Shown in pieces: positions 1-64,000 of a stretch of 64,000 nucleotides of DNA (the first letter of the stretch is position 1; each line of letters opens with the position of its first letter). This DNA comes from Bacteroidales bacterium (lineage in GTDB: Bacteria; Bacteroidota; Bacteroidia; Bacteroidales; VadinHA17). Position numbers and translations under genes: made by a program. The notes below the pieces were generated by a model. It made no database searches, was not told where the DNA came from, and saw only the letters and a list, made by a program, of their open reading frames with translations. The DNA lies in the NCBI GenBank assembly GCA_029932855.1, contig JAOZPG010000006.1, forward strand, positions 1 through 64,000, in the 5' to 3' direction.

Positions 1-60
1 GTCGAACCGGCGACCTCTGGAACCACAATCCAGCGCTCTAACCAACTGAGCTACATCCAC
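1..60 (-). tRNA. tRNA-His (GTG), 3' end cut by window start
   Basis: Read on the minus strand, the first 60 bases give an acceptor 5' strand GTGGATG, a D arm, and an anticodon stem CTGGA/TCCAG closing the loop TTGTGGT. The anticodon is GTG (bases 26-24), which decodes histidine. The T arm begins (GCCGGTTCGA) and then the window ends, so the 3' acceptor strand is not visible. The gene lies immediately next to a degenerate copy of its own 5' half on its upstream side. Confidence 0.9.
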
Positions 61-66
61 CATATT

Positions 67-112
67 CAGCGCTCTTTGCCTGCTGGCAGCTAAGCAACTG
101 AGTTACATCCAT
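67..112 (-). pseudogene. tRNA-His-like 5' half remnant with an insertion
   Basis: On the minus strand this reads ATGGATGTAACTCAGTTGCTTAG, about 16 extra bases, then AGCGCTG. The parts outside the insertion match the first ~31 bases of the neighbouring tRNA-His (GTGGATGTAGCTCAGTTGGTTAGAGCGCTG) with three or four changes. The insertion sits in the D arm and can itself fold (TGCC/GGCA). There is no anticodon or T arm; the intact tRNA begins a few bases downstream. It cannot make a tRNA and is best read as a partial duplication scar. Confidence 0.6.
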
Positions 113-413
113 GATATATGGATCATTAATCAGGACTGCAAATTTAGTTATATTTTGTTTTCTGGCAATAGCCTGTATCAATGATTTTTGCTTATTCCCG
201 GTTTACTTTTGTGCCCTGAAGAAAATAATTAATACCAAATTTCTGAATATTTTCTATTTCTTCTTGTTGGTGAGAATCTTGCTTGTATTACCCGGCCGGT
301 ATTTACCTGTTTAATGTTACAGTTTTATTTTTACTACGGAATAAGAATATATATCTTTATTCGTTAATATTATAAATCTGAGTTGGGGCCGGGTACTCAA
401 AAAATCTGATTAT
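113..413. other. 300-bp AT-rich gap with no supported gene
   Basis: This lies between the tRNA remnant and the flippase. The only open frame (111-314, 67 codons) begins inside the tRNA remnant, has a cysteine- and phenylalanine-rich translation with no recognisable domain, and I do not call it. I see no clear terminator hairpin or promoter. Confidence 0.5.
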
Positions 414-1778
414 TTGAATTTCAAAAAAGTCTTTAGCAATGTTGGCAGCTTGCAGATCTATCAGCTGATCAGGTTTGCGACCTTTCTTATTATTAGTATA
501 GCCCTTACCAAGAGTCATGTCTCCCGTCATGATATCGGGATGTTTGAGGCTTTTATGTTTATAGCCAGCCTTTTAAGTTTTTTCTGGGTAACCGGTATAA
601 TTCAGTCTTTTCTGACTCTTGCCAACAACAACAGGTCATTTAATAATATTAATCGTCCCTTTAAGACAAAGTCACCCGAGATATTCAATGCTTTTGTCGT
701 TCTGTTTGCATTCAGCTTTCTCGTATTTATTCTTGGAATCAGCTTCAGACAGATTATTTCCATTTATAATGTTAAGGGGAATGAGCCATATCTTAATTTG
801 CTGTTCTTTTATGTACTGCTCAGTAATCCATCGGTCCTGATAGAGTACACTTATCTTATTAAGAACCGTTCTTCTTCTATACTATTATACGGACTTATAT
901 CTTATACTATTCAGCTGGCAATAGTTGTTTATCCGATAATCATGGATTATGACATTATTTGGGCTCTTTACGGACTTGTTGCTATTTCATTGCTCAGGTT
1001 TATATGGCTGCTTGCAGTATTGTATAAATATGCCGAATTTAAATTATCATGGGAGTTTATCAAGGAACATCTTAATATTGGAGTTCCCTTGATAATCAGT
1101 TCTTTGCTGGCCGGCTCTGCCCAGTATATAGACGGCATGGTAGTGACAAGAGCCATGGATGTTGAGCATTTTGCAATATTCAGATATGGAGCCAAAGAAT
1201 TTCCGCTGGTTCTGATACTTGCTGTCGGATTATCAAATGCCATGATCTCTGAGGTTGGGAGGCCGGGAAATATGAAGCTTTCACTGAATAAGATACGACA
1301 TCATTCACGAAGGCTTATGCATATTTTGTATCCTTCTACCATGCTTTTAATGTTTATAGCCCGGTGGTTGTACCCGGTAGTGTTTAATAAAGAATTTATA
1401 AGAAGTGCAGACGTCTTTATGATGTATCTCTTGATCATTATCCCCAGATTGATATTTCCTCATACTATAATTATAGGCCTGAAGAAGACCCGGGTTATTA
1501 TGGTGGCTTCAGTAATAGAACTGGCAATAAATATAGGCCTGAGTATTTTCCTTGTACTGCATTATGGAACTGTTGGTGTTGCACTGGCAACTGCTATAGT
1601 ATACATATTGTCAACTTCAGGACTTGTAATATATAATTATGTTAAATTAAAACTCAGGCCCAGGCTATATATTCCCATAAAAACATTTTCTTTTTATGCT
1701 GTTTTGCTAATGCTTGAGTTTGTATTAATTGACCGCAGGATAATCGATATTTATGATCTTATTGAATGGTTTAAATAA
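414..1778 (+). CDS. Wzx-like polysaccharide flippase, MOP superfamily
   Basis: A 454-residue protein with about twelve predicted membrane helices spread over its whole length and short charged loops, the pattern of oligosaccharide flippases (MATE/MOP superfamily) that turn lipid-linked saccharides across the inner membrane. The N-terminus (residues 10-35) begins in the first helix, as in the family. The start is a TTG codon; the next in-frame ATG is about 42 codons in and would remove helix 1, so I keep TTG. No glycosyltransferase genes flank it here, so its substrate cannot be read from context. The fold assignment is fairly safe; the exact substrate is unknown. Confidence 0.75.
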   Translation: MNFKKVFSNVGSLQIYQLIRFATFLIISIALTKSHVSRHDIGMFEAFMFIASLLSFFWVTGIIQSFLTLANNNRSFNNINRPFKTKSPEIFNAFVVLFAFSFLVFILGISFRQIISIYNVKGNEPYLNLLFFYVLLSNPSVLIEYTYLIKNRSSSILLYGLISYTIQLAIVVYPIIMDYDIIWALYGLVAISLLRFIWLLAVLYKYAEFKLSWEFIKEHLNIGVPLIISSLLAGSAQYIDGMVVTRAMDVEHFAIFRYGAKEFPLVLILAVGLSNAMISEVGRPGNMKLSLNKIRHHSRRLMHILYPSTMLLMFIARWLYPVVFNKEFIRSADVFMMYLLIIIPRLIFPHTIIIGLKKTRVIMVASVIELAINIGLSIFLVLHYGTVGVALATAIVYILSTSGLVIYNYVKLKLRPRLYIPIKTFSFYAVLLMLEFVLIDRRIIDIYDLIEWFK

Positions 1779-1859
1779 AAGGATACTTCTGGTAACGAAA
1801 AGGAACAAGGGTAAACCCGGAACAGTTGTATTAAAAGGGGAAAAATCTTAAAAAGGGAT

Positions 1860-1867
1860 TATCTTTG
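1860..1867 (+). promoter_or_regulatory. putative -7 box upstream of the BI-1 family gene
   Basis: TATCTTTG matches the Bacteroidota primary sigma -7 consensus TAnnTTTG and lies 22 bases before the ATG. I see no good TTTG -33 element at the usual 19-21 base spacing, so this is only a partial match. Confidence 0.35.
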
Positions 1868-1889
1868 CAACAATTTCAAACGACTTAAT

Positions 1890-2660
1890 ATGTTTATACA
1901 AAAATCTTCAAATCCTGTCTTGTCTCAAGGCATTTTTAACAAAACAATTTCAGTAAGCGGAGAGAAAAGCATGACTCTTTCCGCTACCATTAACAAAAGT
2001 ATCTTAAGCTTTCTGCTTTTATTGGCAGGAGCAGTTTATTCATGGTCTAAAATGTTCGGAGCAGCTGATACTTCCGAGGCTTTTTCACTGCTTATGCCTT
2101 ATATAGCAGGAGGTGCGATTGGGGGTCTTATACTTGCACTTCTCACCATTTTTAAGAAATCATGGTCCCCATATACGGTTCCTGTTTATGCTGTCCTCGA
2201 AGGACTCTTTATTGGAGGGATATCAGCCGCTATGGAGATGCAGTTCTCTGGACAGGGAATAGTTTTCAGGGCGGTGAGCCTTACATTCGGGACTTTCTTT
2301 GCCATGCTGTTTCTTTACAGGTCGGGTATTATAAAAGTAACAAATAAATTCAGGCTGGGCATTGTTGCCGCAACAGGCGGGATAGCCCTTGTTTATCTAA
2401 TAAGCTGGATAATGAGTATGTTTGGCATGGGTATGGGACTATTATACGGAAACAGCCTGATGTCTATAGCTATCAGCCTTTTTGTTGTTGGAATTGCAGC
2501 CCTGAACCTGGTGCTGGATTTCGATTTCATTGATAAGGCTTCCCGGGCGAATGCTCCTGCTTATATGGAATGGTATGGTGCCTTTGGCTTAATGCTGACA
2601 TTGATTTGGCTTTATCTTGAAATTTTACGTTTATTAGCAAAGCTTGCCAGTCGCAATTAA
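1890..2660 (+). CDS. Bax inhibitor-1/YccA family membrane protein
   Basis: A 256-residue polytopic membrane protein with seven likely helices. The N-terminal stretch SSNPVL (residues 6-11) before the first helix is typical of the YccA-like BI-1 group, and this supports the ATG at 1890 rather than the later ATG before MTLSA. Conserved acidic residues near the last helices (LDFDFID at about 208-214 and ALNLVL just before) fit the pH-sensing di-aspartyl calcium-leak channel of this family. Known members modulate membrane protease FtsH or leak calcium; which applies here is inference. The next gene starts 11 bases later, so the two are probably cotranscribed. Confidence 0.85.
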   Translation: MFIQKSSNPVLSQGIFNKTISVSGEKSMTLSATINKSILSFLLLLAGAVYSWSKMFGAADTSEAFSLLMPYIAGGAIGGLILALLTIFKKSWSPYTVPVYAVLEGLFIGGISAAMEMQFSGQGIVFRAVSLTFGTFFAMLFLYRSGIIKVTNKFRLGIVAATGGIALVYLISWIMSMFGMGMGLLYGNSLMSIAISLFVVGIAALNLVLDFDFIDKASRANAPAYMEWYGAFGLMLTLIWLYLEILRLLAKLASRN

Positions 2661-2671
2661 TTTAAACACAA

Positions 2672-4141
2672 ATGGGATTACTTGAGAAATATTTTGATAA
2701 GTTCAGATGCAATATCATTGGAATTGATTCTGAATATGAAAGCGTATATGGGACAAAGAAAATTATTTATAACGATTGGGTAGCAAGTGGAAGGCTGTAT
2801 GCTCCTATCGAAAGCAAAATGACTGATGATTTTGGCCCTTTTATTGCCAATACACATACCGAAACCAGCGAAACCGGCACTCGCATGACCTTCGCTTATC
2901 ACAAAGCAAGAGATATAATTAAAAAGCATGTAAATGCAGGTCCTGATGATGTGTTGATATTTGGGGGTTTTGGAATGACAAGCGTGATAAGCAAGCTGCA
3001 GCGTATTTTGGGATTAAAGGTGAATATCCGGCTTTTTGATGAGAGCTGCCTGAAGAAGGAAGACAGGCCTGTTGTGTTCGTTTCACATATGGAGCATCAT
3101 TCCAACCATACTTCATGGTATGAAACCATAGCAGATGTGGTGATCGTCCGGCCGGGCAAAGACATGCAGATTGACCTCGATGAGTTCAGGATGCAGGTCT
3201 CAAAATATAAAGACAGGAAAATGAAGATAGCTGCTATAACTGCAGCATCAAATGTTACGGGCATAATTACTCCTTACAATGACATTGCAAAGATCATGCA
3301 TGAAAATAAGGGTTTATGTTTTATCGATTTTGCCGGTTCTGCACCCTATGTGGAAATTGATATGCACCCGGCAGATCCGCTAAAGAAACTTGATGCAATA
3401 TATTTCTCTCCTCATAAATTTCTTGGTGGACCCGGATCGTCGGGAGTAGTGGTATTTGATTCAGGGCTTTACAAAAATGTGTCTCCTGATAATCCGGGAG
3501 GAGGAACTGTTGACTGGACTAACAGGTGGGGGCAGTATAAATATATTGATGATATAGAACTCAGGGAGGACGGTGGCACGCCCGGGTTTTTACAGGCCAT
3601 CAGAGGGGCACTGGCAATCAGGCTTAAGGAGAAAATGAATCCTGCCAGGATGTTTGAAAGGGAAGAAGAAATACTGGAAAAGGCATTTAGCGGACTTCAT
3701 GGCATAGAGGGTATTAATATCCTTGCTGATAATAAGCTGCCTCGTATAGGAATGATATCTTTTTATCATAAGGATATACATTTTAACCTTATTGTTAAGC
3801 TTCTGAGTGACAGGTTTGGAATACAGGTCAGGGGAGGCTGTGTTTGTGCAGGCACCTATGGTCATTTTCTCCTTGGTGTTACAAAAGAACAGTCGCAGGC
3901 AATTGCTGAGAAGATTGAAGAAGGAGATCTTTCAGGAAAACCTGGCTGGGTAAGATGGAGCCTGCACCCGGTTACCAGAGATTCAGAGATAAGCTACTTT
4001 ATAGATTCATTAAGACAAATTGTGGAGCATGCCAAAGAATGGGGGAAAGATTATACTTATGATAAAGGATCGAATGAATATTATCATAAGAATGATAATG
4101 TAGATAAGCTTAAGGAGACTGAACAGTGGTTCAGTATTTAA
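2672..4141 (+). CDS. PLP-dependent class V aminotransferase-fold enzyme
   Basis: 489 residues, longer than the usual 400-residue SufS/IscS cysteine desulfurases. The PLP lysine is visible in SPHKFLGGPGSSG (K249), preceded by the aspartate/alanine cofactor region CFIDFAGSAP. A cysteine pair in GGCVCAGTYG (C390, C392) sits where desulfurases carry their catalytic cysteine loop. The early motif NTHTETSETG and the long C-terminal extension set it apart from standard SufS. It probably acts on a cysteine- or selenocysteine-like substrate or in amino acid breakdown, but no sulfur-cluster genes are adjacent, so the substrate is open. It follows the BI-1 gene by 11 bases. Confidence 0.8.
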   Translation: MGLLEKYFDKFRCNIIGIDSEYESVYGTKKIIYNDWVASGRLYAPIESKMTDDFGPFIANTHTETSETGTRMTFAYHKARDIIKKHVNAGPDDVLIFGGFGMTSVISKLQRILGLKVNIRLFDESCLKKEDRPVVFVSHMEHHSNHTSWYETIADVVIVRPGKDMQIDLDEFRMQVSKYKDRKMKIAAITAASNVTGIITPYNDIAKIMHENKGLCFIDFAGSAPYVEIDMHPADPLKKLDAIYFSPHKFLGGPGSSGVVVFDSGLYKNVSPDNPGGGTVDWTNRWGQYKYIDDIELREDGGTPGFLQAIRGALAIRLKEKMNPARMFEREEEILEKAFSGLHGIEGINILADNKLPRIGMISFYHKDIHFNLIVKLLSDRFGIQVRGGCVCAGTYGHFLLGVTKEQSQAIAEKIEEGDLSGKPGWVRWSLHPVTRDSEISYFIDSLRQIVEHAKEWGKDYTYDKGSNEYYHKNDNVDKLKETEQWFSI

Positions 4142-4192
4142 AGCTGCATCTGAAGGATCTCAGGGAATTACTTAATAATTAATATTAATAGA

Positions 4193-5380
4193 ATGCAAAT
4201 AGTTGAGGTAAGTGACAGTAAAGGGGTAAAGGAATTTCTTGATTTCCCAAAGAGGCTGTACTCCAGGAAAGAAGCATGGGTTTGTCCCCTGGATAAGGAG
4301 ATAGAAAGCATATTTAGTCCCGAAAAGAACAAGTCCTTTGTTAATGGAGAAGCAATAAGGTGGATATTAAAGTCCTCAGAAGGCAAAACCATTGGAAGGA
4401 TTGCAGCCTTTTATGATATGGTAAAAGCCAGGGCAGCCAAACAGCTTACCGGGGGGATTGGGTTTTTTGAAGTTATTGATAACAGGGATGCAGCATTTCT
4501 TATGTTTGACACAGCTATTGAGTGGTTGCGATCTAAAGATATGCTGGCAGTTGATGCACCTGTAAACTTTGGTGAGAATGAAAATCACTGGGGCTTACTG
4601 GTGGAGGGTTTTACTCACCAGGGCTATGGCATGCCATACCATAAACCTTATTACAGGAAGTTTTTTGAAGATTATGGTTTCAGGAATTATTACGAGCAGT
4701 ACAGTTACCATAAAGATGTAGGAGCAGTTCATATATTTCCTGAGCGTTTTGCAAGAATAGCCGACAGGGTAGAGGCAAGGCCGGGATATGTATATGAACA
4801 TGCCGATTTTATTAAAGTCGATAAGTATGTTAATGATCTGGTTGAGGTATATAATTCAGCATGGACTTCTTTAAAAATAGATTTTGTCCCTTTGGACCCT
4901 GAGATTATTAAAGAGTCATTCATGGAAGCAAAATTCCTGCTTGATGAAGACCTCTTATGGTTTGTTTATTTCGAAGGGAAACCGATTGCTTTTTTTATGA
5001 TCTTTCCTGATTTTAACCAGATATTCAGACATTTCAGGGGGAAGCTGACTGCATGGAACAAACTGAGGATAGCATTTTATCATAAAACTAATACCATAAC
5101 AAGAGTAAGGGCGCTGGCAGCAGGTATTCATCCTCAATTTCGTAATATCGGGGTGGAAACGGTATACTTCAAAAAATTGTTTGAAGTGTTCAGAAGAAAA
5201 ACTTTTTATAAGGAACTGGAACTATCCTGGGTGGGGGATTATAATCCTAAGATGGAATCAATATATAAAGCACTGGGTGCTGAAAAGGCAAAGACACATA
5301 TAACATACAGGTATCTGTTCGACAGGGAAGCCCCATTTGTTCGTTATAAGGATGAAGAAGCAGAAACTACTGAAGATTAA
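4193..5380 (+). CDS. YghO-like protein with GNAT-type acyltransferase fold
   Basis: 395 residues. The N-terminal half (FLDFPKRLYSRKEAWVCPL, then WILKSSEGKTIGRIAAFYD) and the C-terminal ALAAGIHPQFRNIGV segment, which resembles the acetyl-CoA loop, fit the YghO family of large GNAT-like proteins. The substrate is not known for this family as far as I recall. It is soluble, with no signal peptide. It lies 51 bases after the aminotransferase gene on the same strand and ends just before the L31 promoter. I am confident of the family type, not of any reaction. Confidence 0.6.
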   Translation: MQIVEVSDSKGVKEFLDFPKRLYSRKEAWVCPLDKEIESIFSPEKNKSFVNGEAIRWILKSSEGKTIGRIAAFYDMVKARAAKQLTGGIGFFEVIDNRDAAFLMFDTAIEWLRSKDMLAVDAPVNFGENENHWGLLVEGFTHQGYGMPYHKPYYRKFFEDYGFRNYYEQYSYHKDVGAVHIFPERFARIADRVEARPGYVYEHADFIKVDKYVNDLVEVYNSAWTSLKIDFVPLDPEIIKESFMEAKFLLDEDLLWFVYFEGKPIAFFMIFPDFNQIFRHFRGKLTAWNKLRIAFYHKTNTITRVRALAAGIHPQFRNIGVETVYFKKLFEVFRRKTFYKELELSWVGDYNPKMESIYKALGAEKAKTHITYRYLFDREAPFVRYKDEEAETTED

Positions 5381-5393
5381 TTATTTATTTTGT

Positions 5394-5424
5394 TTTGTGT
5401 TTTAGTCAACAATAATTATCTTTG
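5394..5424 (+). promoter_or_regulatory. promoter of rpmE2, full Bacteroidota consensus
   Basis: TTTG (5394-5397), a 19-base spacer, then TATCTTTG (5417-5424). This is an exact match to the Bacteroidota sigma-ABfr consensus TTTG-N19-21-TAnnTTTG. The L31 start codon follows 36 bases after the -7 box. Confidence 0.7.
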
Positions 5425-5460
5425 CAGCCCTAAAGTTAAAAAGTATTTAAGATTTATAAT

Positions 5461-5727
5461 ATGAAAGACGCAATTCATCCTGACAATTACAGACTTGTGG
5501 TTTTTAAAGATATGTCAAACGGACATACCGTCATAACCCGTTCCACTGTTAATACAAAGGACAGCATTAAAATGGATGACGGAAAAGAATATCCACTTAT
5601 AAAACTTGAAATATCAAGTGCTTCTCATCCTTTTTATACAGGTAAGATGAAGCTTGTTGATACTGCCGGTAGGGTAGATAAGTTTATGAGCAGGTATAAA
5701 TCACACATGGAGAAGAAAAACAAATAG
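5461..5727 (+). CDS. rpmE2: 50S ribosomal protein L31 type B
   Basis: 88 residues, the normal length for the type B (zinc-free) form. It starts [17 protein letters not shown] and has the family features TRSTV, a loop with [19 protein letters not shown] and a basic C-terminus ending MEKKNK. There are no CxxC zinc pairs, so this is the zinc-independent paralogue type. It is a single-gene unit: own consensus promoter upstream and an intrinsic terminator 20 bases after the stop. Confidence 0.95.
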
Positions 5728-5747
5728 CATTAAGGCTTACAAGACGG

Positions 5748-5777
5748 AGCTCCTTATCATTAAGGGGCTTTTTTTTT
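5748..5777 (+). terminator. intrinsic terminator after rpmE2
   Basis: A 9-bp stem AGCTCCTTA/TAAGGGGCT (one T-G pair) with the four-base loop TCAT is followed by nine Ts. Confidence 0.85.
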
Positions 5778-5895
5778 ATCTGCCTGGCGGGTTTGGCATA
5801 TTCATTGCTTAATACTATTGCTGAAACAAAAGGTCCTTTTTTATGACAATTTGGCCTGTGGTTATGATATTTTTGATTATATTTTAAAACTATAT

Positions 5896-8385
5896 ATGGA
5901 TATTAAGAATAAAAGAAACTTTGGGGAATTGCTGATGGCTCAGTCACTTGATGAGGATGGAGAATTTATTCCACTTATTTCCGATGAAGATGAGGATGAT
6001 GTGAAGAATGTTGAGATCCCTGATGAACTGCCAATATTACCATTAAAAAACACTGTTCTTTTCCCGGGGGTTGTTATCCCGATTTCTGTCGGAAGGGATA
6101 AATCACTTAAGCTTGTAAAGGAAAGCTATGCCGGTGACAGGCTGATAGGAGCTGTCTCGCAAAAAGATCCTGAAATATCTGATCCGGGGAAAAATGATCT
6201 TACAAGAATAGGAACGGTTGCACAGATATTGAAGATACTGGAAATGCCGGATGGGAGTACATCTGTAATTATCCAGGGTAAAAGAAGGTTTAGACTTGAT
6301 AAAATTATTAGTAGTGATCCTTTCTTCAGGGCCAGGGTAAAACTTCTGGATGACCAGAAACCCAAGAAAGGAGACAAGGAATTCATAGCCCTCGTGCAGT
6401 CATTGAAAGATATGTCACTTAAGATAATCAAGCTGTCTTCAAATATACCTCAGGAAGCTTCTTTTGCTGTCCGGAATATTGAAAGTTCGGAGTTCCTTAT
6501 AAATTTTATTTGTGCTAACTCAAATGTTGAGGTCAAAGAAAAGCAGGCTTTGTTGGAGATTTCCAACTTAAAGTCCAGAAGCACAAAGCTTCTCGAGCAA
6601 CTTACCAAGGAAGTACAAATGCTTGAATTGAAAAATGACATACAGTCGAAAGTAAAACAGGAGCTTGATAAGCAGCAACGCGAGTATATGCTTCACCAGC
6701 AGATGAAAACCATACAGGATGAGCTTGGCGGGAGTCCCGGAGATCAGGAACTGGGAGAACTTAAGGGAAAGGCCAGGGAGAAGAAGTGGACGAAGAAGGT
6801 TGAAGAGGTCTTTGATAAGGAGATAGAGAAGCTTCAGAGAATGAATCCTGCTGTTGCTGAATATTCTGTTCAGATGAATTACCTGCAGGTCTTGCTTGAT
6901 CTTCCATGGGATGAATATTCTGAAGATAATTTCGATCTGGCAAGGGCTGAAAAGATACTTGATAAAGATCATTACGGACTTGAAAAGGTAAAAGAGAGAA
7001 TACTTGAACACCTGGCAGTGCTTAAACTTAAAGGAGATATGAAATCGCCCTTATTATGCCTCTATGGTCCCCCCGGTGTGGGTAAGACCTCACTGGGTAA
7101 GTCTGTTGCAAAAGCACTGGGAAGATCTTACGTAAGGATATCCCTGGGTGGTATGCATGATGAGGCGGAGATAAGGGGGCACAGGAAAACTTATATAGGT
7201 GCTATGCCGGGCAGGATAATACAGAATATCAAGAAAGCGAAATACTCAAATCCTGTATTTATACTTGATGAGATAGATAAGCTGGGGAATGATTTCAGGG
7301 GAGATCCTTCCTCTGCCTTACTTGAAGTATTGGATCCTGAGCAGAACAATGCTTTTCATGATAATTTCCTGGAGATTGAATACGACTTATCCAAAGTGTT
7401 ATTTATTTCTACGGCAAATACCATAGGCAGTATAAATCCTGCTCTTAGAGACAGGATGGAGATGATTGAAATTAGTGGATATCTTGTTGAGGAAAAGATT
7501 GAGATAGCTAAAAGGCACTTAATACCCAAGCAGCTGGAATTACACGGGCTAAAGAAGGGAATGTTGCTATTCTCTAAGAAAGTAATTGAACAGGTGATAG
7601 AAGATTATACCAGGGAGTCGGGAGTCAGGGAACTTGATAAGCAGATAGCAAAGGTCATAAGGTCTGTTGCCAAAGATGTGGCTTATGGCAGGGAAATAAA
7701 CAGGAAACTAACAAAGGAAGATATTGTAAAGATAATGGGGCCGCCTAAATATCTGAAAGATGTTTATTCAGGCAATGAATTTGCAGGTGTATCAACAGGA
7801 CTGGCATGGACTCCTGTAGGGGGGCAGATATTATTCATTGAAACAAGCCTTAGCTCAGGCAAGGGAAAGCTTACGCTGACAGGTAATCTTGGGGATGTAA
7901 TGAAAGAATCTGCAGTGATAGCTATTGAATATCTTAAATCACATTCACATCTTCTCGATTTACCCGCAGAGGTTTTTGATAACTGGAATTACCATATTCA
8001 TGTTCCGGAGGGTGCAATACCAAAGGATGGTCCCTCGGCTGGTATAGCCATGATAACATCTGTGGCTTCAGCTTTTACACAAAGGAAAGTAAAGAAACAG
8101 CTCGCAATGACGGGAGAAATAACCCTGAGAGGCAAAGTATTGCCTGTTGGAGGGATCAAGGAAAAAATACTTGCGGCAAAAAGGGCTAACATCAGGGAGA
8201 TAATATTATCGGCAGAGAACAGGAAGGATATTGAGGAAGTAAAGGCCGATTATCTGAAAGGACTTGAGTTTCATTTTGTAGAGAATATTGGCCAGGTACT
8301 TGACCTGGTACTTTTAAAGCAGAAGGTAGATAAGCCAAAAGATATACTGGCGGTTCTGAAAGAGAAGTCTTCAGACAAGGAATAG
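5896..8385 (+). CDS. lon: ATP-dependent protease Lon
   Basis: Cytosolic AAA+ serine protease that degrades misfolded and regulatory proteins. In order: N-terminal LON substrate domain starting at PILPLKNTVLFPGVV, coiled-coil linker, AAA+ module with Walker A GPPGVGKT (about 391-398) and Walker B VFILDEIDKL, and the protease domain with catalytic Ser714 in PKDGPSAG and Lys755 in GGIKEK. The frame is open back to a TTG at 5818, but family members begin 10-25 residues before EFIPL, so ATG 5896 or ATG 5935 is more likely. A -7-like box TATTTTTG at 5868-5875 also argues for a start downstream of it. It is monocistronic in layout. Confidence 0.95.
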   Translation: MDIKNKRNFGELLMAQSLDEDGEFIPLISDEDEDDVKNVEIPDELPILPLKNTVLFPGVVIPISVGRDKSLKLVKESYAGDRLIGAVSQKDPEISDPGKNDLTRIGTVAQILKILEMPDGSTSVIIQGKRRFRLDKIISSDPFFRARVKLLDDQKPKKGDKEFIALVQSLKDMSLKIIKLSSNIPQEASFAVRNIESSEFLINFICANSNVEVKEKQALLEISNLKSRSTKLLEQLTKEVQMLELKNDIQSKVKQELDKQQREYMLHQQMKTIQDELGGSPGDQELGELKGKAREKKWTKKVEEVFDKEIEKLQRMNPAVAEYSVQMNYLQVLLDLPWDEYSEDNFDLARAEKILDKDHYGLEKVKERILEHLAVLKLKGDMKSPLLCLYGPPGVGKTSLGKSVAKALGRSYVRISLGGMHDEAEIRGHRKTYIGAMPGRIIQNIKKAKYSNPVFILDEIDKLGNDFRGDPSSALLEVLDPEQNNAFHDNFLEIEYDLSKVLFISTANTIGSINPALRDRMEMIEISGYLVEEKIEIAKRHLIPKQLELHGLKKGMLLFSKKVIEQVIEDYTRESGVRELDKQIAKVIRSVAKDVAYGREINRKLTKEDIVKIMGPPKYLKDVYSGNEFAGVSTGLAWTPVGGQILFIETSLSSGKGKLTLTGNLGDVMKESAVIAIEYLKSHSHLLDLPAEVFDNWNYHIHVPEGAIPKDGPSAGIAMITSVASAFTQRKVKKQLAMTGEITLRGKVLPVGGIKEKILAAKRANIREIILSAENRKDIEEVKADYLKGLEFHFVENIGQVLDLVLLKQKVDKPKDILAVLKEKSSDKE

Positions 8386-8453
8386 AGAAATTCATTACTT
8401 ATTTGTTTTATTTTTGACCGGTCTGATGTAACTTGCCTTGAAAAATTAGTAAT

Positions 8454-8942
8454 ATGCTCAGGAAAGCTGTATTTCCCGGTTCATTTGATCCTTTTACAAT
8501 AGGTCATGAATCAATTGTAAGAAGGGCTTTAAGCCTGTTTGATGAGATAATCATCGCTATTGGAAAGAATACCAATAAGAAAGACTTTTATCCTGTTGAA
8601 AAACGCGAAGAGTGGATAGCCGAGGTCTTTGCCGATGTAGATAAGATATGCGTGGCCGGTTATGAGGGGATGACAGTGGACTATTGCAATTCGATAAATG
8701 CTGGTTTTTTGCTACGCGGACTCAGAACTGCTATGGACTTTGAGTATGAGAGAGCTATTGCACAGGTAAATAAAGAACTGGAGCATAATATAGAGTCTGT
8801 CTTTCTGCTCACCACTCCCGAATATACCCATATCAACTCTTCAATTGTCAGGGACATATTAAGGCAGGGAGGTAATGCCCGCCCTTTTCTCCCGGGCAGT
8901 GAGGCTCTTAAAGATAAGATTATTAACTATACTCATTCCTGA
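8454..8942 (+). CDS. coaD: phosphopantetheine adenylyltransferase
   Basis: Catalyses the penultimate step of coenzyme A synthesis, transfer of AMP from ATP to 4'-phosphopantetheine. At 162 residues it has the family length. The nucleotidyltransferase motif GSFDPFTIGH is at residues 9-18 (T/HxGH variant), with LRGLRTAMDFEYE in the middle and the SSIVRDI motif near the C-terminus. It sits between lon and a serine hydrolase gene on the same strand, spaced 68 and 53 bases. Confidence 0.95.
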   Translation: MLRKAVFPGSFDPFTIGHESIVRRALSLFDEIIIAIGKNTNKKDFYPVEKREEWIAEVFADVDKICVAGYEGMTVDYCNSINAGFLLRGLRTAMDFEYERAIAQVNKELEHNIESVFLLTTPEYTHINSSIVRDILRQGGNARPFLPGSEALKDKIINYTHS

Positions 8943-8995
8943 TCCCGGTTTAGTATTATTATGATTCCTGGCCTGGGAAATATACACTGACAATC

Positions 8996-10570
8996 ATGAA
9001 TAAAAGAAGATACCTGTTATTAGGGGCTTTCCTGTTTCTTACATTTTATACATTACCGCTAAGCGGACAGCTTAGATCTGATGAAATAGATTCCCTGGTG
9101 GAGGATGCCATGGAGAAATTTTCAGTTGCAGGCGTTGCCGTTGGAGTTGTTAAAGATGGCAGGATAATTCATGCAAAAGGATATGGGGTGAAGTCTGTGG
9201 AGACCGGTGAGAAAGTTGACGGTCAGACTTCCTTTGCAATTGCTTCAAATACGAAGGCCTTTACATCTGCTGCACTGGCAATACTGGTGGAAGAAGGTAA
9301 GCTGGGTTGGAATGACCGCGTGATTGATCATATTCCTGAGTTTAAGATGTATAACGATTATGTTACTCAGAACTTTAATATCCAGGATCTTCTTACCCAT
9401 CGCAGTGGCCTGGGACTTGGTGCCGGTGATCTGCAGTTTTGGCCTGAGGGATCTGATTTTACCATGCATGACCTGCTTACCAATTTTCAGTACTTTGAAC
9501 CGAAATCCGCTTTCAGAACCAGGTATGACTACGATAATATTCTTTATATAGTAGCAGGGGAGGTTATCAAAAGGGTGAGTGGGCAAAGCTGGGAACAGTT
9601 TGTGCAGGAAAAGATACTCGATAAGATAGATATGAAGAATTCTTCAACAATGCCTGTCAGCAGGTGCGGACTGAAAAACCTGGCCAGTCCTCATCTGGCT
9701 ACCAATGGCAAGCTGAAAACAATTCCATGGTTTGAACATAATTCAGATAATATTAACGGGGCCCTGGGTGCTATTCTTTCCAATGCCGAGGATATGTGCC
9801 TGTGGATGAATCTGCAACTTAACGGAGGAAGGTACGGCCGCGGTCTTGAACATCAACTTTTTACCAGGGCAAGCCAGCGCGAGATGTGGAAGATACATAA
9901 CAGCATTGATCTAAGGCCAAATGACAGGTATGATCCTAAGTTTTCGGGCTATGGACTTGGCTGGAGGCTTAGCGATATGTGTGGTGAAATGGTAGTGTCA
10001 CATACAGGCGATTTCTCAGGTATGCTCTCAAAAGTCATTATGCTTCCAGGCCTTGATCTGGGGGTGGTGGTACTTACCAACTCATACTATGGTGGTGCCG
10101 GTGTTTTCAGGGCTGTTAGTCAGACTATTGTAGATTCTTACCTGGGACTGGATGATAATGGCTGGACAGACAAATACCTGGATAGCTACCTTAAGCGTTC
10201 GGGGGATGCTTCATCTGAGGTAGAGAGGGTATGGGAAACAGTTAAAACGGCTGATGACAGTCAGCTGAACACGAAAAACTATATTGGTATATACGAAGAT
10301 AACTGGTTCGGAAAAGTAGAGGTTTTCCTTAATGACGGAAGTTTATGGTTCAGGTCTTTCCGCTCTCCTAAACTTAACGGTCCCATGTATTATTACAAGG
10401 CCAATGCCTATGTAATCAAGTGGATGCAACGAGATCTCGACGCCGATGCTTTTGCTATATTTTGTCTTGACGAAGATGGAATGGCACAGGGAATCACTAT
10501 GAAGGGAGTATCACCTGACATTGATTTTAGTTACGATTTCCAGGATCTGCAGTTCAGGAGAGTGAAGTAA
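8996..10570 (+). CDS. exported class C beta-lactamase-like serine hydrolase
   Basis: 524 residues. A signal peptide (residues 1-25, basic start then a hydrophobic core) points to the periplasm or outer membrane. The serine beta-lactamase/esterase fold shows the SxxK motif SNTK (S84, K87), the YxN-type motif in RYDYDN (Y179, N181), and HTGDFSG as the third HxG-type motif. The last ~100 residues after KTADDSQLNTKNYIG look like the DUF3471 beta-barrel often fused to these enzymes. Family members are D-Ala-D-aminopeptidases, esterases or peptidases; beta-lactam hydrolysis is not implied. Confidence 0.85.
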   Translation: MNKRRYLLLGAFLFLTFYTLPLSGQLRSDEIDSLVEDAMEKFSVAGVAVGVVKDGRIIHAKGYGVKSVETGEKVDGQTSFAIASNTKAFTSAALAILVEEGKLGWNDRVIDHIPEFKMYNDYVTQNFNIQDLLTHRSGLGLGAGDLQFWPEGSDFTMHDLLTNFQYFEPKSAFRTRYDYDNILYIVAGEVIKRVSGQSWEQFVQEKILDKIDMKNSSTMPVSRCGLKNLASPHLATNGKLKTIPWFEHNSDNINGALGAILSNAEDMCLWMNLQLNGGRYGRGLEHQLFTRASQREMWKIHNSIDLRPNDRYDPKFSGYGLGWRLSDMCGEMVVSHTGDFSGMLSKVIMLPGLDLGVVVLTNSYYGGAGVFRAVSQTIVDSYLGLDDNGWTDKYLDSYLKRSGDASSEVERVWETVKTADDSQLNTKNYIGIYEDNWFGKVEVFLNDGSLWFRSFRSPKLNGPMYYYKANAYVIKWMQRDLDADAFAIFCLDEDGMAQGITMKGVSPDIDFSYDFQDLQFRRVK

Positions 10571-10629
10571 TAAATAATGCAGCCTGGAGACAGAGGGCTA
10601 CATTTTCTGACTGAGATTCATCTTGTATC

Positions 10630-11250
10630 TTAATAAGGCAAGAGTTTTCTTTCTTTAAGAATATCTATTATTGACAGGTAGGTATTGCCAAGAATCATTG
10701 GGACATCTTCGGGCTCGAACCAGATAGCCTCGGTAATTTCTTCCTTGGTTTCAGGTACCGGCTCACCGATGAAACTTGTTTCAACATCAAACCACAGGTT
10801 TTTCTTCAATACCAGCTCAGTTCCCTGTTGATAAATATGATAGCTTGTCATAAGGGGTCCCGTTATTTTCAGCTTACTGATCCCTGTTTCTTCAGTTATT
10901 TCCCTGAGGGCGGTTTCTTCAGGGGACTCATTTTTTTCGGCTTTCCCTTTAGGCAGGTCCCATTTGCCTTTTCGCTTAATAAACAAGATATTGCCTTCAG
11001 TATTCCTTACCAGCCCCCCGGCAGCTGTGATGTTTGTAAAACAACTTCTGAACTGTCTGTGTAGCTGTTCAAGTTTATTATGGAAAATGTAAAGTTTCTT
11101 AATGCTGGTAATATAAGAGAAAAGCAATAATAGCTCTTTCATCTCGGTAGTATCATAGAATTTATAGAACAATCCATAATTATTGGCGAAGCTTGAAGAA
11201 AAGTCTTCAGTGAGATAAATTACTCTGTCTTGATAAAAAACTTTATACAT
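10630..11250 (-). CDS. NUDIX hydrolase
   Basis: 206 residues with a perfect NUDIX box at 102-124 (GxxxxxE...REITEETGI). It hydrolyses a nucleoside diphosphate-linked compound; the substrate cannot be read from sequence. A ~70-residue N-terminal region precedes the catalytic domain, as I recall for related Bacteroidales proteins. The start codon lies only 7 bases from the divergent pyrE start, so the two genes must have promoters inside each other's coding region. It converges with the serine hydrolase gene. Confidence 0.9.
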   Translation of the reverse strand: MYKVFYQDRVIYLTEDFSSSFANNYGLFYKFYDTTEMKELLLLFSYITSIKKLYIFHNKLEQLHRQFRSCFTNITAAGGLVRNTEGNILFIKRKGKWDLPKGKAEKNESPEETALREITEETGISKLKITGPLMTSYHIYQQGTELVLKKNLWFDVETSFIGEPVPETKEEITEAIWFEPEDVPMILGNTYLSIIDILKERKLLPY

Positions 11251-11253
11251 TTG
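11246..11253 (+). promoter_or_regulatory. putative -7 box of pyrE, inside the NUDIX start region
   Basis: TACATTTG matches TAnnTTTG and overlaps the NUDIX start codon. It ends 4 bases before the pyrE ATG, which would give a transcript with almost no leader. The -33 region is weak (TCTG at 11224-11227, spacing 18). Confidence 0.4.
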
Positions 11254-11257
11254 TGAT

Positions 11258-11893
11258 ATGAAAAATACAGAACAAAAAATTGCCGAATTACTACTGCAAA
11301 TTAAGGCAATAAAATTATCTCCTGCAAACCCTTTTACATGGGCATCGGGCTGGAAATCTCCAATATATTGTGATAACAGGAAAACTCTTTCTTATCCTGA
11401 GGTAAGAGATTATCTAAAAAATGAATTTTCTCTGGCTGTACAGGAGCAATATCCCTCTGTTGAGATTATTGCAGGGGTGGCAACAGGAGCAATTGCCATT
11501 GGCGCACTGGTAGCAGATGAGCTGGGATTGCCATTTGTTTATGTAAGACCAAAAGCCAAGGAGCATGGAATGGGAAATCAGGTAGAAGGATTCCTTGATA
11601 AAGCTAAGAAGGTAGTTGTTATTGAAGATCTTATTTCAACAGGCAAGAGCAGTCTGAATGCTGTAAAAGCTCTCAGGGAGGCTGAAGCGGATGTTTTGGG
11701 AATGCTGGCAATATTCACTTACGAGTTTGCTGTGGCTGAAAACAATTTCAGTGATGCCGGTGTGGAACTTAGATGCCTGGGGAATTATACTGCCCTTACA
11801 GAGCATGCAGCCAGGATCGGTTATATCTCGGCTGATGAAATTAGCACTCTTAAAGACTGGAGAAAAGATCCGGGGAATTGGGGGCTTAAATAG
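11258..11893 (+). CDS. pyrE: orotate phosphoribosyltransferase
   Basis: Joins orotate to PRPP to make OMP in pyrimidine synthesis. 211 residues. The PRPP-binding motif VVVIEDLISTGKS is at 119-131, and the substrate loop RPKAKEHGMGN at about 97-107 matches the family. The start MKNTEQKIAELLL is the first ATG and fits the family N-terminus. The gene is followed after 2 bases by an SRPBCC gene, probably in the same transcript. Confidence 0.95.
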   Translation: MKNTEQKIAELLLQIKAIKLSPANPFTWASGWKSPIYCDNRKTLSYPEVRDYLKNEFSLAVQEQYPSVEIIAGVATGAIAIGALVADELGLPFVYVRPKAKEHGMGNQVEGFLDKAKKVVVIEDLISTGKSSLNAVKALREAEADVLGMLAIFTYEFAVAENNFSDAGVELRCLGNYTALTEHAARIGYISADEISTLKDWRKDPGNWGLK

Positions 11894-11895
11894 TC

Positions 11896-12309
11896 ATGAC
11901 TAGTTTCGAAAGCAGAACAGGAAAGATTAATTATTCCGGCAGATCGGTATATACTTTGCTTTCCGACTTTAATAACTTTGAACAATTTATTCCCGGGGAT
12001 AAGGCAAAGGACTGGAAGTCGGATATGGATACCTGTTCCTTTAAGGTTACCGGGATGGGGGAGGTAGGTCTTAAGATAATTGAAAGGGAACAGGATAAAC
12101 TGATAAAGATAAGCGGGAGCGGAATGGCAAGTGTGGAGTTTTATTTATGGATACAGTTAAAAGAGCTTGATGAGAAAGATACAAGGGTTAAGCTTACACT
12201 GAAGGCCGATCTGAATCCCATGCTAAAGATGCTGGCATCAAATCCACTGAAAAATTTTTTGGAAATACTGGTTTCGCAAATGGAAGCTCATTCTTTCGAT
12301 CAGGAATAA
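11896..12309 (+). CDS. SRPBCC (START-like) family protein
   Basis: 137 residues. The pattern SRTGKINYSGRSVYTLLSDFNNFEQFIP, then a central GMGEVGLKIIE and a C-terminal amphipathic helix, matches the SRPBCC/polyketide-cyclase lipid-binding fold. No catalytic residues are apparent and no ligand is known. It follows pyrE by 2 bases, so it is probably cotranscribed, and converges with birA. Confidence 0.7.
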   Translation: MTSFESRTGKINYSGRSVYTLLSDFNNFEQFIPGDKAKDWKSDMDTCSFKVTGMGEVGLKIIEREQDKLIKISGSGMASVEFYLWIQLKELDEKDTRVKLTLKADLNPMLKMLASNPLKNFLEILVSQMEAHSFDQE

Positions 12310-12359
12310 AGTCACCCATCCGGGATATATTTCTTGATGTTTTTTCCGGTAGTAGCAGC

Positions 12360-13103
12360 TTAGTATTCCACTTCTTTAAAACCAAACGATCTCAGTTTCC
12401 CTGCTCCGGTCTCAATAAGCAGCTCACCACTTTCTTTTACGGCTTTTATTGCACCGTAAAATTCTTCACCGGCTGTTCTGAATTTTATCTTTTCACCCAG
12501 CTTGTAAAGAGATGAATGATATTTTTTTTCTATTTCAGCTGTTTTACCTTTCTTTAACTCATTATAATATTTATTTATAAACTGAATTACCAGATCAAGA
12601 CTTTCTTCAAGCCGGAGATCCATTCCTGTTTTAATTTTTAGTGAGCTGGGGTTTGGCAATCCTGCAGGGAACTCAATCTGGTTTATATTAATTCCTATAC
12701 CTGCTATGGAACTATCAAGTTTATTGCCTGTAAGTGAGTTTTCAATCAGTATTCCTGCAATTTTCTCATTCCCGGTATAAATATCATTTGGCCATTTTAT
12801 GGAAGTCTCATCAAGGTAAAGTCCGAGGAAATCATAAACGCCCAGGGCAACTGCCTGGAGTAATGAAAACTGCTTTTCGGGTGCCAGGAAGTAAGGTCTG
12901 AAGATAATTGATATAGTAAGGTTTTTTCCTGCTTCACTTTCCCATTTATTAGTCCCCATGCCTTTCCCTTTAGTCTGTTCCAGTGCCCAGATAATTGTGC
13001 CGTCATCAACATTCTTGTCTTTAATAAGTTCTCTTGCATAGCTGTTTGTTGAGTCAGTCTTTTCAAGTTTTAAGATAATAGCTTCTTTTTCCATAGTTTT
13101 CAA
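12360..13103 (-). CDS. birA: biotin--[acetyl-CoA-carboxylase] ligase
   Basis: Activates biotin with ATP and attaches it to the biotin carrier lysine of acetyl-CoA carboxylase. 247 residues, without the N-terminal DNA-binding domain of the E. coli protein, so it is ligase only. Visible signatures are TDSTNSYA near the N-terminus, the biotinoyl-AMP loop TKGKGMGTNKW (a variant of GRGRxGRxW), KWPNDI, KIAGILIE and GIGININ, with a C-terminal SH3-like domain. It is divergent from rsfS and convergent with the SRPBCC gene. Confidence 0.95.
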   Translation of the reverse strand: MKTMEKEAIILKLEKTDSTNSYARELIKDKNVDDGTIIWALEQTKGKGMGTNKWESEAGKNLTISIIFRPYFLAPEKQFSLLQAVALGVYDFLGLYLDETSIKWPNDIYTGNEKIAGILIENSLTGNKLDSSIAGIGININQIEFPAGLPNPSSLKIKTGMDLRLEESLDLVIQFINKYYNELKKGKTAEIEKKYHSSLYKLGEKIKFRTAGEEFYGAIKAVKESGELLIETGAGKLRSFGFKEVEY

Positions 13104-13262
13104 TTTTAAAACACTGTTTTTCCTCTTTAAAATCTTATTTTTGTAAAAGATATGAAAATTTAACTTTTATTCTGGAAATATGTCTGTCTTAGTTGTAAAA
13201 CAGGAGCAGACAAGTTTCCTAATGTTTTTAATACAGCCTATATATAGTTTACATAATTTATG

Positions 13263-13270
13263 TAGGTTTG
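13263..13270 (+). promoter_or_regulatory. putative -7 box upstream of rsfS-ftsH
   Basis: TAGGTTTG matches TAnnTTTG and ends 14 bases before the rsfS ATG. A second candidate box TATTTTTG lies at 13136-13143 with only a partial -33. Neither has a full TTTG -33 element, so which one is used is uncertain. Confidence 0.35.
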
Positions 13271-13284
13271 TGCAAATTAATTGA

Positions 13285-13671
13285 ATGGCAGGGAAAAAGG
13301 AAACTTCAACAGAAAAACTTACTAAGTTAATAGTAGAAGGTATTTTTAAGAAAAAGGGGAAAGAAGTAGTAGTACTTAATCTTGAAAGCATTGAAAATTC
13401 GATTTGCAAGAGGTTTATTATTGCACATGGTGATTCAAATACACAGGTATCTGCTATTGCAGATTCTGTAAAAGAAACGGTTAGGGAAGGAAATGCTGAG
13501 AAGCCGCTTAATACCGACGGGGCCGGTCTTGCAAACTGGATATTACTGGATTACAGCGATGTGCTGGTGCATATATTCCAGGAATCTGTAAGGAGGTTAT
13601 ATAATTTGGAGGAGCTTTGGGCTGATGCGAAACTTGAAAGGATTGAAGAAGAAAACAAAGATTTGATGTAG
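13285..13671 (+). CDS. rsfS: ribosomal silencing factor RsfS
   Basis: Binds L14 of the 50S subunit and blocks subunit joining during starvation. At 128 residues it has the family length, with the conserved core CKRFIIAHGDSNTQVSAIAD and GLANWILLDYSDVLVHIF ending in the C-terminal YNLEELWADA. It starts the operon rsfS-ftsH-DUF2007-cdsA-psd; ftsH follows after 6 bases. Confidence 0.95.
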   Translation: MAGKKETSTEKLTKLIVEGIFKKKGKEVVVLNLESIENSICKRFIIAHGDSNTQVSAIADSVKETVREGNAEKPLNTDGAGLANWILLDYSDVLVHIFQESVRRLYNLEELWADAKLERIEEENKDLM

Positions 13672-13677
13672 GGACTT

Positions 13678-15804
13678 ATGGAAGATAAAAACAAACAAAA
13701 TTTGAATTCCCTTTTCGGCAGGAAAACCGGGAAGGATGGTGGTGGGCCTAAATTTAGTATATACTGGATTTATGCTATTCTCGCCGTGGTATTTATAGTA
13801 ATAAATATTATTTACTCCGGATCAGGAACGGCAAAAGTTGACTGGCAGAGATTTGAGAGGGAGATGATGAAGGACGGGGATGTTGAGAAGATAGTAGTCG
13901 TAAACAAGGAAATAGCACAAGTTTTCCTGAAAAAAGACAGGTGGAGCCTTGAGAAATATGATGATATTCGTCCTAAGGGATTAGGCTCATGGACAGAAAG
14001 CAGTCCTCAGTGTGTTTTCAATATCGGTCCGCTTGAAACTTTTGAAAAGAAGATTGAAAAGATAGAGCAGAAGTATAATTACAATGAGGACGATGGGATA
14101 AATATTTCTTATGAAACCAGGAAGGATCATCTTGGAGAAGCACTGAACTGGTTGTTGCCTCTGGTAATACTTGTGGCAATATGGCTTTTTGTGTTCAGGA
14201 GGATGAGTGGTGGTGGTGGCGGCGGAGCCGGGAATATATTCAGTGTCGGCAAGTCTAAGGCAAGGATATTTGATAAAGATTCCACTAAGGTTAAGGTCGA
14301 TTTTAAATCTGTGGCGGGACTTGAAGAGGCAAAGATGGAAGTCAGGGAGATAGTAGATTTTCTTAAAAATCCCGATAAGTATACCAATCTGGGAGGGAAG
14401 ATTCCGAAGGGGGCTTTACTGATAGGTCCCCCGGGGACAGGTAAGACATTGCTGGCCAAGGCGGTTGCCGGTGAGGCGGATGTACCTTTCTTCAGCATAT
14501 CGGGTTCCGACTTTGTTGAGATGTTTGTAGGTGTGGGAGCCTCAAGGGTGAGGGACCTGTTTAAGCAGGCAAAAGAGAAAGCTCCATGCATAGTATTTAT
14601 TGATGAGATAGATGCTGTTGGAAGAGCCAGGGGAAGGAATCCCAATATGGGAGCCAATGATGAGAGGGAAAATACCCTGAATCAGCTGCTTACCGAAATG
14701 GATGGTTTTGGGAGTAATGTCGGAGTTATAATTCTTGCTGCAACCAACAGGGCTGATGTTCTCGACAAGGCCCTTATGAGGGCCGGCCGTTTCGACAGGC
14801 AGATACATGTTGAACTGCCTGATCTGAATGAGAGGAGGGATATATTTAAGGTTCATCTTAAGCCAATTAAGGTGGAAAAGGGCTTTGATACGGAATTTCT
14901 TTCAAAACAAACTCCGGGCTTTTCAGGAGCGGATATAGCAAATGTTTGTAATGAGGCCGCGCTTGTTGCAGCCAGGAAAAATAAGAAAAAGGTAACCAGA
15001 CAAGACTTTCTGGATGCTGTTGACCGAATCATAGGAGGAATGGAAAGAAAGAATAAGATTATTACTCCGGGAGAGAAAAAGACCATTGCTTTTCATGAGT
15101 CGGGTCATGCAACAGTTAGCTGGCTGCTTGAACATGCCAATCCACTGGTAAAAGTAACCATAGTTCCTAGGGGTAAAGCCCTGGGTGCTGCCTGGTATCT
15201 GCCGGAGGAAAGACAGATAACCACTACGGAGCAGCTTAATGATGAGATGTGTGCTACACTGGGGGGGAGAGCATCGGAAGAGATAACCTTTGGAAAGATA
15301 TCTACAGGAGCCTTAAATGACCTTGAGAAAATAACCAAACAGGCTTATGCCATGGTTAGCTATTTTGGCATGAGCAAAAAGATGGGGAATCTGAGTTTCT
15401 ATGATTCCACAGGACAAAATGAATATAGCTTTCAAAAACCTTACAGTGACAGGACAGCTGAGATGATAGATGAGGAAGTGAAGAAGCTTGTTGAGATTTC
15501 TTATGAAAGGGCGAAAAGAATACTTATTGAAAACAGGAAGGGATTGAGTGAGCTGGCAAACCTGCTTCTTGAGAAAGAAGTAATCTTTAGTGATGACCTG
15601 GAAAGGATATTTGGTAAACGTAAGAAAGACAATGAAGAAAAAGATAGAGATGAAGCAGGTAAAGCTGTTGTGAAGTCAACAGTGAAGAAATCAGCAGCAA
15701 AAAAGCCGGGAGGTAAAGCTGTTGCAAAGTCAACAGTGAAGAAATCAGCAGCAAAAAAGCCGGCTGTTAGCAGTAAAAATAAAAATGATCAGGAGATAGC
15801 CTGA
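13678..15804 (+). CDS. ftsH: ATP-dependent zinc metalloprotease FtsH
   Basis: Inner-membrane AAA+ protease for membrane and regulatory proteins. 708 residues: N-terminal helix at 26-47, periplasmic domain, second helix at about 155-175, a glycine-rich linker at 178-186, Walker A GPPGTGKT (250-257), second region of homology with AGRFDRQ, and the zinc motif HESGH (473-477). The C-terminus carries an unusual lysine/alanine-rich tail from about residue 661 made of two copies of an 18-residue unit ([15 protein letters not shown]). The tail looks histone H1-like and is probably flexible. The gene lies 6 bases after rsfS and 19 before the DUF2007 gene. Confidence 0.95.
15658..15765 (+). repeat. 54-bp tandem repeat in the 3' end of ftsH
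   Basis: Two copies (15658-15711 and 15712-15765) beginning GGTAAAGCTGTTG, differing at only a few bases. Each encodes 18 lysine-rich residues, so the duplication keeps frame and lengthens the FtsH tail. Confidence 0.9.
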
Positions 15805-15823
15805 GATATTTTATAAATAAGAG

Positions 15824-16030
15824 ATGGAAGAAAACTGGGTTTCTGTTTTTTCAACCAGGCAAGCTTACATGGCAGAGATTGTAAAACAGGTTTTACAGCA
15901 AAATAATATTATCTCTGTCATAATAAATAAAAGAGATTCTATATATAATACCATTGGTGATATAGAAGTCTATGTTGACCGTGATAAGCTAATAAAAGCT
16001 AAATCTATAATTGAAACGATAGAAAATTGA
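15824..16030 (+). CDS. DUF2007 domain protein
   Basis: 68 residues, nearly all one DUF2007 (putative signal-transducing) domain: WVSVFSTRQAYMAEIVKQVL at the start and DIEVYVDRDKLIKAKSII at the end. Function is not known; the ACT-like small fold suggests binding of a protein or small ligand. Its stop codon overlaps the TTG start of cdsA, so translation of the two is probably coupled. Confidence 0.8.
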   Translation: MEENWVSVFSTRQAYMAEIVKQVLQQNNIISVIINKRDSIYNTIGDIEVYVDRDKLIKAKSIIETIEN

Positions 16031-16908
16031 GTACACTGATTAAAAGATCTGCAACCGGCATATTTATTGTTACAATTATAGTCGGTGCTACTGCCTTGAG
16101 CAGCCTTGCTTTTGCAGTACTGTTCCTTATCATTATGCTTGCAAGCCTTTATGAGTTTTACTCTATGCTTATCAGGGCCAAGATACACCCACAGAAAATA
16201 TACGGCATGATTCTGGCAGCAATGTTATATATTTTTAGCTTTCTTAATGCAGTGGGATTTGTTTCCCTCAGGTTTATCCTGCTTTTTTTCCCGTTGATCA
16301 GCGTGATATTTATGGCAGAATTGTTTCTTCGTGAAAACAGGCCATTTCATAATATTGCTTTTACCCTGCTTGGATTCCTTTATGTAGCTCTTCCCTTTTC
16401 ATTGTTTCATTATATGGTATTTCACTCAAGCGAAGGAATTACAGCTTCTTCCGAGGCAGACATGGATATAGTTAATTTTGTGTTTCAGCCAGGATTTACG
16501 GTTGAGTATCATTTTCAGGTTCTGCTTGGTTTTTTCTTCCTCAACTGGCTAAATGATACGGGTGCTTATATTGTTGGAGTTCCTTTCGGTAAACACAAAC
16601 TGTTTAAAAGAATATCCCCCAAAAAATCATGGGAAGGATTTATAGGGGGCGTATTTTTCAGTATAATTACAGCAATCCTCCTGTCAAGGTTTTTTACGGT
16701 TTTACAGCTTCAGGACTGGATTGTAATTGCACTGATAGTTGTTGTTTTTTCAACCATGGGTGATCTGGTAGAGTCTATGCTTAAACGATACCTTGGCATA
16801 AAGGACTCAGGGAAGATATTACCCGGACACGGGGGGATGCTGGATCGTTTCGACGGTGTGATATTCTCCACGCCAATAGTATTTGCTTATTTAAGTATGC
16901 TTTCTTAA
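16027..16908 (+). CDS. cdsA: phosphatidate cytidylyltransferase
   Basis: Makes CDP-diacylglycerol from phosphatidic acid and CTP in the inner membrane, the branch point for phospholipid synthesis. 293 residues with about eight helices. The C-terminal signature appears as KDSGKILPGHGGMLDRFDG, preceded by PKKSWEGFIGG. The start is TTG at 16027, overlapping the DUF2007 stop by 4 bases; the next methionine (residue 38) would remove the first membrane segment. psd follows after 32 bases, placing two steps of phosphatidylethanolamine synthesis together. Confidence 0.93.
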   Translation: MSTLIKRSATGIFIVTIIVGATALSSLAFAVLFLIIMLASLYEFYSMLIRAKIHPQKIYGMILAAMLYIFSFLNAVGFVSLRFILLFFPLISVIFMAELFLRENRPFHNIAFTLLGFLYVALPFSLFHYMVFHSSEGITASSEADMDIVNFVFQPGFTVEYHFQVLLGFFFLNWLNDTGAYIVGVPFGKHKLFKRISPKKSWEGFIGGVFFSIITAILLSRFFTVLQLQDWIVIALIVVVFSTMGDLVESMLKRYLGIKDSGKILPGHGGMLDRFDGVIFSTPIVFAYLSMLS

Positions 16909-16940
16909 ATTTTTCTAATTTTGAATATTTATATATAGCA

Positions 16941-17594
16941 ATGACCATTCACCGGGAAGGATATGAAATAATAAGGAATCTCTTTTTTATGCTGTTACTT
17001 GCAAACCTGGCACTGTGGTTTATTTCTCTCAGCTATGTTTTTATTATATTCTTAAGCTTTAGCCTGGTTTTTTTAGCACTTGTGGTATTTTTCTTCAGGT
17101 TTCCGGAAAGGAAAGTTGAAGAGGATAACAATATTATTATTTCACCTGCAGAAGGAACTATTGTAGCAATTGAAGAAGTTGATGAGACTTCGTATTTCAA
17201 TAAGAAAATGCTGCAACTCTCTATTTTTATGTCTCCCCTGGATATTCATGCTAATCATTGCCCTGTTTCCGGAGAACTGGTATATAAAAAACATGAACCG
17301 GGGAAATACTGGGTTGCCTATAATCCTAAATCATCAGTTGAAAATGAAAGGACCTCAATAGTAATAAGAACTGCAGATGGGATTGAGATAATGACAAGAC
17401 AAATAGCAGGAGCCGTGGCAAGGAGAATAGTAACATACCCCAATATTAATGACAGATGCAGGCAGGGAGATAATTTTGGATTTATAAAGTTTGGTTCAAG
17501 AGTAGATATTTTCCTTCCTGTGGATACCAGCTTACTGGTAGATCTTCATCAGAAAGTAAAAGCTAATATAACACAACTGGCAAGGCTAATCTAA
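16941..17594 (+). CDS. psd: phosphatidylserine decarboxylase proenzyme, short form
   Basis: Decarboxylates phosphatidylserine to phosphatidylethanolamine. 217 residues, the length of the short PSD-A group. Two hydrophobic segments at about 15-55 anchor it. Motifs: MSPLDIHANHCPVSG with the conserved histidines, and near the C-terminus GFIKFGSRVDIFLP, where the protein should cut itself between G and S to form the pyruvoyl cofactor. It is the last gene of the rsfS-ftsH-DUF2007-cdsA-psd unit, followed by a terminator. Confidence 0.95.
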   Translation: MTIHREGYEIIRNLFFMLLLANLALWFISLSYVFIIFLSFSLVFLALVVFFFRFPERKVEEDNNIIISPAEGTIVAIEEVDETSYFNKKMLQLSIFMSPLDIHANHCPVSGELVYKKHEPGKYWVAYNPKSSVENERTSIVIRTADGIEIMTRQIAGAVARRIVTYPNINDRCRQGDNFGFIKFGSRVDIFLPVDTSLLVDLHQKVKANITQLARLI

Positions 17595-17643
17595 GCTCGG
17601 AAACCGGAAAAAGAACTAATTACTTATTTAAGATTGTTTTAAC

Positions 17644-17672
17644 AAGGAGCTAGATTTTAGTTCCTTTTTTTT
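17644..17672 (+). terminator. intrinsic terminator after psd
   Basis: A 9-bp stem AAGGAGCTA/TAGTTCCTT (one G-T pair), loop GATTT, followed by eight Ts. Confidence 0.85.
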
Positions 17673-17725
17673 ACTTTTATCTATTATTATCAAACAGAGT
17701 CCTTACTGTCTGCAAGAAAACCTTT

Positions 17726-17733
17726 TAGATTTG
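17726..17733 (+). promoter_or_regulatory. putative -7 box of the flavodiiron gene
   Basis: TAGATTTG matches TAnnTTTG and ends 7 bases before the ATG. If used, the transcript has a leader of almost zero length. No clear -33 element is seen. Confidence 0.35.
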
Positions 17734-17740
17734 TTTATAT

Positions 17741-18961
17741 ATGAAGTCACAAAATAATATCCTGGAAATTTCGAAAAGTGTTAAGTGGATTGGAGCCCTT
17801 GATTATGATATAGTTAGTTTCGATATAGTGATGACTACCGATCATGGTACCACCTATAATTCCTATTTTATCGATGCACAAAAGAAAACAATAATTGATA
17901 CGGTCAAAGAGAAATTTAAGGATGATTATTTGGAGAAGATAAGATCACTTACCGATCCTTCAGAGATTGAGTATATTATCCTGAACCATACTGAGCCCGA
18001 TCATTCAGGCAATCTGGGTCAGCTCCTGAAGCTGGCGCCCAATGCTGTTGTTGTAGGTAGTGGATCGGCAATAAGGTATCTTCAGGATATGCTGGGAGTA
18101 AGCTTTAAGTCACTGCAGGTTAAGAATGGTGATACTCTCGACCTGGGAGATAAAACGCTTAAGTTCATTGCTGCTCCCAATCTGCACTGGCCCGACAGCA
18201 TATACACATATCTTGAAGAGGAAAAGATACTTTTTACATGTGATTCCTTTGGGAGTCATTACTGTGATGAAAAAATGTTTGATGACCTGGTGGAATCATT
18301 CGATGAGGCTTTTGATTATTATTTTGACGTTATTCTTAAACCTTTCAGCAAGTTTATGCTGAAGGCCATTGAGAAAATAAGGCCTCTTGAAATAAATGTT
18401 ATATGCCCGGGACATGGTCCCATATTAAGGTCTGACTGGAAAAAATATGTTGATCTTTCAGAAAAGAAATCCAGAGACTATCTTAATGAAACAGATGTGG
18501 ATGAACCTCTGGTGCTGATAGCCTATGTTTCAGCTTATGGATATACATACGAAATGGCTCTGGAACTGGAAAAGGGATTAAAATCCACAGGAAATATCAA
18601 GACCGGTTTTATAGACCTTGAAACTGCAGAGCTCGGTGACATAGAAGCAGAGCTTATAAAGTGTTCGGCTGTATTAATTGGTTCTCCTACAATTAATCAG
18701 AACACAGTTTTACCTGTTTATAAATTGCTGGCAGTAGTAAATCCCATAAGGGATAAGGGCAAGCCGGCAGCGGCTTTCGGTTCATATGGCTGGAGCGGAG
18801 AGGCAGTGGGTATCATAGAGGCCAATTTAAAGGCCCTTAAATTTAATATCTTTGAGTCCTATGCTCTTCATAAGTTTTATCCACATGGCGAAAAGTCTGA
18901 GAAGCTAAAGCTTTTCGGAAAATCTTTCGCGGAGTTTGTAATCGACAATAGTAAAAAATAA
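17741..18961 (+). CDS. FprA-type flavodiiron protein
   Basis: Cytosolic enzyme that reduces oxygen to water or nitric oxide to nitrous oxide using FMN and a di-iron centre. 406 residues, the length of the two-domain class A form. The metallo-beta-lactamase-like part has the iron ligands HTEPDH (H83, E85, D87, H88), CDSFGSH and CPGHGPI, and the flavodoxin part begins at about residue 255 (VLIAYVSAYGYTYEMA). The presence of this gene suggests an anaerobe or microaerophile that must remove oxygen. Single-gene layout. Confidence 0.93.
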   Translation: MKSQNNILEISKSVKWIGALDYDIVSFDIVMTTDHGTTYNSYFIDAQKKTIIDTVKEKFKDDYLEKIRSLTDPSEIEYIILNHTEPDHSGNLGQLLKLAPNAVVVGSGSAIRYLQDMLGVSFKSLQVKNGDTLDLGDKTLKFIAAPNLHWPDSIYTYLEEEKILFTCDSFGSHYCDEKMFDDLVESFDEAFDYYFDVILKPFSKFMLKAIEKIRPLEINVICPGHGPILRSDWKKYVDLSEKKSRDYLNETDVDEPLVLIAYVSAYGYTYEMALELEKGLKSTGNIKTGFIDLETAELGDIEAELIKCSAVLIGSPTINQNTVLPVYKLLAVVNPIRDKGKPAAAFGSYGWSGEAVGIIEANLKALKFNIFESYALHKFYPHGEKSEKLKLFGKSFAEFVIDNSKK

Positions 18962-19054
18962 ATTCATATTGTAGCCGGTCAGGACTGCCAGGCCGGGCTC
19001 TGGTTTAGAAATAAAATGTTATTTTAGTATATTAAACTAAGAGATAATAAGAAT

Positions 19055-20161
19055 ATGAAGGGATACCTGAAATATATTATCCTGGGAATTTCAATAATTC
19101 TTAGCATACTGGCACTATGGTATTTTAAGAATATTGTAGTTTTTATCCTTTTGGCAGTTGTTTTCTCTTTTATAGGAAGGCCACTGGTTACACTCCTGAA
19201 TAAGATGCAATATAAGAGCTTTCATATGCCGAGGGCTTTGAGTGCCCTTATTACCCTTTTAGTATTATGGGCAATTATTGCAGGCTTTTTGCTGTTTTTT
19301 ATTCCCCTGCTGGTAAATCAGATACAGGAACTTTCGAAGATAGACCTGAATGCAATACAGAGCAGCCTGTCAGAGCCCTTAGGGAAGATTGAGGCTTTTA
19401 TAAACAGGTATCAGCTTTACGGTGAAGGAAATGTTTCTTTTGAACAGATACTGGAGGAAAGGCTTGTTTCCTTTCTTAATTTTTCCTCAATCTCATCTGC
19501 CATTGGTGGTACGGTAGGGATACTTGGTCAGACTTTATTTACTTTTTTTGCAGTCAGTTTTATAACTTTTTTCTTCTTAAAGGATAAGGATCTTTTCGGA
19601 CAGGGGATCTTATTGTTTGTTCCTACGGAATACGAGGAGAGATTCAGGAATTTTTTCGATTCAGCAAAAAAATTATTAACAAGATATTTCATAGGGATAT
19701 TATTGCAGGTGTCATCTATAACAGTACTCGTAACATTGGGGATGCTGATAGTAGGAATTAAATTTCAGCTGGCTGTAGTAATAGGGTTCATAGCGGGTAT
19801 TTTTAATGTAATCCCTTACCTGGGGCCATTGATAGGTGCAACAATTGGTATAGTTCTTGGCATTGCGAATAATCTGGGTTTAGAATTTTATTCTGAATTA
19901 TTACCTTTACTCGGCTATATGTCAATAGTGTTCATTATTGTCCAGGTAATTGATAATGTTTTGCATCAGCCTCTTATATATGGGAGATCTGTAAAAGCAC
20001 ATCCTCTCGAGATATTCCTGGTGATAATTATTGCAGGTAGCCTTGCCGGAATTCCCGGAATGATACTGGCAATTCCAGGTTATACCGTAATAAGGGTTTT
20101 TGCAAGGGAATTTTTAAGTAGTTTTAAGCTCGTAAAGAAGTTGACAGAAAAAATTAATTAA
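19055..20161 (+). CDS. AI-2E family transporter
   Basis: 368 residues with about eight helices and the family's long extramembrane segment between helices 3 and 4 (about residues 90-165). Signature stretches: the GIKFQLAVVIGFIAGIFNVIPYLGP region and, near the C-terminus, PLEIFLVIIIAGSLAGIPGMILAIP. Family members transport varied substrates (AI-2, sodium/proton, indole); nothing here tells which. It is followed after 5 bases by a secreted PKD protein gene. Confidence 0.85.
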   Translation: MKGYLKYIILGISIILSILALWYFKNIVVFILLAVVFSFIGRPLVTLLNKMQYKSFHMPRALSALITLLVLWAIIAGFLLFFIPLLVNQIQELSKIDLNAIQSSLSEPLGKIEAFINRYQLYGEGNVSFEQILEERLVSFLNFSSISSAIGGTVGILGQTLFTFFAVSFITFFFLKDKDLFGQGILLFVPTEYEERFRNFFDSAKKLLTRYFIGILLQVSSITVLVTLGMLIVGIKFQLAVVIGFIAGIFNVIPYLGPLIGATIGIVLGIANNLGLEFYSELLPLLGYMSIVFIIVQVIDNVLHQPLIYGRSVKAHPLEIFLVIIIAGSLAGIPGMILAIPGYTVIRVFAREFLSSFKLVKKLTEKIN

Positions 20162-20166
20162 TATTT

Positions 20167-20736
20167 ATGACCGGCCTTAGATTATTGATATCTCTATCTT
20201 TGATTTCCGGAAGTTTTTTAGCTTCTGCCCAGTTAGATGCTTCATTCCGGGCTGATACAAACGACCTGCAATCATTTACTATTCATTTTAGCAGTATTTA
20301 TCAGTTATCTGATACTGCTTCTTATGACTTTTTATGGGATTTTGGAGATAATGACAGTTCTGAGCTTCCCTTTGTTTCACATACTTATTCCAGTCCCGGC
20401 AGCTATCTGGTAACATTCAGGGTTTCCGACGGAATAAACTCTGTTTCCACTTCTATGCCTGTAGCTATTGCAAACCTGGTGGAAGTGCCAAATGTATTTA
20501 CTCCCAATGGTGATGACATTAATGATTTTTTGGTACTTAAAACAAATGGCAGTACATTATATTCCCTGGTTATTTTTAACAGGTCGGGAGTCCTGGTTTA
20601 TAAAAAAGATTCCTATTCATTTGCATGGGATGGAAAAACTCCTTCCGGTGCGGATGTTCACTCCGGGGTTTATTATTATGTTTTGAGTACTGATGGAAAA
20701 TTTGTCAAGTCAGGCTTTTTTCATCTGATCAGATGA
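20167..20736 (+). CDS. secreted PKD protein with gliding-motility C-terminal domain
   Basis: 189 residues: signal peptide (1-22, ending SASAQ-like ASAQ), one PKD domain at about 28-95 (YDFLWDFGDNDSS, HTYSSPGSY), then the CHU_C type domain from FTPNGDDINDF to the end at FHLIR. That C-terminal domain is the type B sorting signal for the type IX secretion system, so the protein should be exported across the outer membrane and anchored or released. It is very short for the class and may be an adhesin fragment or structural surface component. It follows the AI-2E transporter gene by 5 bases. Confidence 0.85.
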   Translation: MTGLRLLISLSLISGSFLASAQLDASFRADTNDLQSFTIHFSSIYQLSDTASYDFLWDFGDNDSSELPFVSHTYSSPGSYLVTFRVSDGINSVSTSMPVAIANLVEVPNVFTPNGDDINDFLVLKTNGSTLYSLVIFNRSGVLVYKKDSYSFAWDGKTPSGADVHSGVYYYVLSTDGKFVKSGFFHLIR

Positions 20737-20833
20737 TGTCTTATAGTTATTCATGGTAAATCAGTATCAGTCCGGGAAATCGAAGGAAAACAATAAATTG
20801 AATATTTTTATTTATTAATTAATATCAAAATCT

Positions 20834-22852
20834 ATGAGGAACTACTTTTTAAAATTTCTTCTGTTTCTTTTTGTAACTATACCTGCACTGGCGCAGTCCC
20901 AGGCATATGATGAATACCTGGATCCTGCCGGATTGAATAAAGCCCTGAGCAGCCTGAACAAAAAATACCCGAAGAACACAAAACTGATCAGTCTTGCCAG
21001 GAGTGCTGGTGGACAAGATCTGCAAATGATTGAAATAGGACATGAAACAGGAACTGTAAAAAAATCAAAACCGGCGGTGCTGGTGGTTGCAAACATGGAA
21101 GGCATTGTTCCTGTTTCCAGCATGGCGGCAATTTACCTTGCCGATTATTTGCTTGAGAACAGCAGCGCATATGATAACCTTAGCTGGTATATATTGCCCT
21201 GTGGTAATCCTGATGCATATTCACATTATTTTGAATTTCCGCTAAAGATGGATCCCCGGAACAGTAAGGCACATAATGATGATATGGATAATCTTACAGA
21301 TGAAGACGGCTTTGAAGATCTTAACAAGGATGGCTTTATTACCCAGATGAGGGTTAAAGATCCTATGGGTACATGGGTACCTGTAAAAGGAGAGCCCCGG
21401 TTATTAAGGAAGGCAGATGCATCTAAAGGAGAAAAGGGAATTTACAAGCTTTATAGCGAAGGCCTGGATAATGATGGTGACGGCAAGTATAATGAAGACG
21501 GCAAAGGAGGTGTGAATGTTGGTATTAATTTCCCCCATCTGTTCAAGCCCTTCCAGAAAACCAGTGGTCTGTGGCCGGGTTGTACAGATGAGTCTTTTCA
21601 GCTTATGAAGTTTGTATTTGAGCATCCTGAGATTGCTATGACCATGGATTATGGTGCCGTGAATTTCTGTATTCAGCCGCCAAAAGGAGGGAGAAAAGGA
21701 AGTGTCGATATGGACAAGATTAAGATTCCTAAAGGCATGGCGGAGGACTTTGGAGCTGATCCCAATAAAACTTACAGCATGAAAGAAATAATTGAGCTGG
21801 TACAGCCTCTTGTTCCGCAGGGAATGACAGTTACTGAAAGCATGGTTGCCAGCTTCCTGGGTCTTGGAGCAGTTGTCAATCCCCTTGATAAAGACCTTAA
21901 GTTTTATAAAGATCTTTCGGAAAAGTATAAAGAGTATCTTAAGGACAAGGGACTTAAGGCCGAACGGCTTGCCCCTGAAAAAGCCAAGGATGCTTCCTTT
22001 GAGTTATGGTCGTACTATCAGCTGGGAATACCCAGTTTTGCTATGGATTTCTGGACCTTGCCCAAGCTGAAGGAAGAAAGTAAAGAAAAAAGTGAAATTA
22101 CAGTTGACAAGCTGAAGGAAATGTCGTCTGAAGAGTTTGTTGCACTGGGTAAAGAGAAGATAGCAGTCTTTCTCAAAGAATCCGGTGCTCCCGAACAGTT
22201 CACAGCTGATGTTGTGATAAAGATGGTTGAAGGAGGGAAAATGACTCCCGCGAAAATGGCAGAGATGATGAAGGATATGCCGAAGAAGGAAGATGATAAA
22301 GGTGGTGATTCAAAAACAAAGGCACTGATTGCATACAGTGACGAACATATGCAGGGAAAGGGATTTGTGGACTGGACTGCATATAAACATCCTGTGCTTG
22401 GAGATGTAGAGATAGGCGGGGTTGTACCTTATGTTGATAATACCCCCCCTGCCAGCTTGATGGATTCCCTGTTTGCTTTGCAGGTGCCATGGACTGTGGA
22501 ACTCAGTAAGAAACTGGCAAGACTTAAAATCCTTGATCATAAGCTTGAATATAAAGGGGGAGGTGTTTATGAGCTGACACTCTGGATAGAGAATATTTCC
22601 GATCTTCCTTTTCCAACAGCTATGGGTGAAAGGAATGAGCAACCTGCGCCTGCCATTGTTGAAATTGAAGGCAGCCAGATCAGTTTATTGTCGGGTAAAA
22701 GCAGAACCCCGGTAAATAGTCTGGGAGCTCATAAAATAAAAGAAATTAGCTGGCTTATTGAATCTGAGAAAGCAACGGACTTAACACTTAAGCTAAGTTC
22801 TGTGTTTGCCTGGGGCGACCAGGAACAAATAAAGATAGGAGGTGCAAAATGA
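20834..22852 (+). CDS. M14-family peptidase homologue lacking the zinc site
   Basis: 672 residues with a signal peptide (1-20, ending ALAQ). It aligns along its length with the next gene, a carboxypeptidase-type M14 protein: both have MRxKDPxG and a calcium-loop-like GxDNDGDG (211-217 here) followed by the same core. The zinc ligands are missing, however: where the neighbour has HGNE this protein has EGIV (89-92), the Asn-Arg substrate pair is replaced by VGINF, and the third ligand histidine region reads MDYGAVNF (271-278). The catalytic glutamate position reads AMDFW (403-407). There is also an insertion of about 90 charged residues (about 411-500). It is probably an inactive partner or binding protein. 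It overlaps the next gene by 4 bases (ATGA). Confidence 0.8.
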   Translation: MRNYFLKFLLFLFVTIPALAQSQAYDEYLDPAGLNKALSSLNKKYPKNTKLISLARSAGGQDLQMIEIGHETGTVKKSKPAVLVVANMEGIVPVSSMAAIYLADYLLENSSAYDNLSWYILPCGNPDAYSHYFEFPLKMDPRNSKAHNDDMDNLTDEDGFEDLNKDGFITQMRVKDPMGTWVPVKGEPRLLRKADASKGEKGIYKLYSEGLDNDGDGKYNEDGKGGVNVGINFPHLFKPFQKTSGLWPGCTDESFQLMKFVFEHPEIAMTMDYGAVNFCIQPPKGGRKGSVDMDKIKIPKGMAEDFGADPNKTYSMKEIIELVQPLVPQGMTVTESMVASFLGLGAVVNPLDKDLKFYKDLSEKYKEYLKDKGLKAERLAPEKAKDASFELWSYYQLGIPSFAMDFWTLPKLKEESKEKSEITVDKLKEMSSEEFVALGKEKIAVFLKESGAPEQFTADVVIKMVEGGKMTPAKMAEMMKDMPKKEDDKGGDSKTKALIAYSDEHMQGKGFVDWTAYKHPVLGDVEIGGVVPYVDNTPPASLMDSLFALQVPWTVELSKKLARLKILDHKLEYKGGGVYELTLWIENISDLPFPTAMGERNEQPAPAIVEIEGSQISLLSGKSRTPVNSLGAHKIKEISWLIESEKATDLTLKLSSVFAWGDQEQIKIGGAK

Positions 22853-24603
22853 AGAAGATAAAAAATATATTAAGCCTGCTGTTACCGGCAGTGCTAACCG
22901 TAGTTACACTTAATGCACAAACTCCCAAAATTGCAGTTCCCTTAAGATTTGATCATTATTATAGTTATGAGCAGGTGGTTGAGGCCTTAAAAGTATTGCA
23001 TAAGGCTTACCCTGATCTGACAAAACTGGATGTAGTAGGTAAAAGTGAGGAGAACAGGGAGATATATGCACTTACCATAAATAATCCAAAGACAGGTAAA
23101 GAACTTGATAAGCCTGGTGTATATGTGGATGGAAATATACATGGAAACGAAATACAGGCTGGGGAAGTCGGACTTTACCTGGCCAATGAGTTACTGACTA
23201 AATACGGTAAGAATAAGAAGATAAGCAGGCTTGTTGATAACAATGCTTTTTATCTTATACCGGTTGTTAATGTGGATGGCAGATACCATTTCTTTACAGA
23301 TGCAAATACACCCAGCACAAACAGGGGACTGAGAAGGCCCAAGGATGATGACAGGGATGGTTTATTTGATGAAGACTTTCCGGATGATCTGGACGGTGAC
23401 GGCAGCATAACGCGGATGAGGATAAAGGATCCCTTTGGGAGCTATAAAACCGATCCGGAAGATTCGCGCCTGATGATACGTGTAAAACCCGGGGAAAAGG
23501 GTGAGTGGACCGTACTTGGATATGAAGGGATTGACAATGATGGTGATGGCAGGATAAATGAAGACTCGGAGGGATATGTTGATCCAAACCGTAACTGGGG
23601 TTATAACTGGGCGCCACCATATGTACAGCAGGGTGCAGGCTTTTATCCTTTCTCAGGAGTGGGATTAAGTGCAGTAAAGAACTATATCATGGAAAGGCCC
23701 AATATTATTATGGTATTTGCTTTCCATAATAATGGAGGCATGTTTTTAAGAGGACCAAGCACAAAGGCCCAGGGGGAATTTTCCAGTGGAGATATTAATG
23801 TATATGATTACCTGGGGAAGAATGCAGAGAAGATAGTTCCCGGCTACAGGTATCTGGTAAGCTGGAAAGATCTTTATTCAACATATGGTGACTTTGGCGA
23901 CTTTATGGACAATGTTGTAGGTGCCTATACCTTTGTGGGTGAGCTCTTTGTGTCGGCCAGTGAATCATATGCGGAACCCGGCAAAGAGAAGAAAAACGAA
24001 GGGGAAAGCTTTTTTAGTAGTGGAGGTACTGAAAGAGCCAGGGAAAAGCTTAAGTTTAATGATCATGTAGCTATGGGTGAGCTTTATACTCCATGGAAAG
24101 CATATAAGCATCCTGTATATGGGGATATTGAGATCGGCGGATGGGTAAAGATGAGTTCAAGGCTGCCGCATCCATTTATGCTTCAGGACCTGGTTCACAG
24201 GAATGCAGCAGCTGTGATCTTTGCAGCAGAACAAACACCCGATGTGAAAATGGAGGTTTTTGAAACGAAGGAAATAGCTAAAAACCTTTACAGGGTGAGG
24301 CTCAGGCTTTCAAATAGCAAAGCTATGCCTTCCATTACATATCATTCTGTTAAGGATAAGGTGTTTCCCATGGATATTATCGAACTGTCCGGAAAAGGCA
24401 TTAAAGTGGTTTCGGGCGGTAAACTTACAGATGTTTATAATGACAAGGTGAATTATAAGAAATATAAGCCTGAAGTGCAATATTGCCAGGTGCCCGGATT
24501 TGGGAAAGTGGAGTACCAGTTTCTTATAACGGGTAAAGGGGAGCTTGAAATCTTATATAAATCGCAAAAAGCAGGAACACTAATTGAAACAATAAAACTT
24601 TAA
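22849..24603 (+). CDS. secreted M14-family zinc carboxypeptidase
   Basis: 584 residues with a signal peptide (1-24, ending LNAQ). The zinc site is intact: HxxE as HGNE (H98, E101), the Asn-Arg pair in DPNRNW (246-250), third ligand H293 in FAFHNNGG, and a candidate catalytic glutamate E365 in TFVGELF. Between them lie two calcium-loop-like repeats (LDGDGS at about 181-186 and IDNDGDGR at about 228-235). It cleaves C-terminal or side-chain peptide bonds; the substrate is unknown. It starts inside the stop codon of the homologous but zinc-less gene upstream, so the two are translationally coupled and likely act together. Confidence 0.9.
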   Translation: MKKIKNILSLLLPAVLTVVTLNAQTPKIAVPLRFDHYYSYEQVVEALKVLHKAYPDLTKLDVVGKSEENREIYALTINNPKTGKELDKPGVYVDGNIHGNEIQAGEVGLYLANELLTKYGKNKKISRLVDNNAFYLIPVVNVDGRYHFFTDANTPSTNRGLRRPKDDDRDGLFDEDFPDDLDGDGSITRMRIKDPFGSYKTDPEDSRLMIRVKPGEKGEWTVLGYEGIDNDGDGRINEDSEGYVDPNRNWGYNWAPPYVQQGAGFYPFSGVGLSAVKNYIMERPNIIMVFAFHNNGGMFLRGPSTKAQGEFSSGDINVYDYLGKNAEKIVPGYRYLVSWKDLYSTYGDFGDFMDNVVGAYTFVGELFVSASESYAEPGKEKKNEGESFFSSGGTERAREKLKFNDHVAMGELYTPWKAYKHPVYGDIEIGGWVKMSSRLPHPFMLQDLVHRNAAAVIFAAEQTPDVKMEVFETKEIAKNLYRVRLRLSNSKAMPSITYHSVKDKVFPMDIIELSGKGIKVVSGGKLTDVYNDKVNYKKYKPEVQYCQVPGFGKVEYQFLITGKGELEILYKSQKAGTLIETIKL

Positions 24604-24609
24604 TAAAAC

Positions 24610-24637
24610 AAGGGCCGGTTTTTCAACCGGCCCTTTT
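24610..24637. terminator. bidirectional terminator between M14 pair and purS
   Basis: A perfect 11-bp stem AAGGGCCGGTT/AACCGGCCCTT with loop TTTC, flanked by A-rich and T-rich runs. It lies between convergent genes and can serve both strands. Confidence 0.85.
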
Positions 24638-24698
24638 AGTCAGGCAATCCTGGGTTTTCGGACATGATTATAGGAAAACATAGTCCGGATTTTAAATA

Positions 24699-24950
24699 TT
24701 AAGCTTCCTTAATAGTGTATTCGTAGCCTTCCATTATAGGGTTGGCAAGTATTTTATTACAAGCTTCATTAATCTTCTCCATAGCAGTTTCTTTCGACAT
24801 ACATTCTATCTCCAGGGTGATATGTTTACCAATTCTAACATTCTCGATTTCCTGGAAACCAATATTCTTCATACTGTTTGAAACAGCTTTTCCCTGTGGG
24901 TCGAGCAATGCTTTTAATGGCATTACATTTATTTCGGCAATAAATTTCAT
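24699..24950 (-). CDS. purS: phosphoribosylformylglycinamidine synthase subunit PurS
   Basis: 83 residues, matching PurS throughout: start MKFIAEINVMPLKALLDPQG, middle VRIGKHITLEIE, end LANPIMEGYEYTI. PurS is the small subunit that couples PurQ and PurL (small form) in the fourth step of purine synthesis. Neither purQ nor purL is nearby; instead it lies 2 bases downstream of pssA. Its presence implies the three-subunit enzyme, although many Bacteroidota have the single-chain PurL. Confidence 0.85.
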   Translation of the reverse strand: MKFIAEINVMPLKALLDPQGKAVSNSMKNIGFQEIENVRIGKHITLEIECMSKETAMEKINEACNKILANPIMEGYEYTIKEA

Positions 24951-24952
24951 TT

Positions 24953-25666
24953 TTAGTTGCTCTTATTTGGCAATAATAATATGATTAAGGATATAAAAAT
25001 ATATAAAATTACAATAAGAAACACCGCTTTCAGTGAAAACACTATTAGTAATATCAGGGAGATAACTGCAAGTATATAAGCAGGGATATGTTTCCTGTCG
25101 CGGATGTTTCTGATTTTTAATGAAAACATAGGAATGCCGGATACCAGGAGATATGAAAATATAAGCAGCAGGGCGGCAATTATAGCAGGATTGCTAAAAA
25201 AATCCTTGCCCAGCAATGGCAATGAAGCAAAAAATAAACCTGAGGCAGGAGAGGGGAGCCCGGAGAAACTTTCAGTCTGGGAGGGATCAATATTGAATTT
25301 TGCCAGACGGAATGCAGATGCAACAACCAGTAATAAAGGCATAAGGACTAAGATATAATTATATATACCCGGTTCCGGTACAGGGGACTGAAAGCTTATG
25401 CCCATTGAATAAAATATTTCATACGAGGCAATAAAAGCAGGTGCAATCCCAAAGCTAACCAGGTCGGCCAGTGAATCCATCTGTTTGCCTATTTCGGAAT
25501 AAGCATTCAGCAGCCTGGCAGAAAATCCATCTAAGAAATCCATCACTGCAGCAATGAAGACCATATAGGAGGCTAACATTATTTCTCCGCTGGCGGTGAA
25601 GAATATTGATAAAAGTCCGCATATAAGATTTAAGGAAGTTATGCTATTGGGGATATATTTTTTCAT
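24953..25666 (-). CDS. pssA: CDP-diacylglycerol--serine O-phosphatidyltransferase
   Basis: Makes phosphatidylserine from CDP-diacylglycerol and serine, the step between CdsA and Psd. About 237 residues with six to seven helices. The CDP-alcohol phosphotransferase motif is seen as DGFSARLLNAYSEIGKQMDSLAD (D..D.AR..G...DS..D; first aspartate about residue 45). The frame is open to an ATG at 25699, but MKKYIPNSITSLNL starting at 25666 is the usual family N-terminus, so I use that. The C-terminal part is hydrophobic. purS follows after 2 bases, forming a two-gene unit. Confidence 0.9.
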   Translation of the reverse strand: MKKYIPNSITSLNLICGLLSIFFTASGEIMLASYMVFIAAVMDFLDGFSARLLNAYSEIGKQMDSLADLVSFGIAPAFIASYEIFYSMGISFQSPVPEPGIYNYILVLMPLLLVVASAFRLAKFNIDPSQTESFSGLPSPASGLFFASLPLLGKDFFSNPAIIAALLLIFSYLLVSGIPMFSLKIRNIRDRKHIPAYILAVISLILLIVFSLKAVFLIVILYIFISLIILLLPNKSN

Positions 25667-25783
25667 CTTATAAAGATAGGATTTAGTATATTTATTCAAA
25701 AACTGCTTTACAGCTTTTTAGTATTTCTTTTTTATGCTTTGACTGTGCGTATGATAAGGAAGCTCTCATATCAGCCTAAAAAG

Positions 25784-25814
25784 TTTTATTACTGCTATTA
25801 GTTAGTTATTTTTG
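25784..25814 (+). promoter_or_regulatory. putative promoter with long leader for the HAD/QC operon
   Basis: TTTT (25784-25787, one mismatch to TTTG), 19-base spacer, TATTTTTG (25807-25814). This fits the Bacteroidota consensus. It would give a leader of about 150 bases containing the 47-bp-period repeat before the start at 25969. Confidence 0.45.
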
Positions 25815-25877
25815 CATTCCTGAATCAGGGTCTGAAAGTTTGAGAGTTTAACCGGGGGAGAGTTAATAAGTATAAAA

Positions 25878-25966
25878 CAGTAAGAATTAATTAAGCAGGA
25901 CAGGCTGATTTAATAAGAACAAAGCAGTAAGAATTAATAAGACATAATAGGCTGATTTAATAAGAA
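25878..25966 (+). repeat. imperfect tandem repeat in the leader of the HAD gene
   Basis: Two 42-base copies, 25878-25919 and 25925-25966, with period 47. Both begin CAGTAAGAATTAAT and end AGGCTGATTTAATAAGAA, differing in the middle. The second copy ends two bases before the ATG. Confidence 0.85.
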
Positions 25967-25968
25967 AA

Positions 25969-26421
25969 ATGGAAGAAGGATTCTTAAATATTAAGATTGC
26001 GGTAGATTTTGACGGGACTATTGTGGAACATAAATATCCTGAGATAGGTGCCGAGATAGCCTTTGCGTTTGATAGCCTGAAAAAGATGCAGGAAAGAGGT
26101 TGTCAGCTGATATTATGGACATTCAGGGCGGGCAGGGAGCTCCAGGAGGCAGTTGATTATTGCAGTAGGAAGGGCCTGGAGTTTTATGCAGTTAATAAAA
26201 GCTACCCTGAAGAGAAATACGATGAAAGTATCAGCAGGAAAATAAATGCTGATATTTTTATTGATGACAGGAACCTGGGTGGATTGCCGGACTGGGGAGC
26301 TATATGGCATATGATAGATCCTGACAGTCCTTTGCATATGCAGGAAAATGCTGATAAATATTATACAGGAGGTTCGGTTTTGCAAAGATTATTAAACAGT
26401 TTTAGAAGCAAGAATAAATGA
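25969..26421 (+). CDS. BT0820-type HAD phosphatase
   Basis: 150 residues. HAD motif I is VDFDGT at about 13-18, motif II region LILWTFR at about 47-53, and motif IV IFIDDRNLGG near 95-105, which matches the small cap-less HAD group typified by B. thetaiotaomicron BT0820. It is a probable small-molecule phosphatase; the substrate is unknown. Its stop overlaps the start of the glutaminyl cyclase gene by 4 bases. The start ATG directly follows the leader repeat. Confidence 0.8.
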   Translation: MEEGFLNIKIAVDFDGTIVEHKYPEIGAEIAFAFDSLKKMQERGCQLILWTFRAGRELQEAVDYCSRKGLEFYAVNKSYPEEKYDESISRKINADIFIDDRNLGGLPDWGAIWHMIDPDSPLHMQENADKYYTGGSVLQRLLNSFRSKNK

Positions 26422-27545
26422 AGGCAGTCTTTATTAACTTATTTTTTCTGATAATAATCTGGGCAGTTATACCGGCCTGTAACAATAAGTCGGTAAATAA
26501 TAAGGAATCATCCCTGGCTAATAATCAGCTTGCCGTAGCTAAGCCGCCTGCAGTCAGTAAGGACCTTTTAAAATTCCTTTCACCACTTCCGGACCAGGAG
26601 ATCGTTTCAGGTGAGGATATATTGATTCAGCTTACACCGGGAACGCAGTCACCTGTTGTTGATTCTGTTAAAATCAGTTTAGGATCAGAATCATATACCC
26701 TTAGGGGTTCTTTTCTTAAGGAATTCAGTATGACTACAGCCGGATTGCTTATGGGTAAGAAAAAGCTGATACTGCAGGTCTATTCGGGGACTAAGAAGCC
26801 TGCTAAGTCTTCTGTCGATATAGTAATAGTTTCCGATATAGTACCGGAAATAAAATCATATGAGGTGATAAATGTCTATCCTCATGATAAGAAAGCTTAT
26901 ACCCAGGGACTGGTTTATGATAAGGGTTTTATATATGAAGGTACAGGACTGAAAGGCATGTCTTCTTTACGGAAGATAGTGCCCGAGACAGGAGAGTTGA
27001 TGGCCAGTCTTAACCTGCCGCCCGATCTGTTTGGCGAGGGTATATGTATTGTAAACAATAAGATTATTCAGCTAACATGGACCTCGGGAATTGGCTTTGT
27101 ATATGATAAAGAGTCTTTTAAGTTTCTAAACAAGATAAATTACTCTACACAGGGATGGGGCATTACAAGTGACGGGGAAAGTCTTATTATGAGTGATGGC
27201 AGTAATAAGTTGTTATTTCTCGATCCCGGCTCATATACCGAGAAATCGAGGATAGAAGTTTATGACAATAAGAAAGCTGTATTTAATCTAAATGAGCTTG
27301 AATATATAAATGGTCTTATATATGCCAATATTTATACTACCGACAGGATAGCAGTAATTGATCCGGCAAATGGTAAGCTAATGGCATATATCGATCTTAA
27401 AGCTTTGCTGGATGAGAAAGATAAACACCCCGGGCTGGACGTGCTTAATGGAATTGCATGGGATACTGAAGGGCAGAGGCTTTTTTTAACCGGAAAAAAC
27501 TGGCCCAAACTGTTTGAAGTGAGAATTGTTCCACCTTTTAAATAG
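26418..27545 (+). CDS. glutaminyl-peptide cyclotransferase lipoprotein
   Basis: 375 residues. Lipoprotein signal with lipobox IPAC (Cys21), so it is probably exported and lipid-anchored. After an ~110-residue N-terminal region the beta-propeller glutaminyl cyclase domain (plant/bacterial type) begins: YPHDKKAYTQGLVYDKGFIYEGTGLKG, LFGEGICIVNNKIIQLTW, and YINGLIYANIYTTDRIAVID. The enzyme turns N-terminal glutamine into pyroglutamate. In Bacteroidota, proteins leaving the signal peptidase with Gln at the N-terminus are common, which fits this role. It overlaps the HAD gene by 4 bases. Confidence 0.88.
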   Translation: MKAVFINLFFLIIIWAVIPACNNKSVNNKESSLANNQLAVAKPPAVSKDLLKFLSPLPDQEIVSGEDILIQLTPGTQSPVVDSVKISLGSESYTLRGSFLKEFSMTTAGLLMGKKKLILQVYSGTKKPAKSSVDIVIVSDIVPEIKSYEVINVYPHDKKAYTQGLVYDKGFIYEGTGLKGMSSLRKIVPETGELMASLNLPPDLFGEGICIVNNKIIQLTWTSGIGFVYDKESFKFLNKINYSTQGWGITSDGESLIMSDGSNKLLFLDPGSYTEKSRIEVYDNKKAVFNLNELEYINGLIYANIYTTDRIAVIDPANGKLMAYIDLKALLDEKDKHPGLDVLNGIAWDTEGQRLFLTGKNWPKLFEVRIVPPFK

Positions 27546-27650
27546 TTGCCGGTTCCTGCATGCCATTAAAGTCTTAATCCCTAATTGTATAAGACCCTGA
27601 TGTTAATAATCTGTTTATAAAAGCGATTTTTTTGTTTGTAATTAGACTTT

Positions 27651-27688
27651 CACAATAATTTTATACTAGTCATATTGTGCTAAATTTG
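27651..27688 (+). promoter_or_regulatory. putative parAB promoter with inverted repeat
   Basis: TAAATTTG (27681-27688) matches TAnnTTTG, with TTTT 18 bases upstream as a weak -33. An inverted repeat CACAATA (27651-27657) / TATTGTG (27673-27679) with a 15-base spacer covers the region between -33 and -7. It could be an operator, for example for ParA/ParB autoregulation; this is inference. Confidence 0.4.
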
Positions 27689-27735
27689 AGGCTTTGATAA
27701 AGAATAAGGACACTTAATATAATTCATTTTTCAAT

Positions 27736-28536
27736 ATGGGTAAAATAATTACCATATCTAACCAAAAGGGAGGAGTAGGTAAAACTACAACTGCTATTAA
27801 TCTGGCAGCAAGTCTTGCAGTTCTTGAATTCAAGGTCTTGATAGTTGATGCCGATCCCCAGGCCAATGCAACATCCGGGTTTGGTTTTGATGTAAGAAAC
27901 ATTAAAACAAGTGTATATGAATGCCTGATTGATGACCAGCTGGCATCGGATATTATATTAAATACTGAAATAGAAGGTCTTGATATTCTGCCTGCAAATA
28001 TAGACCTGGTAGGTGCAGAAATAGAAATGCTTAACCTGCCCGGAAGGGAGAAGAAGCTTAAGCAGGTAATTGATTCCGTAAAGGATAATTACGACTTTGT
28101 ATTGATAGACTGTTCTCCCTCATTGGGTTTGTTAACGGTAAATGCCCTGTCTGCTGCCGATTCGGTTATCATTCCGGTACAGTGTGAATATTTTGCTTTG
28201 GAGGGATTGGGCAAGCTTCTGAATACTGTTAAAATTATACAGAACAGGTTAAACCCTGATCTGGAAATTGAAGGTTTCTTACTTACCATGTATGATTCAA
28301 GGCTGAGACTTTCAAACCAGGTGGTTGAAGAAGTAAGGAAGCATTTCCAGGAGATGGTTTTTGATACTATAATTCAGCGTAATATTAAGCTCAGTGAAGC
28401 CCCGAGTTTTGGGAAGCCTGCTTTATTGTATGATGTGAATTCAAGAGGATCGGTAAATTACCTTAACCTGGGCAGGGAGATATTGCAGAAAAACGATAAA
28501 ACGAAGATCCCCGATTCAGAGAAGATATTAGACTAA
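27736..28536 (+). CDS. parA: chromosome-partitioning ATPase ParA (Soj)
   Basis: 266 residues. The deviant Walker A KGGVGKTT (residues 11-18) and VLIVDADPQANAT place it in the ParA/MinD group; SVIIPVQCEYFALEGLGKLL and ITIS at the N-terminus fit the chromosomal Soj type. It forms a nucleoid-bound ATPase gradient that moves ParB-parS complexes. parB follows after 15 bases. I saw no parS site (TGTTNCACGTGNAACA) in the window. Confidence 0.93.
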   Translation: MGKIITISNQKGGVGKTTTAINLAASLAVLEFKVLIVDADPQANATSGFGFDVRNIKTSVYECLIDDQLASDIILNTEIEGLDILPANIDLVGAEIEMLNLPGREKKLKQVIDSVKDNYDFVLIDCSPSLGLLTVNALSAADSVIIPVQCEYFALEGLGKLLNTVKIIQNRLNPDLEIEGFLLTMYDSRLRLSNQVVEEVRKHFQEMVFDTIIQRNIKLSEAPSFGKPALLYDVNSRGSVNYLNLGREILQKNDKTKIPDSEKILD

Positions 28537-28551
28537 AAACTTAATAGCCAT

Positions 28552-29430
28552 ATGGTTCAGAAAAATGCTTTGGGAAGAGGTCTGGGTGCATTGATAGATG
28601 ATGCCGACAGGGAGAAATTTGAGCAGATCGATGCGGTTAATGAAATAGATATTGATAAGATAGAAACCAATCCATTTCAGCCAAGATCTAACTTTGATGA
28701 GGAAGGCCTTAATGAACTGGCTTCCTCTATAAAGGAATTAGGTATCATACAGCCAATTACTGTAAGGCAGGTCACTCATGATACATACCAGTTAATTACA
28801 GGTGAAAGGAGGCTCAGGGCATCCCTGGCTGCCGGCCTGAAGAAAGTACCTGCTTATATAAGAACTGCTGATGACCAGGCCATGCTGGAACTTGCACTGG
28901 TTGAGAATATACAGAGGGAAGACCTGGATGCTATTGAAGTTGCTATTTCCTATCAGCGACTTATTGAAGAATGTAAGCTCACACAGGAAGCTATGAGCGA
29001 CAGGGTTGGAAAGAAGCGTTCTACAATTTCAAACTACCTCAGATTGTTGAAGCTACCTGCTGAGATACAGATTGGTATCAGGGAAAGAAAAATATCAATG
29101 GGCCATGCCAGGACTCTTGTAAATATTGAGGATCCCAGAGTACAAATAGAGGCTTATTACAGGATACAGGATGAAGACCTGTCGGTAAGAAAAGTTGAGG
29201 AGATAGTAAGAAAGATCAACAAGATACTGCCGGCAGGTAGTTCGAAGAAAGAAGAAAAAGAAAAATTGCTTGAAGAGTTTAAGGAACTGGAGGAGAAGTT
29301 GTCGGCATTCTTTGCTTCGAATGTTCAGTTCAGGATGAATAAGCAAGGGAAAGGAAAGATAGTAATCCCTTTTGAATCGGGTGATGAGCTGGAAAGAATA
29401 ATGAGCGTCCTGGATAAATTCAGGGATTAA
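28552..29430 (+). CDS. parB: chromosome-partitioning protein ParB (Spo0J)
   Basis: 292 residues. It starts with KNALGRGLGALI, then IETNPFQPRSNFDEEGLNELA and the CTP-binding motif GERRLRA at about residues 84-90. The helix-turn-helix follows at ALVENIQREDLDAIE and TQEAMSDRVGKKRSTISNYLRLLKL. The C-terminal dimer domain is preceded by a charged linker at about 225-255. Loads on parS and spreads as a CTP-dependent clamp. Second gene of the parA-parB pair. Confidence 0.93.
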   Translation: MVQKNALGRGLGALIDDADREKFEQIDAVNEIDIDKIETNPFQPRSNFDEEGLNELASSIKELGIIQPITVRQVTHDTYQLITGERRLRASLAAGLKKVPAYIRTADDQAMLELALVENIQREDLDAIEVAISYQRLIEECKLTQEAMSDRVGKKRSTISNYLRLLKLPAEIQIGIRERKISMGHARTLVNIEDPRVQIEAYYRIQDEDLSVRKVEEIVRKINKILPAGSSKKEEKEKLLEEFKELEEKLSAFFASNVQFRMNKQGKGKIVIPFESGDELERIMSVLDKFRD

Positions 29431-29474
29431 ATAACATCTCCACATAAGAAAGCTGCTCTTTTCTGCGTTTGGTG

Positions 29475-29482
29475 TATATTTG
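29475..29482 (+). promoter_or_regulatory. putative -7 box upstream of the DUF5683 gene
   Basis: TATATTTG matches TAnnTTTG. It overlaps the upstream TTG (29480) that would extend the reading frame, which argues that translation starts at the ATG at 29510 instead. No clear -33 element. Confidence 0.4.
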
Positions 29483-29509
29483 CAGTATGTTAACATCCTG
29501 GTCCTGTTA

Positions 29510-30139
29510 ATGAGAAAAGAGCTATTAATAATATTTCTTATTGCACTGATATACCCTCAGCGTATTAGTGCACAGGATGAGGCTCGCAACGATAAGAGCA
29601 GGGAGTCTGTTGTTGTTTTGCATTCTGCAAGAAAGGCGGCCCTGTATTCAGCAGTAGTTCCTGGCCTGGGACAGGCATATAATAAAAAATACTGGAAGAT
29701 ACCTGTTGTATATGCCGGATTTGGGGTAATGGGTTATTTTATATATTTCAATAGCAGTCATTTTTTCGAGTACAAGCAGGCCCTTATTGATTTTATTGAT
29801 ACCGATCCGGGATCAGACTCATACCTCGATCTTATTGGTCCCGGTGTTGATCCGGGGAGGTTTGATCCCAGCCTTGGGTCACCTGATTTTAATCCTTCCG
29901 ACCAGAAATGGTTTGAAGATCAGCTGGAGAATGGTATGAAATATTATAAAAGATACCGTGATTTATCGGTTATACTTACTTTTGCATGGTATGCACTTAA
30001 TATCATAGATGCAACAGTGGACGGTTACCTGTATAGTTATGACATGAATGAGGATCTTAGCCTTTACGTGGACCATCAGCTTTTCACAATGCAGGATGGA
30101 GTTAAGGGCCTGGGATTGAAGCTGGGTTTGAGTTTTTAA
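29510..30139 (+). CDS. DUF5683 domain protein, exported
   Basis: About 209 residues. It begins with a signal peptide (MRKELLIIFLIALIYPQRISAQ) and has the family pattern SARKAALYSAVVPGLGQAYNKKYWKIPVVYAGFGV followed by an ATVDGYLY... segment near the C-terminus. The glycine-proline-rich PGLGQAYN motif is the hallmark of DUF5683. Function unknown; probably membrane-associated, with one or two helices. The frame extends to a TTG at 29480, but ATG 29510 gives a clean signal peptide. It precedes the lytic transglycosylase gene by 18 bases, so a role near the cell wall is possible. Confidence 0.75.
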   Translation: MRKELLIIFLIALIYPQRISAQDEARNDKSRESVVVLHSARKAALYSAVVPGLGQAYNKKYWKIPVVYAGFGVMGYFIYFNSSHFFEYKQALIDFIDTDPGSDSYLDLIGPGVDPGRFDPSLGSPDFNPSDQKWFEDQLENGMKYYKRYRDLSVILTFAWYALNIIDATVDGYLYSYDMNEDLSLYVDHQLFTMQDGVKGLGLKLGLSF

Positions 30140-30157
30140 ATTTTTGAATATTCTCTT

Positions 30158-31879
30158 ATGAAAATCATAAATAAAATAATACTTGTTTTACTCTGTTCAG
30201 GAGCGATGGCTGTAAGCCTTAAAGCTTCCGGGCATAGAACAACCGGGAATCAGCCGGGGAAGATGGAAATCCCGGGGGACAGAGCCGGAGAGGAAAAAGC
30301 CCCGGGGAATAAAGCCAGTGGGGAAAATATCCCGGAGGACAAAGTAGTAGGGAACAAGATATCAAAGGACAAAATTGTTAGTGATACGGATTCGATAAAT
30401 CTTGCTGAAGTAATGAGCTTCACTAATTTTTCAGATAATCTCGACAGCCTGATGAATCTATGGTATGTGCAGAACTCACTCAGCAGGGATACATTGCGTA
30501 GTCTTGAGAATTACGATCTCGACACCCTTCCGCTGAGAGAACCCGATTCTGTATATATAGACCGCCTTAGCAGGATACCGGCAATAATTCCCCTTTCCTA
30601 CAACAGGTATGTAAGAAACTATATTTCCGTATATACAAACAAGAAAAAAGATCTGCTTGAGGTAATGCTGGGACTGGCAGATTATTATTTCCCAATGATA
30701 GAAGGTGAACTTGACAGGCACGATTTGCCTTTTGAATTGAAATATATGGCAGTTATTGAGTCTGCATTGAATCCCAGGGCTGTTTCCAGGGTGGGTGCAA
30801 CCGGAATGTGGCAGTTTATGTATGGTACAGGCAGGGCTTATGGCCTTACAATAAACAGCCTTGTAGATGAAAGAAGAGACCCTCTTGCCTCAACCAGGGC
30901 GGCTATTCATTATCTCGAGGACCTTTATAGTATGTATAACGACTGGATACTGGTTATTGCAGCATATAATTGTGGTCCCGGAAATGTTAATAAGGCAATA
31001 AGAAGGACAGGAGGAAAAACCGATTACTGGGAGATATACTATTATCTGCCCAGGGAAACCAGGGGATACGTTCCTGCATTTATTGCAGCTGCATATGCAA
31101 TGAATTATTACCAGCTTTACCATCTTAATCCCAGGGCTATTGATATTCCACTGGCTACCGATACAATCATTGTACACAACGATCTGCACCTTAAGCAAGT
31201 GTCGGAAGTACTGCAGATACCCCTCAGTGAACTCAGGGATCTGAACCCTCAGTACAGAAGGGACATTATTCCCGGGAAAAGCAAGGCTTATGCCCTCAGG
31301 CTTCCTTTATATTTCTCCACAGGCTTTATCGATCTCCAGGATTCCATCTTTGCTTATAAAGATTCGATATATCTTGATCCTTCAAAAATGGTGGTCAGTC
31401 CTACGCGATCGAGATATGTACCACAGGCTCCCAGTGGTAAGACCAAACTTATATATACTGTTAAGTCGGGGGATAATCTGGGTTTTATTGCCGAATGGTA
31501 TAATGTTGGTTTATCAAGTCTTAGATACTGGAACGGGATAAGAGGAAGCAGGATAAGGACAGGACAAAAACTGGCAGTTTATGTCAGTCCCTCAAAAGCC
31601 GGGCAGTACAGAAAGATTAATTCGATGAGTTTCAGCGAGAAACAAAGAAGCATAGGTAAACCGGCTGCTGTTTCAGGGACTGAAGTTAAATCATCTTCAG
31701 CAAAGAGCCGGGACAATGGGAACTATGTTTACTACAGGGTAAAGAACGGGGACTCTGTATGGGAAATAGCCAGGAAGTTTCCGGGAGTTTCTGACAGTGA
31801 TATACTGAGGCTGAATAATTTATCCGGTGGGGATATGATACATCCCGGACAGACAATAAAGATAAAGCCAAAAGGCTGA
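30158..31879 (+). CDS. MltD-like membrane-associated lytic murein transglycosylase
   Basis: 573 residues. Signal peptide at 1-24, then a low-complexity linker (about 25-72) with degenerate repeats of G-N/D-K and PG, then the SLT domain with catalytic Glu201 in AVIESALNPRAVS and the motif GATGMWQF, AAYNCGPGNVNKAI. Two LysM domains follow: one at about 430-475 (YTVKSGDNLGFIAEWY) and one at the C-terminus (YYRVKNGDSVWEIARKFPG). It cleaves peptidoglycan glycan strands with formation of 1,6-anhydro ends. The linker is unusual. Confidence 0.9.
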   Translation: MKIINKIILVLLCSGAMAVSLKASGHRTTGNQPGKMEIPGDRAGEEKAPGNKASGENIPEDKVVGNKISKDKIVSDTDSINLAEVMSFTNFSDNLDSLMNLWYVQNSLSRDTLRSLENYDLDTLPLREPDSVYIDRLSRIPAIIPLSYNRYVRNYISVYTNKKKDLLEVMLGLADYYFPMIEGELDRHDLPFELKYMAVIESALNPRAVSRVGATGMWQFMYGTGRAYGLTINSLVDERRDPLASTRAAIHYLEDLYSMYNDWILVIAAYNCGPGNVNKAIRRTGGKTDYWEIYYYLPRETRGYVPAFIAAAYAMNYYQLYHLNPRAIDIPLATDTIIVHNDLHLKQVSEVLQIPLSELRDLNPQYRRDIIPGKSKAYALRLPLYFSTGFIDLQDSIFAYKDSIYLDPSKMVVSPTRSRYVPQAPSGKTKLIYTVKSGDNLGFIAEWYNVGLSSLRYWNGIRGSRIRTGQKLAVYVSPSKAGQYRKINSMSFSEKQRSIGKPAAVSGTEVKSSSAKSRDNGNYVYYRVKNGDSVWEIARKFPGVSDSDILRLNNLSGGDMIHPGQTIKIKPKG

Positions 31880-31887
31880 TCAACAAA

Positions 31888-31924
31888 TTAACCGCCGGAT
31901 ACTGAAATAGTACATGGCGGTTAA
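31888..31924. terminator. hairpin between convergent genes
   Basis: A perfect 9-bp stem TTAACCGCC/GGCGGTTAA with a 19-base loop, 8 bases after the transglycosylase stop. There is no long T run, so it is a weak intrinsic terminator at best. Confidence 0.45.
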
Positions 31925-31952
31925 TATAAATACAGTCAGACCCGTAAACAGC

Positions 31953-32624
31953 TTATTTGTTATTTTCCTGTAATTTAAGGTCAACCTGGTGGTATAGCGA
32001 TGCAAAGGCACTGCTTATCCACATTGTTGCCGGTATTACTCCGATTATCAGAGCACAAACCCCGAGAATAATGATAAAGAATGATACAAAACCCATGGCA
32101 AAGATAGTCCAGCCATAACCATTCGTCATGCTCCAGCTCTTTTTTACTGCTTCAACAGGGTCAAGGTTTTTATCCATCACCAGGTAAGGTACAAATACCA
32201 GCTTACATGCAAATATTATTCCGGGGACAATAAGCAAAATAAATCCGGTAATAACAATTGCAGCGGTCAGCAGGTTTGCAAGTATTACATTCAGGTATTT
32301 ATCACTGAAGGCCGAAAGAAGTTCTTTGAATTCAAATTTCTCATCCTTCATGGCCTTATAATAAACAAATTGTGAAGCATAGTCGAGAGGAGCAATGATC
32401 AACAATCCGTATGCCATTCCAAAGATCTCAAATAAGAATATTGCAGGTGCAAGACCAATACCGTGACCTGCCTGCAGAAGTCCCATTGGTATTGTTGCGG
32501 CAATAACGGCCAGTGATATAAGCAATAGCTCCAGGAAGTATTTCGTCATCATTCTCCAGCCATTGCCATAGGCTGATCCAAATCCGGGACTTGGATACAC
32601 CAGCTGTGTGTTTTGGTTTTCCAT
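31953..32624 (-). CDS. polytopic membrane protein, DUF975-like
   Basis: 223 residues with about six hydrophobic segments. The pattern of paired helices, ending in VPYLVMDKNLDPVEAVKKSWSMT, is typical of DUF975/glycerophosphodiester-phosphodiesterase-membrane-domain type proteins. The N-terminus contains a short tyrosine/glycine-rich cytosolic stretch. Function unknown. It is divergent from the LuxR-type gene, with 169 bases between the starts. Confidence 0.6.
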   Translation of the reverse strand: MENQNTQLVYPSPGFGSAYGNGWRMMTKYFLELLLISLAVIAATIPMGLLQAGHGIGLAPAIFLFEIFGMAYGLLIIAPLDYASQFVYYKAMKDEKFEFKELLSAFSDKYLNVILANLLTAAIVITGFILLIVPGIIFACKLVFVPYLVMDKNLDPVEAVKKSWSMTNGYGWTIFAMGFVSFFIIILGVCALIIGVIPATMWISSAFASLYHQVDLKLQENNK

Positions 32625-32793
32625 AATATTTATTTTTAAGGTTTCTGATTACTACAACAAACATAGCTCAGTATAATTATATAAACCTTTCACCAAAGTA
32701 GGATTTATAAAAAACACTACTTTAGTATTATCATTCATGTCTTTCGTTTCAATTATCTTTATGCCAGCATGAAGTAAACAATACTTAAGCAGG

Positions 32794-33777
32794 ATGTTCA
32801 CAGCAGCATATTTAAAAGATATATTGATGCTTGTACTGGTTCTTGTATCACTTGGTGCGGGAACTGCCTCTGTGTTGCTGGCTAATAAGCTTAACAGAAC
32901 ATATGGCTTCAATTACCTGAGGAGCTATGAGTATTACCAGGTACTTAGCATAATATTTGGAGTTTTCGGGCTTATAGGCACAATGCTAATTAGGAGGATA
33001 TTAATGGATTTCAGCATTGAAGCCAGGCTTTTGGTAACAATTGTTCAGATGCTGCCTTTCCTGAGTCTTCCTTTCCTGATGGCTGCCTGGTATATGTTTA
33101 TAAGAATAAGTGCAGAGCTTGTGAACAGGAGCCTGTCAATAAGTTTTACTATTTTATTTTTTTCCATTCAGTTTGTTTTATTTTTAGTTTATGGCTTTGC
33201 CATTTTAAAATTTACAGATATAGTGGATGAAGACCTTGAAAGTATTACAGAGCTCATCAAGAAGGTAATGATAGCCATGCATCTTATTACTTTGATGATT
33301 TCCTTCTACTTATTGTACTTTTACGGCAGGAGGTTAAAAGATATGGTTCACCGGAAGATGGTCCTGAATTTTGCCCATATTTTCCTGCTTATCCAGCTAA
33401 CAACAATAATTCTCTTTTATTTAACAGACAAGGGCAAGTTTATCCCGGCAGCTTATCTCTTGCTGTATTTTAGCGGGGGCATTCTGCCCCTGCTATATCT
33501 GTGTCGCAGGTTAAAGATTGATACTGTTCACGGGGATGCTTTGACCCGGGCAGATATCAATGATCTGTTTAAAAGGCATGGAATATCAAAGAGGGAACAG
33601 GAGATCGTCGATAAGATATGTGCAGGATTAACCAATAAACAGATAGCTGATGCATTGTTTATCTCCCTGCAAACGGTTAAAGATCACAGCCATAATATTT
33701 ATAAAAAACTGGGAGTGAAGAACAGGGTTCAAATGGTTAATAAGATAAAAGGTTCAGATTTTAGTACTTTTATCTGA
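32794..33777 (+). CDS. membrane-bound LuxR-type transcriptional regulator
   Basis: 327 residues: about seven hydrophobic segments in the first 245 residues, then a cytosolic LuxR-type helix-turn-helix at about 260-325 (ISKREQEIVDKICAGLTNKQIADALFISLQTVKDHSHNIYKKLGV region). There is no recognisable extracellular ligand domain. It probably senses a membrane or extracytoplasmic signal and binds DNA at the membrane. Nearby divergent membrane gene is a candidate target. Signal and target are not known. Confidence 0.8.
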   Translation: MFTAAYLKDILMLVLVLVSLGAGTASVLLANKLNRTYGFNYLRSYEYYQVLSIIFGVFGLIGTMLIRRILMDFSIEARLLVTIVQMLPFLSLPFLMAAWYMFIRISAELVNRSLSISFTILFFSIQFVLFLVYGFAILKFTDIVDEDLESITELIKKVMIAMHLITLMISFYLLYFYGRRLKDMVHRKMVLNFAHIFLLIQLTTIILFYLTDKGKFIPAAYLLLYFSGGILPLLYLCRRLKIDTVHGDALTRADINDLFKRHGISKREQEIVDKICAGLTNKQIADALFISLQTVKDHSHNIYKKLGVKNRVQMVNKIKGSDFSTFI

Positions 33778-33812
33778 TTTTATGAATGAACTCAACTGCT
33801 TGTTTTTAATCC

Positions 33813-34520
33813 ATGACCAAAGTACTGATAATTATTCCTGCCTATAACGAGGAGGCTTCAATAGGGAATCTGTTAAAAGAGATCCGGTCCACCGGACTTC
33901 CATTTCATTATACATGCCTGGTTGTGAATGATGCTTCTGATGATGAGACGGCCAGGGAGGCCGTGAATGCAGGGGGCAGGGTATTAAACCTGCCGGTTAA
34001 TATTGGTATTGGCGGAGCTGTGCAGGCAGGTTTTCTTTACGCCCTTGAAAACGATTTTGATTATGTAATACAACTTGACGGGGATGGGCAGCATCCGCCG
34101 GCAGAAATACCAAAGCTATACAACAGGATAAGAAACAGTGGGTCTGACCTGGTAATAGGTTCCCGCTTTCTTGCTCCCGGGGGATTCAAGTCATCCCTGA
34201 TGAGACGTAAAGGGATCAGCTTATTGAGCTTCTTGCTCAGGCTTTTGTCAGGCACTGTAATAAAAGACATAACCTCAGGCTTCAGGATATTCAACGCCAG
34301 GGCATTTTCAATACTTGCAGAAGAGTATTCTGATGAATACCCCGAGCCTGAATCTATAATTATATTAAGCCTCTCAGGTCTGAATGTAAGTGAGGTGGAA
34401 GTTAAGATGAGGGATAGACAGGGAGGCGTTTCTTCAATTTCTGCATCAGGCTCTGTTTATTATATGTTAAAAGTGAGTCTGGCAATGTTTTTTACCTTTA
34501 TAAGCTTAAAATCTAAATAA
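33813..34520 (+). CDS. glycosyltransferase family 2
   Basis: 235 residues with the GT-A fold: N-terminal IIIPAYNEE, the metal/sugar-nucleotide motif QLDGDGQHPP at about 88-97, and SGFRIFNARAF at about 150-160, as in dolichol-phosphate mannosyltransferase-like enzymes. It probably makes a polyprenyl-phosphate sugar used by the membrane protein encoded two genes downstream. The DUF2304 gene follows after 2 bases. Confidence 0.85.
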   Translation: MTKVLIIIPAYNEEASIGNLLKEIRSTGLPFHYTCLVVNDASDDETAREAVNAGGRVLNLPVNIGIGGAVQAGFLYALENDFDYVIQLDGDGQHPPAEIPKLYNRIRNSGSDLVIGSRFLAPGGFKSSLMRRKGISLLSFLLRLLSGTVIKDITSGFRIFNARAFSILAEEYSDEYPEPESIIILSLSGLNVSEVEVKMRDRQGGVSSISASGSVYYMLKVSLAMFFTFISLKSK

Positions 34521-34522
34521 AG

Positions 34523-34888
34523 ATGGAAGTATTATCTACAGAATTCCGTATTCAACTTGTTGCAATAATAACCAGTTTCGTTTTGATGTTCCTGGTAGTC
34601 AGGCTTATTCTCAGGGGAAAGCTCAGAGAAGAATATTCCATTATCTGGATAAGCGGAACAGCCTTAATGCTTTTGTTTTCAATATGGCGTAATGGCATAG
34701 ATGTTTTGGGCAGTTTTTTCGGAGTATATTCGGCCCCTAATCTTTTCTTTTTTGCGGCCGTCTTGCTAATTTTGATTTACCTTCTGCATATTTCTGTTGT
34801 ACTGTCTAAGCTGCAGAAACAAAATAAATCACTAAGCCAGGAAATTGCCCTCTTAAAAGATAAATATGAGGATAAAGCTGAAAAATAA
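34523..34888 (+). CDS. DUF2304 membrane protein
   Basis: 121 residues, three to four hydrophobic segments and a coiled-coil-like C-terminal tail (LSKLQKQNKSLSQEIALLKDK). This is DUF2304, a small family commonly found beside GT2 genes in polysaccharide cassettes. Function unknown; likely a small partner of the glycosyltransferase or of the next membrane protein. The next gene starts inside it (23-base overlap). Confidence 0.75.
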   Translation: MEVLSTEFRIQLVAIITSFVLMFLVVRLILRGKLREEYSIIWISGTALMLLFSIWRNGIDVLGSFFGVYSAPNLFFFAAVLLILIYLLHISVVLSKLQKQNKSLSQEIALLKDKYEDKAEK

Positions 34889-36236
34889 TTTCATATCAGC
34901 CGGTAAAGCCGGCAGCTTAATTATTTACATCCTGGCATTTGTATTGTTATCTAACGGCATTTCATTAAAAAGATACAAGTCGCTGGATATCATTAAGTGG
35001 GATGTGGTATCATACTATGCCTACCTGCCAGCAGCCTTTATCTATAAAGACCTTAGCTTTGAGTTTGTTAAGGACCTGCCCGAAGATTTTGAAGGCATCA
35101 TCTGGCTGGAGCATCTTCCAAATGGGAAAAAGACCCTTAAAACATCCATGGGCATGGCCCTGATGTATCTTCCATTTTTTTTTATGGCCCATATTGTGGC
35201 AGGCTTATCCGGATTTGAACAAAATGGCTATAGCTCTCCATATCATTTTTTCATATTGCTTGCAGCAATTGCTTACCTGCTTGCCGCTTTGCTTTATTTA
35301 AGGAAGATACTGCTCTTATATTTCAGGGAGGAGGTTGTTGCAGCAACAATACTGGTTCTTGTGCTTGCCACCAACCTTTTTTATTATTCCACTGCCGAGC
35401 CGGGGATGTCACATGTTTACAGCTTTTTCCTTTTTACGGCTTTTCTTTTTCATACTATCAGCTTTTATAAGAAAAGCAGTTTAAAAGATGCAGTCTTACT
35501 TGGAGTATTTTCTGCACTTATAGTTTTGGTAAGGCCAAGCAATATCATTGTACTGTTTATCTTTCTGCTTTTTGGCCTGGGCCGGGATATTAAAAAAAGC
35601 TATAACTTACTCTGGAAAAGCAGGATGAAACTATTGCTAACAGTGGCAGCAGGCTTATCTATACTTTCCCTTCAGTTATTTTTCTGGAAGTATAGTACAG
35701 GAAGCTGGTTTTATTATTCCTACGGGGAGGAAAGATTTTATTTTCTTCATCCGCATATAATTGAAGGTTTATTTTCATACCGTAAGGGCTGGCTGGTTTA
35801 CACACCGCTTATGAGCCTTGCAATTGCAGGCTTTGTCTATCTCAGGAAGAAGATCCCTGAATTGTTTTTCCCGGTACTGATCTTTAGCCTGCTGAATATT
35901 TATATTGTATTCAGCTGGTGGTGCTGGTGGTATGGGGGAGGATATGGTGCCAGGGCACTTATTGAAAGTTATGCATTCTTAAGCCTTCCCCTGGCAGCTA
36001 TGATAGACAAATTATTTAATTACAGGAGATGGATCAGGCTTAGCAGTATTATGCTGCTCTTGTTTTTCATATACCTTAATATTTTTCAGATCAGTCAGTA
36101 CAGAACTGCTCAACTGCATTGGGACAGTACCTCAAAAGAAGTTTACTGGGCCAGCTTTCTTAATAAAAACTGGCCTGAGAACTGGGAGAAAATGCTTGAT
36201 CCTCCCGATTATGAAAAGGCTCTCAGGGGAGAATAA
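34866..36236 (+). CDS. polytopic membrane protein, probable GT-C-type glycosyltransferase
   Basis: 456 residues with about ten helices. A luminal-like first loop after helix 1 carries DVVSYYAYLPAAFIYKDLSFE, with acidic residues placed as in GT-C enzymes; the C-terminal part is a run of helices and then a soluble tail ending PDYEKALRGE. No close family is certain. Context (GT2 and DUF2304 upstream, overlapping by 23 bases with the latter) suggests it uses the lipid-linked sugar made by the GT2. Confidence 0.55.
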   Translation: MRIKLKNNFISAGKAGSLIIYILAFVLLSNGISLKRYKSLDIIKWDVVSYYAYLPAAFIYKDLSFEFVKDLPEDFEGIIWLEHLPNGKKTLKTSMGMALMYLPFFFMAHIVAGLSGFEQNGYSSPYHFFILLAAIAYLLAALLYLRKILLLYFREEVVAATILVLVLATNLFYYSTAEPGMSHVYSFFLFTAFLFHTISFYKKSSLKDAVLLGVFSALIVLVRPSNIIVLFIFLLFGLGRDIKKSYNLLWKSRMKLLLTVAAGLSILSLQLFFWKYSTGSWFYYSYGEERFYFLHPHIIEGLFSYRKGWLVYTPLMSLAIAGFVYLRKKIPELFFPVLIFSLLNIYIVFSWWCWWYGGGYGARALIESYAFLSLPLAAMIDKLFNYRRWIRLSSIMLLLFFIYLNIFQISQYRTAQLHWDSTSKEVYWASFLNKNWPENWEKMLDPPDYEKALRGE

Positions 36237-36254
36237 GATCAGGCACAGGCTATC

Positions 36255-37421
36255 TTATTTTGAAATGGGTTGTGCAAAAGCAAGCACATCTTTGGCTGTT
36301 ATCTTTTCATCACAGAGGATAAACAATCTTTCAAGAACATTCCTGAACTCTCTTATATTACCTGTCCAGTTTATTTTCTTCAGCTCAGCGATTGCTCCCT
36401 TTTCAATTTCTTTTTTCTTAACCCCGTAATCCTTTGCAATAAGATCGTTGAAATAGTTTGCCAGCAGGGGAATATCTTCAAGCCTTTCATTAAGACCTGG
36501 TACATTAATAAGTATTACGCTTATGCGGTGGTAGAGGTCTTCCCGGAAGGCTTTTTTTCCTATTTCCTCTTTAATATTTTTATTTGTGGCGGCAATAATC
36601 CTTACATTTACTTCTATCTCCTTGTCGCTGCCAACCCGGTTTATTTTGTTTTCCTGCAATGCCCTTAATACCTTTGCCTGTGCCGAAAGACTCATGTCAC
36701 CTATTTCATCCAGGAACAATGTGCCCCCGTTAGCCTGCTCAAATTTCCCTTTCCTTTGTTTATGGGCAGAGGTAAATGATCCTTTCTCGTGCCCAAAAAG
36801 TTCACTTTCTATCAGCTCGGAGGGAATGGCGGCGCAGTTAACTTCTACAAAAGGCATATCTGCTCTTGAACTCTTTTCATGAAGCCACCTTGCCACAAGC
36901 TCTTTGCCTGTGCCATTGCTTCCTGTTATCAATACCCTTGCCTCGGTAGGTGCAACCCTTTCTATCATTTCTTTCACTTTTTGTATGGGCTTTGATTCAC
37001 CTACCATTTCATAAACCCGGCTGACCTTTCTCTTAAGGGTACGGGTTTCTTTAATAAGGCTGGTCTTATCCATGGCATTTCGTATGGTTACCAGCAGGCG
37101 GTTCAGGTCGAGAGGTTTTTCAATATAGTCGAAAGCCCCAATTTTAAGCGCTTCAACAGCAGTATCAATTGTTCCATGCCCCGATATCATTATTACCGAA
37201 AAATCACCAGGTTCATTCATAAGCTTTTCAAGTACCTCCATGCCATCCATTCTTGGCATCTTAATATCACATAGTACAATATTATATTTGTTCTCTTTGA
37301 ATTTTTCCAGTCCTGAAATACCATCTTCTGCGAGATCAACCTCATATTTTTCGTATTCAAGAACATCTTTGAGAGAGTTTCGTATGCTCTTTTCATCATC
37401 AATCACCAGTATTTTCCCCAT
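36255..37421 (-). CDS. NtrC-family response regulator without DNA-binding domain
   Basis: 388 residues. Receiver domain with phosphoacceptor D52 and K102; AAA+ domain with Walker A GSNGTGKE (167-174) and Walker B LFLDEIGDM (235-243). The sigma-54 contact loop, normally GAFTGA, reads GSFTSA (214-219). The protein ends soon after GNIREFRN (354-361) with no Fis-type helix-turn-helix. It may still act with sigma-54 in Bacteroidota, where I recall this variant, but the sequence alone does not show DNA binding. No histidine kinase is adjacent. Confidence 0.85.
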   Translation of the reverse strand: MGKILVIDDEKSIRNSLKDVLEYEKYEVDLAEDGISGLEKFKENKYNIVLCDIKMPRMDGMEVLEKLMNEPGDFSVIMISGHGTIDTAVEALKIGAFDYIEKPLDLNRLLVTIRNAMDKTSLIKETRTLKRKVSRVYEMVGESKPIQKVKEMIERVAPTEARVLITGSNGTGKELVARWLHEKSSRADMPFVEVNCAAIPSELIESELFGHEKGSFTSAHKQRKGKFEQANGGTLFLDEIGDMSLSAQAKVLRALQENKINRVGSDKEIEVNVRIIAATNKNIKEEIGKKAFREDLYHRISVILINVPGLNERLEDIPLLANYFNDLIAKDYGVKKKEIEKGAIAELKKINWTGNIREFRNVLERLFILCDEKITAKDVLAFAQPISK

Positions 37422-37488
37422 AATCCTTTATCATTAAAAGAATGATTCTTTTATTAAGGCTATATGCCCGTTGTCATTCTTATCCGTT

Positions 37489-38841
37489 TTAATTCTTTAG
37501 CCATTTAAAAATCTCCCTGTAGCTTACTTTCTTGCCATACATAAGTATTCCCGTCCTGTATATTTTTGCTGCCAGCCAGGTAGTAGCCAGAAAGCTCAGT
37601 ATTAATATGGCCATTGAGATCAGCAGCTCTATGCCTGGTACGCCAAAGGGCAGTCTGGCCATCATTACCATTGGTGAGGTAAATGGTATAAACGAGAACC
37701 AGAAGACAAGATTACTGTCGGGATTCTGAAATGCAGACATGGATATGAAAAGTCCCAGTAAGAGGGGGATAGTAATAGGCATCATAAACTGCTGTGTATC
37801 TGTTTCATTGTCAACGGCCGAGCCAACTGCTGCAAAGAGAGCCGAATACAATAGGTAGCCGCCAAGGAAAAAAATGATGAATGAACCCAGTATAAGAGGC
37901 CAGTTAATAGCTTTTAAAGATTCGAATATAGCCTGGGCTTCATTTAGTTCAGCTCCTGTAGCTGCCTGTTGAATGTTTAATTCAGCTTGTGCATTTTCCC
38001 CCGCCATAATACTTTGAACAGCCTGCTGACCGGCCATGGGTGAAATATCGGGAAGAAATACACTTTGAGCAATGGTGACGATTATCAGGGTAAGAACTAT
38101 CCACAGGAAAAACTGTGTGAGCCCTACCAGGGCAATGCCAAGTATCTTACCCATCATTAACTGGAATGGCTTAAGAGATGATATCAGCACTTCAACTATT
38201 CTGCTTGTTTTTTCCTCAATGACTCCGCGCATTACCTGGGCACCAAAAATAAATGTAAGCATATATATCAATAGTCCCGATGCATAAGCAATACCCATTG
38301 ATAAACCAGTACTGGTCTTTTTCTCTTCTCCCTCATCGCTGATAAGAATGGTCTGCACTTTTACATCCGACTCAACCTCTTTGAGTATCTCCTCAATATT
38401 CTCAATATTGAATGTCTCCAGTTTTCTCTTCTCTATCTCATTCTTTAGCTCGTTTGAAATATGCATGAGCATTTCCATGTTGGGTTGTTTCCTGGAGTAG
38501 AAGCGGATGGCATTTGGGATATATACGACCTTGGGCGATATTACCAGGAAACCGTAATAACCAAGTTCTTCATAAGTCTTTTTTATTTCTTCGGGACTTG
38601 TTTCCGGGAGATAATCGAATTTTATGGATTTTGTGGAAGCTATGTCTTTGTAGAACAGACCTGCTCCTTCTCCTACTACGGCTATTTTCCTTTCGGGACT
38701 GTCATCCCTGGTCATGAGCCAGGTAGGGATAAGTACCATTCCTGCCAGTAATAGAGGAGCCAGTATGGTCATAATTATAAAGGACTTCTTTCTAACCCTG
38801 GACAGGTATTCTCTCCTGACTACCAAAAATATTTTGTTCAC
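37489..38841 (-). CDS. ABC-2 type transporter permease (NatB-like)
   Basis: 450 residues. First helix at about 18-40, then a large extracytoplasmic domain (to about residue 185), then five helices at the C-terminal side. The start VVRREYLSRVRKKSFIIMTILAPLL is typical of NatB-like permeases. It forms an exporter with the ATPase encoded just upstream (29 bases). The substrate is not known; NatAB exports sodium in other bacteria. Confidence 0.85.
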   Translation of the reverse strand: MNKIFLVVRREYLSRVRKKSFIIMTILAPLLLAGMVLIPTWLMTRDDSPERKIAVVGEGAGLFYKDIASTKSIKFDYLPETSPEEIKKTYEELGYYGFLVISPKVVYIPNAIRFYSRKQPNMEMLMHISNELKNEIEKRKLETFNIENIEEILKEVESDVKVQTILISDEGEEKKTSTGLSMGIAYASGLLIYMLTFIFGAQVMRGVIEEKTSRIVEVLISSLKPFQLMMGKILGIALVGLTQFFLWIVLTLIIVTIAQSVFLPDISPMAGQQAVQSIMAGENAQAELNIQQAATGAELNEAQAIFESLKAINWPLILGSFIIFFLGGYLLYSALFAAVGSAVDNETDTQQFMMPITIPLLLGLFISMSAFQNPDSNLVFWFSFIPFTSPMVMMARLPFGVPGIELLISMAILILSFLATTWLAAKIYRTGILMYGKKVSYREIFKWLKN

Positions 38842-38870
38842 TCGTTTAAATTTTTATAATCAGCCGGTAA

Positions 38871-39803
38871 TTATTTTTGTTTATTGCTATTAGCCTGCTC
38901 AACTGCCTTAATAAAGATGTCATTCATACTGGGCATAAGCTTATTGAATGAGACCACACTGCCTGCCTGTAGCAATACTTTCAGCACATCATTGGTTTCT
39001 GTATTTTTCATCAGTTCCACGCTAAGCTTTCTGTGGCCGTTTATTGCCTGGTTCTCAATTATCTTGTAGTGATGAGACAGGGATGCCGTAAGCAGGTTTA
39101 CTTCACCTTTGAATGTTATCTCGTAGGTATTTGAGTCATATTTATCCCTTATCTCATTTACGGGACCATCAAGTATTGTCCTGGATTTGTTGATAAGGCT
39201 TATATGATCACAGAGCTCTTCCACCGAGCCCATGTCGTGAGTGGAAAAGATAATTGTAGCACCTTTTTTTTGCAGTTTTAGAATCTCTTCTTTCAGTAAC
39301 CTTGTATTAATAGGATCAAAGCCACTGAAAGGCTCATCGAAGATCAGGAATTTAGGTTCATGCACAACAGTAACGATAAACTGTATTTTTTGCTGCATCC
39401 CTTTTGAAAGTTCCTCAACTTTTTTATCCCACCAGGGCAGTATGTCAAATTTTTTGAACCATTTAACAAGCCTTTCCCTGGCGTCTTTCTTTTTCAGCCC
39501 TTTTAGCTGGGCAAGGTAGAGTGCCTGTTCGCCGACCTTCATCTTTTTGTACAGTCCGCGTTCTTCGGGCAGGTAGCCTATACTGTAGATATCTTCCGGT
39601 TTAAGGTTTTTACCCCTGTATTTCAGCACTCCGCTGTCGGGAGCAGTGATCTGGTTAATTATTCTTATCAGGGTTGTTTTTCCCGCTCCGTTTGGTCCTA
39701 GTAAACCATATATGCTGCCTTTGGGGACAGACATACTTAGTTTGTCGAGTGCCCTGGTGCCCGAAAAATCCTTTACTATTTCTTGTGCCTCAAAAAATGC
39801 CAT
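38871..39803 (-). CDS. ABC transporter ATP-binding protein (NatA-like)
   Basis: 310 residues. Walker A is GPNGAGKTT (35-43), followed by the ABC signature LSKGMQQKIQF, Walker B KFLIFDEPFSGFDP and the switch histidine in IFSTHDMGS. The last ~85 residues form the DUF4162 domain common in ABC-2 exporter ATPases. Partner of the NatB-like permease next to it. Only two genes, so this is a complete two-component exporter. Confidence 0.9.
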   Translation of the reverse strand: MAFFEAQEIVKDFSGTRALDKLSMSVPKGSIYGLLGPNGAGKTTLIRIINQITAPDSGVLKYRGKNLKPEDIYSIGYLPEERGLYKKMKVGEQALYLAQLKGLKKKDARERLVKWFKKFDILPWWDKKVEELSKGMQQKIQFIVTVVHEPKFLIFDEPFSGFDPINTRLLKEEILKLQKKGATIIFSTHDMGSVEELCDHISLINKSRTILDGPVNEIRDKYDSNTYEITFKGEVNLLTASLSHHYKIIENQAINGHRKLSVELMKNTETNDVLKVLLQAGSVVSFNKLMPSMNDIFIKAVEQANSNKQK

Positions 39804-39925
39804 TTAAGTAAATTTCTATCTATTTGGTTTAAAGATAGGAAAATGGCATAAGAAATAATAATAAAAGATAGTTGCTCAGGCAAAGTATTGAATGTATGGG
39901 ATAATACCTGATCTCTTATTCTGTT

Positions 39926-41077
39926 TTATTCAAAATGAGACCTCATCCTTTCAAAGAAGTTTTTGTCCTGGCTTGAAGGATTTGGTGTAAAGCTGTCAGA
40001 CTCGTTTAATTTCTCCAGAATACGTTTTTCTTCTTTAGAAAGGTTTTTCGGTATCCATACATTTATGTTTACCAGTATGTCTCCTTTGCCATATCCATTC
40101 ACATCCGGTAGCCCTTTGCCTCTGAGCCTCAGTATCTTGCCCGGTTGAGTTCCTGGTTCTATCTTTATCTTTACAGGTTTGTCAACCGTTGGTATCTCGG
40201 CATGTGTGCCAAGTGCAGCATCAGCAATGCTTAAGAACAATGAATATATCAGGTCGTTCCCATCCCTTATCAGATCAGGATGTTTTTCCTCGTAGATGAT
40301 TACCAACAGGTCTCCGTTAACTCCACCATGGCGGGCTGCATTTCCTTTGCCTGCTACATTGAGCTGCATCCCTTCCGCTACACCTGCAGGTATGTTTATC
40401 TTAATTATCTCATTTCCTTTCACTATTCCTTCTCCATGGCAGCTTGTACACTTACTGGTAATTATTTTTCCCTCGCCCCCGCAGGTAGGACAGCTGGCTG
40501 TAGTTTGCATCTGTCCCAGGAAGGTGTTTGATATGCGGGTGACCTGGCCGCTGCCATTACATGTACTACAGGTTGAATATCCCGAAGATCCTTCTGCGCC
40601 TGTACCTCCGCATGAATCACAGGCAATATATTTTGTTACCTTCAGTTTTTTCTCAACGCCATGAGCTATTTCCGACAGGTTTAGTTTAACTTTTATTCTC
40701 AGGTTACTTCCTTTGTTCACCCGGCGTCGCGATCTTCCGCTACTGCCGAATCCGCCAAATCCGCCAAAATGTCCCCCAAAAATATCTCCAAACTGTGAAA
40801 ATATATCTTCAATATCCGTAAACCCGCCAAATCCCTGGGCACCGGCAGCATTACCCATACCGGCATGTCCGAACCTGTCGTACCTGGCTTTCTTTTCATC
40901 GTTGCTCAGTACTTCATAAGCTTCAGCAGCCTCTTTGAATTTTTGTTCAGCATTCTTGTCGTTGGGATTCTTATCAGGGTGAAACTGAATTGCTTTCTTC
41001 CTGTAGGCTTTCTTAATTTCGTCCCGGGAAGCATTTTTTGATATCCCTAAAATTTCGTAATAATCTCTTTTAGCCAT
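39926..41077 (-). CDS. dnaJ: chaperone DnaJ
   Basis: 383 residues, full length. J domain with HPDKN at residues 33-37, glycine/phenylalanine-rich region (about 75-115), then four CxxCxGxG zinc repeats ([32 protein letters not shown]) and the C-terminal substrate-binding domain. Stimulates DnaK ATPase. It lies 14 bases downstream of grpE in the same transcript. Confidence 0.97.
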
Positions 41078-41091
41078 AATGCTTTTTCAGT

Positions 41092-41661
41092 TTATTCGCC
41101 TATCACTACTTTGGGATACCTTATTATTTTCCCCTTGAGATTATAGCCTTTTTCAATAACATCAATGATCTTTCCTTTCAGCTTTTTTTCTGGTGCCGGG
41201 ATCTTGGTGACAGCCTCATGATTTTCAGGTTCAAATTCCTTATGGAAACAGTCTATCTCCTCAACTCCTTCTTTTGCAAGGAAGTCAGATAGTTTGTTAG
41301 AGATGAGATTGAGTCCTTCCTTCAATGCGTTCAGGTCATTGGCTGATTCCATTGATTGCCTGGCACGGTCAAGATCATCTATCACAGGAAGGAAATGCTT
41401 TAATATTTCTTCCCCTGCAAACTTTGTAAGATCTGCTTTTTCCTTGAGTGTTCTTTTACGGTAGTTGTCAAATTCGGCAGACAAGCGTAAATACTTATCT
41501 TTCCAGTCCTGTTGTTCCTTTTCTTTCACGGTTCCAGGCGTGACTTTTCCTGCTTTAGAGGCAGGTCCCTTACTGCCTGCTTTTTTTGTTTTATTGTTGC
41601 CAGTTTTCTTTTTTACAGTTTTCTGAGCAGAAGCTTTTCCCTTGTTATTTTTTTCAGTCAT
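41092..41661 (-). CDS. grpE: nucleotide exchange factor GrpE
   Basis: 189 residues. The first ~50 residues are a lysine/glycine/threonine-rich, disordered extension (KKKTGNNKTKKAGSKGP). The coiled coil follows (KDKYLRLSAEFDNYRKRTLKE) and then the beta domain with GVEEIDC and the C-terminal VIEKGYNLKGKIIRYPKVVIGE, which is the family signature. Exchanges ADP for ATP on DnaK. First gene of the grpE-dnaJ unit; dnaK itself is elsewhere. Confidence 0.95.
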   Translation of the reverse strand: MTEKNNKGKASAQKTVKKKTGNNKTKKAGSKGPASKAGKVTPGTVKEKEQQDWKDKYLRLSAEFDNYRKRTLKEKADLTKFAGEEILKHFLPVIDDLDRARQSMESANDLNALKEGLNLISNKLSDFLAKEGVEEIDCFHKEFEPENHEAVTKIPAPEKKLKGKIIDVIEKGYNLKGKIIRYPKVVIGE

Positions 41662-42022
41662 ATCTTTAATTAATCAAATCCATATAATAATATTTCATCC
41701 ATTACAGGAACTAATGGACTCACTTATGTGCATTGCTTTCAAAATACCTGCCAAAATTAAAATACAGACAATTTGACATAAATATAAAAACCGATACATA
41801 AACGAAGGACAAAGCTTCAGGGAATGTATGCAAAGAACAAAGATCAGTCCGGGAACACGAAGAACAAAGCTTCAGGGAAGATACAAGCCGGAAAGATTTG
41901 TATAACAGCAATGAATAATGCCTGGTATAAGGCCCGCTTAAATAAGATTATGGCAGGGTTTTCTGACAAAAGCCCTGGTTTAAGTAAAAAAAATGTTGCG
42001 GACTTATCTGCCGGCTGGATTT
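41662..42022. other. 361-bp intergenic region upstream of grpE
   Basis: This separates the divergently read grpE (minus) from the 3' end of the DUF4290 gene. It is AT-rich. It contains one 23-base direct repeat (separately listed) and nothing else I can identify. An open frame on the plus strand (41824-42084) overlaps the DUF4290 tail and has no family features. Confidence 0.5.
41802..41879 (+). repeat. 23-bp direct repeat, two copies
   Basis: ACGAAGGACAAAGCTTCAGG... at 41802-41824 and the same with one base changed at 41857-41879, 55 bases apart. Function unknown. Confidence 0.7.
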
Positions 42023-42616
42023 TTATTTTTTCCTTGGAGGTCTTTTCTTCCTGGGTTTTGAAAGCATGTCGCGTGAGTCGGTAAGGCTGATCCCTTCTTT
42101 TACTGCCAGCTTGCCGTCAGACAGTTTTTTGAGATCTGCAAAGATCACTTCGTCATTTACAGCGTTCTTGTTCCAGTTCAGGAATGACCTTTTCATATGG
42201 TTGGCAATAAGCAATACCAGATAATCCTTTTCTTCACCATCTTTCAGAGTAATGGCATAGTCTATAAGAAGTTCAATACCCCTGCCATAATGTTTTATTT
42301 TTATGTGGTTTGAATTATAGGGTATGGGTTTAGGCTTTTCCTTGAGCGATTCTTTATCGGGGAGTTCAAAGGGAGTATCAAGATCAAGCTTAAAATCTGA
42401 AATAAGTGCCATATGGTCCCATAACTTTCTTTTTTGTTCCCCATGATCTTTCCCGTATGGGGCCATACTCTGCATGATTAAGATAATTGTCTTTGCAGCA
42501 AAGTTTCTTTCTTTACTGTCTTCTATCTCGTGCAGATGATTTATCATCTTCTGAATATTCCTTCCATATTCGGGGAGGATGAGTTTTTTCCTCTGTGTAT
42601 TATAGTTATACTCCAT
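42023..42616 (-). CDS. DUF4290 domain protein
   Basis: 197 residues. The DUF4290 family, which is limited to Bacteroidota, is recognised by MEYNYNTQRKKLILPEYGRNIQKM at the start, MQSMAPYGKD and HYGRGIELLIDYA in the middle, and a lysine-rich C-terminal tail (KPRKKRPPRKK). Function unknown; no transmembrane segments. It lies 80 bases downstream of the helicase gene on the same strand. Confidence 0.8.
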   Translation of the reverse strand: MEYNYNTQRKKLILPEYGRNIQKMINHLHEIEDSKERNFAAKTIILIMQSMAPYGKDHGEQKRKLWDHMALISDFKLDLDTPFELPDKESLKEKPKPIPYNSNHIKIKHYGRGIELLIDYAITLKDGEEKDYLVLLIANHMKRSFLNWNKNAVNDEVIFADLKKLSDGKLAVKEGISLTDSRDMLSKPRKKRPPRKK

Positions 42617-42696
42617 GTAATTATTGTATTTGTTGCAAACCTACATAATGTTTTACTTCAAAACAACTGCCGGGCTTAATTGGATTGAAGCAAATG

Positions 42697-45045
42697 TCAG
42701 TTAATCAGTTTGAGTTTTGCAAACTTAAGAAGCAGTTGTTTCTGGCCGTGACCGCTAAAAAACACTGTAGCTTTCCTGTTTGTTCCGCTTCCTTCTGTTT
42801 TAAGAACTTTACCTTTTCCGAACCTGATATGTTCCACCTGCATTCCAGCAGTAATATCATCGGGATTACCGGCTTTAAAGTCATTTCCTTCAGCATACTG
42901 TCTTAGCTCAGCAGGTCTTTTCCATTTTTTACCTGCCGGCGGGTTGATTTTCACTGTTTCCGGGGCATGTTCACCCTGCACGGCGTCAGACATGGATCTA
43001 GTCTTCCTCTGCCATCTGTTTGAATATTGATAGCCCCTGTTATTTGTAGTCTCATTGTCAGTAATGTTTATTCCCGGTTCGGGGGGCATTTCAACGTAGT
43101 TCTCATCTATTTCATTTATAAACCTGCTGGGTTTGCAATAATTTACTACACCCCATTTAAAGCGGGTTTGAGTATATGATATGGTTGCCTGTTTTTCAGC
43201 ACGGGTGATGGCAACATAAAAGAGACGCCTTTCCTCTTCCAGTTTCCTGATATCTGCCGATGACATTGCCGATGGAAAGAGATCTTCTTCCAGGCCTGCA
43301 ATATATACATATCCAAATTCAAGTCCCTTTGCCGAATGAACTGTCATAATCGAAACCTTATTTTTGTCATCCTTGTTATTAGTGTCGGCATCAGTCAGCA
43401 GTGCCACATTTTGCAGGTACTCACCCAGGCCTACAAATCCTGTTTCTTCCTCCTGTCCGGAAATAAATTCCTGTATCCCGTTAAGAAGCTCGACGATATT
43501 ATCATATTTGCTCATCTCTTCCGGTGAGTTGGAATTGTGAAGCTCCTTTAATATTCCTGTTTCTGTGGCTATCCTGAACGCCAGGTCGTATGCATCAGCT
43601 TCTTCAAGGTCTTTTGCAAAGTCTTCAATCATTTCCCTGAACTTACTTAGTTTTCCCAGGGCTCCCCGGTTAAGACCCGTATTAAATTCTTCAGCCTTCA
43701 GGATTACCTTCCACATGCTTATGTCACCGAAGTTTGCAGCTTTTTCTATTCTTTGAAGACTGGTCTTACCTATGCCTCTGGCAGGGTAGTTAATGATTCT
43801 TTTTAATGCCTCATCATCTTTGTTATTGATAATGAACCTGCAATAGGCAAGTACATCTTTTATTTCTTTCCTCTGGTAGAATGAAAGGCTGCCGTAAACC
43901 CGGTATGGAATATTCCTTTTTCTCAGGGCTTCTTCAAATATCCTCGACTGGGCATTTGTGCGGTACATAATTGCAAACTCCGAGTATTTAAGCTGCCCGG
44001 AGAGTGCCGTGTCAAATATTGAATTTGCAGTTAAGAAGCCTTCTTCAACGTCAGTAGCCGCTCTTACTACTTTTATTTTGTTCCCTTCTTCTTTTTCCGA
44101 GAATATTTTTTTTGGTATCTGTCCCGAATTTTTTGCAATAATACTGTTTGCAGCGGCAACTATATTTCGTGTTGACCTGTAGTTTTGTTCAAGTTTGTAA
44201 AGAGTATATTCAGGATAGTCGTTTTTAAAGTTAAGTATATTCTCTATCCTTGCTCCTCTGAATGAATATATACTCTGGGCATCATCACCCACCACGAAAA
44301 TATTTTTATGTTTTTTTGAAAGGCTTTTAACTATAAGATACTGGGCATAATTCGTGTCCTGATACTCATCAACAAGTATGTATTGAAACTGTTCCTGGTA
44401 TTTCTCCAGTATATTATTAAAATCGCGAAAAAGGATATTTGTATTGAGCAGTAAGTCATCGAAATCCATAGCACCTGCCCTGAAGCATCTTTTTTGATAT
44501 ATCCTGAAGATATCTTTAATGCGTTCTTTTCTGCGGCGTTTATCCTGTTCAGCTATGTCTGTGTCTGATGCATAACTGGCAGCCGTTATGAGATTGTTTT
44601 TTGCAGCTGATATCCTGGACCATACTTCTGCAACTTTATATATTTTATCATCAAGATCAAGTTCCCTGATAATTGTTTTAACAAGGTTGCGTGAATCCTG
44701 TGTGTCGTAGATTGTAAAATCTTTGGGATAGCCCAGATTGTCGGCTTCCATTCTGAGTATCCTCGCGAACATGGAATGGAAGGTCCCCATCCACAGATAC
44801 CTTGATCTCTCATAGCCGGCTATCTTTATTATCCTGTCCTTCATCTCACGGGCAGCTTTATTTGTAAAGGTAAGGGCAAGGATGGTGCCGGCGGGAACAT
44901 TGTTATTAAGAAGTTCTGTCACCCTGTATGTTAATACTCTTGTTTTTCCTGAACCGGCACCTGCAATGACCAGGGCAGGTCCTCTGATGTTCTGAACCGC
45001 TTTTCGTTGCGCCTCATTCAGTTCTTTCAGGTAGTCTAAATTCAT
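42697..45045 (-). CDS. UvrD/PcrA family DNA helicase
   Basis: 782 residues, SF1 3'-5' helicase. Walker A AGAGSGKT (29-36), QxxD-like LDYLKELNEAQRKAV, DEYQDTNYAQ (motif II), GDDAQSIYSFRGA (III), YRSTRNIV (IV), motif V MTVHSAKGLEF and motif VI AITRAEKQATISY. The C-terminal ~50 residues (VEHIRFGKGKVLKTEG) form the Tudor-like domain of PcrA that binds RNA polymerase. It acts in nucleotide excision repair and removal of stalled complexes. pcrA is a likely name. Confidence 0.93.
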   Translation of the reverse strand: MNLDYLKELNEAQRKAVQNIRGPALVIAGAGSGKTRVLTYRVTELLNNNVPAGTILALTFTNKAAREMKDRIIKIAGYERSRYLWMGTFHSMFARILRMEADNLGYPKDFTIYDTQDSRNLVKTIIRELDLDDKIYKVAEVWSRISAAKNNLITAASYASDTDIAEQDKRRRKERIKDIFRIYQKRCFRAGAMDFDDLLLNTNILFRDFNNILEKYQEQFQYILVDEYQDTNYAQYLIVKSLSKKHKNIFVVGDDAQSIYSFRGARIENILNFKNDYPEYTLYKLEQNYRSTRNIVAAANSIIAKNSGQIPKKIFSEKEEGNKIKVVRAATDVEEGFLTANSIFDTALSGQLKYSEFAIMYRTNAQSRIFEEALRKRNIPYRVYGSLSFYQRKEIKDVLAYCRFIINNKDDEALKRIINYPARGIGKTSLQRIEKAANFGDISMWKVILKAEEFNTGLNRGALGKLSKFREMIEDFAKDLEEADAYDLAFRIATETGILKELHNSNSPEEMSKYDNIVELLNGIQEFISGQEEETGFVGLGEYLQNVALLTDADTNNKDDKNKVSIMTVHSAKGLEFGYVYIAGLEEDLFPSAMSSADIRKLEEERRLFYVAITRAEKQATISYTQTRFKWGVVNYCKPSRFINEIDENYVEMPPEPGINITDNETTNNRGYQYSNRWQRKTRSMSDAVQGEHAPETVKINPPAGKKWKRPAELRQYAEGNDFKAGNPDDITAGMQVEHIRFGKGKVLKTEGSGTNRKATVFFSGHGQKQLLLKFAKLKLIN

Positions 45046-45234
45046 AATTATAATAGATTCCGGGTAAAATTAGTACATGTTTCTTTTAAGCCTATCAATT
45101 AATCAGTATAATCTCACATAAAGTTTTTAACAAGCCTTTCAAAATAAAAAAATCAATTTTCAGTTATATTGAAACAATCGATATCGGTTTTCCCTCATAA
45201 ACTGTTATTTTTAAGATGTATTTAAATACTGTTT

Positions 45235-45266
45235 GTTGTGTTGCTGCTTAACATTATATAGGTTTG
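45235..45266 (+). promoter_or_regulatory. putative promoter of the second PKD protein gene
   Basis: GTTG (45235-45238), a 20-base spacer, then TAGGTTTG (45259-45266), a good match to the Bacteroidota consensus. The ATG follows 13 bases after the -7 box. Confidence 0.5.
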
Positions 45267-45279
45267 TGGTTTAATTAAA

Positions 45280-46548
45280 ATGAATAAACATCTTTATATA
45301 GTTTTATTGTTGGGGTCGTTATTTTTTAGCCCCAAACAGGTAGTGGGACAAATATCTGCGCCCGGAGCCGATCTTGTAAAGGTTGCGGAATATCCCAGTG
45401 GTTTTCCGCGTGAGGATAAGATATTTATCGTGTGCAGTTCAACTGCAAATGGCGACCCTGTAACTGCCGGTCTTACAGGTACACCGCCGGCCGGATACGG
45501 CGTGGTGAATTTTGAGTGGAGTACTTACGATGATGAGGCCGGAAGTTATAATCCTCCGTTTTTCACTGAAACAGGAAACAGTTCCGTGCTAACAGGACTT
45601 GGTTCTGGAGGATACAGGCTAAGGATATTCGACGGTGCTTCTCTTGACACAATGTATTATGCATGGTTATTTATCGATATTCCATTTGTCAGCTGTGAGT
45701 TACAGGTGGACAGGTGTTCTCCGGATGCCCCTCCCTTTCTGGTGCTTCTTGGAAAAACAGCCCAGGCTTCATTTAATTACTTTGACCCTGCAGATAATTC
45801 GGCTGTTGGCCTTGAGAACGGGATTCTTTTCAAATGGGAGGTGGCTGATCCCGATACCAAGATCCCCAAGCCCACCCTTGATCTTAATCCACAGGTATTC
45901 AATCCCCCGGTCGTTGATACAAGGTTCTCTTTAACAGTTAGTGATAGCATGGGATGTACCGACATTGCCTCATTTGATTACGAGACAATTCATGTAAAGG
46001 CAGACTTTCAGCCTGAACCCTCAGAGGGCGAAGCACCTTTGGAAGTGAGCTTTTTGAATAAATCAATAAACGCAGTCAGCTATAACTGGGATTTTGGGGA
46101 TGGTAAATCTTCCTTTCTTGAAAGTCCGGAATTGCATAACTATTATGTGCCCATGCAGTATGTGGTTACATTATTTGCTACCAGCGAAAAGAATTGTACA
46201 GACAGTGTTACATACAGGTATATAACAGTAGAGCCCTCAAAACTTGATATCCCGAACGTTTTTACTCCCAACGAAGACGGTTATAACGACATGTTCGTTG
46301 TTAGTGCAAAATCATTAAGGTATTTGAGGGTAAAGGTAATGTCGCGTAACGGAAGAAAAATATATGAATTCGAGGGGAACAGTAAGGAAATAAAAGAATG
46401 GGAAGGCTGGGATGGCAGAATTGCAGGCAAACAAATGGCAAGTCCCGGTATATACTACTATATTGTGGAAGCCCTCGGCTGGGATGATGTTGAATACAAA
46501 CCCAGGATATATCGTGGCAGCCTGCATCTTATAAGAGAAAAAAGATAA
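45280..46548 (+). CDS. secreted PKD protein with gliding-motility C-terminal domain
   Basis: 422 residues. Signal peptide at 1-24, a ~220-residue N-terminal region of beta-rich, cysteine-containing sequence, a PKD domain (VSYNWDFGDGKSS at about 265-280), and the CHU_C type C-terminal domain (FTPNEDGYNDMF at about 327 to the end at LHLIREKR). It is a type IX secretion cargo with a type B sorting signal. It shares its C-terminus with the short PKD protein at 20 kb but is longer. Probable surface adhesin or structural protein. Confidence 0.85.
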   Translation: MNKHLYIVLLLGSLFFSPKQVVGQISAPGADLVKVAEYPSGFPREDKIFIVCSSTANGDPVTAGLTGTPPAGYGVVNFEWSTYDDEAGSYNPPFFTETGNSSVLTGLGSGGYRLRIFDGASLDTMYYAWLFIDIPFVSCELQVDRCSPDAPPFLVLLGKTAQASFNYFDPADNSAVGLENGILFKWEVADPDTKIPKPTLDLNPQVFNPPVVDTRFSLTVSDSMGCTDIASFDYETIHVKADFQPEPSEGEAPLEVSFLNKSINAVSYNWDFGDGKSSFLESPELHNYYVPMQYVVTLFATSEKNCTDSVTYRYITVEPSKLDIPNVFTPNEDGYNDMFVVSAKSLRYLRVKVMSRNGRKIYEFEGNSKEIKEWEGWDGRIAGKQMASPGIYYYIVEALGWDDVEYKPRIYRGSLHLIREKR

Positions 46549-46616
46549 TAATACCTGCACAAAAATAATGCCGTAGGAATGGCATTACCGGTATATCTGA
46601 AGTCAAGGGTTCATTA

Positions 46617-47132
46617 TCAGGAGCCAGACATATCGCTGTATGAAGAATCTATAAATTCAGCATTTTCCAGGCCCAGCATTTTTATATAGTGATCACACTG
46701 GGCTTTAAGTTTTTCTTCGTCTGCCTTTCCCGAACTGTCTATTACTTCTATTTCAACAAATGAACCCAGATTTATTATAGTATCTATATGAAACTTAATA
46801 CTATCGATATAGAATATTTTCCTGGTCTTTTCCACGATATTTTTTATTCCTATGCTTTTGCTTAGTATTTCTTTAAGTTCCCTGACATCTTCGCCGGTTT
46901 TAAATAATGTAACCTCAGACCTCTTTTGGCCTTTTACTTCATTTCTCTCATAGTGGATAAGTGCATTTTCTATTTTCCCCTCTCTTAGCTTTAGCTTTCC
47001 TTCCCCTGAATTAAAATATGTATCAATCTGGTGGTCTTCACCTTTAAACCAGGCATCCTGTTTTATTAATATTGATTCAATTTTTTCAGGATGTATGCAT
47101 TTTACCTTAACTTCAAAATTTACAGCATTCAT
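46617..47132 (-). CDS. CYTH-domain protein (class IV adenylate cyclase-like)
   Basis: 171 residues. The N-terminal signature FEVKVKC is a variant of ExExK (EVKVK), followed by DTYFN, KLKLREG and HYERNE, all characteristic of the CYTH triphosphate-binding tunnel. The C-terminal LGSFVEIEVI completes the set of acidic metal ligands. Members are class IV adenylate cyclases or thiamine triphosphatases; the activity cannot be decided from sequence. It is read toward the PKD protein gene and is divergent from the methyltransferase gene. Confidence 0.8.
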   Translation of the reverse strand: MNAVNFEVKVKCIHPEKIESILIKQDAWFKGEDHQIDTYFNSGEGKLKLREGKIENALIHYERNEVKGQKRSEVTLFKTGEDVRELKEILSKSIGIKNIVEKTRKIFYIDSIKFHIDTIINLGSFVEIEVIDSSGKADEEKLKAQCDHYIKMLGLENAEFIDSSYSDMSGS

Positions 47133-47171
47133 GTATTGTTTTTTAGTATTAATTTGAAAGCAGGGCGGAAA

Positions 47172-47261
47172 GTTATAATTTTATGTGGAAGATTATGTGG
47201 AAGATGTTATAATTTTAAGTAGAAGATTAAATAGAAGATGTTATAATTATAAGTGGAAGAT
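47172..47261 (+). repeat. 34-bp tandem repeat, 2.6 copies
   Basis: Units at 47172-47205 and 47206-47239 and a partial third at 47240-47261, each starting GTTATAATT and containing GTGGAAGAT or TAGAAGAT. It lies in the divergent intergenic region between the CYTH and methyltransferase genes. Confidence 0.85.
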
Positions 47262-47308
47262 CTGGTAATGGAAAGCGTTTTATCATTAATTAGTAAGAAA
47301 AGGTAAAT

Positions 47309-47968
47309 ATGAAAAAGACAAAACTTGTTAAAACTTTAGTAGCCGGTATATTAACAGTAATGATAATGAGTCTTCCTGCTGCCTCACAGCAGGACGAAAG
47401 TCCTTATTCCGGGATATATGATATCGAAGTCTTACCAATGCTGCAGTTCCTGCCCCGGGTCTATGGAGGAATGAATATTACTGCTGCCGACGGGAGGGTA
47501 CTGTATGACCTTATCGTAGAGAATGGCTATAAAAGAGGTCTTGAGATAGGTACCTCAAACGGTTATTCCGGATTATGGATGGGCCTTGCATTTAAGAAGA
47601 CAGGTGGAGAGCTTATTACTCTTGAGATAGAAAGAATGCGTGCTGAGGAAGCAAAGCGAAATTTCAAAAAAGCAGGACTTGAGAAAGTGATTGATGCCCG
47701 TATATGTGATGCTTTTAAAGAGATCCCTGAGATAGAGGGGGAATTTGATTTTGTATTTATTGATGCCTGGAAGGCCGATTATTTCCGTTTCCTTAAACTT
47801 GTAAGGCTCAGGATGAAGCCGGGAGGGGTTATCACAGCCCATAATGTACTGAATGCCGGAAGGGATATGCAGGATTTCCTGGATGCCATTAAGAATGATG
47901 AAGGATTAAAAACAATTATTGTAAGAAGCAGTACCGGCGGAATATCTATCAGTATGGTGCTAAAATAA
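47309..47968 (+). CDS. class I SAM-dependent O-methyltransferase with signal peptide
   Basis: 219 residues. The Rossmann fold SAM motif is GLEIGTSNGYSG (77-88), followed by LITLEIE and FDFVFIDAWKADYF, as in the class I O-methyltransferase (caffeoyl-CoA type) family, and GGVITAHNVL further on. The first ~27 residues form a clear signal peptide (KKTKLVKT, then a hydrophobic run, ending PAASQ), which is strange for a SAM enzyme because SAM is made in the cytosol. Either it acts in the cytosol with an uncleaved membrane anchor or it uses another cofactor. Function unknown. Confidence 0.8.
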   Translation: MKKTKLVKTLVAGILTVMIMSLPAASQQDESPYSGIYDIEVLPMLQFLPRVYGGMNITAADGRVLYDLIVENGYKRGLEIGTSNGYSGLWMGLAFKKTGGELITLEIERMRAEEAKRNFKKAGLEKVIDARICDAFKEIPEIEGEFDFVFIDAWKADYFRFLKLVRLRMKPGGVITAHNVLNAGRDMQDFLDAIKNDEGLKTIIVRSSTGGISISMVLK

Positions 47969-48044
47969 AAACTTCTGAATGAAAAAGCCGGATATTATTC
48001 CGGGAACCAGCCCCGGATAATTCTTGCTTGCCGACATACTAACT

Positions 48045-48079
48045 AAAAAGGCCGACCATTGTTCCGGGTCAGCCTTTTT
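48045..48079. terminator. bidirectional terminator between methyltransferase and EF-G2 genes
   Basis: Stem AAAAAGGCCGACC/GGGTCAGCCTTTTT (one mismatch) with an 8-base loop. The A run and T run suit both convergent genes. Confidence 0.75.
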
Positions 48080-48101
48080 AGTATGTTTGAATATATCAGT
48101 A

Positions 48102-50258
48102 CTATTCTTCTTCCTGTTCGGCTTCGTAAGCTTTAAGCAGTTCCTCCTGCAGGTCACCCGGTACCTGTGTATATTCAGAGAATCTCATGCTATACATGGC
48201 GCGGCCGTTGGTAAGTGAACTAAGTGCTGTAGAATACTTGTTCATCTCAGCAAGGGGTACTTTGGCAGAGATTTTCTCAAATCCTTTCTCAGAACTCATT
48301 CCCAGTACTATGCCGCGGCGGCCCTGCAGATCACTCATAACATCGCCCATCCTGTCGGAAGGAACAAGTATCTCAACCTCGTAAACAGGTTCCATGATCT
48401 TTGGTCCCGCAGCCTTAAAAGCCATACTAAATGCATTTCTTCCGGCAAGTTTAAAGGATATCTCGTTTGAATCAACAGGGTGCATCTTACCATCATAAAC
48501 AGAAACCCTGATGTCTCTTGCATATGAGCCTGTAAGCGGGCCTTCCTCCATTTTTTCCATAATACCTTTAAGTATGGCAGGCAGGAAGCGTGCATCAATA
48601 GACCCACCCACAATACAGTTATAGAATACCAGCTTGCCTCCCCAGGGCAGGTCGTGAACATCTTTATTTCTTACATTTATCTTCAGCTCTTTTCCGTTTA
48701 CTTTATATGATGTTGGATCTGGAGCATCTTCTTTATAAGGTTCAATAACAAGGTGTACTTCTCCAAACTGACCGGCACCACCCGATTGTTTCTTATGCCT
48801 GTAATCTGCCTGTGCTATCCTGGTGATTGTTTCACGGTAAGGTATCCTGGGGGGAAGAAACTCTGTCTCTACCTTATACTCATTATCGAGATGCCATTTA
48901 AGAATATTCAGGTGATATTCACCCTGTCCGTGTATAATAATTTGCTTTAATTCCTTTGAGTATTCAATAATGATAGTAGGATCTTCTTCATGCATTCTTG
49001 TAAGTGCTTCTCCAAGTTTTTCCTCTTCACCTTCGCTCAGGGGCTTAATGGCAGTCCTGAACTTGGGTTCAGGGAAGCTGATAGCACTGAATGACCAATC
49101 CTGTCCCGCTGCATTAAGTGTATGATTGGTCTTTGTACTCTTCAGTTTAACTGCTGCTCCTATATCACCGGCCATCATAGTTGGTACTTTTTCTCTTTTC
49201 TTTCCGGCAGAAACATATATCTGGGTAATTCTTTCCTTATTTGAAGTAGATGTATTAATAAGATCATTTCCTTCTGAAACTTTCCCCGACATTACTTTAA
49301 AATAATTTACTTCACCGATATGTTCTTCAAGTGCTGCCTTGAACATAAATATGGAAGCCGGTCCCGATGCATCACATTTTATCTCTTCTTCTTTGCTGTT
49401 TACAGCAGCAGGCATATCATTTGGTGCCGGTGCGGCATTTACTATAAATTCCATTATCCTTGCCACACCCATATCATTTTTGGCAGATGCACAGAACACA
49501 GGGAATATTCCGCGTTGAATAAGTCCCAGCTTAATACCTTTCCTCATCTCATCTTCTGTGAGAGACTCGTTCTCAAAGAAAAGTTCCATTAATCCGTCAT
49601 CGTTTTCAGCAGCTTTTTCAACAAGCTCATTATGAAGCTCATTGGCTTTGTCTTTCAGATCGGCAGGGATATCAAGAATTTCAGCTGCGCCTCCGCCGGC
49701 TCCATACTTATACATCTTCATGGTCAGTACGTCAATCACAGAGTTAAAGCCGGTACCTTCATTTACCGGGAACTGAACAAGTACTATATTGCTCCCGAAA
49801 CTTTCCCTCATCATTTCAATAGCCTTGTCGAAATTGGCTTTTTCAGTGTCAAGACCGTTTACTACAAATATAAGTGCATTTCCGGCTGCTTCAGAGTGAC
49901 GGAATTGTATTTCTGTCCCAACCTCAACACCGTTATTTGCACTAAGCATCATTATGCCTGTATCAGCAATATGCAATGAAGAAATAACACCACCAACAAA
50001 ATCATCAAGACCAGGTGTGTCAAGGATATTTATTTTCCGGTCTTTAAATTCTGTGTAAAGGACCGTTGAATAAAGAGAGTTTTCGTTTTCCTGTTCAATC
50101 TGGCGATAATCTGATGCTGTATTTTTCGCATCCACTGTTCCTCTGCGGTCAATAATGCCTCCATTCAGGAGCATGCTTTCGGCAAATGTGGTTTTTCCTG
50201 ATCCTGAGTTTCCCAGGAGGGCGATATTCCTTATCTGATCGGTCTCGTATGTCTTCAT
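48102..50258 (-). CDS. EF-G paralogue (EF-G2 type), probably GTPase-impaired
   Basis: 718 residues with the full domain order of EF-G. The P-loop is intact (GNSGSGKT, 16-23), but other G motifs are changed: switch II reads DTPGLDDF (80-87) where EF-G has DTPGHVDF, so the catalytic histidine is Leu84; the switch I RGITI motif is absent; NKxD reads NGLD (134-137). Domains IV-V look complete (KKQSGGAGQFGEV, KFRTAIKPLSEGEEEKLGEAL). I recall, without checking, that Bacteroides thetaiotaomicron has an EF-G2 that translocates without GTP hydrolysis and supports growth in carbon starvation; this gene is a candidate ortholog. It is divergent from the rpsL operon. Confidence 0.85.
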   Translation of the reverse strand: MKTYETDQIRNIALLGNSGSGKTTFAESMLLNGGIIDRRGTVDAKNTASDYRQIEQENENSLYSTVLYTEFKDRKINILDTPGLDDFVGGVISSLHIADTGIMMLSANNGVEVGTEIQFRHSEAAGNALIFVVNGLDTEKANFDKAIEMMRESFGSNIVLVQFPVNEGTGFNSVIDVLTMKMYKYGAGGGAAEILDIPADLKDKANELHNELVEKAAENDDGLMELFFENESLTEDEMRKGIKLGLIQRGIFPVFCASAKNDMGVARIMEFIVNAAPAPNDMPAAVNSKEEEIKCDASGPASIFMFKAALEEHIGEVNYFKVMSGKVSEGNDLINTSTSNKERITQIYVSAGKKREKVPTMMAGDIGAAVKLKSTKTNHTLNAAGQDWSFSAISFPEPKFRTAIKPLSEGEEEKLGEALTRMHEEDPTIIIEYSKELKQIIIHGQGEYHLNILKWHLDNEYKVETEFLPPRIPYRETITRIAQADYRHKKQSGGAGQFGEVHLVIEPYKEDAPDPTSYKVNGKELKINVRNKDVHDLPWGGKLVFYNCIVGGSIDARFLPAILKGIMEKMEEGPLTGSYARDIRVSVYDGKMHPVDSNEISFKLAGRNAFSMAFKAAGPKIMEPVYEVEILVPSDRMGDVMSDLQGRRGIVLGMSSEKGFEKISAKVPLAEMNKYSTALSSLTNGRAMYSMRFSEYTQVPGDLQEELLKAYEAEQEEE

Positions 50259-50632
50259 TAGGTTATGATATAGTGATTAGACAATTATACAAATTCTAAG
50301 CTATTAGAAAGAGCCCCAAAAGTAATAATTTTTTGAATATATCTAAAAGAAAATGCTAAGTTGGGAAAATCAGCTTTCCTGTCGGGGAAAGATTATAAGG
50401 CCTGACTTAATAGCAGGGAATAGCATAGATTTTGATACAGCCGTCTTTCCTGTAATGATGAATATCATGTTAATGCTAATAATGAAAGAGAGTATTTATA
50501 CCATATTATATATAGGATAAATTACTTATCAATATTGCAGAAAAAAATTAATAGTTGGTGTATAGATTTTTAAAAAAAAATAATACCTTTGCAACCCAAT
50601 TTGGGATTTTTATATTATTAAATATTGTCTAT
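50259..50632. other. 374-bp divergent region between EF-G2 and str operon
   Basis: This should hold the promoters for both directions. The only recognisable element is the -7 box for rpsL at 50584-50591. I see no RNA gene and no clear operator. The reading frame extends upstream of rpsL but not with conserved protein sequence. Confidence 0.55.
50584..50591 (+). promoter_or_regulatory. putative -7 box of the str operon
   Basis: TACCTTTG matches TAnnTTTG and lies 41 bases before the rpsL ATG. It lies inside the upstream extension of the rpsL reading frame, so translation from that extension is unlikely. A clear TTTG -33 is not seen. Confidence 0.5.
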
Positions 50633-51007
50633 ATGCCTACAATACAGCAGTTAGTAAGAAAAGGACGCAAGAAAATTGTAGAAAAAAGCAAGGCTCCGGC
50701 TCTTGATTCATGCCCGCAAAGAAGAGGTGTTTGTGTTCGTGTTTATACAACAACACCAAAAAAACCTAACTCGGCAATGAGAAAAGTGGCAAGGGTGCGT
50801 CTTACAAACGGGAAAGAAGTTAATGCTTATATCCCCGGTGAGGGACATAATTTGCAGGAACACTCAATAGTGATGATTCGTGGTGGCAGGGTTAAAGATT
50901 TGCCTGGTGTAAGGTACCATCTTATAAGGGGTGCTCTCGACACTGAAGGTGTTGACGGAAGAACCCAGAGAAGGTCGAAATATGGTACTAAAAAGCCTAA
51001 GAAATAA
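50633..51007 (+). CDS. rpsL: 30S ribosomal protein S12
   Basis: 124 residues starting [12 protein letters not shown]. The frame is open 26 codons further upstream, but the family start is at this ATG. The decoding-centre lysines K43 (TPKKPNS) and K88 (GRVKDLPG) are both wild type, which are the usual streptomycin-sensitive residues. First gene of the str operon; rpsG follows after 30 bases. Confidence 0.97.
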
Positions 51008-51037
51008 TATTGATAAAATTCAAGAATATTTAAAGAT

Positions 51038-51514
51038 ATGAGAAAGACTACGCCCAAAATCAGGAGGCTGCTCCCTGACCCGAAATATAAAGATACACTG
51101 GTTACAAGGTTTGTTAACAACCTTATGATGGGAGGGAAGAAAAGTCAGTCATTGACAATTTTCTATGGTGCTATGGAAATAGTTGAAGAGAAAATGAAAA
51201 GTGAAGATAAGTCGGCCCTGGAGATTTGGAAAAAGGCTTTAGAGAATATTACACCTGCAGTGGAAGTAAAGAGCCGCCGTGTTGGTGGAGCTACTTTTCA
51301 GGTTCCTATGGAAGTAAGGCCGGACAGGAAGGTCTCTATAAGTATGAAGAACATGATTCTTTATTCAAGAAAAAGGGCCGGAAAAAGCATGAGTGAAAAG
51401 CTTGCTGCAGAAATTATGGCTGCCTATAAAGAAGAAGGTGGTGCATTTAAGAAAAAGGAGGAGACACACAGAATGGCAGAAGCTAATAAGGCTTTTGCAC
51501 ATTTCAGGTTTTAA
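51038..51514 (+). CDS. rpsG: 30S ribosomal protein S7
   Basis: 158 residues, family length, beginning [17 protein letters not shown]. The conserved [12 protein letters not shown] and [18 protein letters not shown] segments are present. It nucleates assembly of the 30S head and binds mRNA near the exit side. fusA follows after 3 bases. Confidence 0.97.
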
Positions 51515-51517
51515 TAA

Positions 51518-53626
51518 ATGAGCGGAAACTTAAAATATACCAGGAATATTGGGATCATGGCCCATATTGATGCCGGTAAGACAACGGTAACCGAAAGGAT
51601 ACTGTATTATACCGGTCGTACTCACCGTATTGGTGAGGTTCATGATGGTGCTGCCCAGATGGACTGGATGGTGCAGGAGCAGGAGAGAGGGATAACAATT
51701 ACTTCGGCCGCAACAACTACTTACTGGAAATACAATGATGAGGATTATAAAATAAATATTATAGATACCCCGGGTCACGTTGACTTCACTGTTGAAGTTG
51801 AAAGGTCACTCAGGGTACTTGACGGAACCGTTGCCTTGTTTTGTGCTGTCGGAGGTGTTGAGCCGCAGTCTGAAACTGTTTGGAGGCAGGCTAATAAATA
51901 TGGCGTTCCCAGGATAGCCTTTATAAATAAGATGGACAGGACAGGTGCTGATTTCTTTTCAGTTGTTTCACAGATAAGGGAAAAGCTTGGTGCCAATCCC
52001 ATACCTGTTCAGATACCCATTGGCTCAGAAGAAAATTTCAAGGGCGTGATTGACCTTATGTACAATCAGGCCGTTGTTTGGAGAGAGGATGAGAATATGG
52101 GAACGGTTTATGATATGGTGGAGATACCCGAAGAACTTAAGGCTGAAGCTGCCGAGTGGAGAGAGAAACTTATTGAAGCTGTTGCAGAGACAGATGATTC
52201 ATTGATGGAGCGGTATTTTGAAGATCCCGATTCCATTACTCCGGAAGAGATGATAGAGGTTATACGTAAGTCAACCCTCGATATGTCTATTGTACCTGTA
52301 ATGTGTGGGTCTGCATTTAAAAACAAAGGTGTACAGAGGCTGCTTGATGCAACTGTTGCCTTCCTGCCGAGCCCGCTTGATGTTGGAGAGGTTAATGGAG
52401 TGAACCCTATGCATGGTGATGCTCCTGTCAGCAGGGAACCGGATGCAAATGAACCACTTGCCGCACTGGCATTTAAGATAGCTACCGATCCTTTTGTGGG
52501 AAGGTTGGTGTTTTTAAGAGTTTATTCAGGTGTACTTGAAGCGGGGGCTTCTATACTAAATGCAAGGACTGGTAAAAAAGGGCGTATAAACCGCCTCTAC
52601 CAGATGCATGCAAATAAGCAAAATCCCAAAGAAAGAATTGAAGCAGGAGATATATGTGCAGCTGTGGGATTAAAAGAGCTGAAAACAGGGGACACCATTT
52701 GTGATGCAAAGAACCCTATCTCGCTCGAGTCAATGGAATTTCCCGATCCTGTTATAGGTATTGCTATTGAGCCAAAATCACAACAGGATATAGATAAGCT
52801 TGGGCTGGCCCTCTCAAAACTTTCAGAGGAAGATCCTACATTCCAGGTTAAGACAGATGAGAATTCCGGTCAGACAATAATCAATGGAATGGGAGAGCTT
52901 CACCTTGACATACTTGTTGACAGGATAAAGAGAGAATTTAATGTTGAATGTAACCAGGGTACGCCACAGGTTGCATATAAAGAAGCTATTACCCGTACTA
53001 TTAAGCATCGCGAGGTGTTTAAGAAACAAACAGGTGGCAGGGGTAAGTTTGCTGATATAATTGTTGAGATAGGACCGGCCGATGATGGTATTACAGGTCT
53101 GCAGTTTATAGACCAGGTGAAAGGCGGGAATGTTCCAAGGGAATTTATACCTGCAGTGGAAAAAGGTTTCACACAGGCTATGAACAATGGTCCCCTTGCA
53201 GGCTATCCTGTTGACAACCTTAAGGTGGTTCTGCTTGACGGATCATATCATCCTGTTGACTCAGATGCTCTTTCCTTTGAACTAGCTGCCAGGTCAGCAT
53301 TCAGGGCGGCAACTCCAAAAGCAGTGCCGGTATTGCTTGAACCAATTATGGCAGCGGAGGTGGTTACACCTGAAGAATATATGGGTGACGTGATATCGGA
53401 CTTTAATAAGCGTCGTGGACAGGTTGAGGGGATGGAATCGAAAATGGGAGCCCGTGTTATTAAGGCCAAGGTGCCTCTGGCAGAGAAGTTTGGTTATGTT
53501 ACTGTTTTAAGAACACTTACTTCAGGAAGAGCAACCTCAACTATGGAGTTTTTAGAATATGATGAAGTGCCTTCAGAGATATCAAAGAGAATAGTTGAGA
53601 AGGCAAAAGGAGGCGTGGAAGTTTAA
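51518..53626 (+). CDS. fusA: elongation factor G
   Basis: 702 residues. Canonical G motifs: [24 protein letters not shown] with the catalytic histidine, NKMD. It drives ribosome translocation with GTP and helps ribosome recycling. It stands in contrast with the divergent paralogue at 48.1-50.3 kb, which has lost these catalytic residues. No tuf gene follows, as is usual in Bacteroidota; rpsJ comes 32 bases later. Confidence 0.97.
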
Positions 53627-53658
53627 TAAGATTTAAGTTTATTATAATATATAATAGA

Positions 53659-53964
53659 ATGAGCCAGAAGATCAGAATTAAATTAAAATCATACGATTAT
53701 AATCTCGTGGATAAATCTGCAGAGAAGATCGTAAAAACGGTAAAAACCACCGGTGCTGTGGTAAGCGGGCCTATACCTCTACCCACACACAAAAGGATAT
53801 TTACTGTGCTTCGTTCACCATTTGTTAATAAGAAGGCAAGAGAACAATTTATGGTTGCATCATACAAGAGATTGCTGGACATATATAGTTCCACACCAAA
53901 AACCATTGATGCCTTGATGAAGCTGGAACTGCCCAGTGGTGTGGAAGTGGAAATAAAAGTATAA
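53659..53964 (+). CDS. rpsJ: 30S ribosomal protein S10
   Basis: 101 residues; [21 protein letters not shown] is the usual start and [21 protein letters not shown] is conserved. It sits in the 30S head and also binds NusB in antitermination. The gap to rplC (128 bases) is the largest in the operon and contains a long hairpin. Confidence 0.97.
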
Positions 53965-53975
53965 TTACAGAAAAG

Positions 53976-54037
53976 CGCATGAAGATTATTAGTATTAATT
54001 ACTTACTAAAATAAGAATGATAATAATTTTCATAGCG
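53976..54037 (+). promoter_or_regulatory. candidate RNA leader hairpin between rpsJ and rplC
   Basis: The left arm CGCATGAAGATTATTA (53976-53991) pairs with TAATAATTTTCAT (54021-54033) and then GCG (54035-54037) after a bulged A. This makes a stem of 16 pairs with one G-T. The 29-base loop can form a smaller helix (CTTA/TAAG). It is the only long structured spacer of the S10 operon, so it is a candidate ribosomal-protein leader; which protein binds it is unknown. Confidence 0.45.
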
Positions 54038-54092
54038 GGTTACAGCAGACCATTAAAGACAGATATTATTAATTGATGAAATAGATATAGAA

Positions 54093-54710
54093 ATGCAAGG
54101 ATTAATAGGTAAAAAGGTCGGGATGACTTCCGTTTATAACGAAGAAGGGAAAAATATTCCCTGTACTGTTATAGAAGCAGGTCCTTGTGCCGTTACCCAG
54201 ATAAAGACAGTTGATCATGATGGCTACGATGCTGTTCAGCTGGGATTTGAGGAAAAAAAGGAAAAGCATACTACCAGAGCAATGGGGGGTCATTTCAAAA
54301 AAGCCGGTATTACACCAAGGAAAAAACTGGCTGAATTTACCGGTTTTGGTGATTCAGTGAAGCTTGGGGATGTATTAACAGTTGATCTGTTTAATGATGA
54401 TACATGGCTTGATGTAAGGGGGGTATCCAAAGGGAAAGGATTCCAGGGAGTTGTAAAACGTTATAATTTCCATGGTGTAGGTGATGCAACACATGGACAG
54501 CATAACCGGCTCAGGGCTCCGGGATCACTGGGTGCTTCATCATATCCTTCAAGGGTTTTTAAAGGAATGCGTATGGCTGGCCGCACCGGAGGAAAGCAGG
54601 TTATGGCTATCAGCCTTCGTGTTATAAAGCTTATTCCGGAGGAAAATTTATTATTAGTTAAAGGATCAGTTCCGGGTCCTAATGGTTCATACTTAATAAT
54701 TACCAAGTAA
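54093..54710 (+). CDS. rplC: 50S ribosomal protein L3
   Basis: 205 residues, starting [19 protein letters not shown]. The conserved central region [15 protein letters not shown] and [20 protein letters not shown] are present. One of the first proteins in 50S assembly, near the peptidyl-transferase centre. Its stop overlaps the rplD start by 1 base. Confidence 0.97.
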
Positions 54711-55339
54711 TGAAGTTAGCAGTATTAAATATAGAGGGAAATGACACCGGTAAAAAGGCCGAACTGAACAAGGAGGTCTTTGGTATAGAGCCAAATGATC
54801 ATGCTATTTACCTGGATGTTAAACAGTATATGGCCAATAATCGTCAGGGTACACACAAGGCAAAGGAAAGAGGCGAAGTAGTGGCCAGTACACGGAAGAT
54901 AAAGAAGCAAAAAGGTACAGGTACGGCAAGGGCAGGTGCTATTTCAAATCCATTGTTCAGAGGTGGCGGAAGAACATTCGGCCCAAGGCCCAGGGATTAT
55001 AACAACAAGCTTAATAAGAAATTGAAAAAACTTGCCAGGAAATCGGCTCTTACATATAAAGCCCTTGATAAAAGCATTATTGTTCTTGAAGACTTTCAGT
55101 TGAATGCTCCTAAAACAAGTGATTTTGAGAAGATTAGCCTCAATTTAAAAGTTAATGATAAAAAGTCACTCTTTGTTTTTAATGAAGCGAATAAAAACAT
55201 ATATTTGTCTTCCCGAAATTTAAAGAAGGTTAAGGTTATAACAGCCTCAGATATAAGTACATATGATATTATGAATGCTTCGACACTTGTGCTTTCAGAA
55301 AGTTCAATCGAGGTTATTAACAAAGTTTTAGGGAACTAA
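54710..55339 (+). CDS. rplD: 50S ribosomal protein L4
   Basis: 209 residues. The flexible exit-tunnel loop is seen as [26 protein letters not shown], followed by the family motif [14 protein letters not shown]. In E. coli, L4 is the autoregulator of the S10 operon by binding its leader; the hairpin upstream of rplC is one possible site here, but that is inference. Confidence 0.97.
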
Positions 55340-55354
55340 GAAAATTATTGAAGC

Positions 55355-55645
55355 ATGGAAATTTTGCTTAAGCCAATAGTAACAGAAAAAATGACAGCTC
55401 AGGGAGAAGACCTGAACCGTTATGGATTTAGAGTGGCTAAAACAGCCAATAAAATACAGATAAAAAAAGCTGTGGAGGAGATGTATGATGTGACTGTAGA
55501 ATCAGTTAACACTATGCGTTATGGGGGTAAAAGAAAGATGAGGCAGACAAAGAGCGGAGTATCGCTTGGTAAGACCAATGCTTATAAAAAAGCTATAATT
55601 ACCCTGGCCGAAGGAGATACGATTGATTTCTACAGCAATATTTAA
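55355..55645 (+). CDS. rplW: 50S ribosomal protein L23
   Basis: 96 residues, beginning MEILLKPIVTEKMT with the conserved RYGFRVAKTANKIQIKKAVEE. It lies at the exit of the ribosomal tunnel and docks trigger factor and SRP. rplB follows after 7 bases. Confidence 0.97.
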   Translation: MEILLKPIVTEKMTAQGEDLNRYGFRVAKTANKIQIKKAVEEMYDVTVESVNTMRYGGKRKMRQTKSGVSLGKTNAYKKAIITLAEGDTIDFYSNI

Positions 55646-55652
55646 TTGAGTC

Positions 55653-56477
55653 ATGGCAGTAAAAAAATTCAAACCGGTAACTCCGGGTCAGAGACAAAAA
55701 GTAGCAGGAACTTTTGAAGAGATAACAAAATCGACTCCTGAGAAATCTTTGCTTCGTCCGATTAAGAGGACAGGAGGAAGGAACAAGCAGGGTAAGATGA
55801 CAATGAGGTATATGGGTGGCGGACACAAAAAGAGATACCGTGTTATTGATTTTAAGAGAAATAAGGAAGGGATGCCTGCTAAGGTTAAGAGTATTGAGTA
55901 TGATCCAAACCGTACGGCCAGAATTGCACTGGTTGTTTACGAGGATGGAGAAAAAAGATATATCATTGCTCCCAATGGATTAAAAGTTGGTCAGACAATT
56001 AATTCAGGTAAGGGTGTCAGTCCTGAAATAGGAAACAGCCTGTACCTGTCAGATATTCCGTTGGGAACAATTGTACATAATATAGAGTTGCAGCCCGGAA
56101 AAGGAGGTGCCATGGCACGCAGTGCGGGTTCATATGCCCAGCTTACCAGCAGGGAAAAGAAATATGCCATACTTAAATTGCCTTCAGGTGAATCAAGGAT
56201 GGTTCTTGTAACATGTCGTGCAACTATAGGAAGTACTTCTAATTCAGATCACGGACTGGAGCGTTCAGGAAAGGCCGGGAGATCGAGATGGCAGGGAAGG
56301 CGTCCAAGGGTCAGGGGTGTTGTAATGAACCCTGTTGATCACCCGATGGGTGGTGGTGAGGGAAGAGCTTCCGGAGGTCATCCGAGATCGAGGAATGGAA
56401 TACCCGCCAAAGGTTTTAAAACCCGTGCAAAGAAGAAAACTTCCAATAAATATATTGTTGAGAAAAGAAAGAAATAA
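55653..56477 (+). CDS. rplB: 50S ribosomal protein L2
   Basis: 274 residues, full length. Conserved segments are [13 protein letters not shown] at the start, [19 protein letters not shown] and the C-terminal [21 protein letters not shown], containing the histidine important for peptidyl-transferase-centre assembly. rpsS follows after 22 bases. Confidence 0.97.
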
Positions 56478-56499
56478 ATATTGAAAATTATTTGACAAG

Positions 56500-56766
56500 A
56501 TGAGCAGATCACTTAAAAAAGGTCCTTTTATAGATTTTAAACTCGAGAAGAAAGTTCTTGGGATGAATGATTCGGGCAAGAAAAGCGTGATCAAAACCTG
56601 GTCGAGAAGGTCAATGATCTCTCCAGATTTTGTTGGTCATACAATAGCAGTGCATAACGGTAACAAGTTTATACCGGTGTATATTACAGAGAATATGGTT
56701 GGACATAAATTAGGTGAGTTCGCTCCTACACGTATCTTTAGGGGTCATGGAGGAAGAGACAGGTAG
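56500..56766 (+). CDS. rpsS: 30S ribosomal protein S19
   Basis: 88 residues: [12 protein letters not shown] at the start, then [27 protein letters not shown], the family signature. It forms the 30S head with S13. rplV follows after 23 bases. Confidence 0.97.
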
Positions 56767-56789
56767 TTTGATAGTTTGCTGAAAATTTA

Positions 56790-57242
56790 ATGAATATGGG
56801 TGCAAAAAAACGAAATAGGGCAAATGAAATGAAGGAGGCAAAGAAGAGCCGCTATTATGCTGTTCTTAAAGATTGTCCTACTTCACCGCGAAAAATGAGA
56901 CTTGTAGTGGATATTATTCGCGGACAGGAAGTAAATAAGGCTCTTGATATATTGAAATACAGTACAAAAGAAGCTTCGGGAAGGATTGAAAAGCTTCTTC
57001 TGTCGGCTATTGCCAACTGGCAGGAGAAAAATGAGGGAGTAAGGATAGAGGATTCTAATCTCTTTGTAAAGGAAGTCTTTGTTGACCAGGGAAGAACATT
57101 GAAAAGACTGCGTCCTGCACCACAGGGGAGGGCGCACAGGATAAGAAAAAGATCTAATCATGTTACACTTGTGCTGGATAGTATAAATAAAACAGAAGCC
57201 ATACCTGCCGGTGGACAGGATGAATCTTCAATAACAAAATAG
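56790..57242 (+). CDS. rplV: 50S ribosomal protein L22
   Basis: 150 residues, with the usual globular core and a beta-hairpin segment [23 protein letters not shown] lining the exit tunnel. The N-terminus has an extra basic stretch ([16 protein letters not shown]) and the C-terminus has an acidic tail ([16 protein letters not shown]), as in other Bacteroidota. An ATG at 56796 is an alternative start. rpsC follows after 5 bases. Confidence 0.95.
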
Positions 57243-57247
57243 AATAA

Positions 57248-57943
57248 ATGGGACAGAAAGTAAATCCGATATCGAATCGTTTAGGGATCATCAGGGGATG
57301 GGATTCAAACTGGTATGGCGGAAAAAACTATGCCGATAAACTGGTTGAAGATGAAAAGATCAGGAAGTACCTGAATGCCAGACTTGCAAAAGCCAGTGTT
57401 TCAAAGATAGTTATTGAAAGGACACTGAAACTTATAACGGTTACTGTTAACACTGCAAGACCCGGGATAATTATTGGAAAAGGCGGACAGGAAGTGGATA
57501 AGTTGAAGGAAGAACTGAAGAAGCTTACAAAGAAAGAAGTACAAATAAATATTTATGAAGTAAGAAGACCTGAGCTGGATGCAACCATTGTAGCAAATAA
57601 TATTGCACGTCAGATAGAGGGTAAGATATCTTACAGAAGGGCAATAAAAATGACCATAGCCTCTACAATGAGAATGGGAGCCCAGGGGATTAAGGTACTT
57701 ATTGCAGGTCGTCTTGGTGGAGCGGAGATGGCACGTTCTGAAATGTATAAAGAGGGAAGAATTCCACTTCATACACTTCGTGCAGATATTGATTTTGCCA
57801 AAGCAGAAGCCCTCACAAAGGTTGGCCTGATTGGTATTAAGGTATGGATATGTAATGGTGAAGTTTACGGTAAAAGGGATCTTTCGCCTAACATAGGTGC
57901 AAAACAAGCCAAGGCTAAAGGTTTTGGCCGTAGAAACAGATAA
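57248..57943 (+). CDS. rpsC: 30S ribosomal protein S3
   Basis: 231 residues. N-terminal [24 protein letters not shown] and the KH domain with [21 protein letters not shown] are present. It lies at the mRNA entry site and has helicase-like action. The 48-base spacer to rplP holds a small CCGCC/GGCGG hairpin (57954-57966). Confidence 0.97.
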
Positions 57944-57991
57944 TGATTTATGACCGCCACGGGCGGGGAAATATATAAATAACATAGAAAA

Positions 57992-58417
57992 ATGTTACAA
58001 CCGAAAAAGACTAAATACAGGAGGCGCCAGAAAGGCAGGATGAAAGGTAATGCCCAGAGGGGAAATCAACTGGCGTTTGGCAGCTTTGGTATAAAATCGA
58101 TGGAGCAGGCCTGGATCACAGGAAGGCAAATTGAAGCTGCACGTCAGGCGGTTACGAGGTATATGAAAAGGGAAGGACAGATATGGATACGTATTTTCCC
58201 GGATAAGCCTATAACAAAGAAGCCAGCTGAGGTAAGAATGGGAAAAGGTAAAGGAGCACCCGAAGGATTTGTTGCCCCTATTACTCCGGGAAGAATAATC
58301 ATTGAAGCTGAGGGAGTACCTTATAAGATAGCAAAAGAGGCTCTTCGCCTGGCATCACAAAAACTGCCTGTTATTACCAAGTTTGTAGTAAGGCATGATT
58401 ATGTTGAAGAAAATTAA
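57992..58417 (+). CDS. rplP: 50S ribosomal protein L16
   Basis: 141 residues with [25 protein letters not shown] at the start and the conserved [21 protein letters not shown] loop near the A site. It helps position tRNA acceptor ends. rpmC follows after 15 bases. Confidence 0.97.
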
Positions 58418-58432
58418 AGAAATTTGAGCTTT

Positions 58433-58639
58433 ATGAAGAGTAATGAATTAAAAGAGCTTACGCTTAAGGAACTGGAGGAAAGGATTGATAACGAAAGGAA
58501 TTTCCTTACAAAGATAAAATTAAATCATGCTATATCTCCTCTGGATAACCCGCTTAAAATAAGAGGTATAAGAAGAAATATTGCAAAGATGCAAACTGAA
58601 TTAAGAAACAGGCAATTAACCGGGAAAAAGGAAAACTAG
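58433..58639 (+). CDS. rpmC: 50S ribosomal protein L29
   Basis: 68 residues beginning [19 protein letters not shown], the family start. The frame extends three codons upstream to a TTG (58424), which I do not use. Two helices near the tunnel exit form the protein. rpsQ follows after 2 bases. Confidence 0.95.
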
Positions 58640-58641
58640 CA

Positions 58642-58899
58642 ATGGAAAACAGGAATTTACGTAAAGAGCGTATCGGCATTGTGGTAAGTGACAAAATGAA
58701 CAAGTCAGTAGTAGTATTGGTGAAACGTAAAGTAAAACACCCTATTTATGGCAAGTTCGTTAACAAGAGCGTTAAGTTTACTGCTCACGATGAAGAGAAT
58801 ACCTGCAATTTAGGAGATACCGTAAAAATTATGGAAACCAGGCCTATAAGTAAGCAAAAGAGCTGGAGATTAGTTGAAATACTTGAAAGAGCTAAGTAA
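58642..58899 (+). CDS. rpsQ: 30S ribosomal protein S17
   Basis: 85 residues: [22 protein letters not shown] at the start and the conserved [21 protein letters not shown] in the middle, with [21 protein letters not shown] at the end. OB-fold protein of the 30S body. rplN follows after 2 bases. Confidence 0.97.
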
Positions 58900-58901
58900 T
58901 T

Positions 58902-59267
58902 ATGATACAACAAGAAAGCAGATTAGCCGTAGCCGATAACAGCGGCGCCAAAGAAGTTCTCTGTATCAGGGTTTTGGGCGGTACTAAAAAGAGATATGCA
59001 TCTGTCGGAGATAAGATAGTTGTTACTGTTAAAAGCGCAATGCCGGGCGGAGAAGTAAAAAAAGGAATGGTAACCCAGGCAGTTGTGGTTAGAACCAAAA
59101 AGGAAATCAGAAGAAATGATGGTTCATATATACGTTTTGATGATAATGCTGTTGTTTTACTGAATACAGCTAATGAGATCAGGGGTACCCGTATTTTCGG
59201 TCCTGTACCCAGGGAATTACGTGAAAGTTATATGAAGATCATCTCTTTGGCACCAGAGGTGCTTTAA
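58902..59267 (+). CDS. rplN: 50S ribosomal protein L14
   Basis: 121 residues; starts [27 protein letters not shown] and contains the conserved [16 protein letters not shown], then [14 protein letters not shown]. This is the binding site for the RsfS silencing factor encoded at 13.3 kb. rplX follows after 18 bases. Confidence 0.97.
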
Positions 59268-59285
59268 TTGAAAATATTGTTCGAA

Positions 59286-59615
59286 ATGAGCAGGATGAAG
59301 AAATTACATGTAAAAAAAGGTGACACGGTACACGTGATAAGTGGTGAATATAAAGGCCAGAAGGGACGTGTACTTGAAGTGCTGATTAAAAAGAACAGGG
59401 CAATCGTCGAGGGAGTGAATATGGTTTCCAAGCATACTAAACCTAATGCACAAACCCCACAGGGCGGAATTATCAAAAAAGAAGCTCCTGTTCATTTGTC
59501 AAATTTATTACTGGTTGATCCTTCAACAGGTGAGCCAACAAGAATCGGAAGAAAAGCAGACGACAATGGTAAGCTTGTCAGGTATGCAAAAAAATCAGGA
59601 GAGGAGATTAAGTAA
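59286..59615 (+). CDS. rplX: 50S ribosomal protein L24
   Basis: 109 residues from ATG 59286 ([18 protein letters not shown]); another ATG lies 9 bases later. The frame also runs six codons upstream to a TTG, which does not fit the family. The KOW motif is [14 protein letters not shown], followed by [12 protein letters not shown]. One of the first 50S assembly proteins. It overlaps the rplE start by 1 base. Confidence 0.93.
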
Positions 59616-60172
59616 TGGAATACGTACCAAGCCTTAAAAAGAAATACAAGGAAGAAATAATTTCTTCCTTAAAGGAGAAGTTTAACTATTCTTCAGTAAT
59701 GCAGGTTCCCAGGTTAAAGAAGATTGTTATTAACCAGGGTATTGGCCAGGCAACAGCAGATAAGAAGCTTATTGATATAGGCCTGAAAGAGATGGAGGCT
59801 ATAAGCGGTCAAAAAGCTGTTGAAAGATACTCGACCAAGGATATTTCAAACTTCAAGCTGAGAAAGAAAACCCCTATTGGAGTAAAAGTTACTCTTAGAA
59901 GGGATAAGATGTATGAGTTCCTGGAGAGGCTTATTGTTGTTTCTCTGCCACGAATACGTGATTTCAAAGGTGTAAACAATAAGCTCGACGGAAGGGGTAA
60001 TTATACTCTTGGAATAACTGAACAGATTATTTTCCCTGAAATTGATATTGATAAGATCAATAAGATAATGGGACTTGAAATAACTTTTGTTACATCGGCA
60101 GCTACCGATGAAGAAGGTTATGCATTAATGAAAGAATTCGGAATACCGTTTAAAAACACAAAAAGTAATTAA
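59615..60172 (+). CDS. rplE: 50S ribosomal protein L5
   Basis: 185 residues, with the conserved [16 protein letters not shown], the [18 protein letters not shown] region and [17 protein letters not shown]. Binds 5S rRNA in the central protuberance. rpsN follows after 1 base. Confidence 0.97.
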
Positions 60173-60173
60173 T

Positions 60174-60443
60174 ATGGCTAAGGAATCAATAAAGGCTCGT
60201 GAAGTTAAGCGTGCCAGACTTGTTGAGAAATACGCTGCAAAAAGAGCTCAGTTGAAAGCTGACGGTGATTATATTGGTTTAAGCAGGCTCCCAAGGAACT
60301 CGAGCCCGGTTCGCTTGCATAATCGTTGCAAGATAACAGGCAGGCCTAAAGGCTATATGCGCCAGTTTGGGATCAGCAGGATCACTTTTCGTGAAATGGC
60401 TTCAGCCGGTTTGATACCCGGTATAAAAAAAGCGAGCTGGTAG
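60174..60443 (+). CDS. rpsN: 30S ribosomal protein S14, zinc-free form
   Basis: 89 residues: [20 protein letters not shown] at the start and the conserved [31 protein letters not shown] at the end. It lacks the CxxC pairs of the short zinc form, so it is the long C-minus type. The following 69-base gap to rpsH contains a hairpin. Confidence 0.97.
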
Positions 60444-60444
60444 G

Positions 60445-60481
60445 CGTTTTGTACCTGTGAATCGCGCTTACAGGCACAACG
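60445..60481 (+). promoter_or_regulatory. hairpin in the rpsN-rpsH spacer
   Basis: Inner stem CCTGTGA (60454-60460) pairs with TTACAGG (60468-60474) around the loop ATCGCGC; an outer stem CGTT/AACG (60445-60448/60478-60481) closes it with a few unpaired bases between. It lies just before rpsH (S8), the known repressor of the spc operon in E. coli, so it could be a regulatory site; this is only inference. Confidence 0.4.
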
Positions 60482-60512
60482 GAGTTAATTAAATTAGAAA
60501 AAAAAGAAGAAA

Positions 60513-60908
60513 ATGACAGATACCATAGCAGATTATCTTACAAGAGTAAGGAATGCCATTAAGGCAGGTCATAAAGTGGTAGAGATACCTGCTTCAAACC
60601 TGAAGAAGGATATTACCAAGATCCTTCATGAGAAAGGATATATATTAAATTATAAGTTTATTGACGATGGGCCACAGGGGACAATTAAGATTGCCCTTAA
60701 GTACCATCCCAAGACCAAGCTTTCAGCAATTAAGTCTTTGCAGAGGGCAAGTCGTCCGGGTTTAAGGAAATATGCCGATGTGGATGAAATTCCAAGGGTA
60801 CTGAACGGACTGGGAATAGCTATTCTTTCCACTTCCAGCGGAGTTATTACCGACAAGGAAGCCAGGAGTATGAATGTGGGTGGCGAGGTATTGTGTTACA
60901 TATATTAA
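60513..60908 (+). CDS. rpsH: 30S ribosomal protein S8
   Basis: 131 residues, starting [20 protein letters not shown], with the conserved C-terminal [26 protein letters not shown]. Primary 16S rRNA binder in the platform and, in E. coli, translational repressor of the spc operon. It is followed after 16 bases by rplF, which has a consensus ribosome-binding site. Confidence 0.97.
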
Positions 60909-60910
60909 TT

Positions 60911-60916
60911 AGGAGG
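60911..60916 (+). promoter_or_regulatory. Shine-Dalgarno sequence AGGAGG of rplF
   Basis: AGGAGG lies 8 bases before the rplF ATG, the ideal position. I see no such consensus before the other genes of this operon, where starts are preceded by AT-rich sequence. This is unusual because Bacteroidota rarely use Shine-Dalgarno pairing. Confidence 0.75.
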
Positions 60917-60924
60917 ATATTTTT

Positions 60925-61479
60925 ATGTCACGAATAGGGAATTTACCAATAGAACTGCCTGAGGGTGTTAGCGTAGAAGTTTCTGATGCTAACCTGGTAA
61001 AGGTAAAGGGACCAAAAGGAGAGCTGGAGCAGCAGGTCAGTCCTGAGCTTACAATTAAGCTGGAAGCTGATGAGCTGAAGATAGAAAGGCCATCTGATGA
61101 GAAAGAACATAAAGCCATGCATGGTTTGTACCGTTCACTTATCAATAATATGGTAACAGGTGTTTCAAAAGAATATGAGATTAAGCTGGAACTTGTAGGT
61201 GTTGGTTACCGTGCTGAAGCAAAGGGACAGATCCTTGAGCTAAGCCTTGGTTATTCACACGACTTCATGATAGAGTTGCCGGTTGAAATAAAGCTTAGAG
61301 CTGAAACCCAGAAAAGATCTAATCCTATAATTACCCTTAGCAGTATTGATAAGCAGCTGCTTGGCCATATTGCTTCAAAAATAAGAGCTTTAAGGAAACC
61401 TGAACCATATAAGGGAAAAGGTGTTAAGTATGTGGGTGAGCATATCCGCAGGAAAGCAGGTAAAACTGCAAGTGTTTAA
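60925..61479 (+). CDS. rplF: 50S ribosomal protein L6
   Basis: 184 residues. MSRIGNLPIELPEGVSVEV at the start and the C-terminal signature RKPEPYKGKGVKYVGEHIRRKAGK are clear. Located near the factor-binding site of the 50S subunit. It is the only gene in the operon with a strong Shine-Dalgarno sequence. Confidence 0.97.
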   Translation: MSRIGNLPIELPEGVSVEVSDANLVKVKGPKGELEQQVSPELTIKLEADELKIERPSDEKEHKAMHGLYRSLINNMVTGVSKEYEIKLELVGVGYRAEAKGQILELSLGYSHDFMIELPVEIKLRAETQKRSNPIITLSSIDKQLLGHIASKIRALRKPEPYKGKGVKYVGEHIRRKAGKTASV

Positions 61480-61498
61480 TAGTTAATTGTGAATGATC

Positions 61499-61858
61499 AT
61501 GGCTTTGACAAAAACAAATAGAAGAGATAGGATTAGGAAAAGGATACGTAAAAACCTTTCCGGTACTGCAGAGATCCCAAGAGTCTCAGTTTTCAGAAGT
61601 AATAAGCAGATATATGCCCAGCTTGTGGATGATGCTGCCGGAAAAACCCTGGTTACAGTTTCTTCTTTGAATAAAAATATAGCTGAGAAAAAAGATATTT
61701 CAAAAATTGAACAATCTAAGCTGGTTGGTAAATTGCTTGCCGAAGAAACAAAGAAGCTGGGCATTAGCTCAGTGGTTTTTGACAGGGGTGGTTATTTGTA
61801 CCATGGCAGGATTAAGGAGTTAGCAGATGCTGCCCGTGAAGGTGGCTTAAAATTCTAA
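61499..61858 (+). CDS. rplR: 50S ribosomal protein L18
   Basis: 119 residues from the second of two nearby ATGs (MALTKTNRRDRIRKRIRKNLSG); the other start is at 61493. The conserved RVSVFRSNKQIYAQLVDD and the C-terminal VFDRGGYLYHGRIKELADAAREGGL are present. Binds 5S rRNA with L5. rpsE follows after 6 bases. Confidence 0.96.
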   Translation: MALTKTNRRDRIRKRIRKNLSGTAEIPRVSVFRSNKQIYAQLVDDAAGKTLVTVSSLNKNIAEKKDISKIEQSKLVGKLLAEETKKLGISSVVFDRGGYLYHGRIKELADAAREGGLKF

Positions 61859-61864
61859 ATTATT

Positions 61865-62380
61865 ATGACAGAAGGCATAAGAAAAGTAAAAACCAGTGAC
61901 CTTGAACTAAAAGACAGGCTGGTAAGTATTCAAAGAGTAACAAAAGTTACAAAAGGCGGACGTACATTCAGTTTTTCAGCAATAGTTGTTGTTGGTAATG
62001 AAGACGGGATTGTTGGACACGGACTTGGAAAAGCCAAAGAAGTAACAACTGCTATTTCAAAAGGCATTGAGGATGCAAAGAAAAACCTTATTAAGGTTCC
62101 TGTATATAAAGGTACCATCCCACACGAACAGGCTGCTAAGTTTGGTGGAGCCAGGGTCTTTCTTAAGCCTGCCTCGGAAGGTACAGGTGTTAAGGCAGGA
62201 GGAGCCATGAGGGCTGTACTGGAAAGTGTTGGTATTAATAATGTACTTGCAAAGTCAAAAGGCTCGTCAAATCCTCACAATCTTGTAAAGGCCACATTTG
62301 CAGCTTTACTGGAACTGCGTGATGCAAGAGGGGTAGCTGCTGCCCGCCAGGTTTCGGTTGATAAAGTTTTTAACGGTTAG
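61865..62380 (+). CDS. rpsE: 30S ribosomal protein S5
   Basis: 171 residues with the double-stranded-RNA-binding motif [22 protein letters not shown] and [15 protein letters not shown], then [20 protein letters not shown]. Involved in decoding accuracy and mRNA entry. rpmD follows after 11 bases. Confidence 0.97.
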
Positions 62381-62391
62381 ATTATTAAAAG

Positions 62392-62571
62392 ATGGCTAAA
62401 ATAAGAATTACACAGATAAAGAGTCGTATTGGAAGGCCCAAGCGTCAGAAAAAAACCCTGGATGCCCTGGGTTTGAGGAAAATTAACGGAAGCGTGGAAA
62501 CAGAAGCTACTCCACAGATACTTGGAATGGTTACCAAGGTAAGACATTTGGTAAAGGTAGAGGAATTATAA
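62392..62571 (+). CDS. rpmD: 50S ribosomal protein L30
   Basis: 59 residues, a normal length; the gene is short. Translation reads MAKIRITQIKSRIGRPKRQK, then TLDALGLRKING and ends MVTKVRHLVKVEEL, matching L30 throughout. It sits in its usual place between rpsE (11 bases) and rplO (20 bases). Confidence 0.96.
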   Translation: MAKIRITQIKSRIGRPKRQKKTLDALGLRKINGSVETEATPQILGMVTKVRHLVKVEEL

Positions 62572-62591
62572 CAGATCAATAAGAAGATAAA

Positions 62592-63038
62592 ATGGATTTA
62601 AGCAATCTTAAACCTGCAAAAGGTTCTACACATAAGGAAAAGAGAATTGCCCGTGGCCAGGGTTCCGGAAGAGGTGGCACTTCAACAAGGGGGCATAAAG
62701 GACAGAAGTCCAGAAGCGGATATTCACGTAAAATTGGTTTTGAGGGCGGACAAATGCCCCTGCAAAGACGTGTACCTAAATTTGGCTTCAAGAATATTAA
62801 CAGGAAAGAATACAAGGGAGTGAATATATCAATCCTGCAGGAACTTGCTGAAAAACAAGGAATAACTGAGATTAATCCTGAAGTATTGAATAAGGCGGGT
62901 CTTGTTTCAAAAAAGAGTCTTGTAAAGATACTTGGCAATGGTAAGCTAAAGGCAAAACTGGATGTTAAAGCTCATGCTTTTTCAAAAACTGCCAGGGAAG
63001 CAATTGAAGCTGTAAAAGGAACCGCGGAAAAAATATAA
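62592..63038 (+). CDS. rplO: 50S ribosomal protein L15
   Basis: 148 residues: MDLSNLKPAKGSTHKEKRIARGQGSGRGGTSTRGHKGQKSR-like start with the glycine/arginine-rich extension into the 23S rRNA, and FEGGQMPLQRRVPKFGFKN. secY follows after 14 bases. Confidence 0.97.
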   Translation: MDLSNLKPAKGSTHKEKRIARGQGSGRGGTSTRGHKGQKSRSGYSRKIGFEGGQMPLQRRVPKFGFKNINRKEYKGVNISILQELAEKQGITEINPEVLNKAGLVSKKSLVKILGNGKLKAKLDVKAHAFSKTAREAIEAVKGTAEKI

Positions 63039-63052
63039 ATAAATAGATACCT

Positions 63053-64000
63053 GTGAAAGCTCTGATAGATACCATAAAGAACATATTTAAGATTGAGGAC
63101 CTGAGAAGCAGGATCCTTTATACCCTTGGTATGCTTTTAATATATCGCCTGGGGAAATATATAAGTCTCCCGGGGATAGATCCCTCACAACTGGGACAGT
63201 TAAAAGCTCAAACATCTTCGGGAATAATGAATTTACTTGATATGTTCTCAGGAGGAGCTTTTTCAACGGCCTCGATATTTGCACTTGGTATTATGCCGTA
63301 TATTTCGGCATCTATTGTTGTTCAGCTGCTTGGAATAGCAGTTCCTTATTTTCAGAGATTGCAGCGTGAGGGAGAAAGCGGAAGAAGGAAGATTAATCAG
63401 ATAACCCGTTACCTTACAGTTGCCATTCTCTTGCTGCAGGCACCAAGTTACCTGGCTAACCTGCACGCCCAGCTGCCAGATACAGCTTTTGTGATGAAAG
63501 GTCTTTTCTTTTCAATATCATCGATAATAATACTAACCACAGGTACAATGTTTGTAATGTGGATGGGAGAAAGGATTACAGATAAAGGAATAGGTAATGG
63601 TATTTCCCTGCTTATTATGATAGGTATTATTGCCAGGCTGCCATTTGCAACAGTTGCCGAATTCGGAAGCAGGCTGAATGGTTCAGGAGGACTTGTGGCA
63701 TTCCTTGCGGAAATAGTATTTCTCTTTGTTGTTGTACTGGCAACAATACTTCTCGTGCAGGGCACGCGAAGGGTGCCCGTACAATACGCAAAACGTATTA
63801 TTGGTAATAAGCAATATGGAGGAGTGCGCCAGTATATACCATTAAAGGTAAATGCTGCAGGTGTAATGCCGATTATATTTGCCCAGGCAATAATGATGTT
63901 ACCCATAATGCTTATAGGATATACTTCCGATCAGTCATCGACACTGGCGGTGGCATTTTCGAATATGTACGGATTCTGGTATAATATTACTATGTCTGTA
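63053..64000 (+). CDS. secY: preprotein translocase subunit SecY, cut by window end
   Basis: The first 316 codons, in frame to the last base. GTG start at 63053 (MKALIDTIKNIFKIEDLRSRILYTLG). Clear SecY features: the plug/gate segment after helix 1 (MFSGGAFSTASIFALGIMPYISASIVVQLL), FQRLQREGESGRRKINQITRYLT in the first cytosolic loop, and later RVPVQYAKR. It forms the protein-export channel. Last gene of the spc operon in this window; the 3' end lies beyond base 64000. Confidence 0.96.
   Translation, partial: MKALIDTIKNIFKIEDLRSRILYTLGMLLIYRLGKYISLPGIDPSQLGQLKAQTSSGIMNLLDMFSGGAFSTASIFALGIMPYISASIVVQLLGIAVPYFQRLQREGESGRRKINQITRYLTVAILLLQAPSYLANLHAQLPDTAFVMKGLFFSISSIIILTTGTMFVMWMGERITDKGIGNGISLLIMIGIIARLPFATVAEFGSRLNGSGGLVAFLAEIVFLFVVVLATILLVQGTRRVPVQYAKRIIGNKQYGGVRQYIPLKVNAAGVMPIIFAQAIMMLPIMLIGYTSDQSSTLAVAFSNMYGFWYNITMSV

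Follow-up and report, generated by a model that had tools for sequence, protein, structure and literature searches.

Two overlapping M14 genes

We identified a pair of overlapping genes, here called A and B, in the window, the whole 64,000-nucleotide stretch of Bacteroidales DNA that was analyzed. Gene A (20834..22852, + strand) encodes a protein of 672 amino acids which is predicted to be an M14-fold pseudopeptidase, based on its PF00246 match, its dead site, residue tallies across its family and an AlphaFold2 model. Gene B (22849..24603, + strand) encodes an M14 metallocarboxypeptidase of 584 amino acids with an intact active site, assigned from its PF00246 match, its site residues and its own AlphaFold2 model. 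An earlier sequence-only reading had described two overlapping secreted M14 homologs at this locus. Both open reading frames are present with the overlap, and the PF00246 matches of 58.9 bits (A) and 131.1 bits (B) lie above the Pfam cut-off of 21.6 bits.

The stop codon of A and the start codon of B share the sequence ATGA, so that two intact reading frames on the + strand overlap by four bases. An AGGAGG sequence (22837-22842) lies inside A, six bases ahead of the ATG of B. The segment formed by this sequence and the overlap (22837..22852, + strand) likely starts B by coupled translation. A perfect 11-bp G+C-rich stem-loop directly 3' of B (24610..24635, strand not assigned) is likely a terminator bounding the two-gene unit. 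Given the AGGAGG, the ATGA overlap and the stem-loop, A and B look like one short transcription unit, presumably with coupled translation. A sequencing or frame artifact is ruled out, as both frames are open and recur in more than 50 other loci.

A small secreted PKD-domain protein with a type IX secretion system (T9SS) type B sorting domain is encoded just upstream of A (20167-20736). A search for deposited relatives of the locus returned only one (L033), in which a homolog of the PKD protein is found near the pair; the homolog is absent from more distant loci. Elsewhere in the window, a run of ORFs (50555-62380) resembles in size and order what we take to be a str-S10-spc ribosomal protein cluster.

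Both proteins begin with a hydrophobic leader that, read by eye, is a probable Sec signal peptide (MRNYFLKFLLFLFVTIPALAQ in A). The M14 domain of B begins approximately 20 residues past the signal peptide, and B lacks an N-terminal prodomain. Alignment of the two proteins gave 30% over 277 residues (E 1e-30) and a further match between their C-terminal regions (E 3e-12). The earlier description of the two proteins as aligning along their length therefore holds for both ends, but not for residues ~284-490 of A, which contain inserts (at ~284-350 and ~410-495) that have no counterpart in B.

Active site residues

Residue equivalents are given in bovine carboxypeptidase A (CPA) numbering. B of the window has a complete site consisting of H98 (69) and E101 (72) within the HGNE zinc motif (residues 98-101; 23140..23151, + strand), N247-R248 (144-145), H293 (196) and E365 (270). 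As originally noted for this protein, N247 and R248 are part of an NRNW sequence (N247-R248-N249-W250). At the place of the HxxE zinc motif, A has EGIV (residues 89-92; 21098..21109, + strand), and the aligned residues are E89, V92, G230-I231-N232-F233, G274 and D405. The third histidine is missing, in agreement with the sequence-only reading.

The site of B is found throughout its family. H98 and E101 occur in 60/60 proteins, H293 in 59/59 readable proteins, and E365, R159, N247, R248 and Y343 in 59-60 of 60; the 60th protein is cut by a contig end, and all B proteins reaching a column keep its residue. Judging from the alignment, we take R159 and Y343 to be the probable equivalents of Arg127 and Tyr248 of CPA. 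The residue at CPA position 255 sets the specificity of carboxypeptidases A and B. This column contains Leu, Ile, Thr or Gly in 56/60 family B proteins, which suggests that B prefers uncharged rather than basic C-terminal residues in its substrates.

The zinc ligands and catalytic glutamate (the His69, Glu72, His196 and Glu270 equivalents) are kept in 0/57 proteins of family A. Judging from the alignment, no member of the family can be expected to bind a catalytic zinc in the canonical way. Replacement at these columns is nonrandom: the 69 column holds Glu, Asp or Lys in 55/57 proteins (Glu or Asp in 44, Lys or Arg in 12), the 72 column His in 28/57, the 196 column Gly or Ser in 55/57, and the 270 column Pro, Asp or Asn in 55/57. 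The substrate-binding arginine had been reported missing from A, which is correct for the window copy (I231) but not for the family, where the 145 column is Arg in 24/57 proteins and Lys in 17/57. Several columns of the former pocket are more conserved than the mean A column. Additionally, Asp-rich loops that look like putative calcium loops in both proteins (D150, D152, D162, D212, D214, D216 and E221 of A) do not vary among A proteins and hardly vary among B proteins. As these loops are invariant while the zinc site is lost, A appears to have lost its zinc site selectively, with the rest kept.

The combination of an acidic residue at the His69 column and His at the Glu72 column is a partly swapped pattern, as might be expected if A had retained enzymatic activity through altered chemistry or another kind of metal site. 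However, the 69 column is basic in a portion of the family, the third ligand is nearly always Gly or Ser, the catalytic glutamate is lost in every example, and the window's own copy reads E/V/G at the three ligand positions. No A-specific invariant His or Cys was found in the alignment of family A. The sole invariant histidine, H519, is in the C-terminal part and is common to B, which leaves no sign of a different conserved metal site built from His or Cys. Alternative zinc ligands in A, which the sequence-only reading had named as grounds for refuting it, thus did not emerge as a conserved site in the alignment, and we consider retained enzymatic activity of this kind very unlikely.

Other variants of the M14 site were also observed. 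A separate subfamily of ~657 amino acids (L116, L118 and L119) has HSGE and the catalytic glutamate intact, with Asp at the position of the third zinc histidine (SMDT), and is possibly an Asp-ligand variant. No A- or B-like partner was found within ~3 kb on each side of these genes. A singleton subfamily (L121:3674-5485 and L126:4516-6471) has Asp where the first zinc histidine would be (DSDE) and keeps Glu72, His196 and Glu270.

Predicted structures and export

Structure prediction of both single chains, which had been proposed as a check, yielded an M14 fold in each case. The AlphaFold2 model of A (pLDDT 88, pTM 0.82) matches carboxypeptidase A4 (2pcu) with a VIA Z of 29.9 and 2.5 Å over 275 residues, and that of B (pLDDT 87, pTM 0.88) matches carboxypeptidase T with a VIA Z of 37.8 and 2.7 Å over 302 residues. 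A is therefore predicted to keep the M14 fold, and PF00246 matches 42/42 of the A proteins scanned. At a threshold of E 0.001, NCBIfam models matched none of the 42 A proteins and none of the 46 B proteins scanned; neither the TIGR04183 nor the TIGR04131 sorting domain is therefore present, which speaks against A and B as T9SS cargo. The proteins are also not lipoproteins by a crude lipobox pattern, which occurs in 2/57 A and 0/60 B proteins.

Distribution of the pair

Profile searches were conducted within one phylum, covering 395 Bacteroidota genomes and wider class samples; the samples overlap, as some genomes were drawn more than once. Within the order, A occurs in 8 of 149 genomes, the window's genome included. 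In seven of these B directly follows A. In the eighth (G022) the pair is more divergent, and the genome also carries another tandem whose two copies are both intact. The sequence-only reading had asked whether other Bacteroidota keep the two genes as a unit, and the A-B unit is indeed found in about 23 family-level codes from several classes of the phylum. All 52 of the 52 adjacent pairs that could be read fully are on the same strand with A first, and the gap between the genes has a median of 7 bases and is at most 20 bases in 42 of the 52. There is no conserved third gene in the unit, and shared neighbors reflect local synteny within lineages only. No fused A-B gene was found among the loci read; the long frames at two loci (L096 and L129) arise because the start was extended mechanically into A, and are not fusions.

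In the phylum sample, A is present in 36/37 genomes with a B-clade gene, and in 33 of the 37 the pair is tandem and intact. Of the remaining B-holding genomes, one has an A that is tandem to B but split by a frameshift (G264), one an A cut by a contig end (G473), and one an A on a different contig from B (G340). In the 37th, which has no A (G283), B starts at a contig edge. No genome of the phylum sample has A alone, and neither gene was found alone in any adequately assembled genome among those sampled. The sequence-only reading would have been refuted had the first protein occurred alone in most relatives; A was never found alone in good context. In two further genomes (G693 and G779) A and B are on different contigs with room for the partner there, so that in three genomes in all the genes are unlinked and both are kept. 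That both genes persist in trans argues for a functional tie between them, beyond mere linkage.

The unlinked examples are also consistent with A being an independent secreted peptide- or glycan-binding protein, one that shares a pathway of capture and trimming with B and never binds it. The former pocket of A, with its conserved columns and the Gly or Ser that replaces His196, appears remodeled rather than drifting, which would fit such a protein. However, capture should serve other peptidases as well, yet A is not found alone in good context, and B is the only partner of A even though the window's genome encodes several other M14 proteins. We regard an independent binding protein as unlikely.

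Several unusual arrangements were observed. In L042 (2257-6154) a tandem M14 pair has all zinc and catalytic residues in both members, and it may resemble the state before A lost its site, with a placement that is unsure from long branches. A-B-B triplets occur in L112 (3234-8364), where A is split by a frameshift, and in L113 (1-3983), where the first B has Leu at the third zinc histidine, a second loss of the site.

Phylogeny and selection

The A proteins form one clade (support 100/99), as do the B proteins (100/98). Support for the A clade is 88 in a larger quick tree, and its exact sister is unsure because of long branches. Repeated independent inactivation is unsupported, since A is a single clade. 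The A and B subtrees mirror each other, with a correlation of A and B distances of 0.91 compared with at most 0.33 in 2000 permutations. Species history common to both trees inflates the value of 0.91; swapping partners within a genome is the only test not affected by it. Two genomes (G240 and G136) each have two pairs from distant clades, in which the A and B partners occupy matching places in the trees, and swapping partners within the genome lowers the correlation from 0.91 to 0.75 and 0.85, respectively.

Between near relatives dN/dS is 0.04-0.08 for A and 0.01-0.03 for B. A is under strong purifying selection, and it evolves faster than B with a mean distance ratio of 1.6. Given the loss of the site in the whole of a single clade, the purifying selection and the predicted fold, A is an ancient, maintained pseudopeptidase whose zinc and catalytic site was lost in a single ancient lineage. 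The dN/dS values and the phylogeny rule out a recent pseudogene. If A were a duplicate in decay that happened to survive next to B, this would account for the loss of the active site, the only feature that speaks for decay. Such a reading is refuted by the low dN/dS, the single ancient origin, the retention of A when unlinked and the well-formed predicted fold, and we assign it next to no probability.

Comparison with known systems

Active and dead peptidase pairs are already known in the M16 and M23 families. In Helicobacter pylori the M23 homologs Csd1 and Csd2 form a proven heterodimer in which one protein has incomplete ligands and no metal (PMC5053510). Like A and B, these are two homologous bacterial cell-envelope metallopeptidases of which one has complete zinc ligands. 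However, they have the M23/LytM fold, act on peptidoglycan and dimerize through helical domains, and the A-B heterodimer is only inferred. The M16B heterodimers include MPP alpha/beta, TTHA1264/TTHA1265, SPH2681/SPH2682 and AlbE/AlbF (PMC12731061). Their subunits are paired, in bacteria through neighboring genes, and activity requires both the homolog with the zinc motif and the one without it; the bacterial pairs are proven cases, like Csd1-Csd2. An active and a dead homolog that are encoded and inherited together, the trait common to the M23 and M16B examples, is present in A-B. M16 enzymes differ in that both halves build a clam-shell chamber, whereas M14 proteins have one open funnel and the well-studied members work without a homologous partner.

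Within M14, the eukaryotic pseudopeptidases covered in the consulted part of a review of vertebrate and yeast proteins are carboxypeptidase D (CPD) domain III, AEBP1/ACLP, CPXM1, CPXM2 and Ecm14; that part describes no bacterial M14 pseudopeptidase (PMC11266112). As there described, they resemble A in having the M14 fold and lost catalytic residues, but all five have His69 and most have Glu72; in family A no zinc ligand survives. CPD, with its dead third domain, is the nearest case within M14, but it is a single chain, and none of those described is a two-gene active/dead unit (PMC11266112).

B itself shares its fold and full catalytic set with carboxypeptidase T of Thermoactinomyces and carboxypeptidases A and B. 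It exceeds them by more than 200 residues, with a C-terminal beta region and inserts that contain DxDxDG loops, and it has a constant dead partner. The sequence-only reading knew of no described pair like this, and in the open-access journal papers searched we likewise found no bacterial M14 active/dead pair, nor an experiment on any member of either family.

A proposed two-subunit carboxypeptidase

The idea of a functional pair of active and dead copies survived the tests that were run (a conserved unit, no A alone and no alternative zinc site). That A and B are kept together in evolution suggests, but does not prove, that the two act as parts of a single machine. A joint role is favored by the purifying selection, by the agreement of the trees and by the presence of both genes even when unlinked. 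Co-inheritance and adjacency are also compatible with a pathway common to A and B in which the two proteins never touch, and the faster evolution of A and the lack of a fused A-B gene among the loci read speak against a complex. The best reading is a heteromer, and we consider it reasonably probable that A and B constitute a two-subunit exported metallocarboxypeptidase in which B cuts and A docks, stabilizes or gates, as in Csd1-Csd2 or the bacterial M16B pairs. The sequence-only reading had suggested a scaffold, a regulator or a substrate-binding partner for the dead copy. Both proteins would be exported, each folding as an M14 core with a C-terminal beta domain. Coupled translation would provide matched amounts, and A would associate with B, probably 1:1. 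B would trim C-terminal residues, probably uncharged or hydrophobic, from peptides. A would have no chemistry of its own; it would stabilize or activate B and may offer a second, remodeled cleft that docks or gates the substrate.

Alternatively, A may serve solely to inhibit B or to help it fold, capping B much as a zymogen prodomain would, but in trans, and keeping it silent in the periplasm until B reaches its site of action. An early partner would be expected to be made first, as A is in every pair read, and to be always present with B, which lacks an N-terminal prodomain. However, no sequence feature indicates inhibition, and the results do not separate an inhibitor from an activator or scaffold; we consider this role rather improbable.

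M14 carboxypeptidases are textbook stand-alone enzymes. We would give about even chances to the broader proposal that the heteromer is an obligate, phylum-wide two-subunit carboxypeptidase in which an M14 pseudopeptidase binds and controls its active sister, and that it is without precedent, both as a pair within M14 and as a described family of bacterial M14 pseudopeptidases. The distribution of A also carries a warning for annotation, since every scanned A protein passes as 'Zinc carboxypeptidase' in Pfam despite its lost site. A dead M14 partner that is conserved to the depth of a phylum would provide dozens of natural pairs in which to probe what a pseudopeptidase adds to an enzyme.
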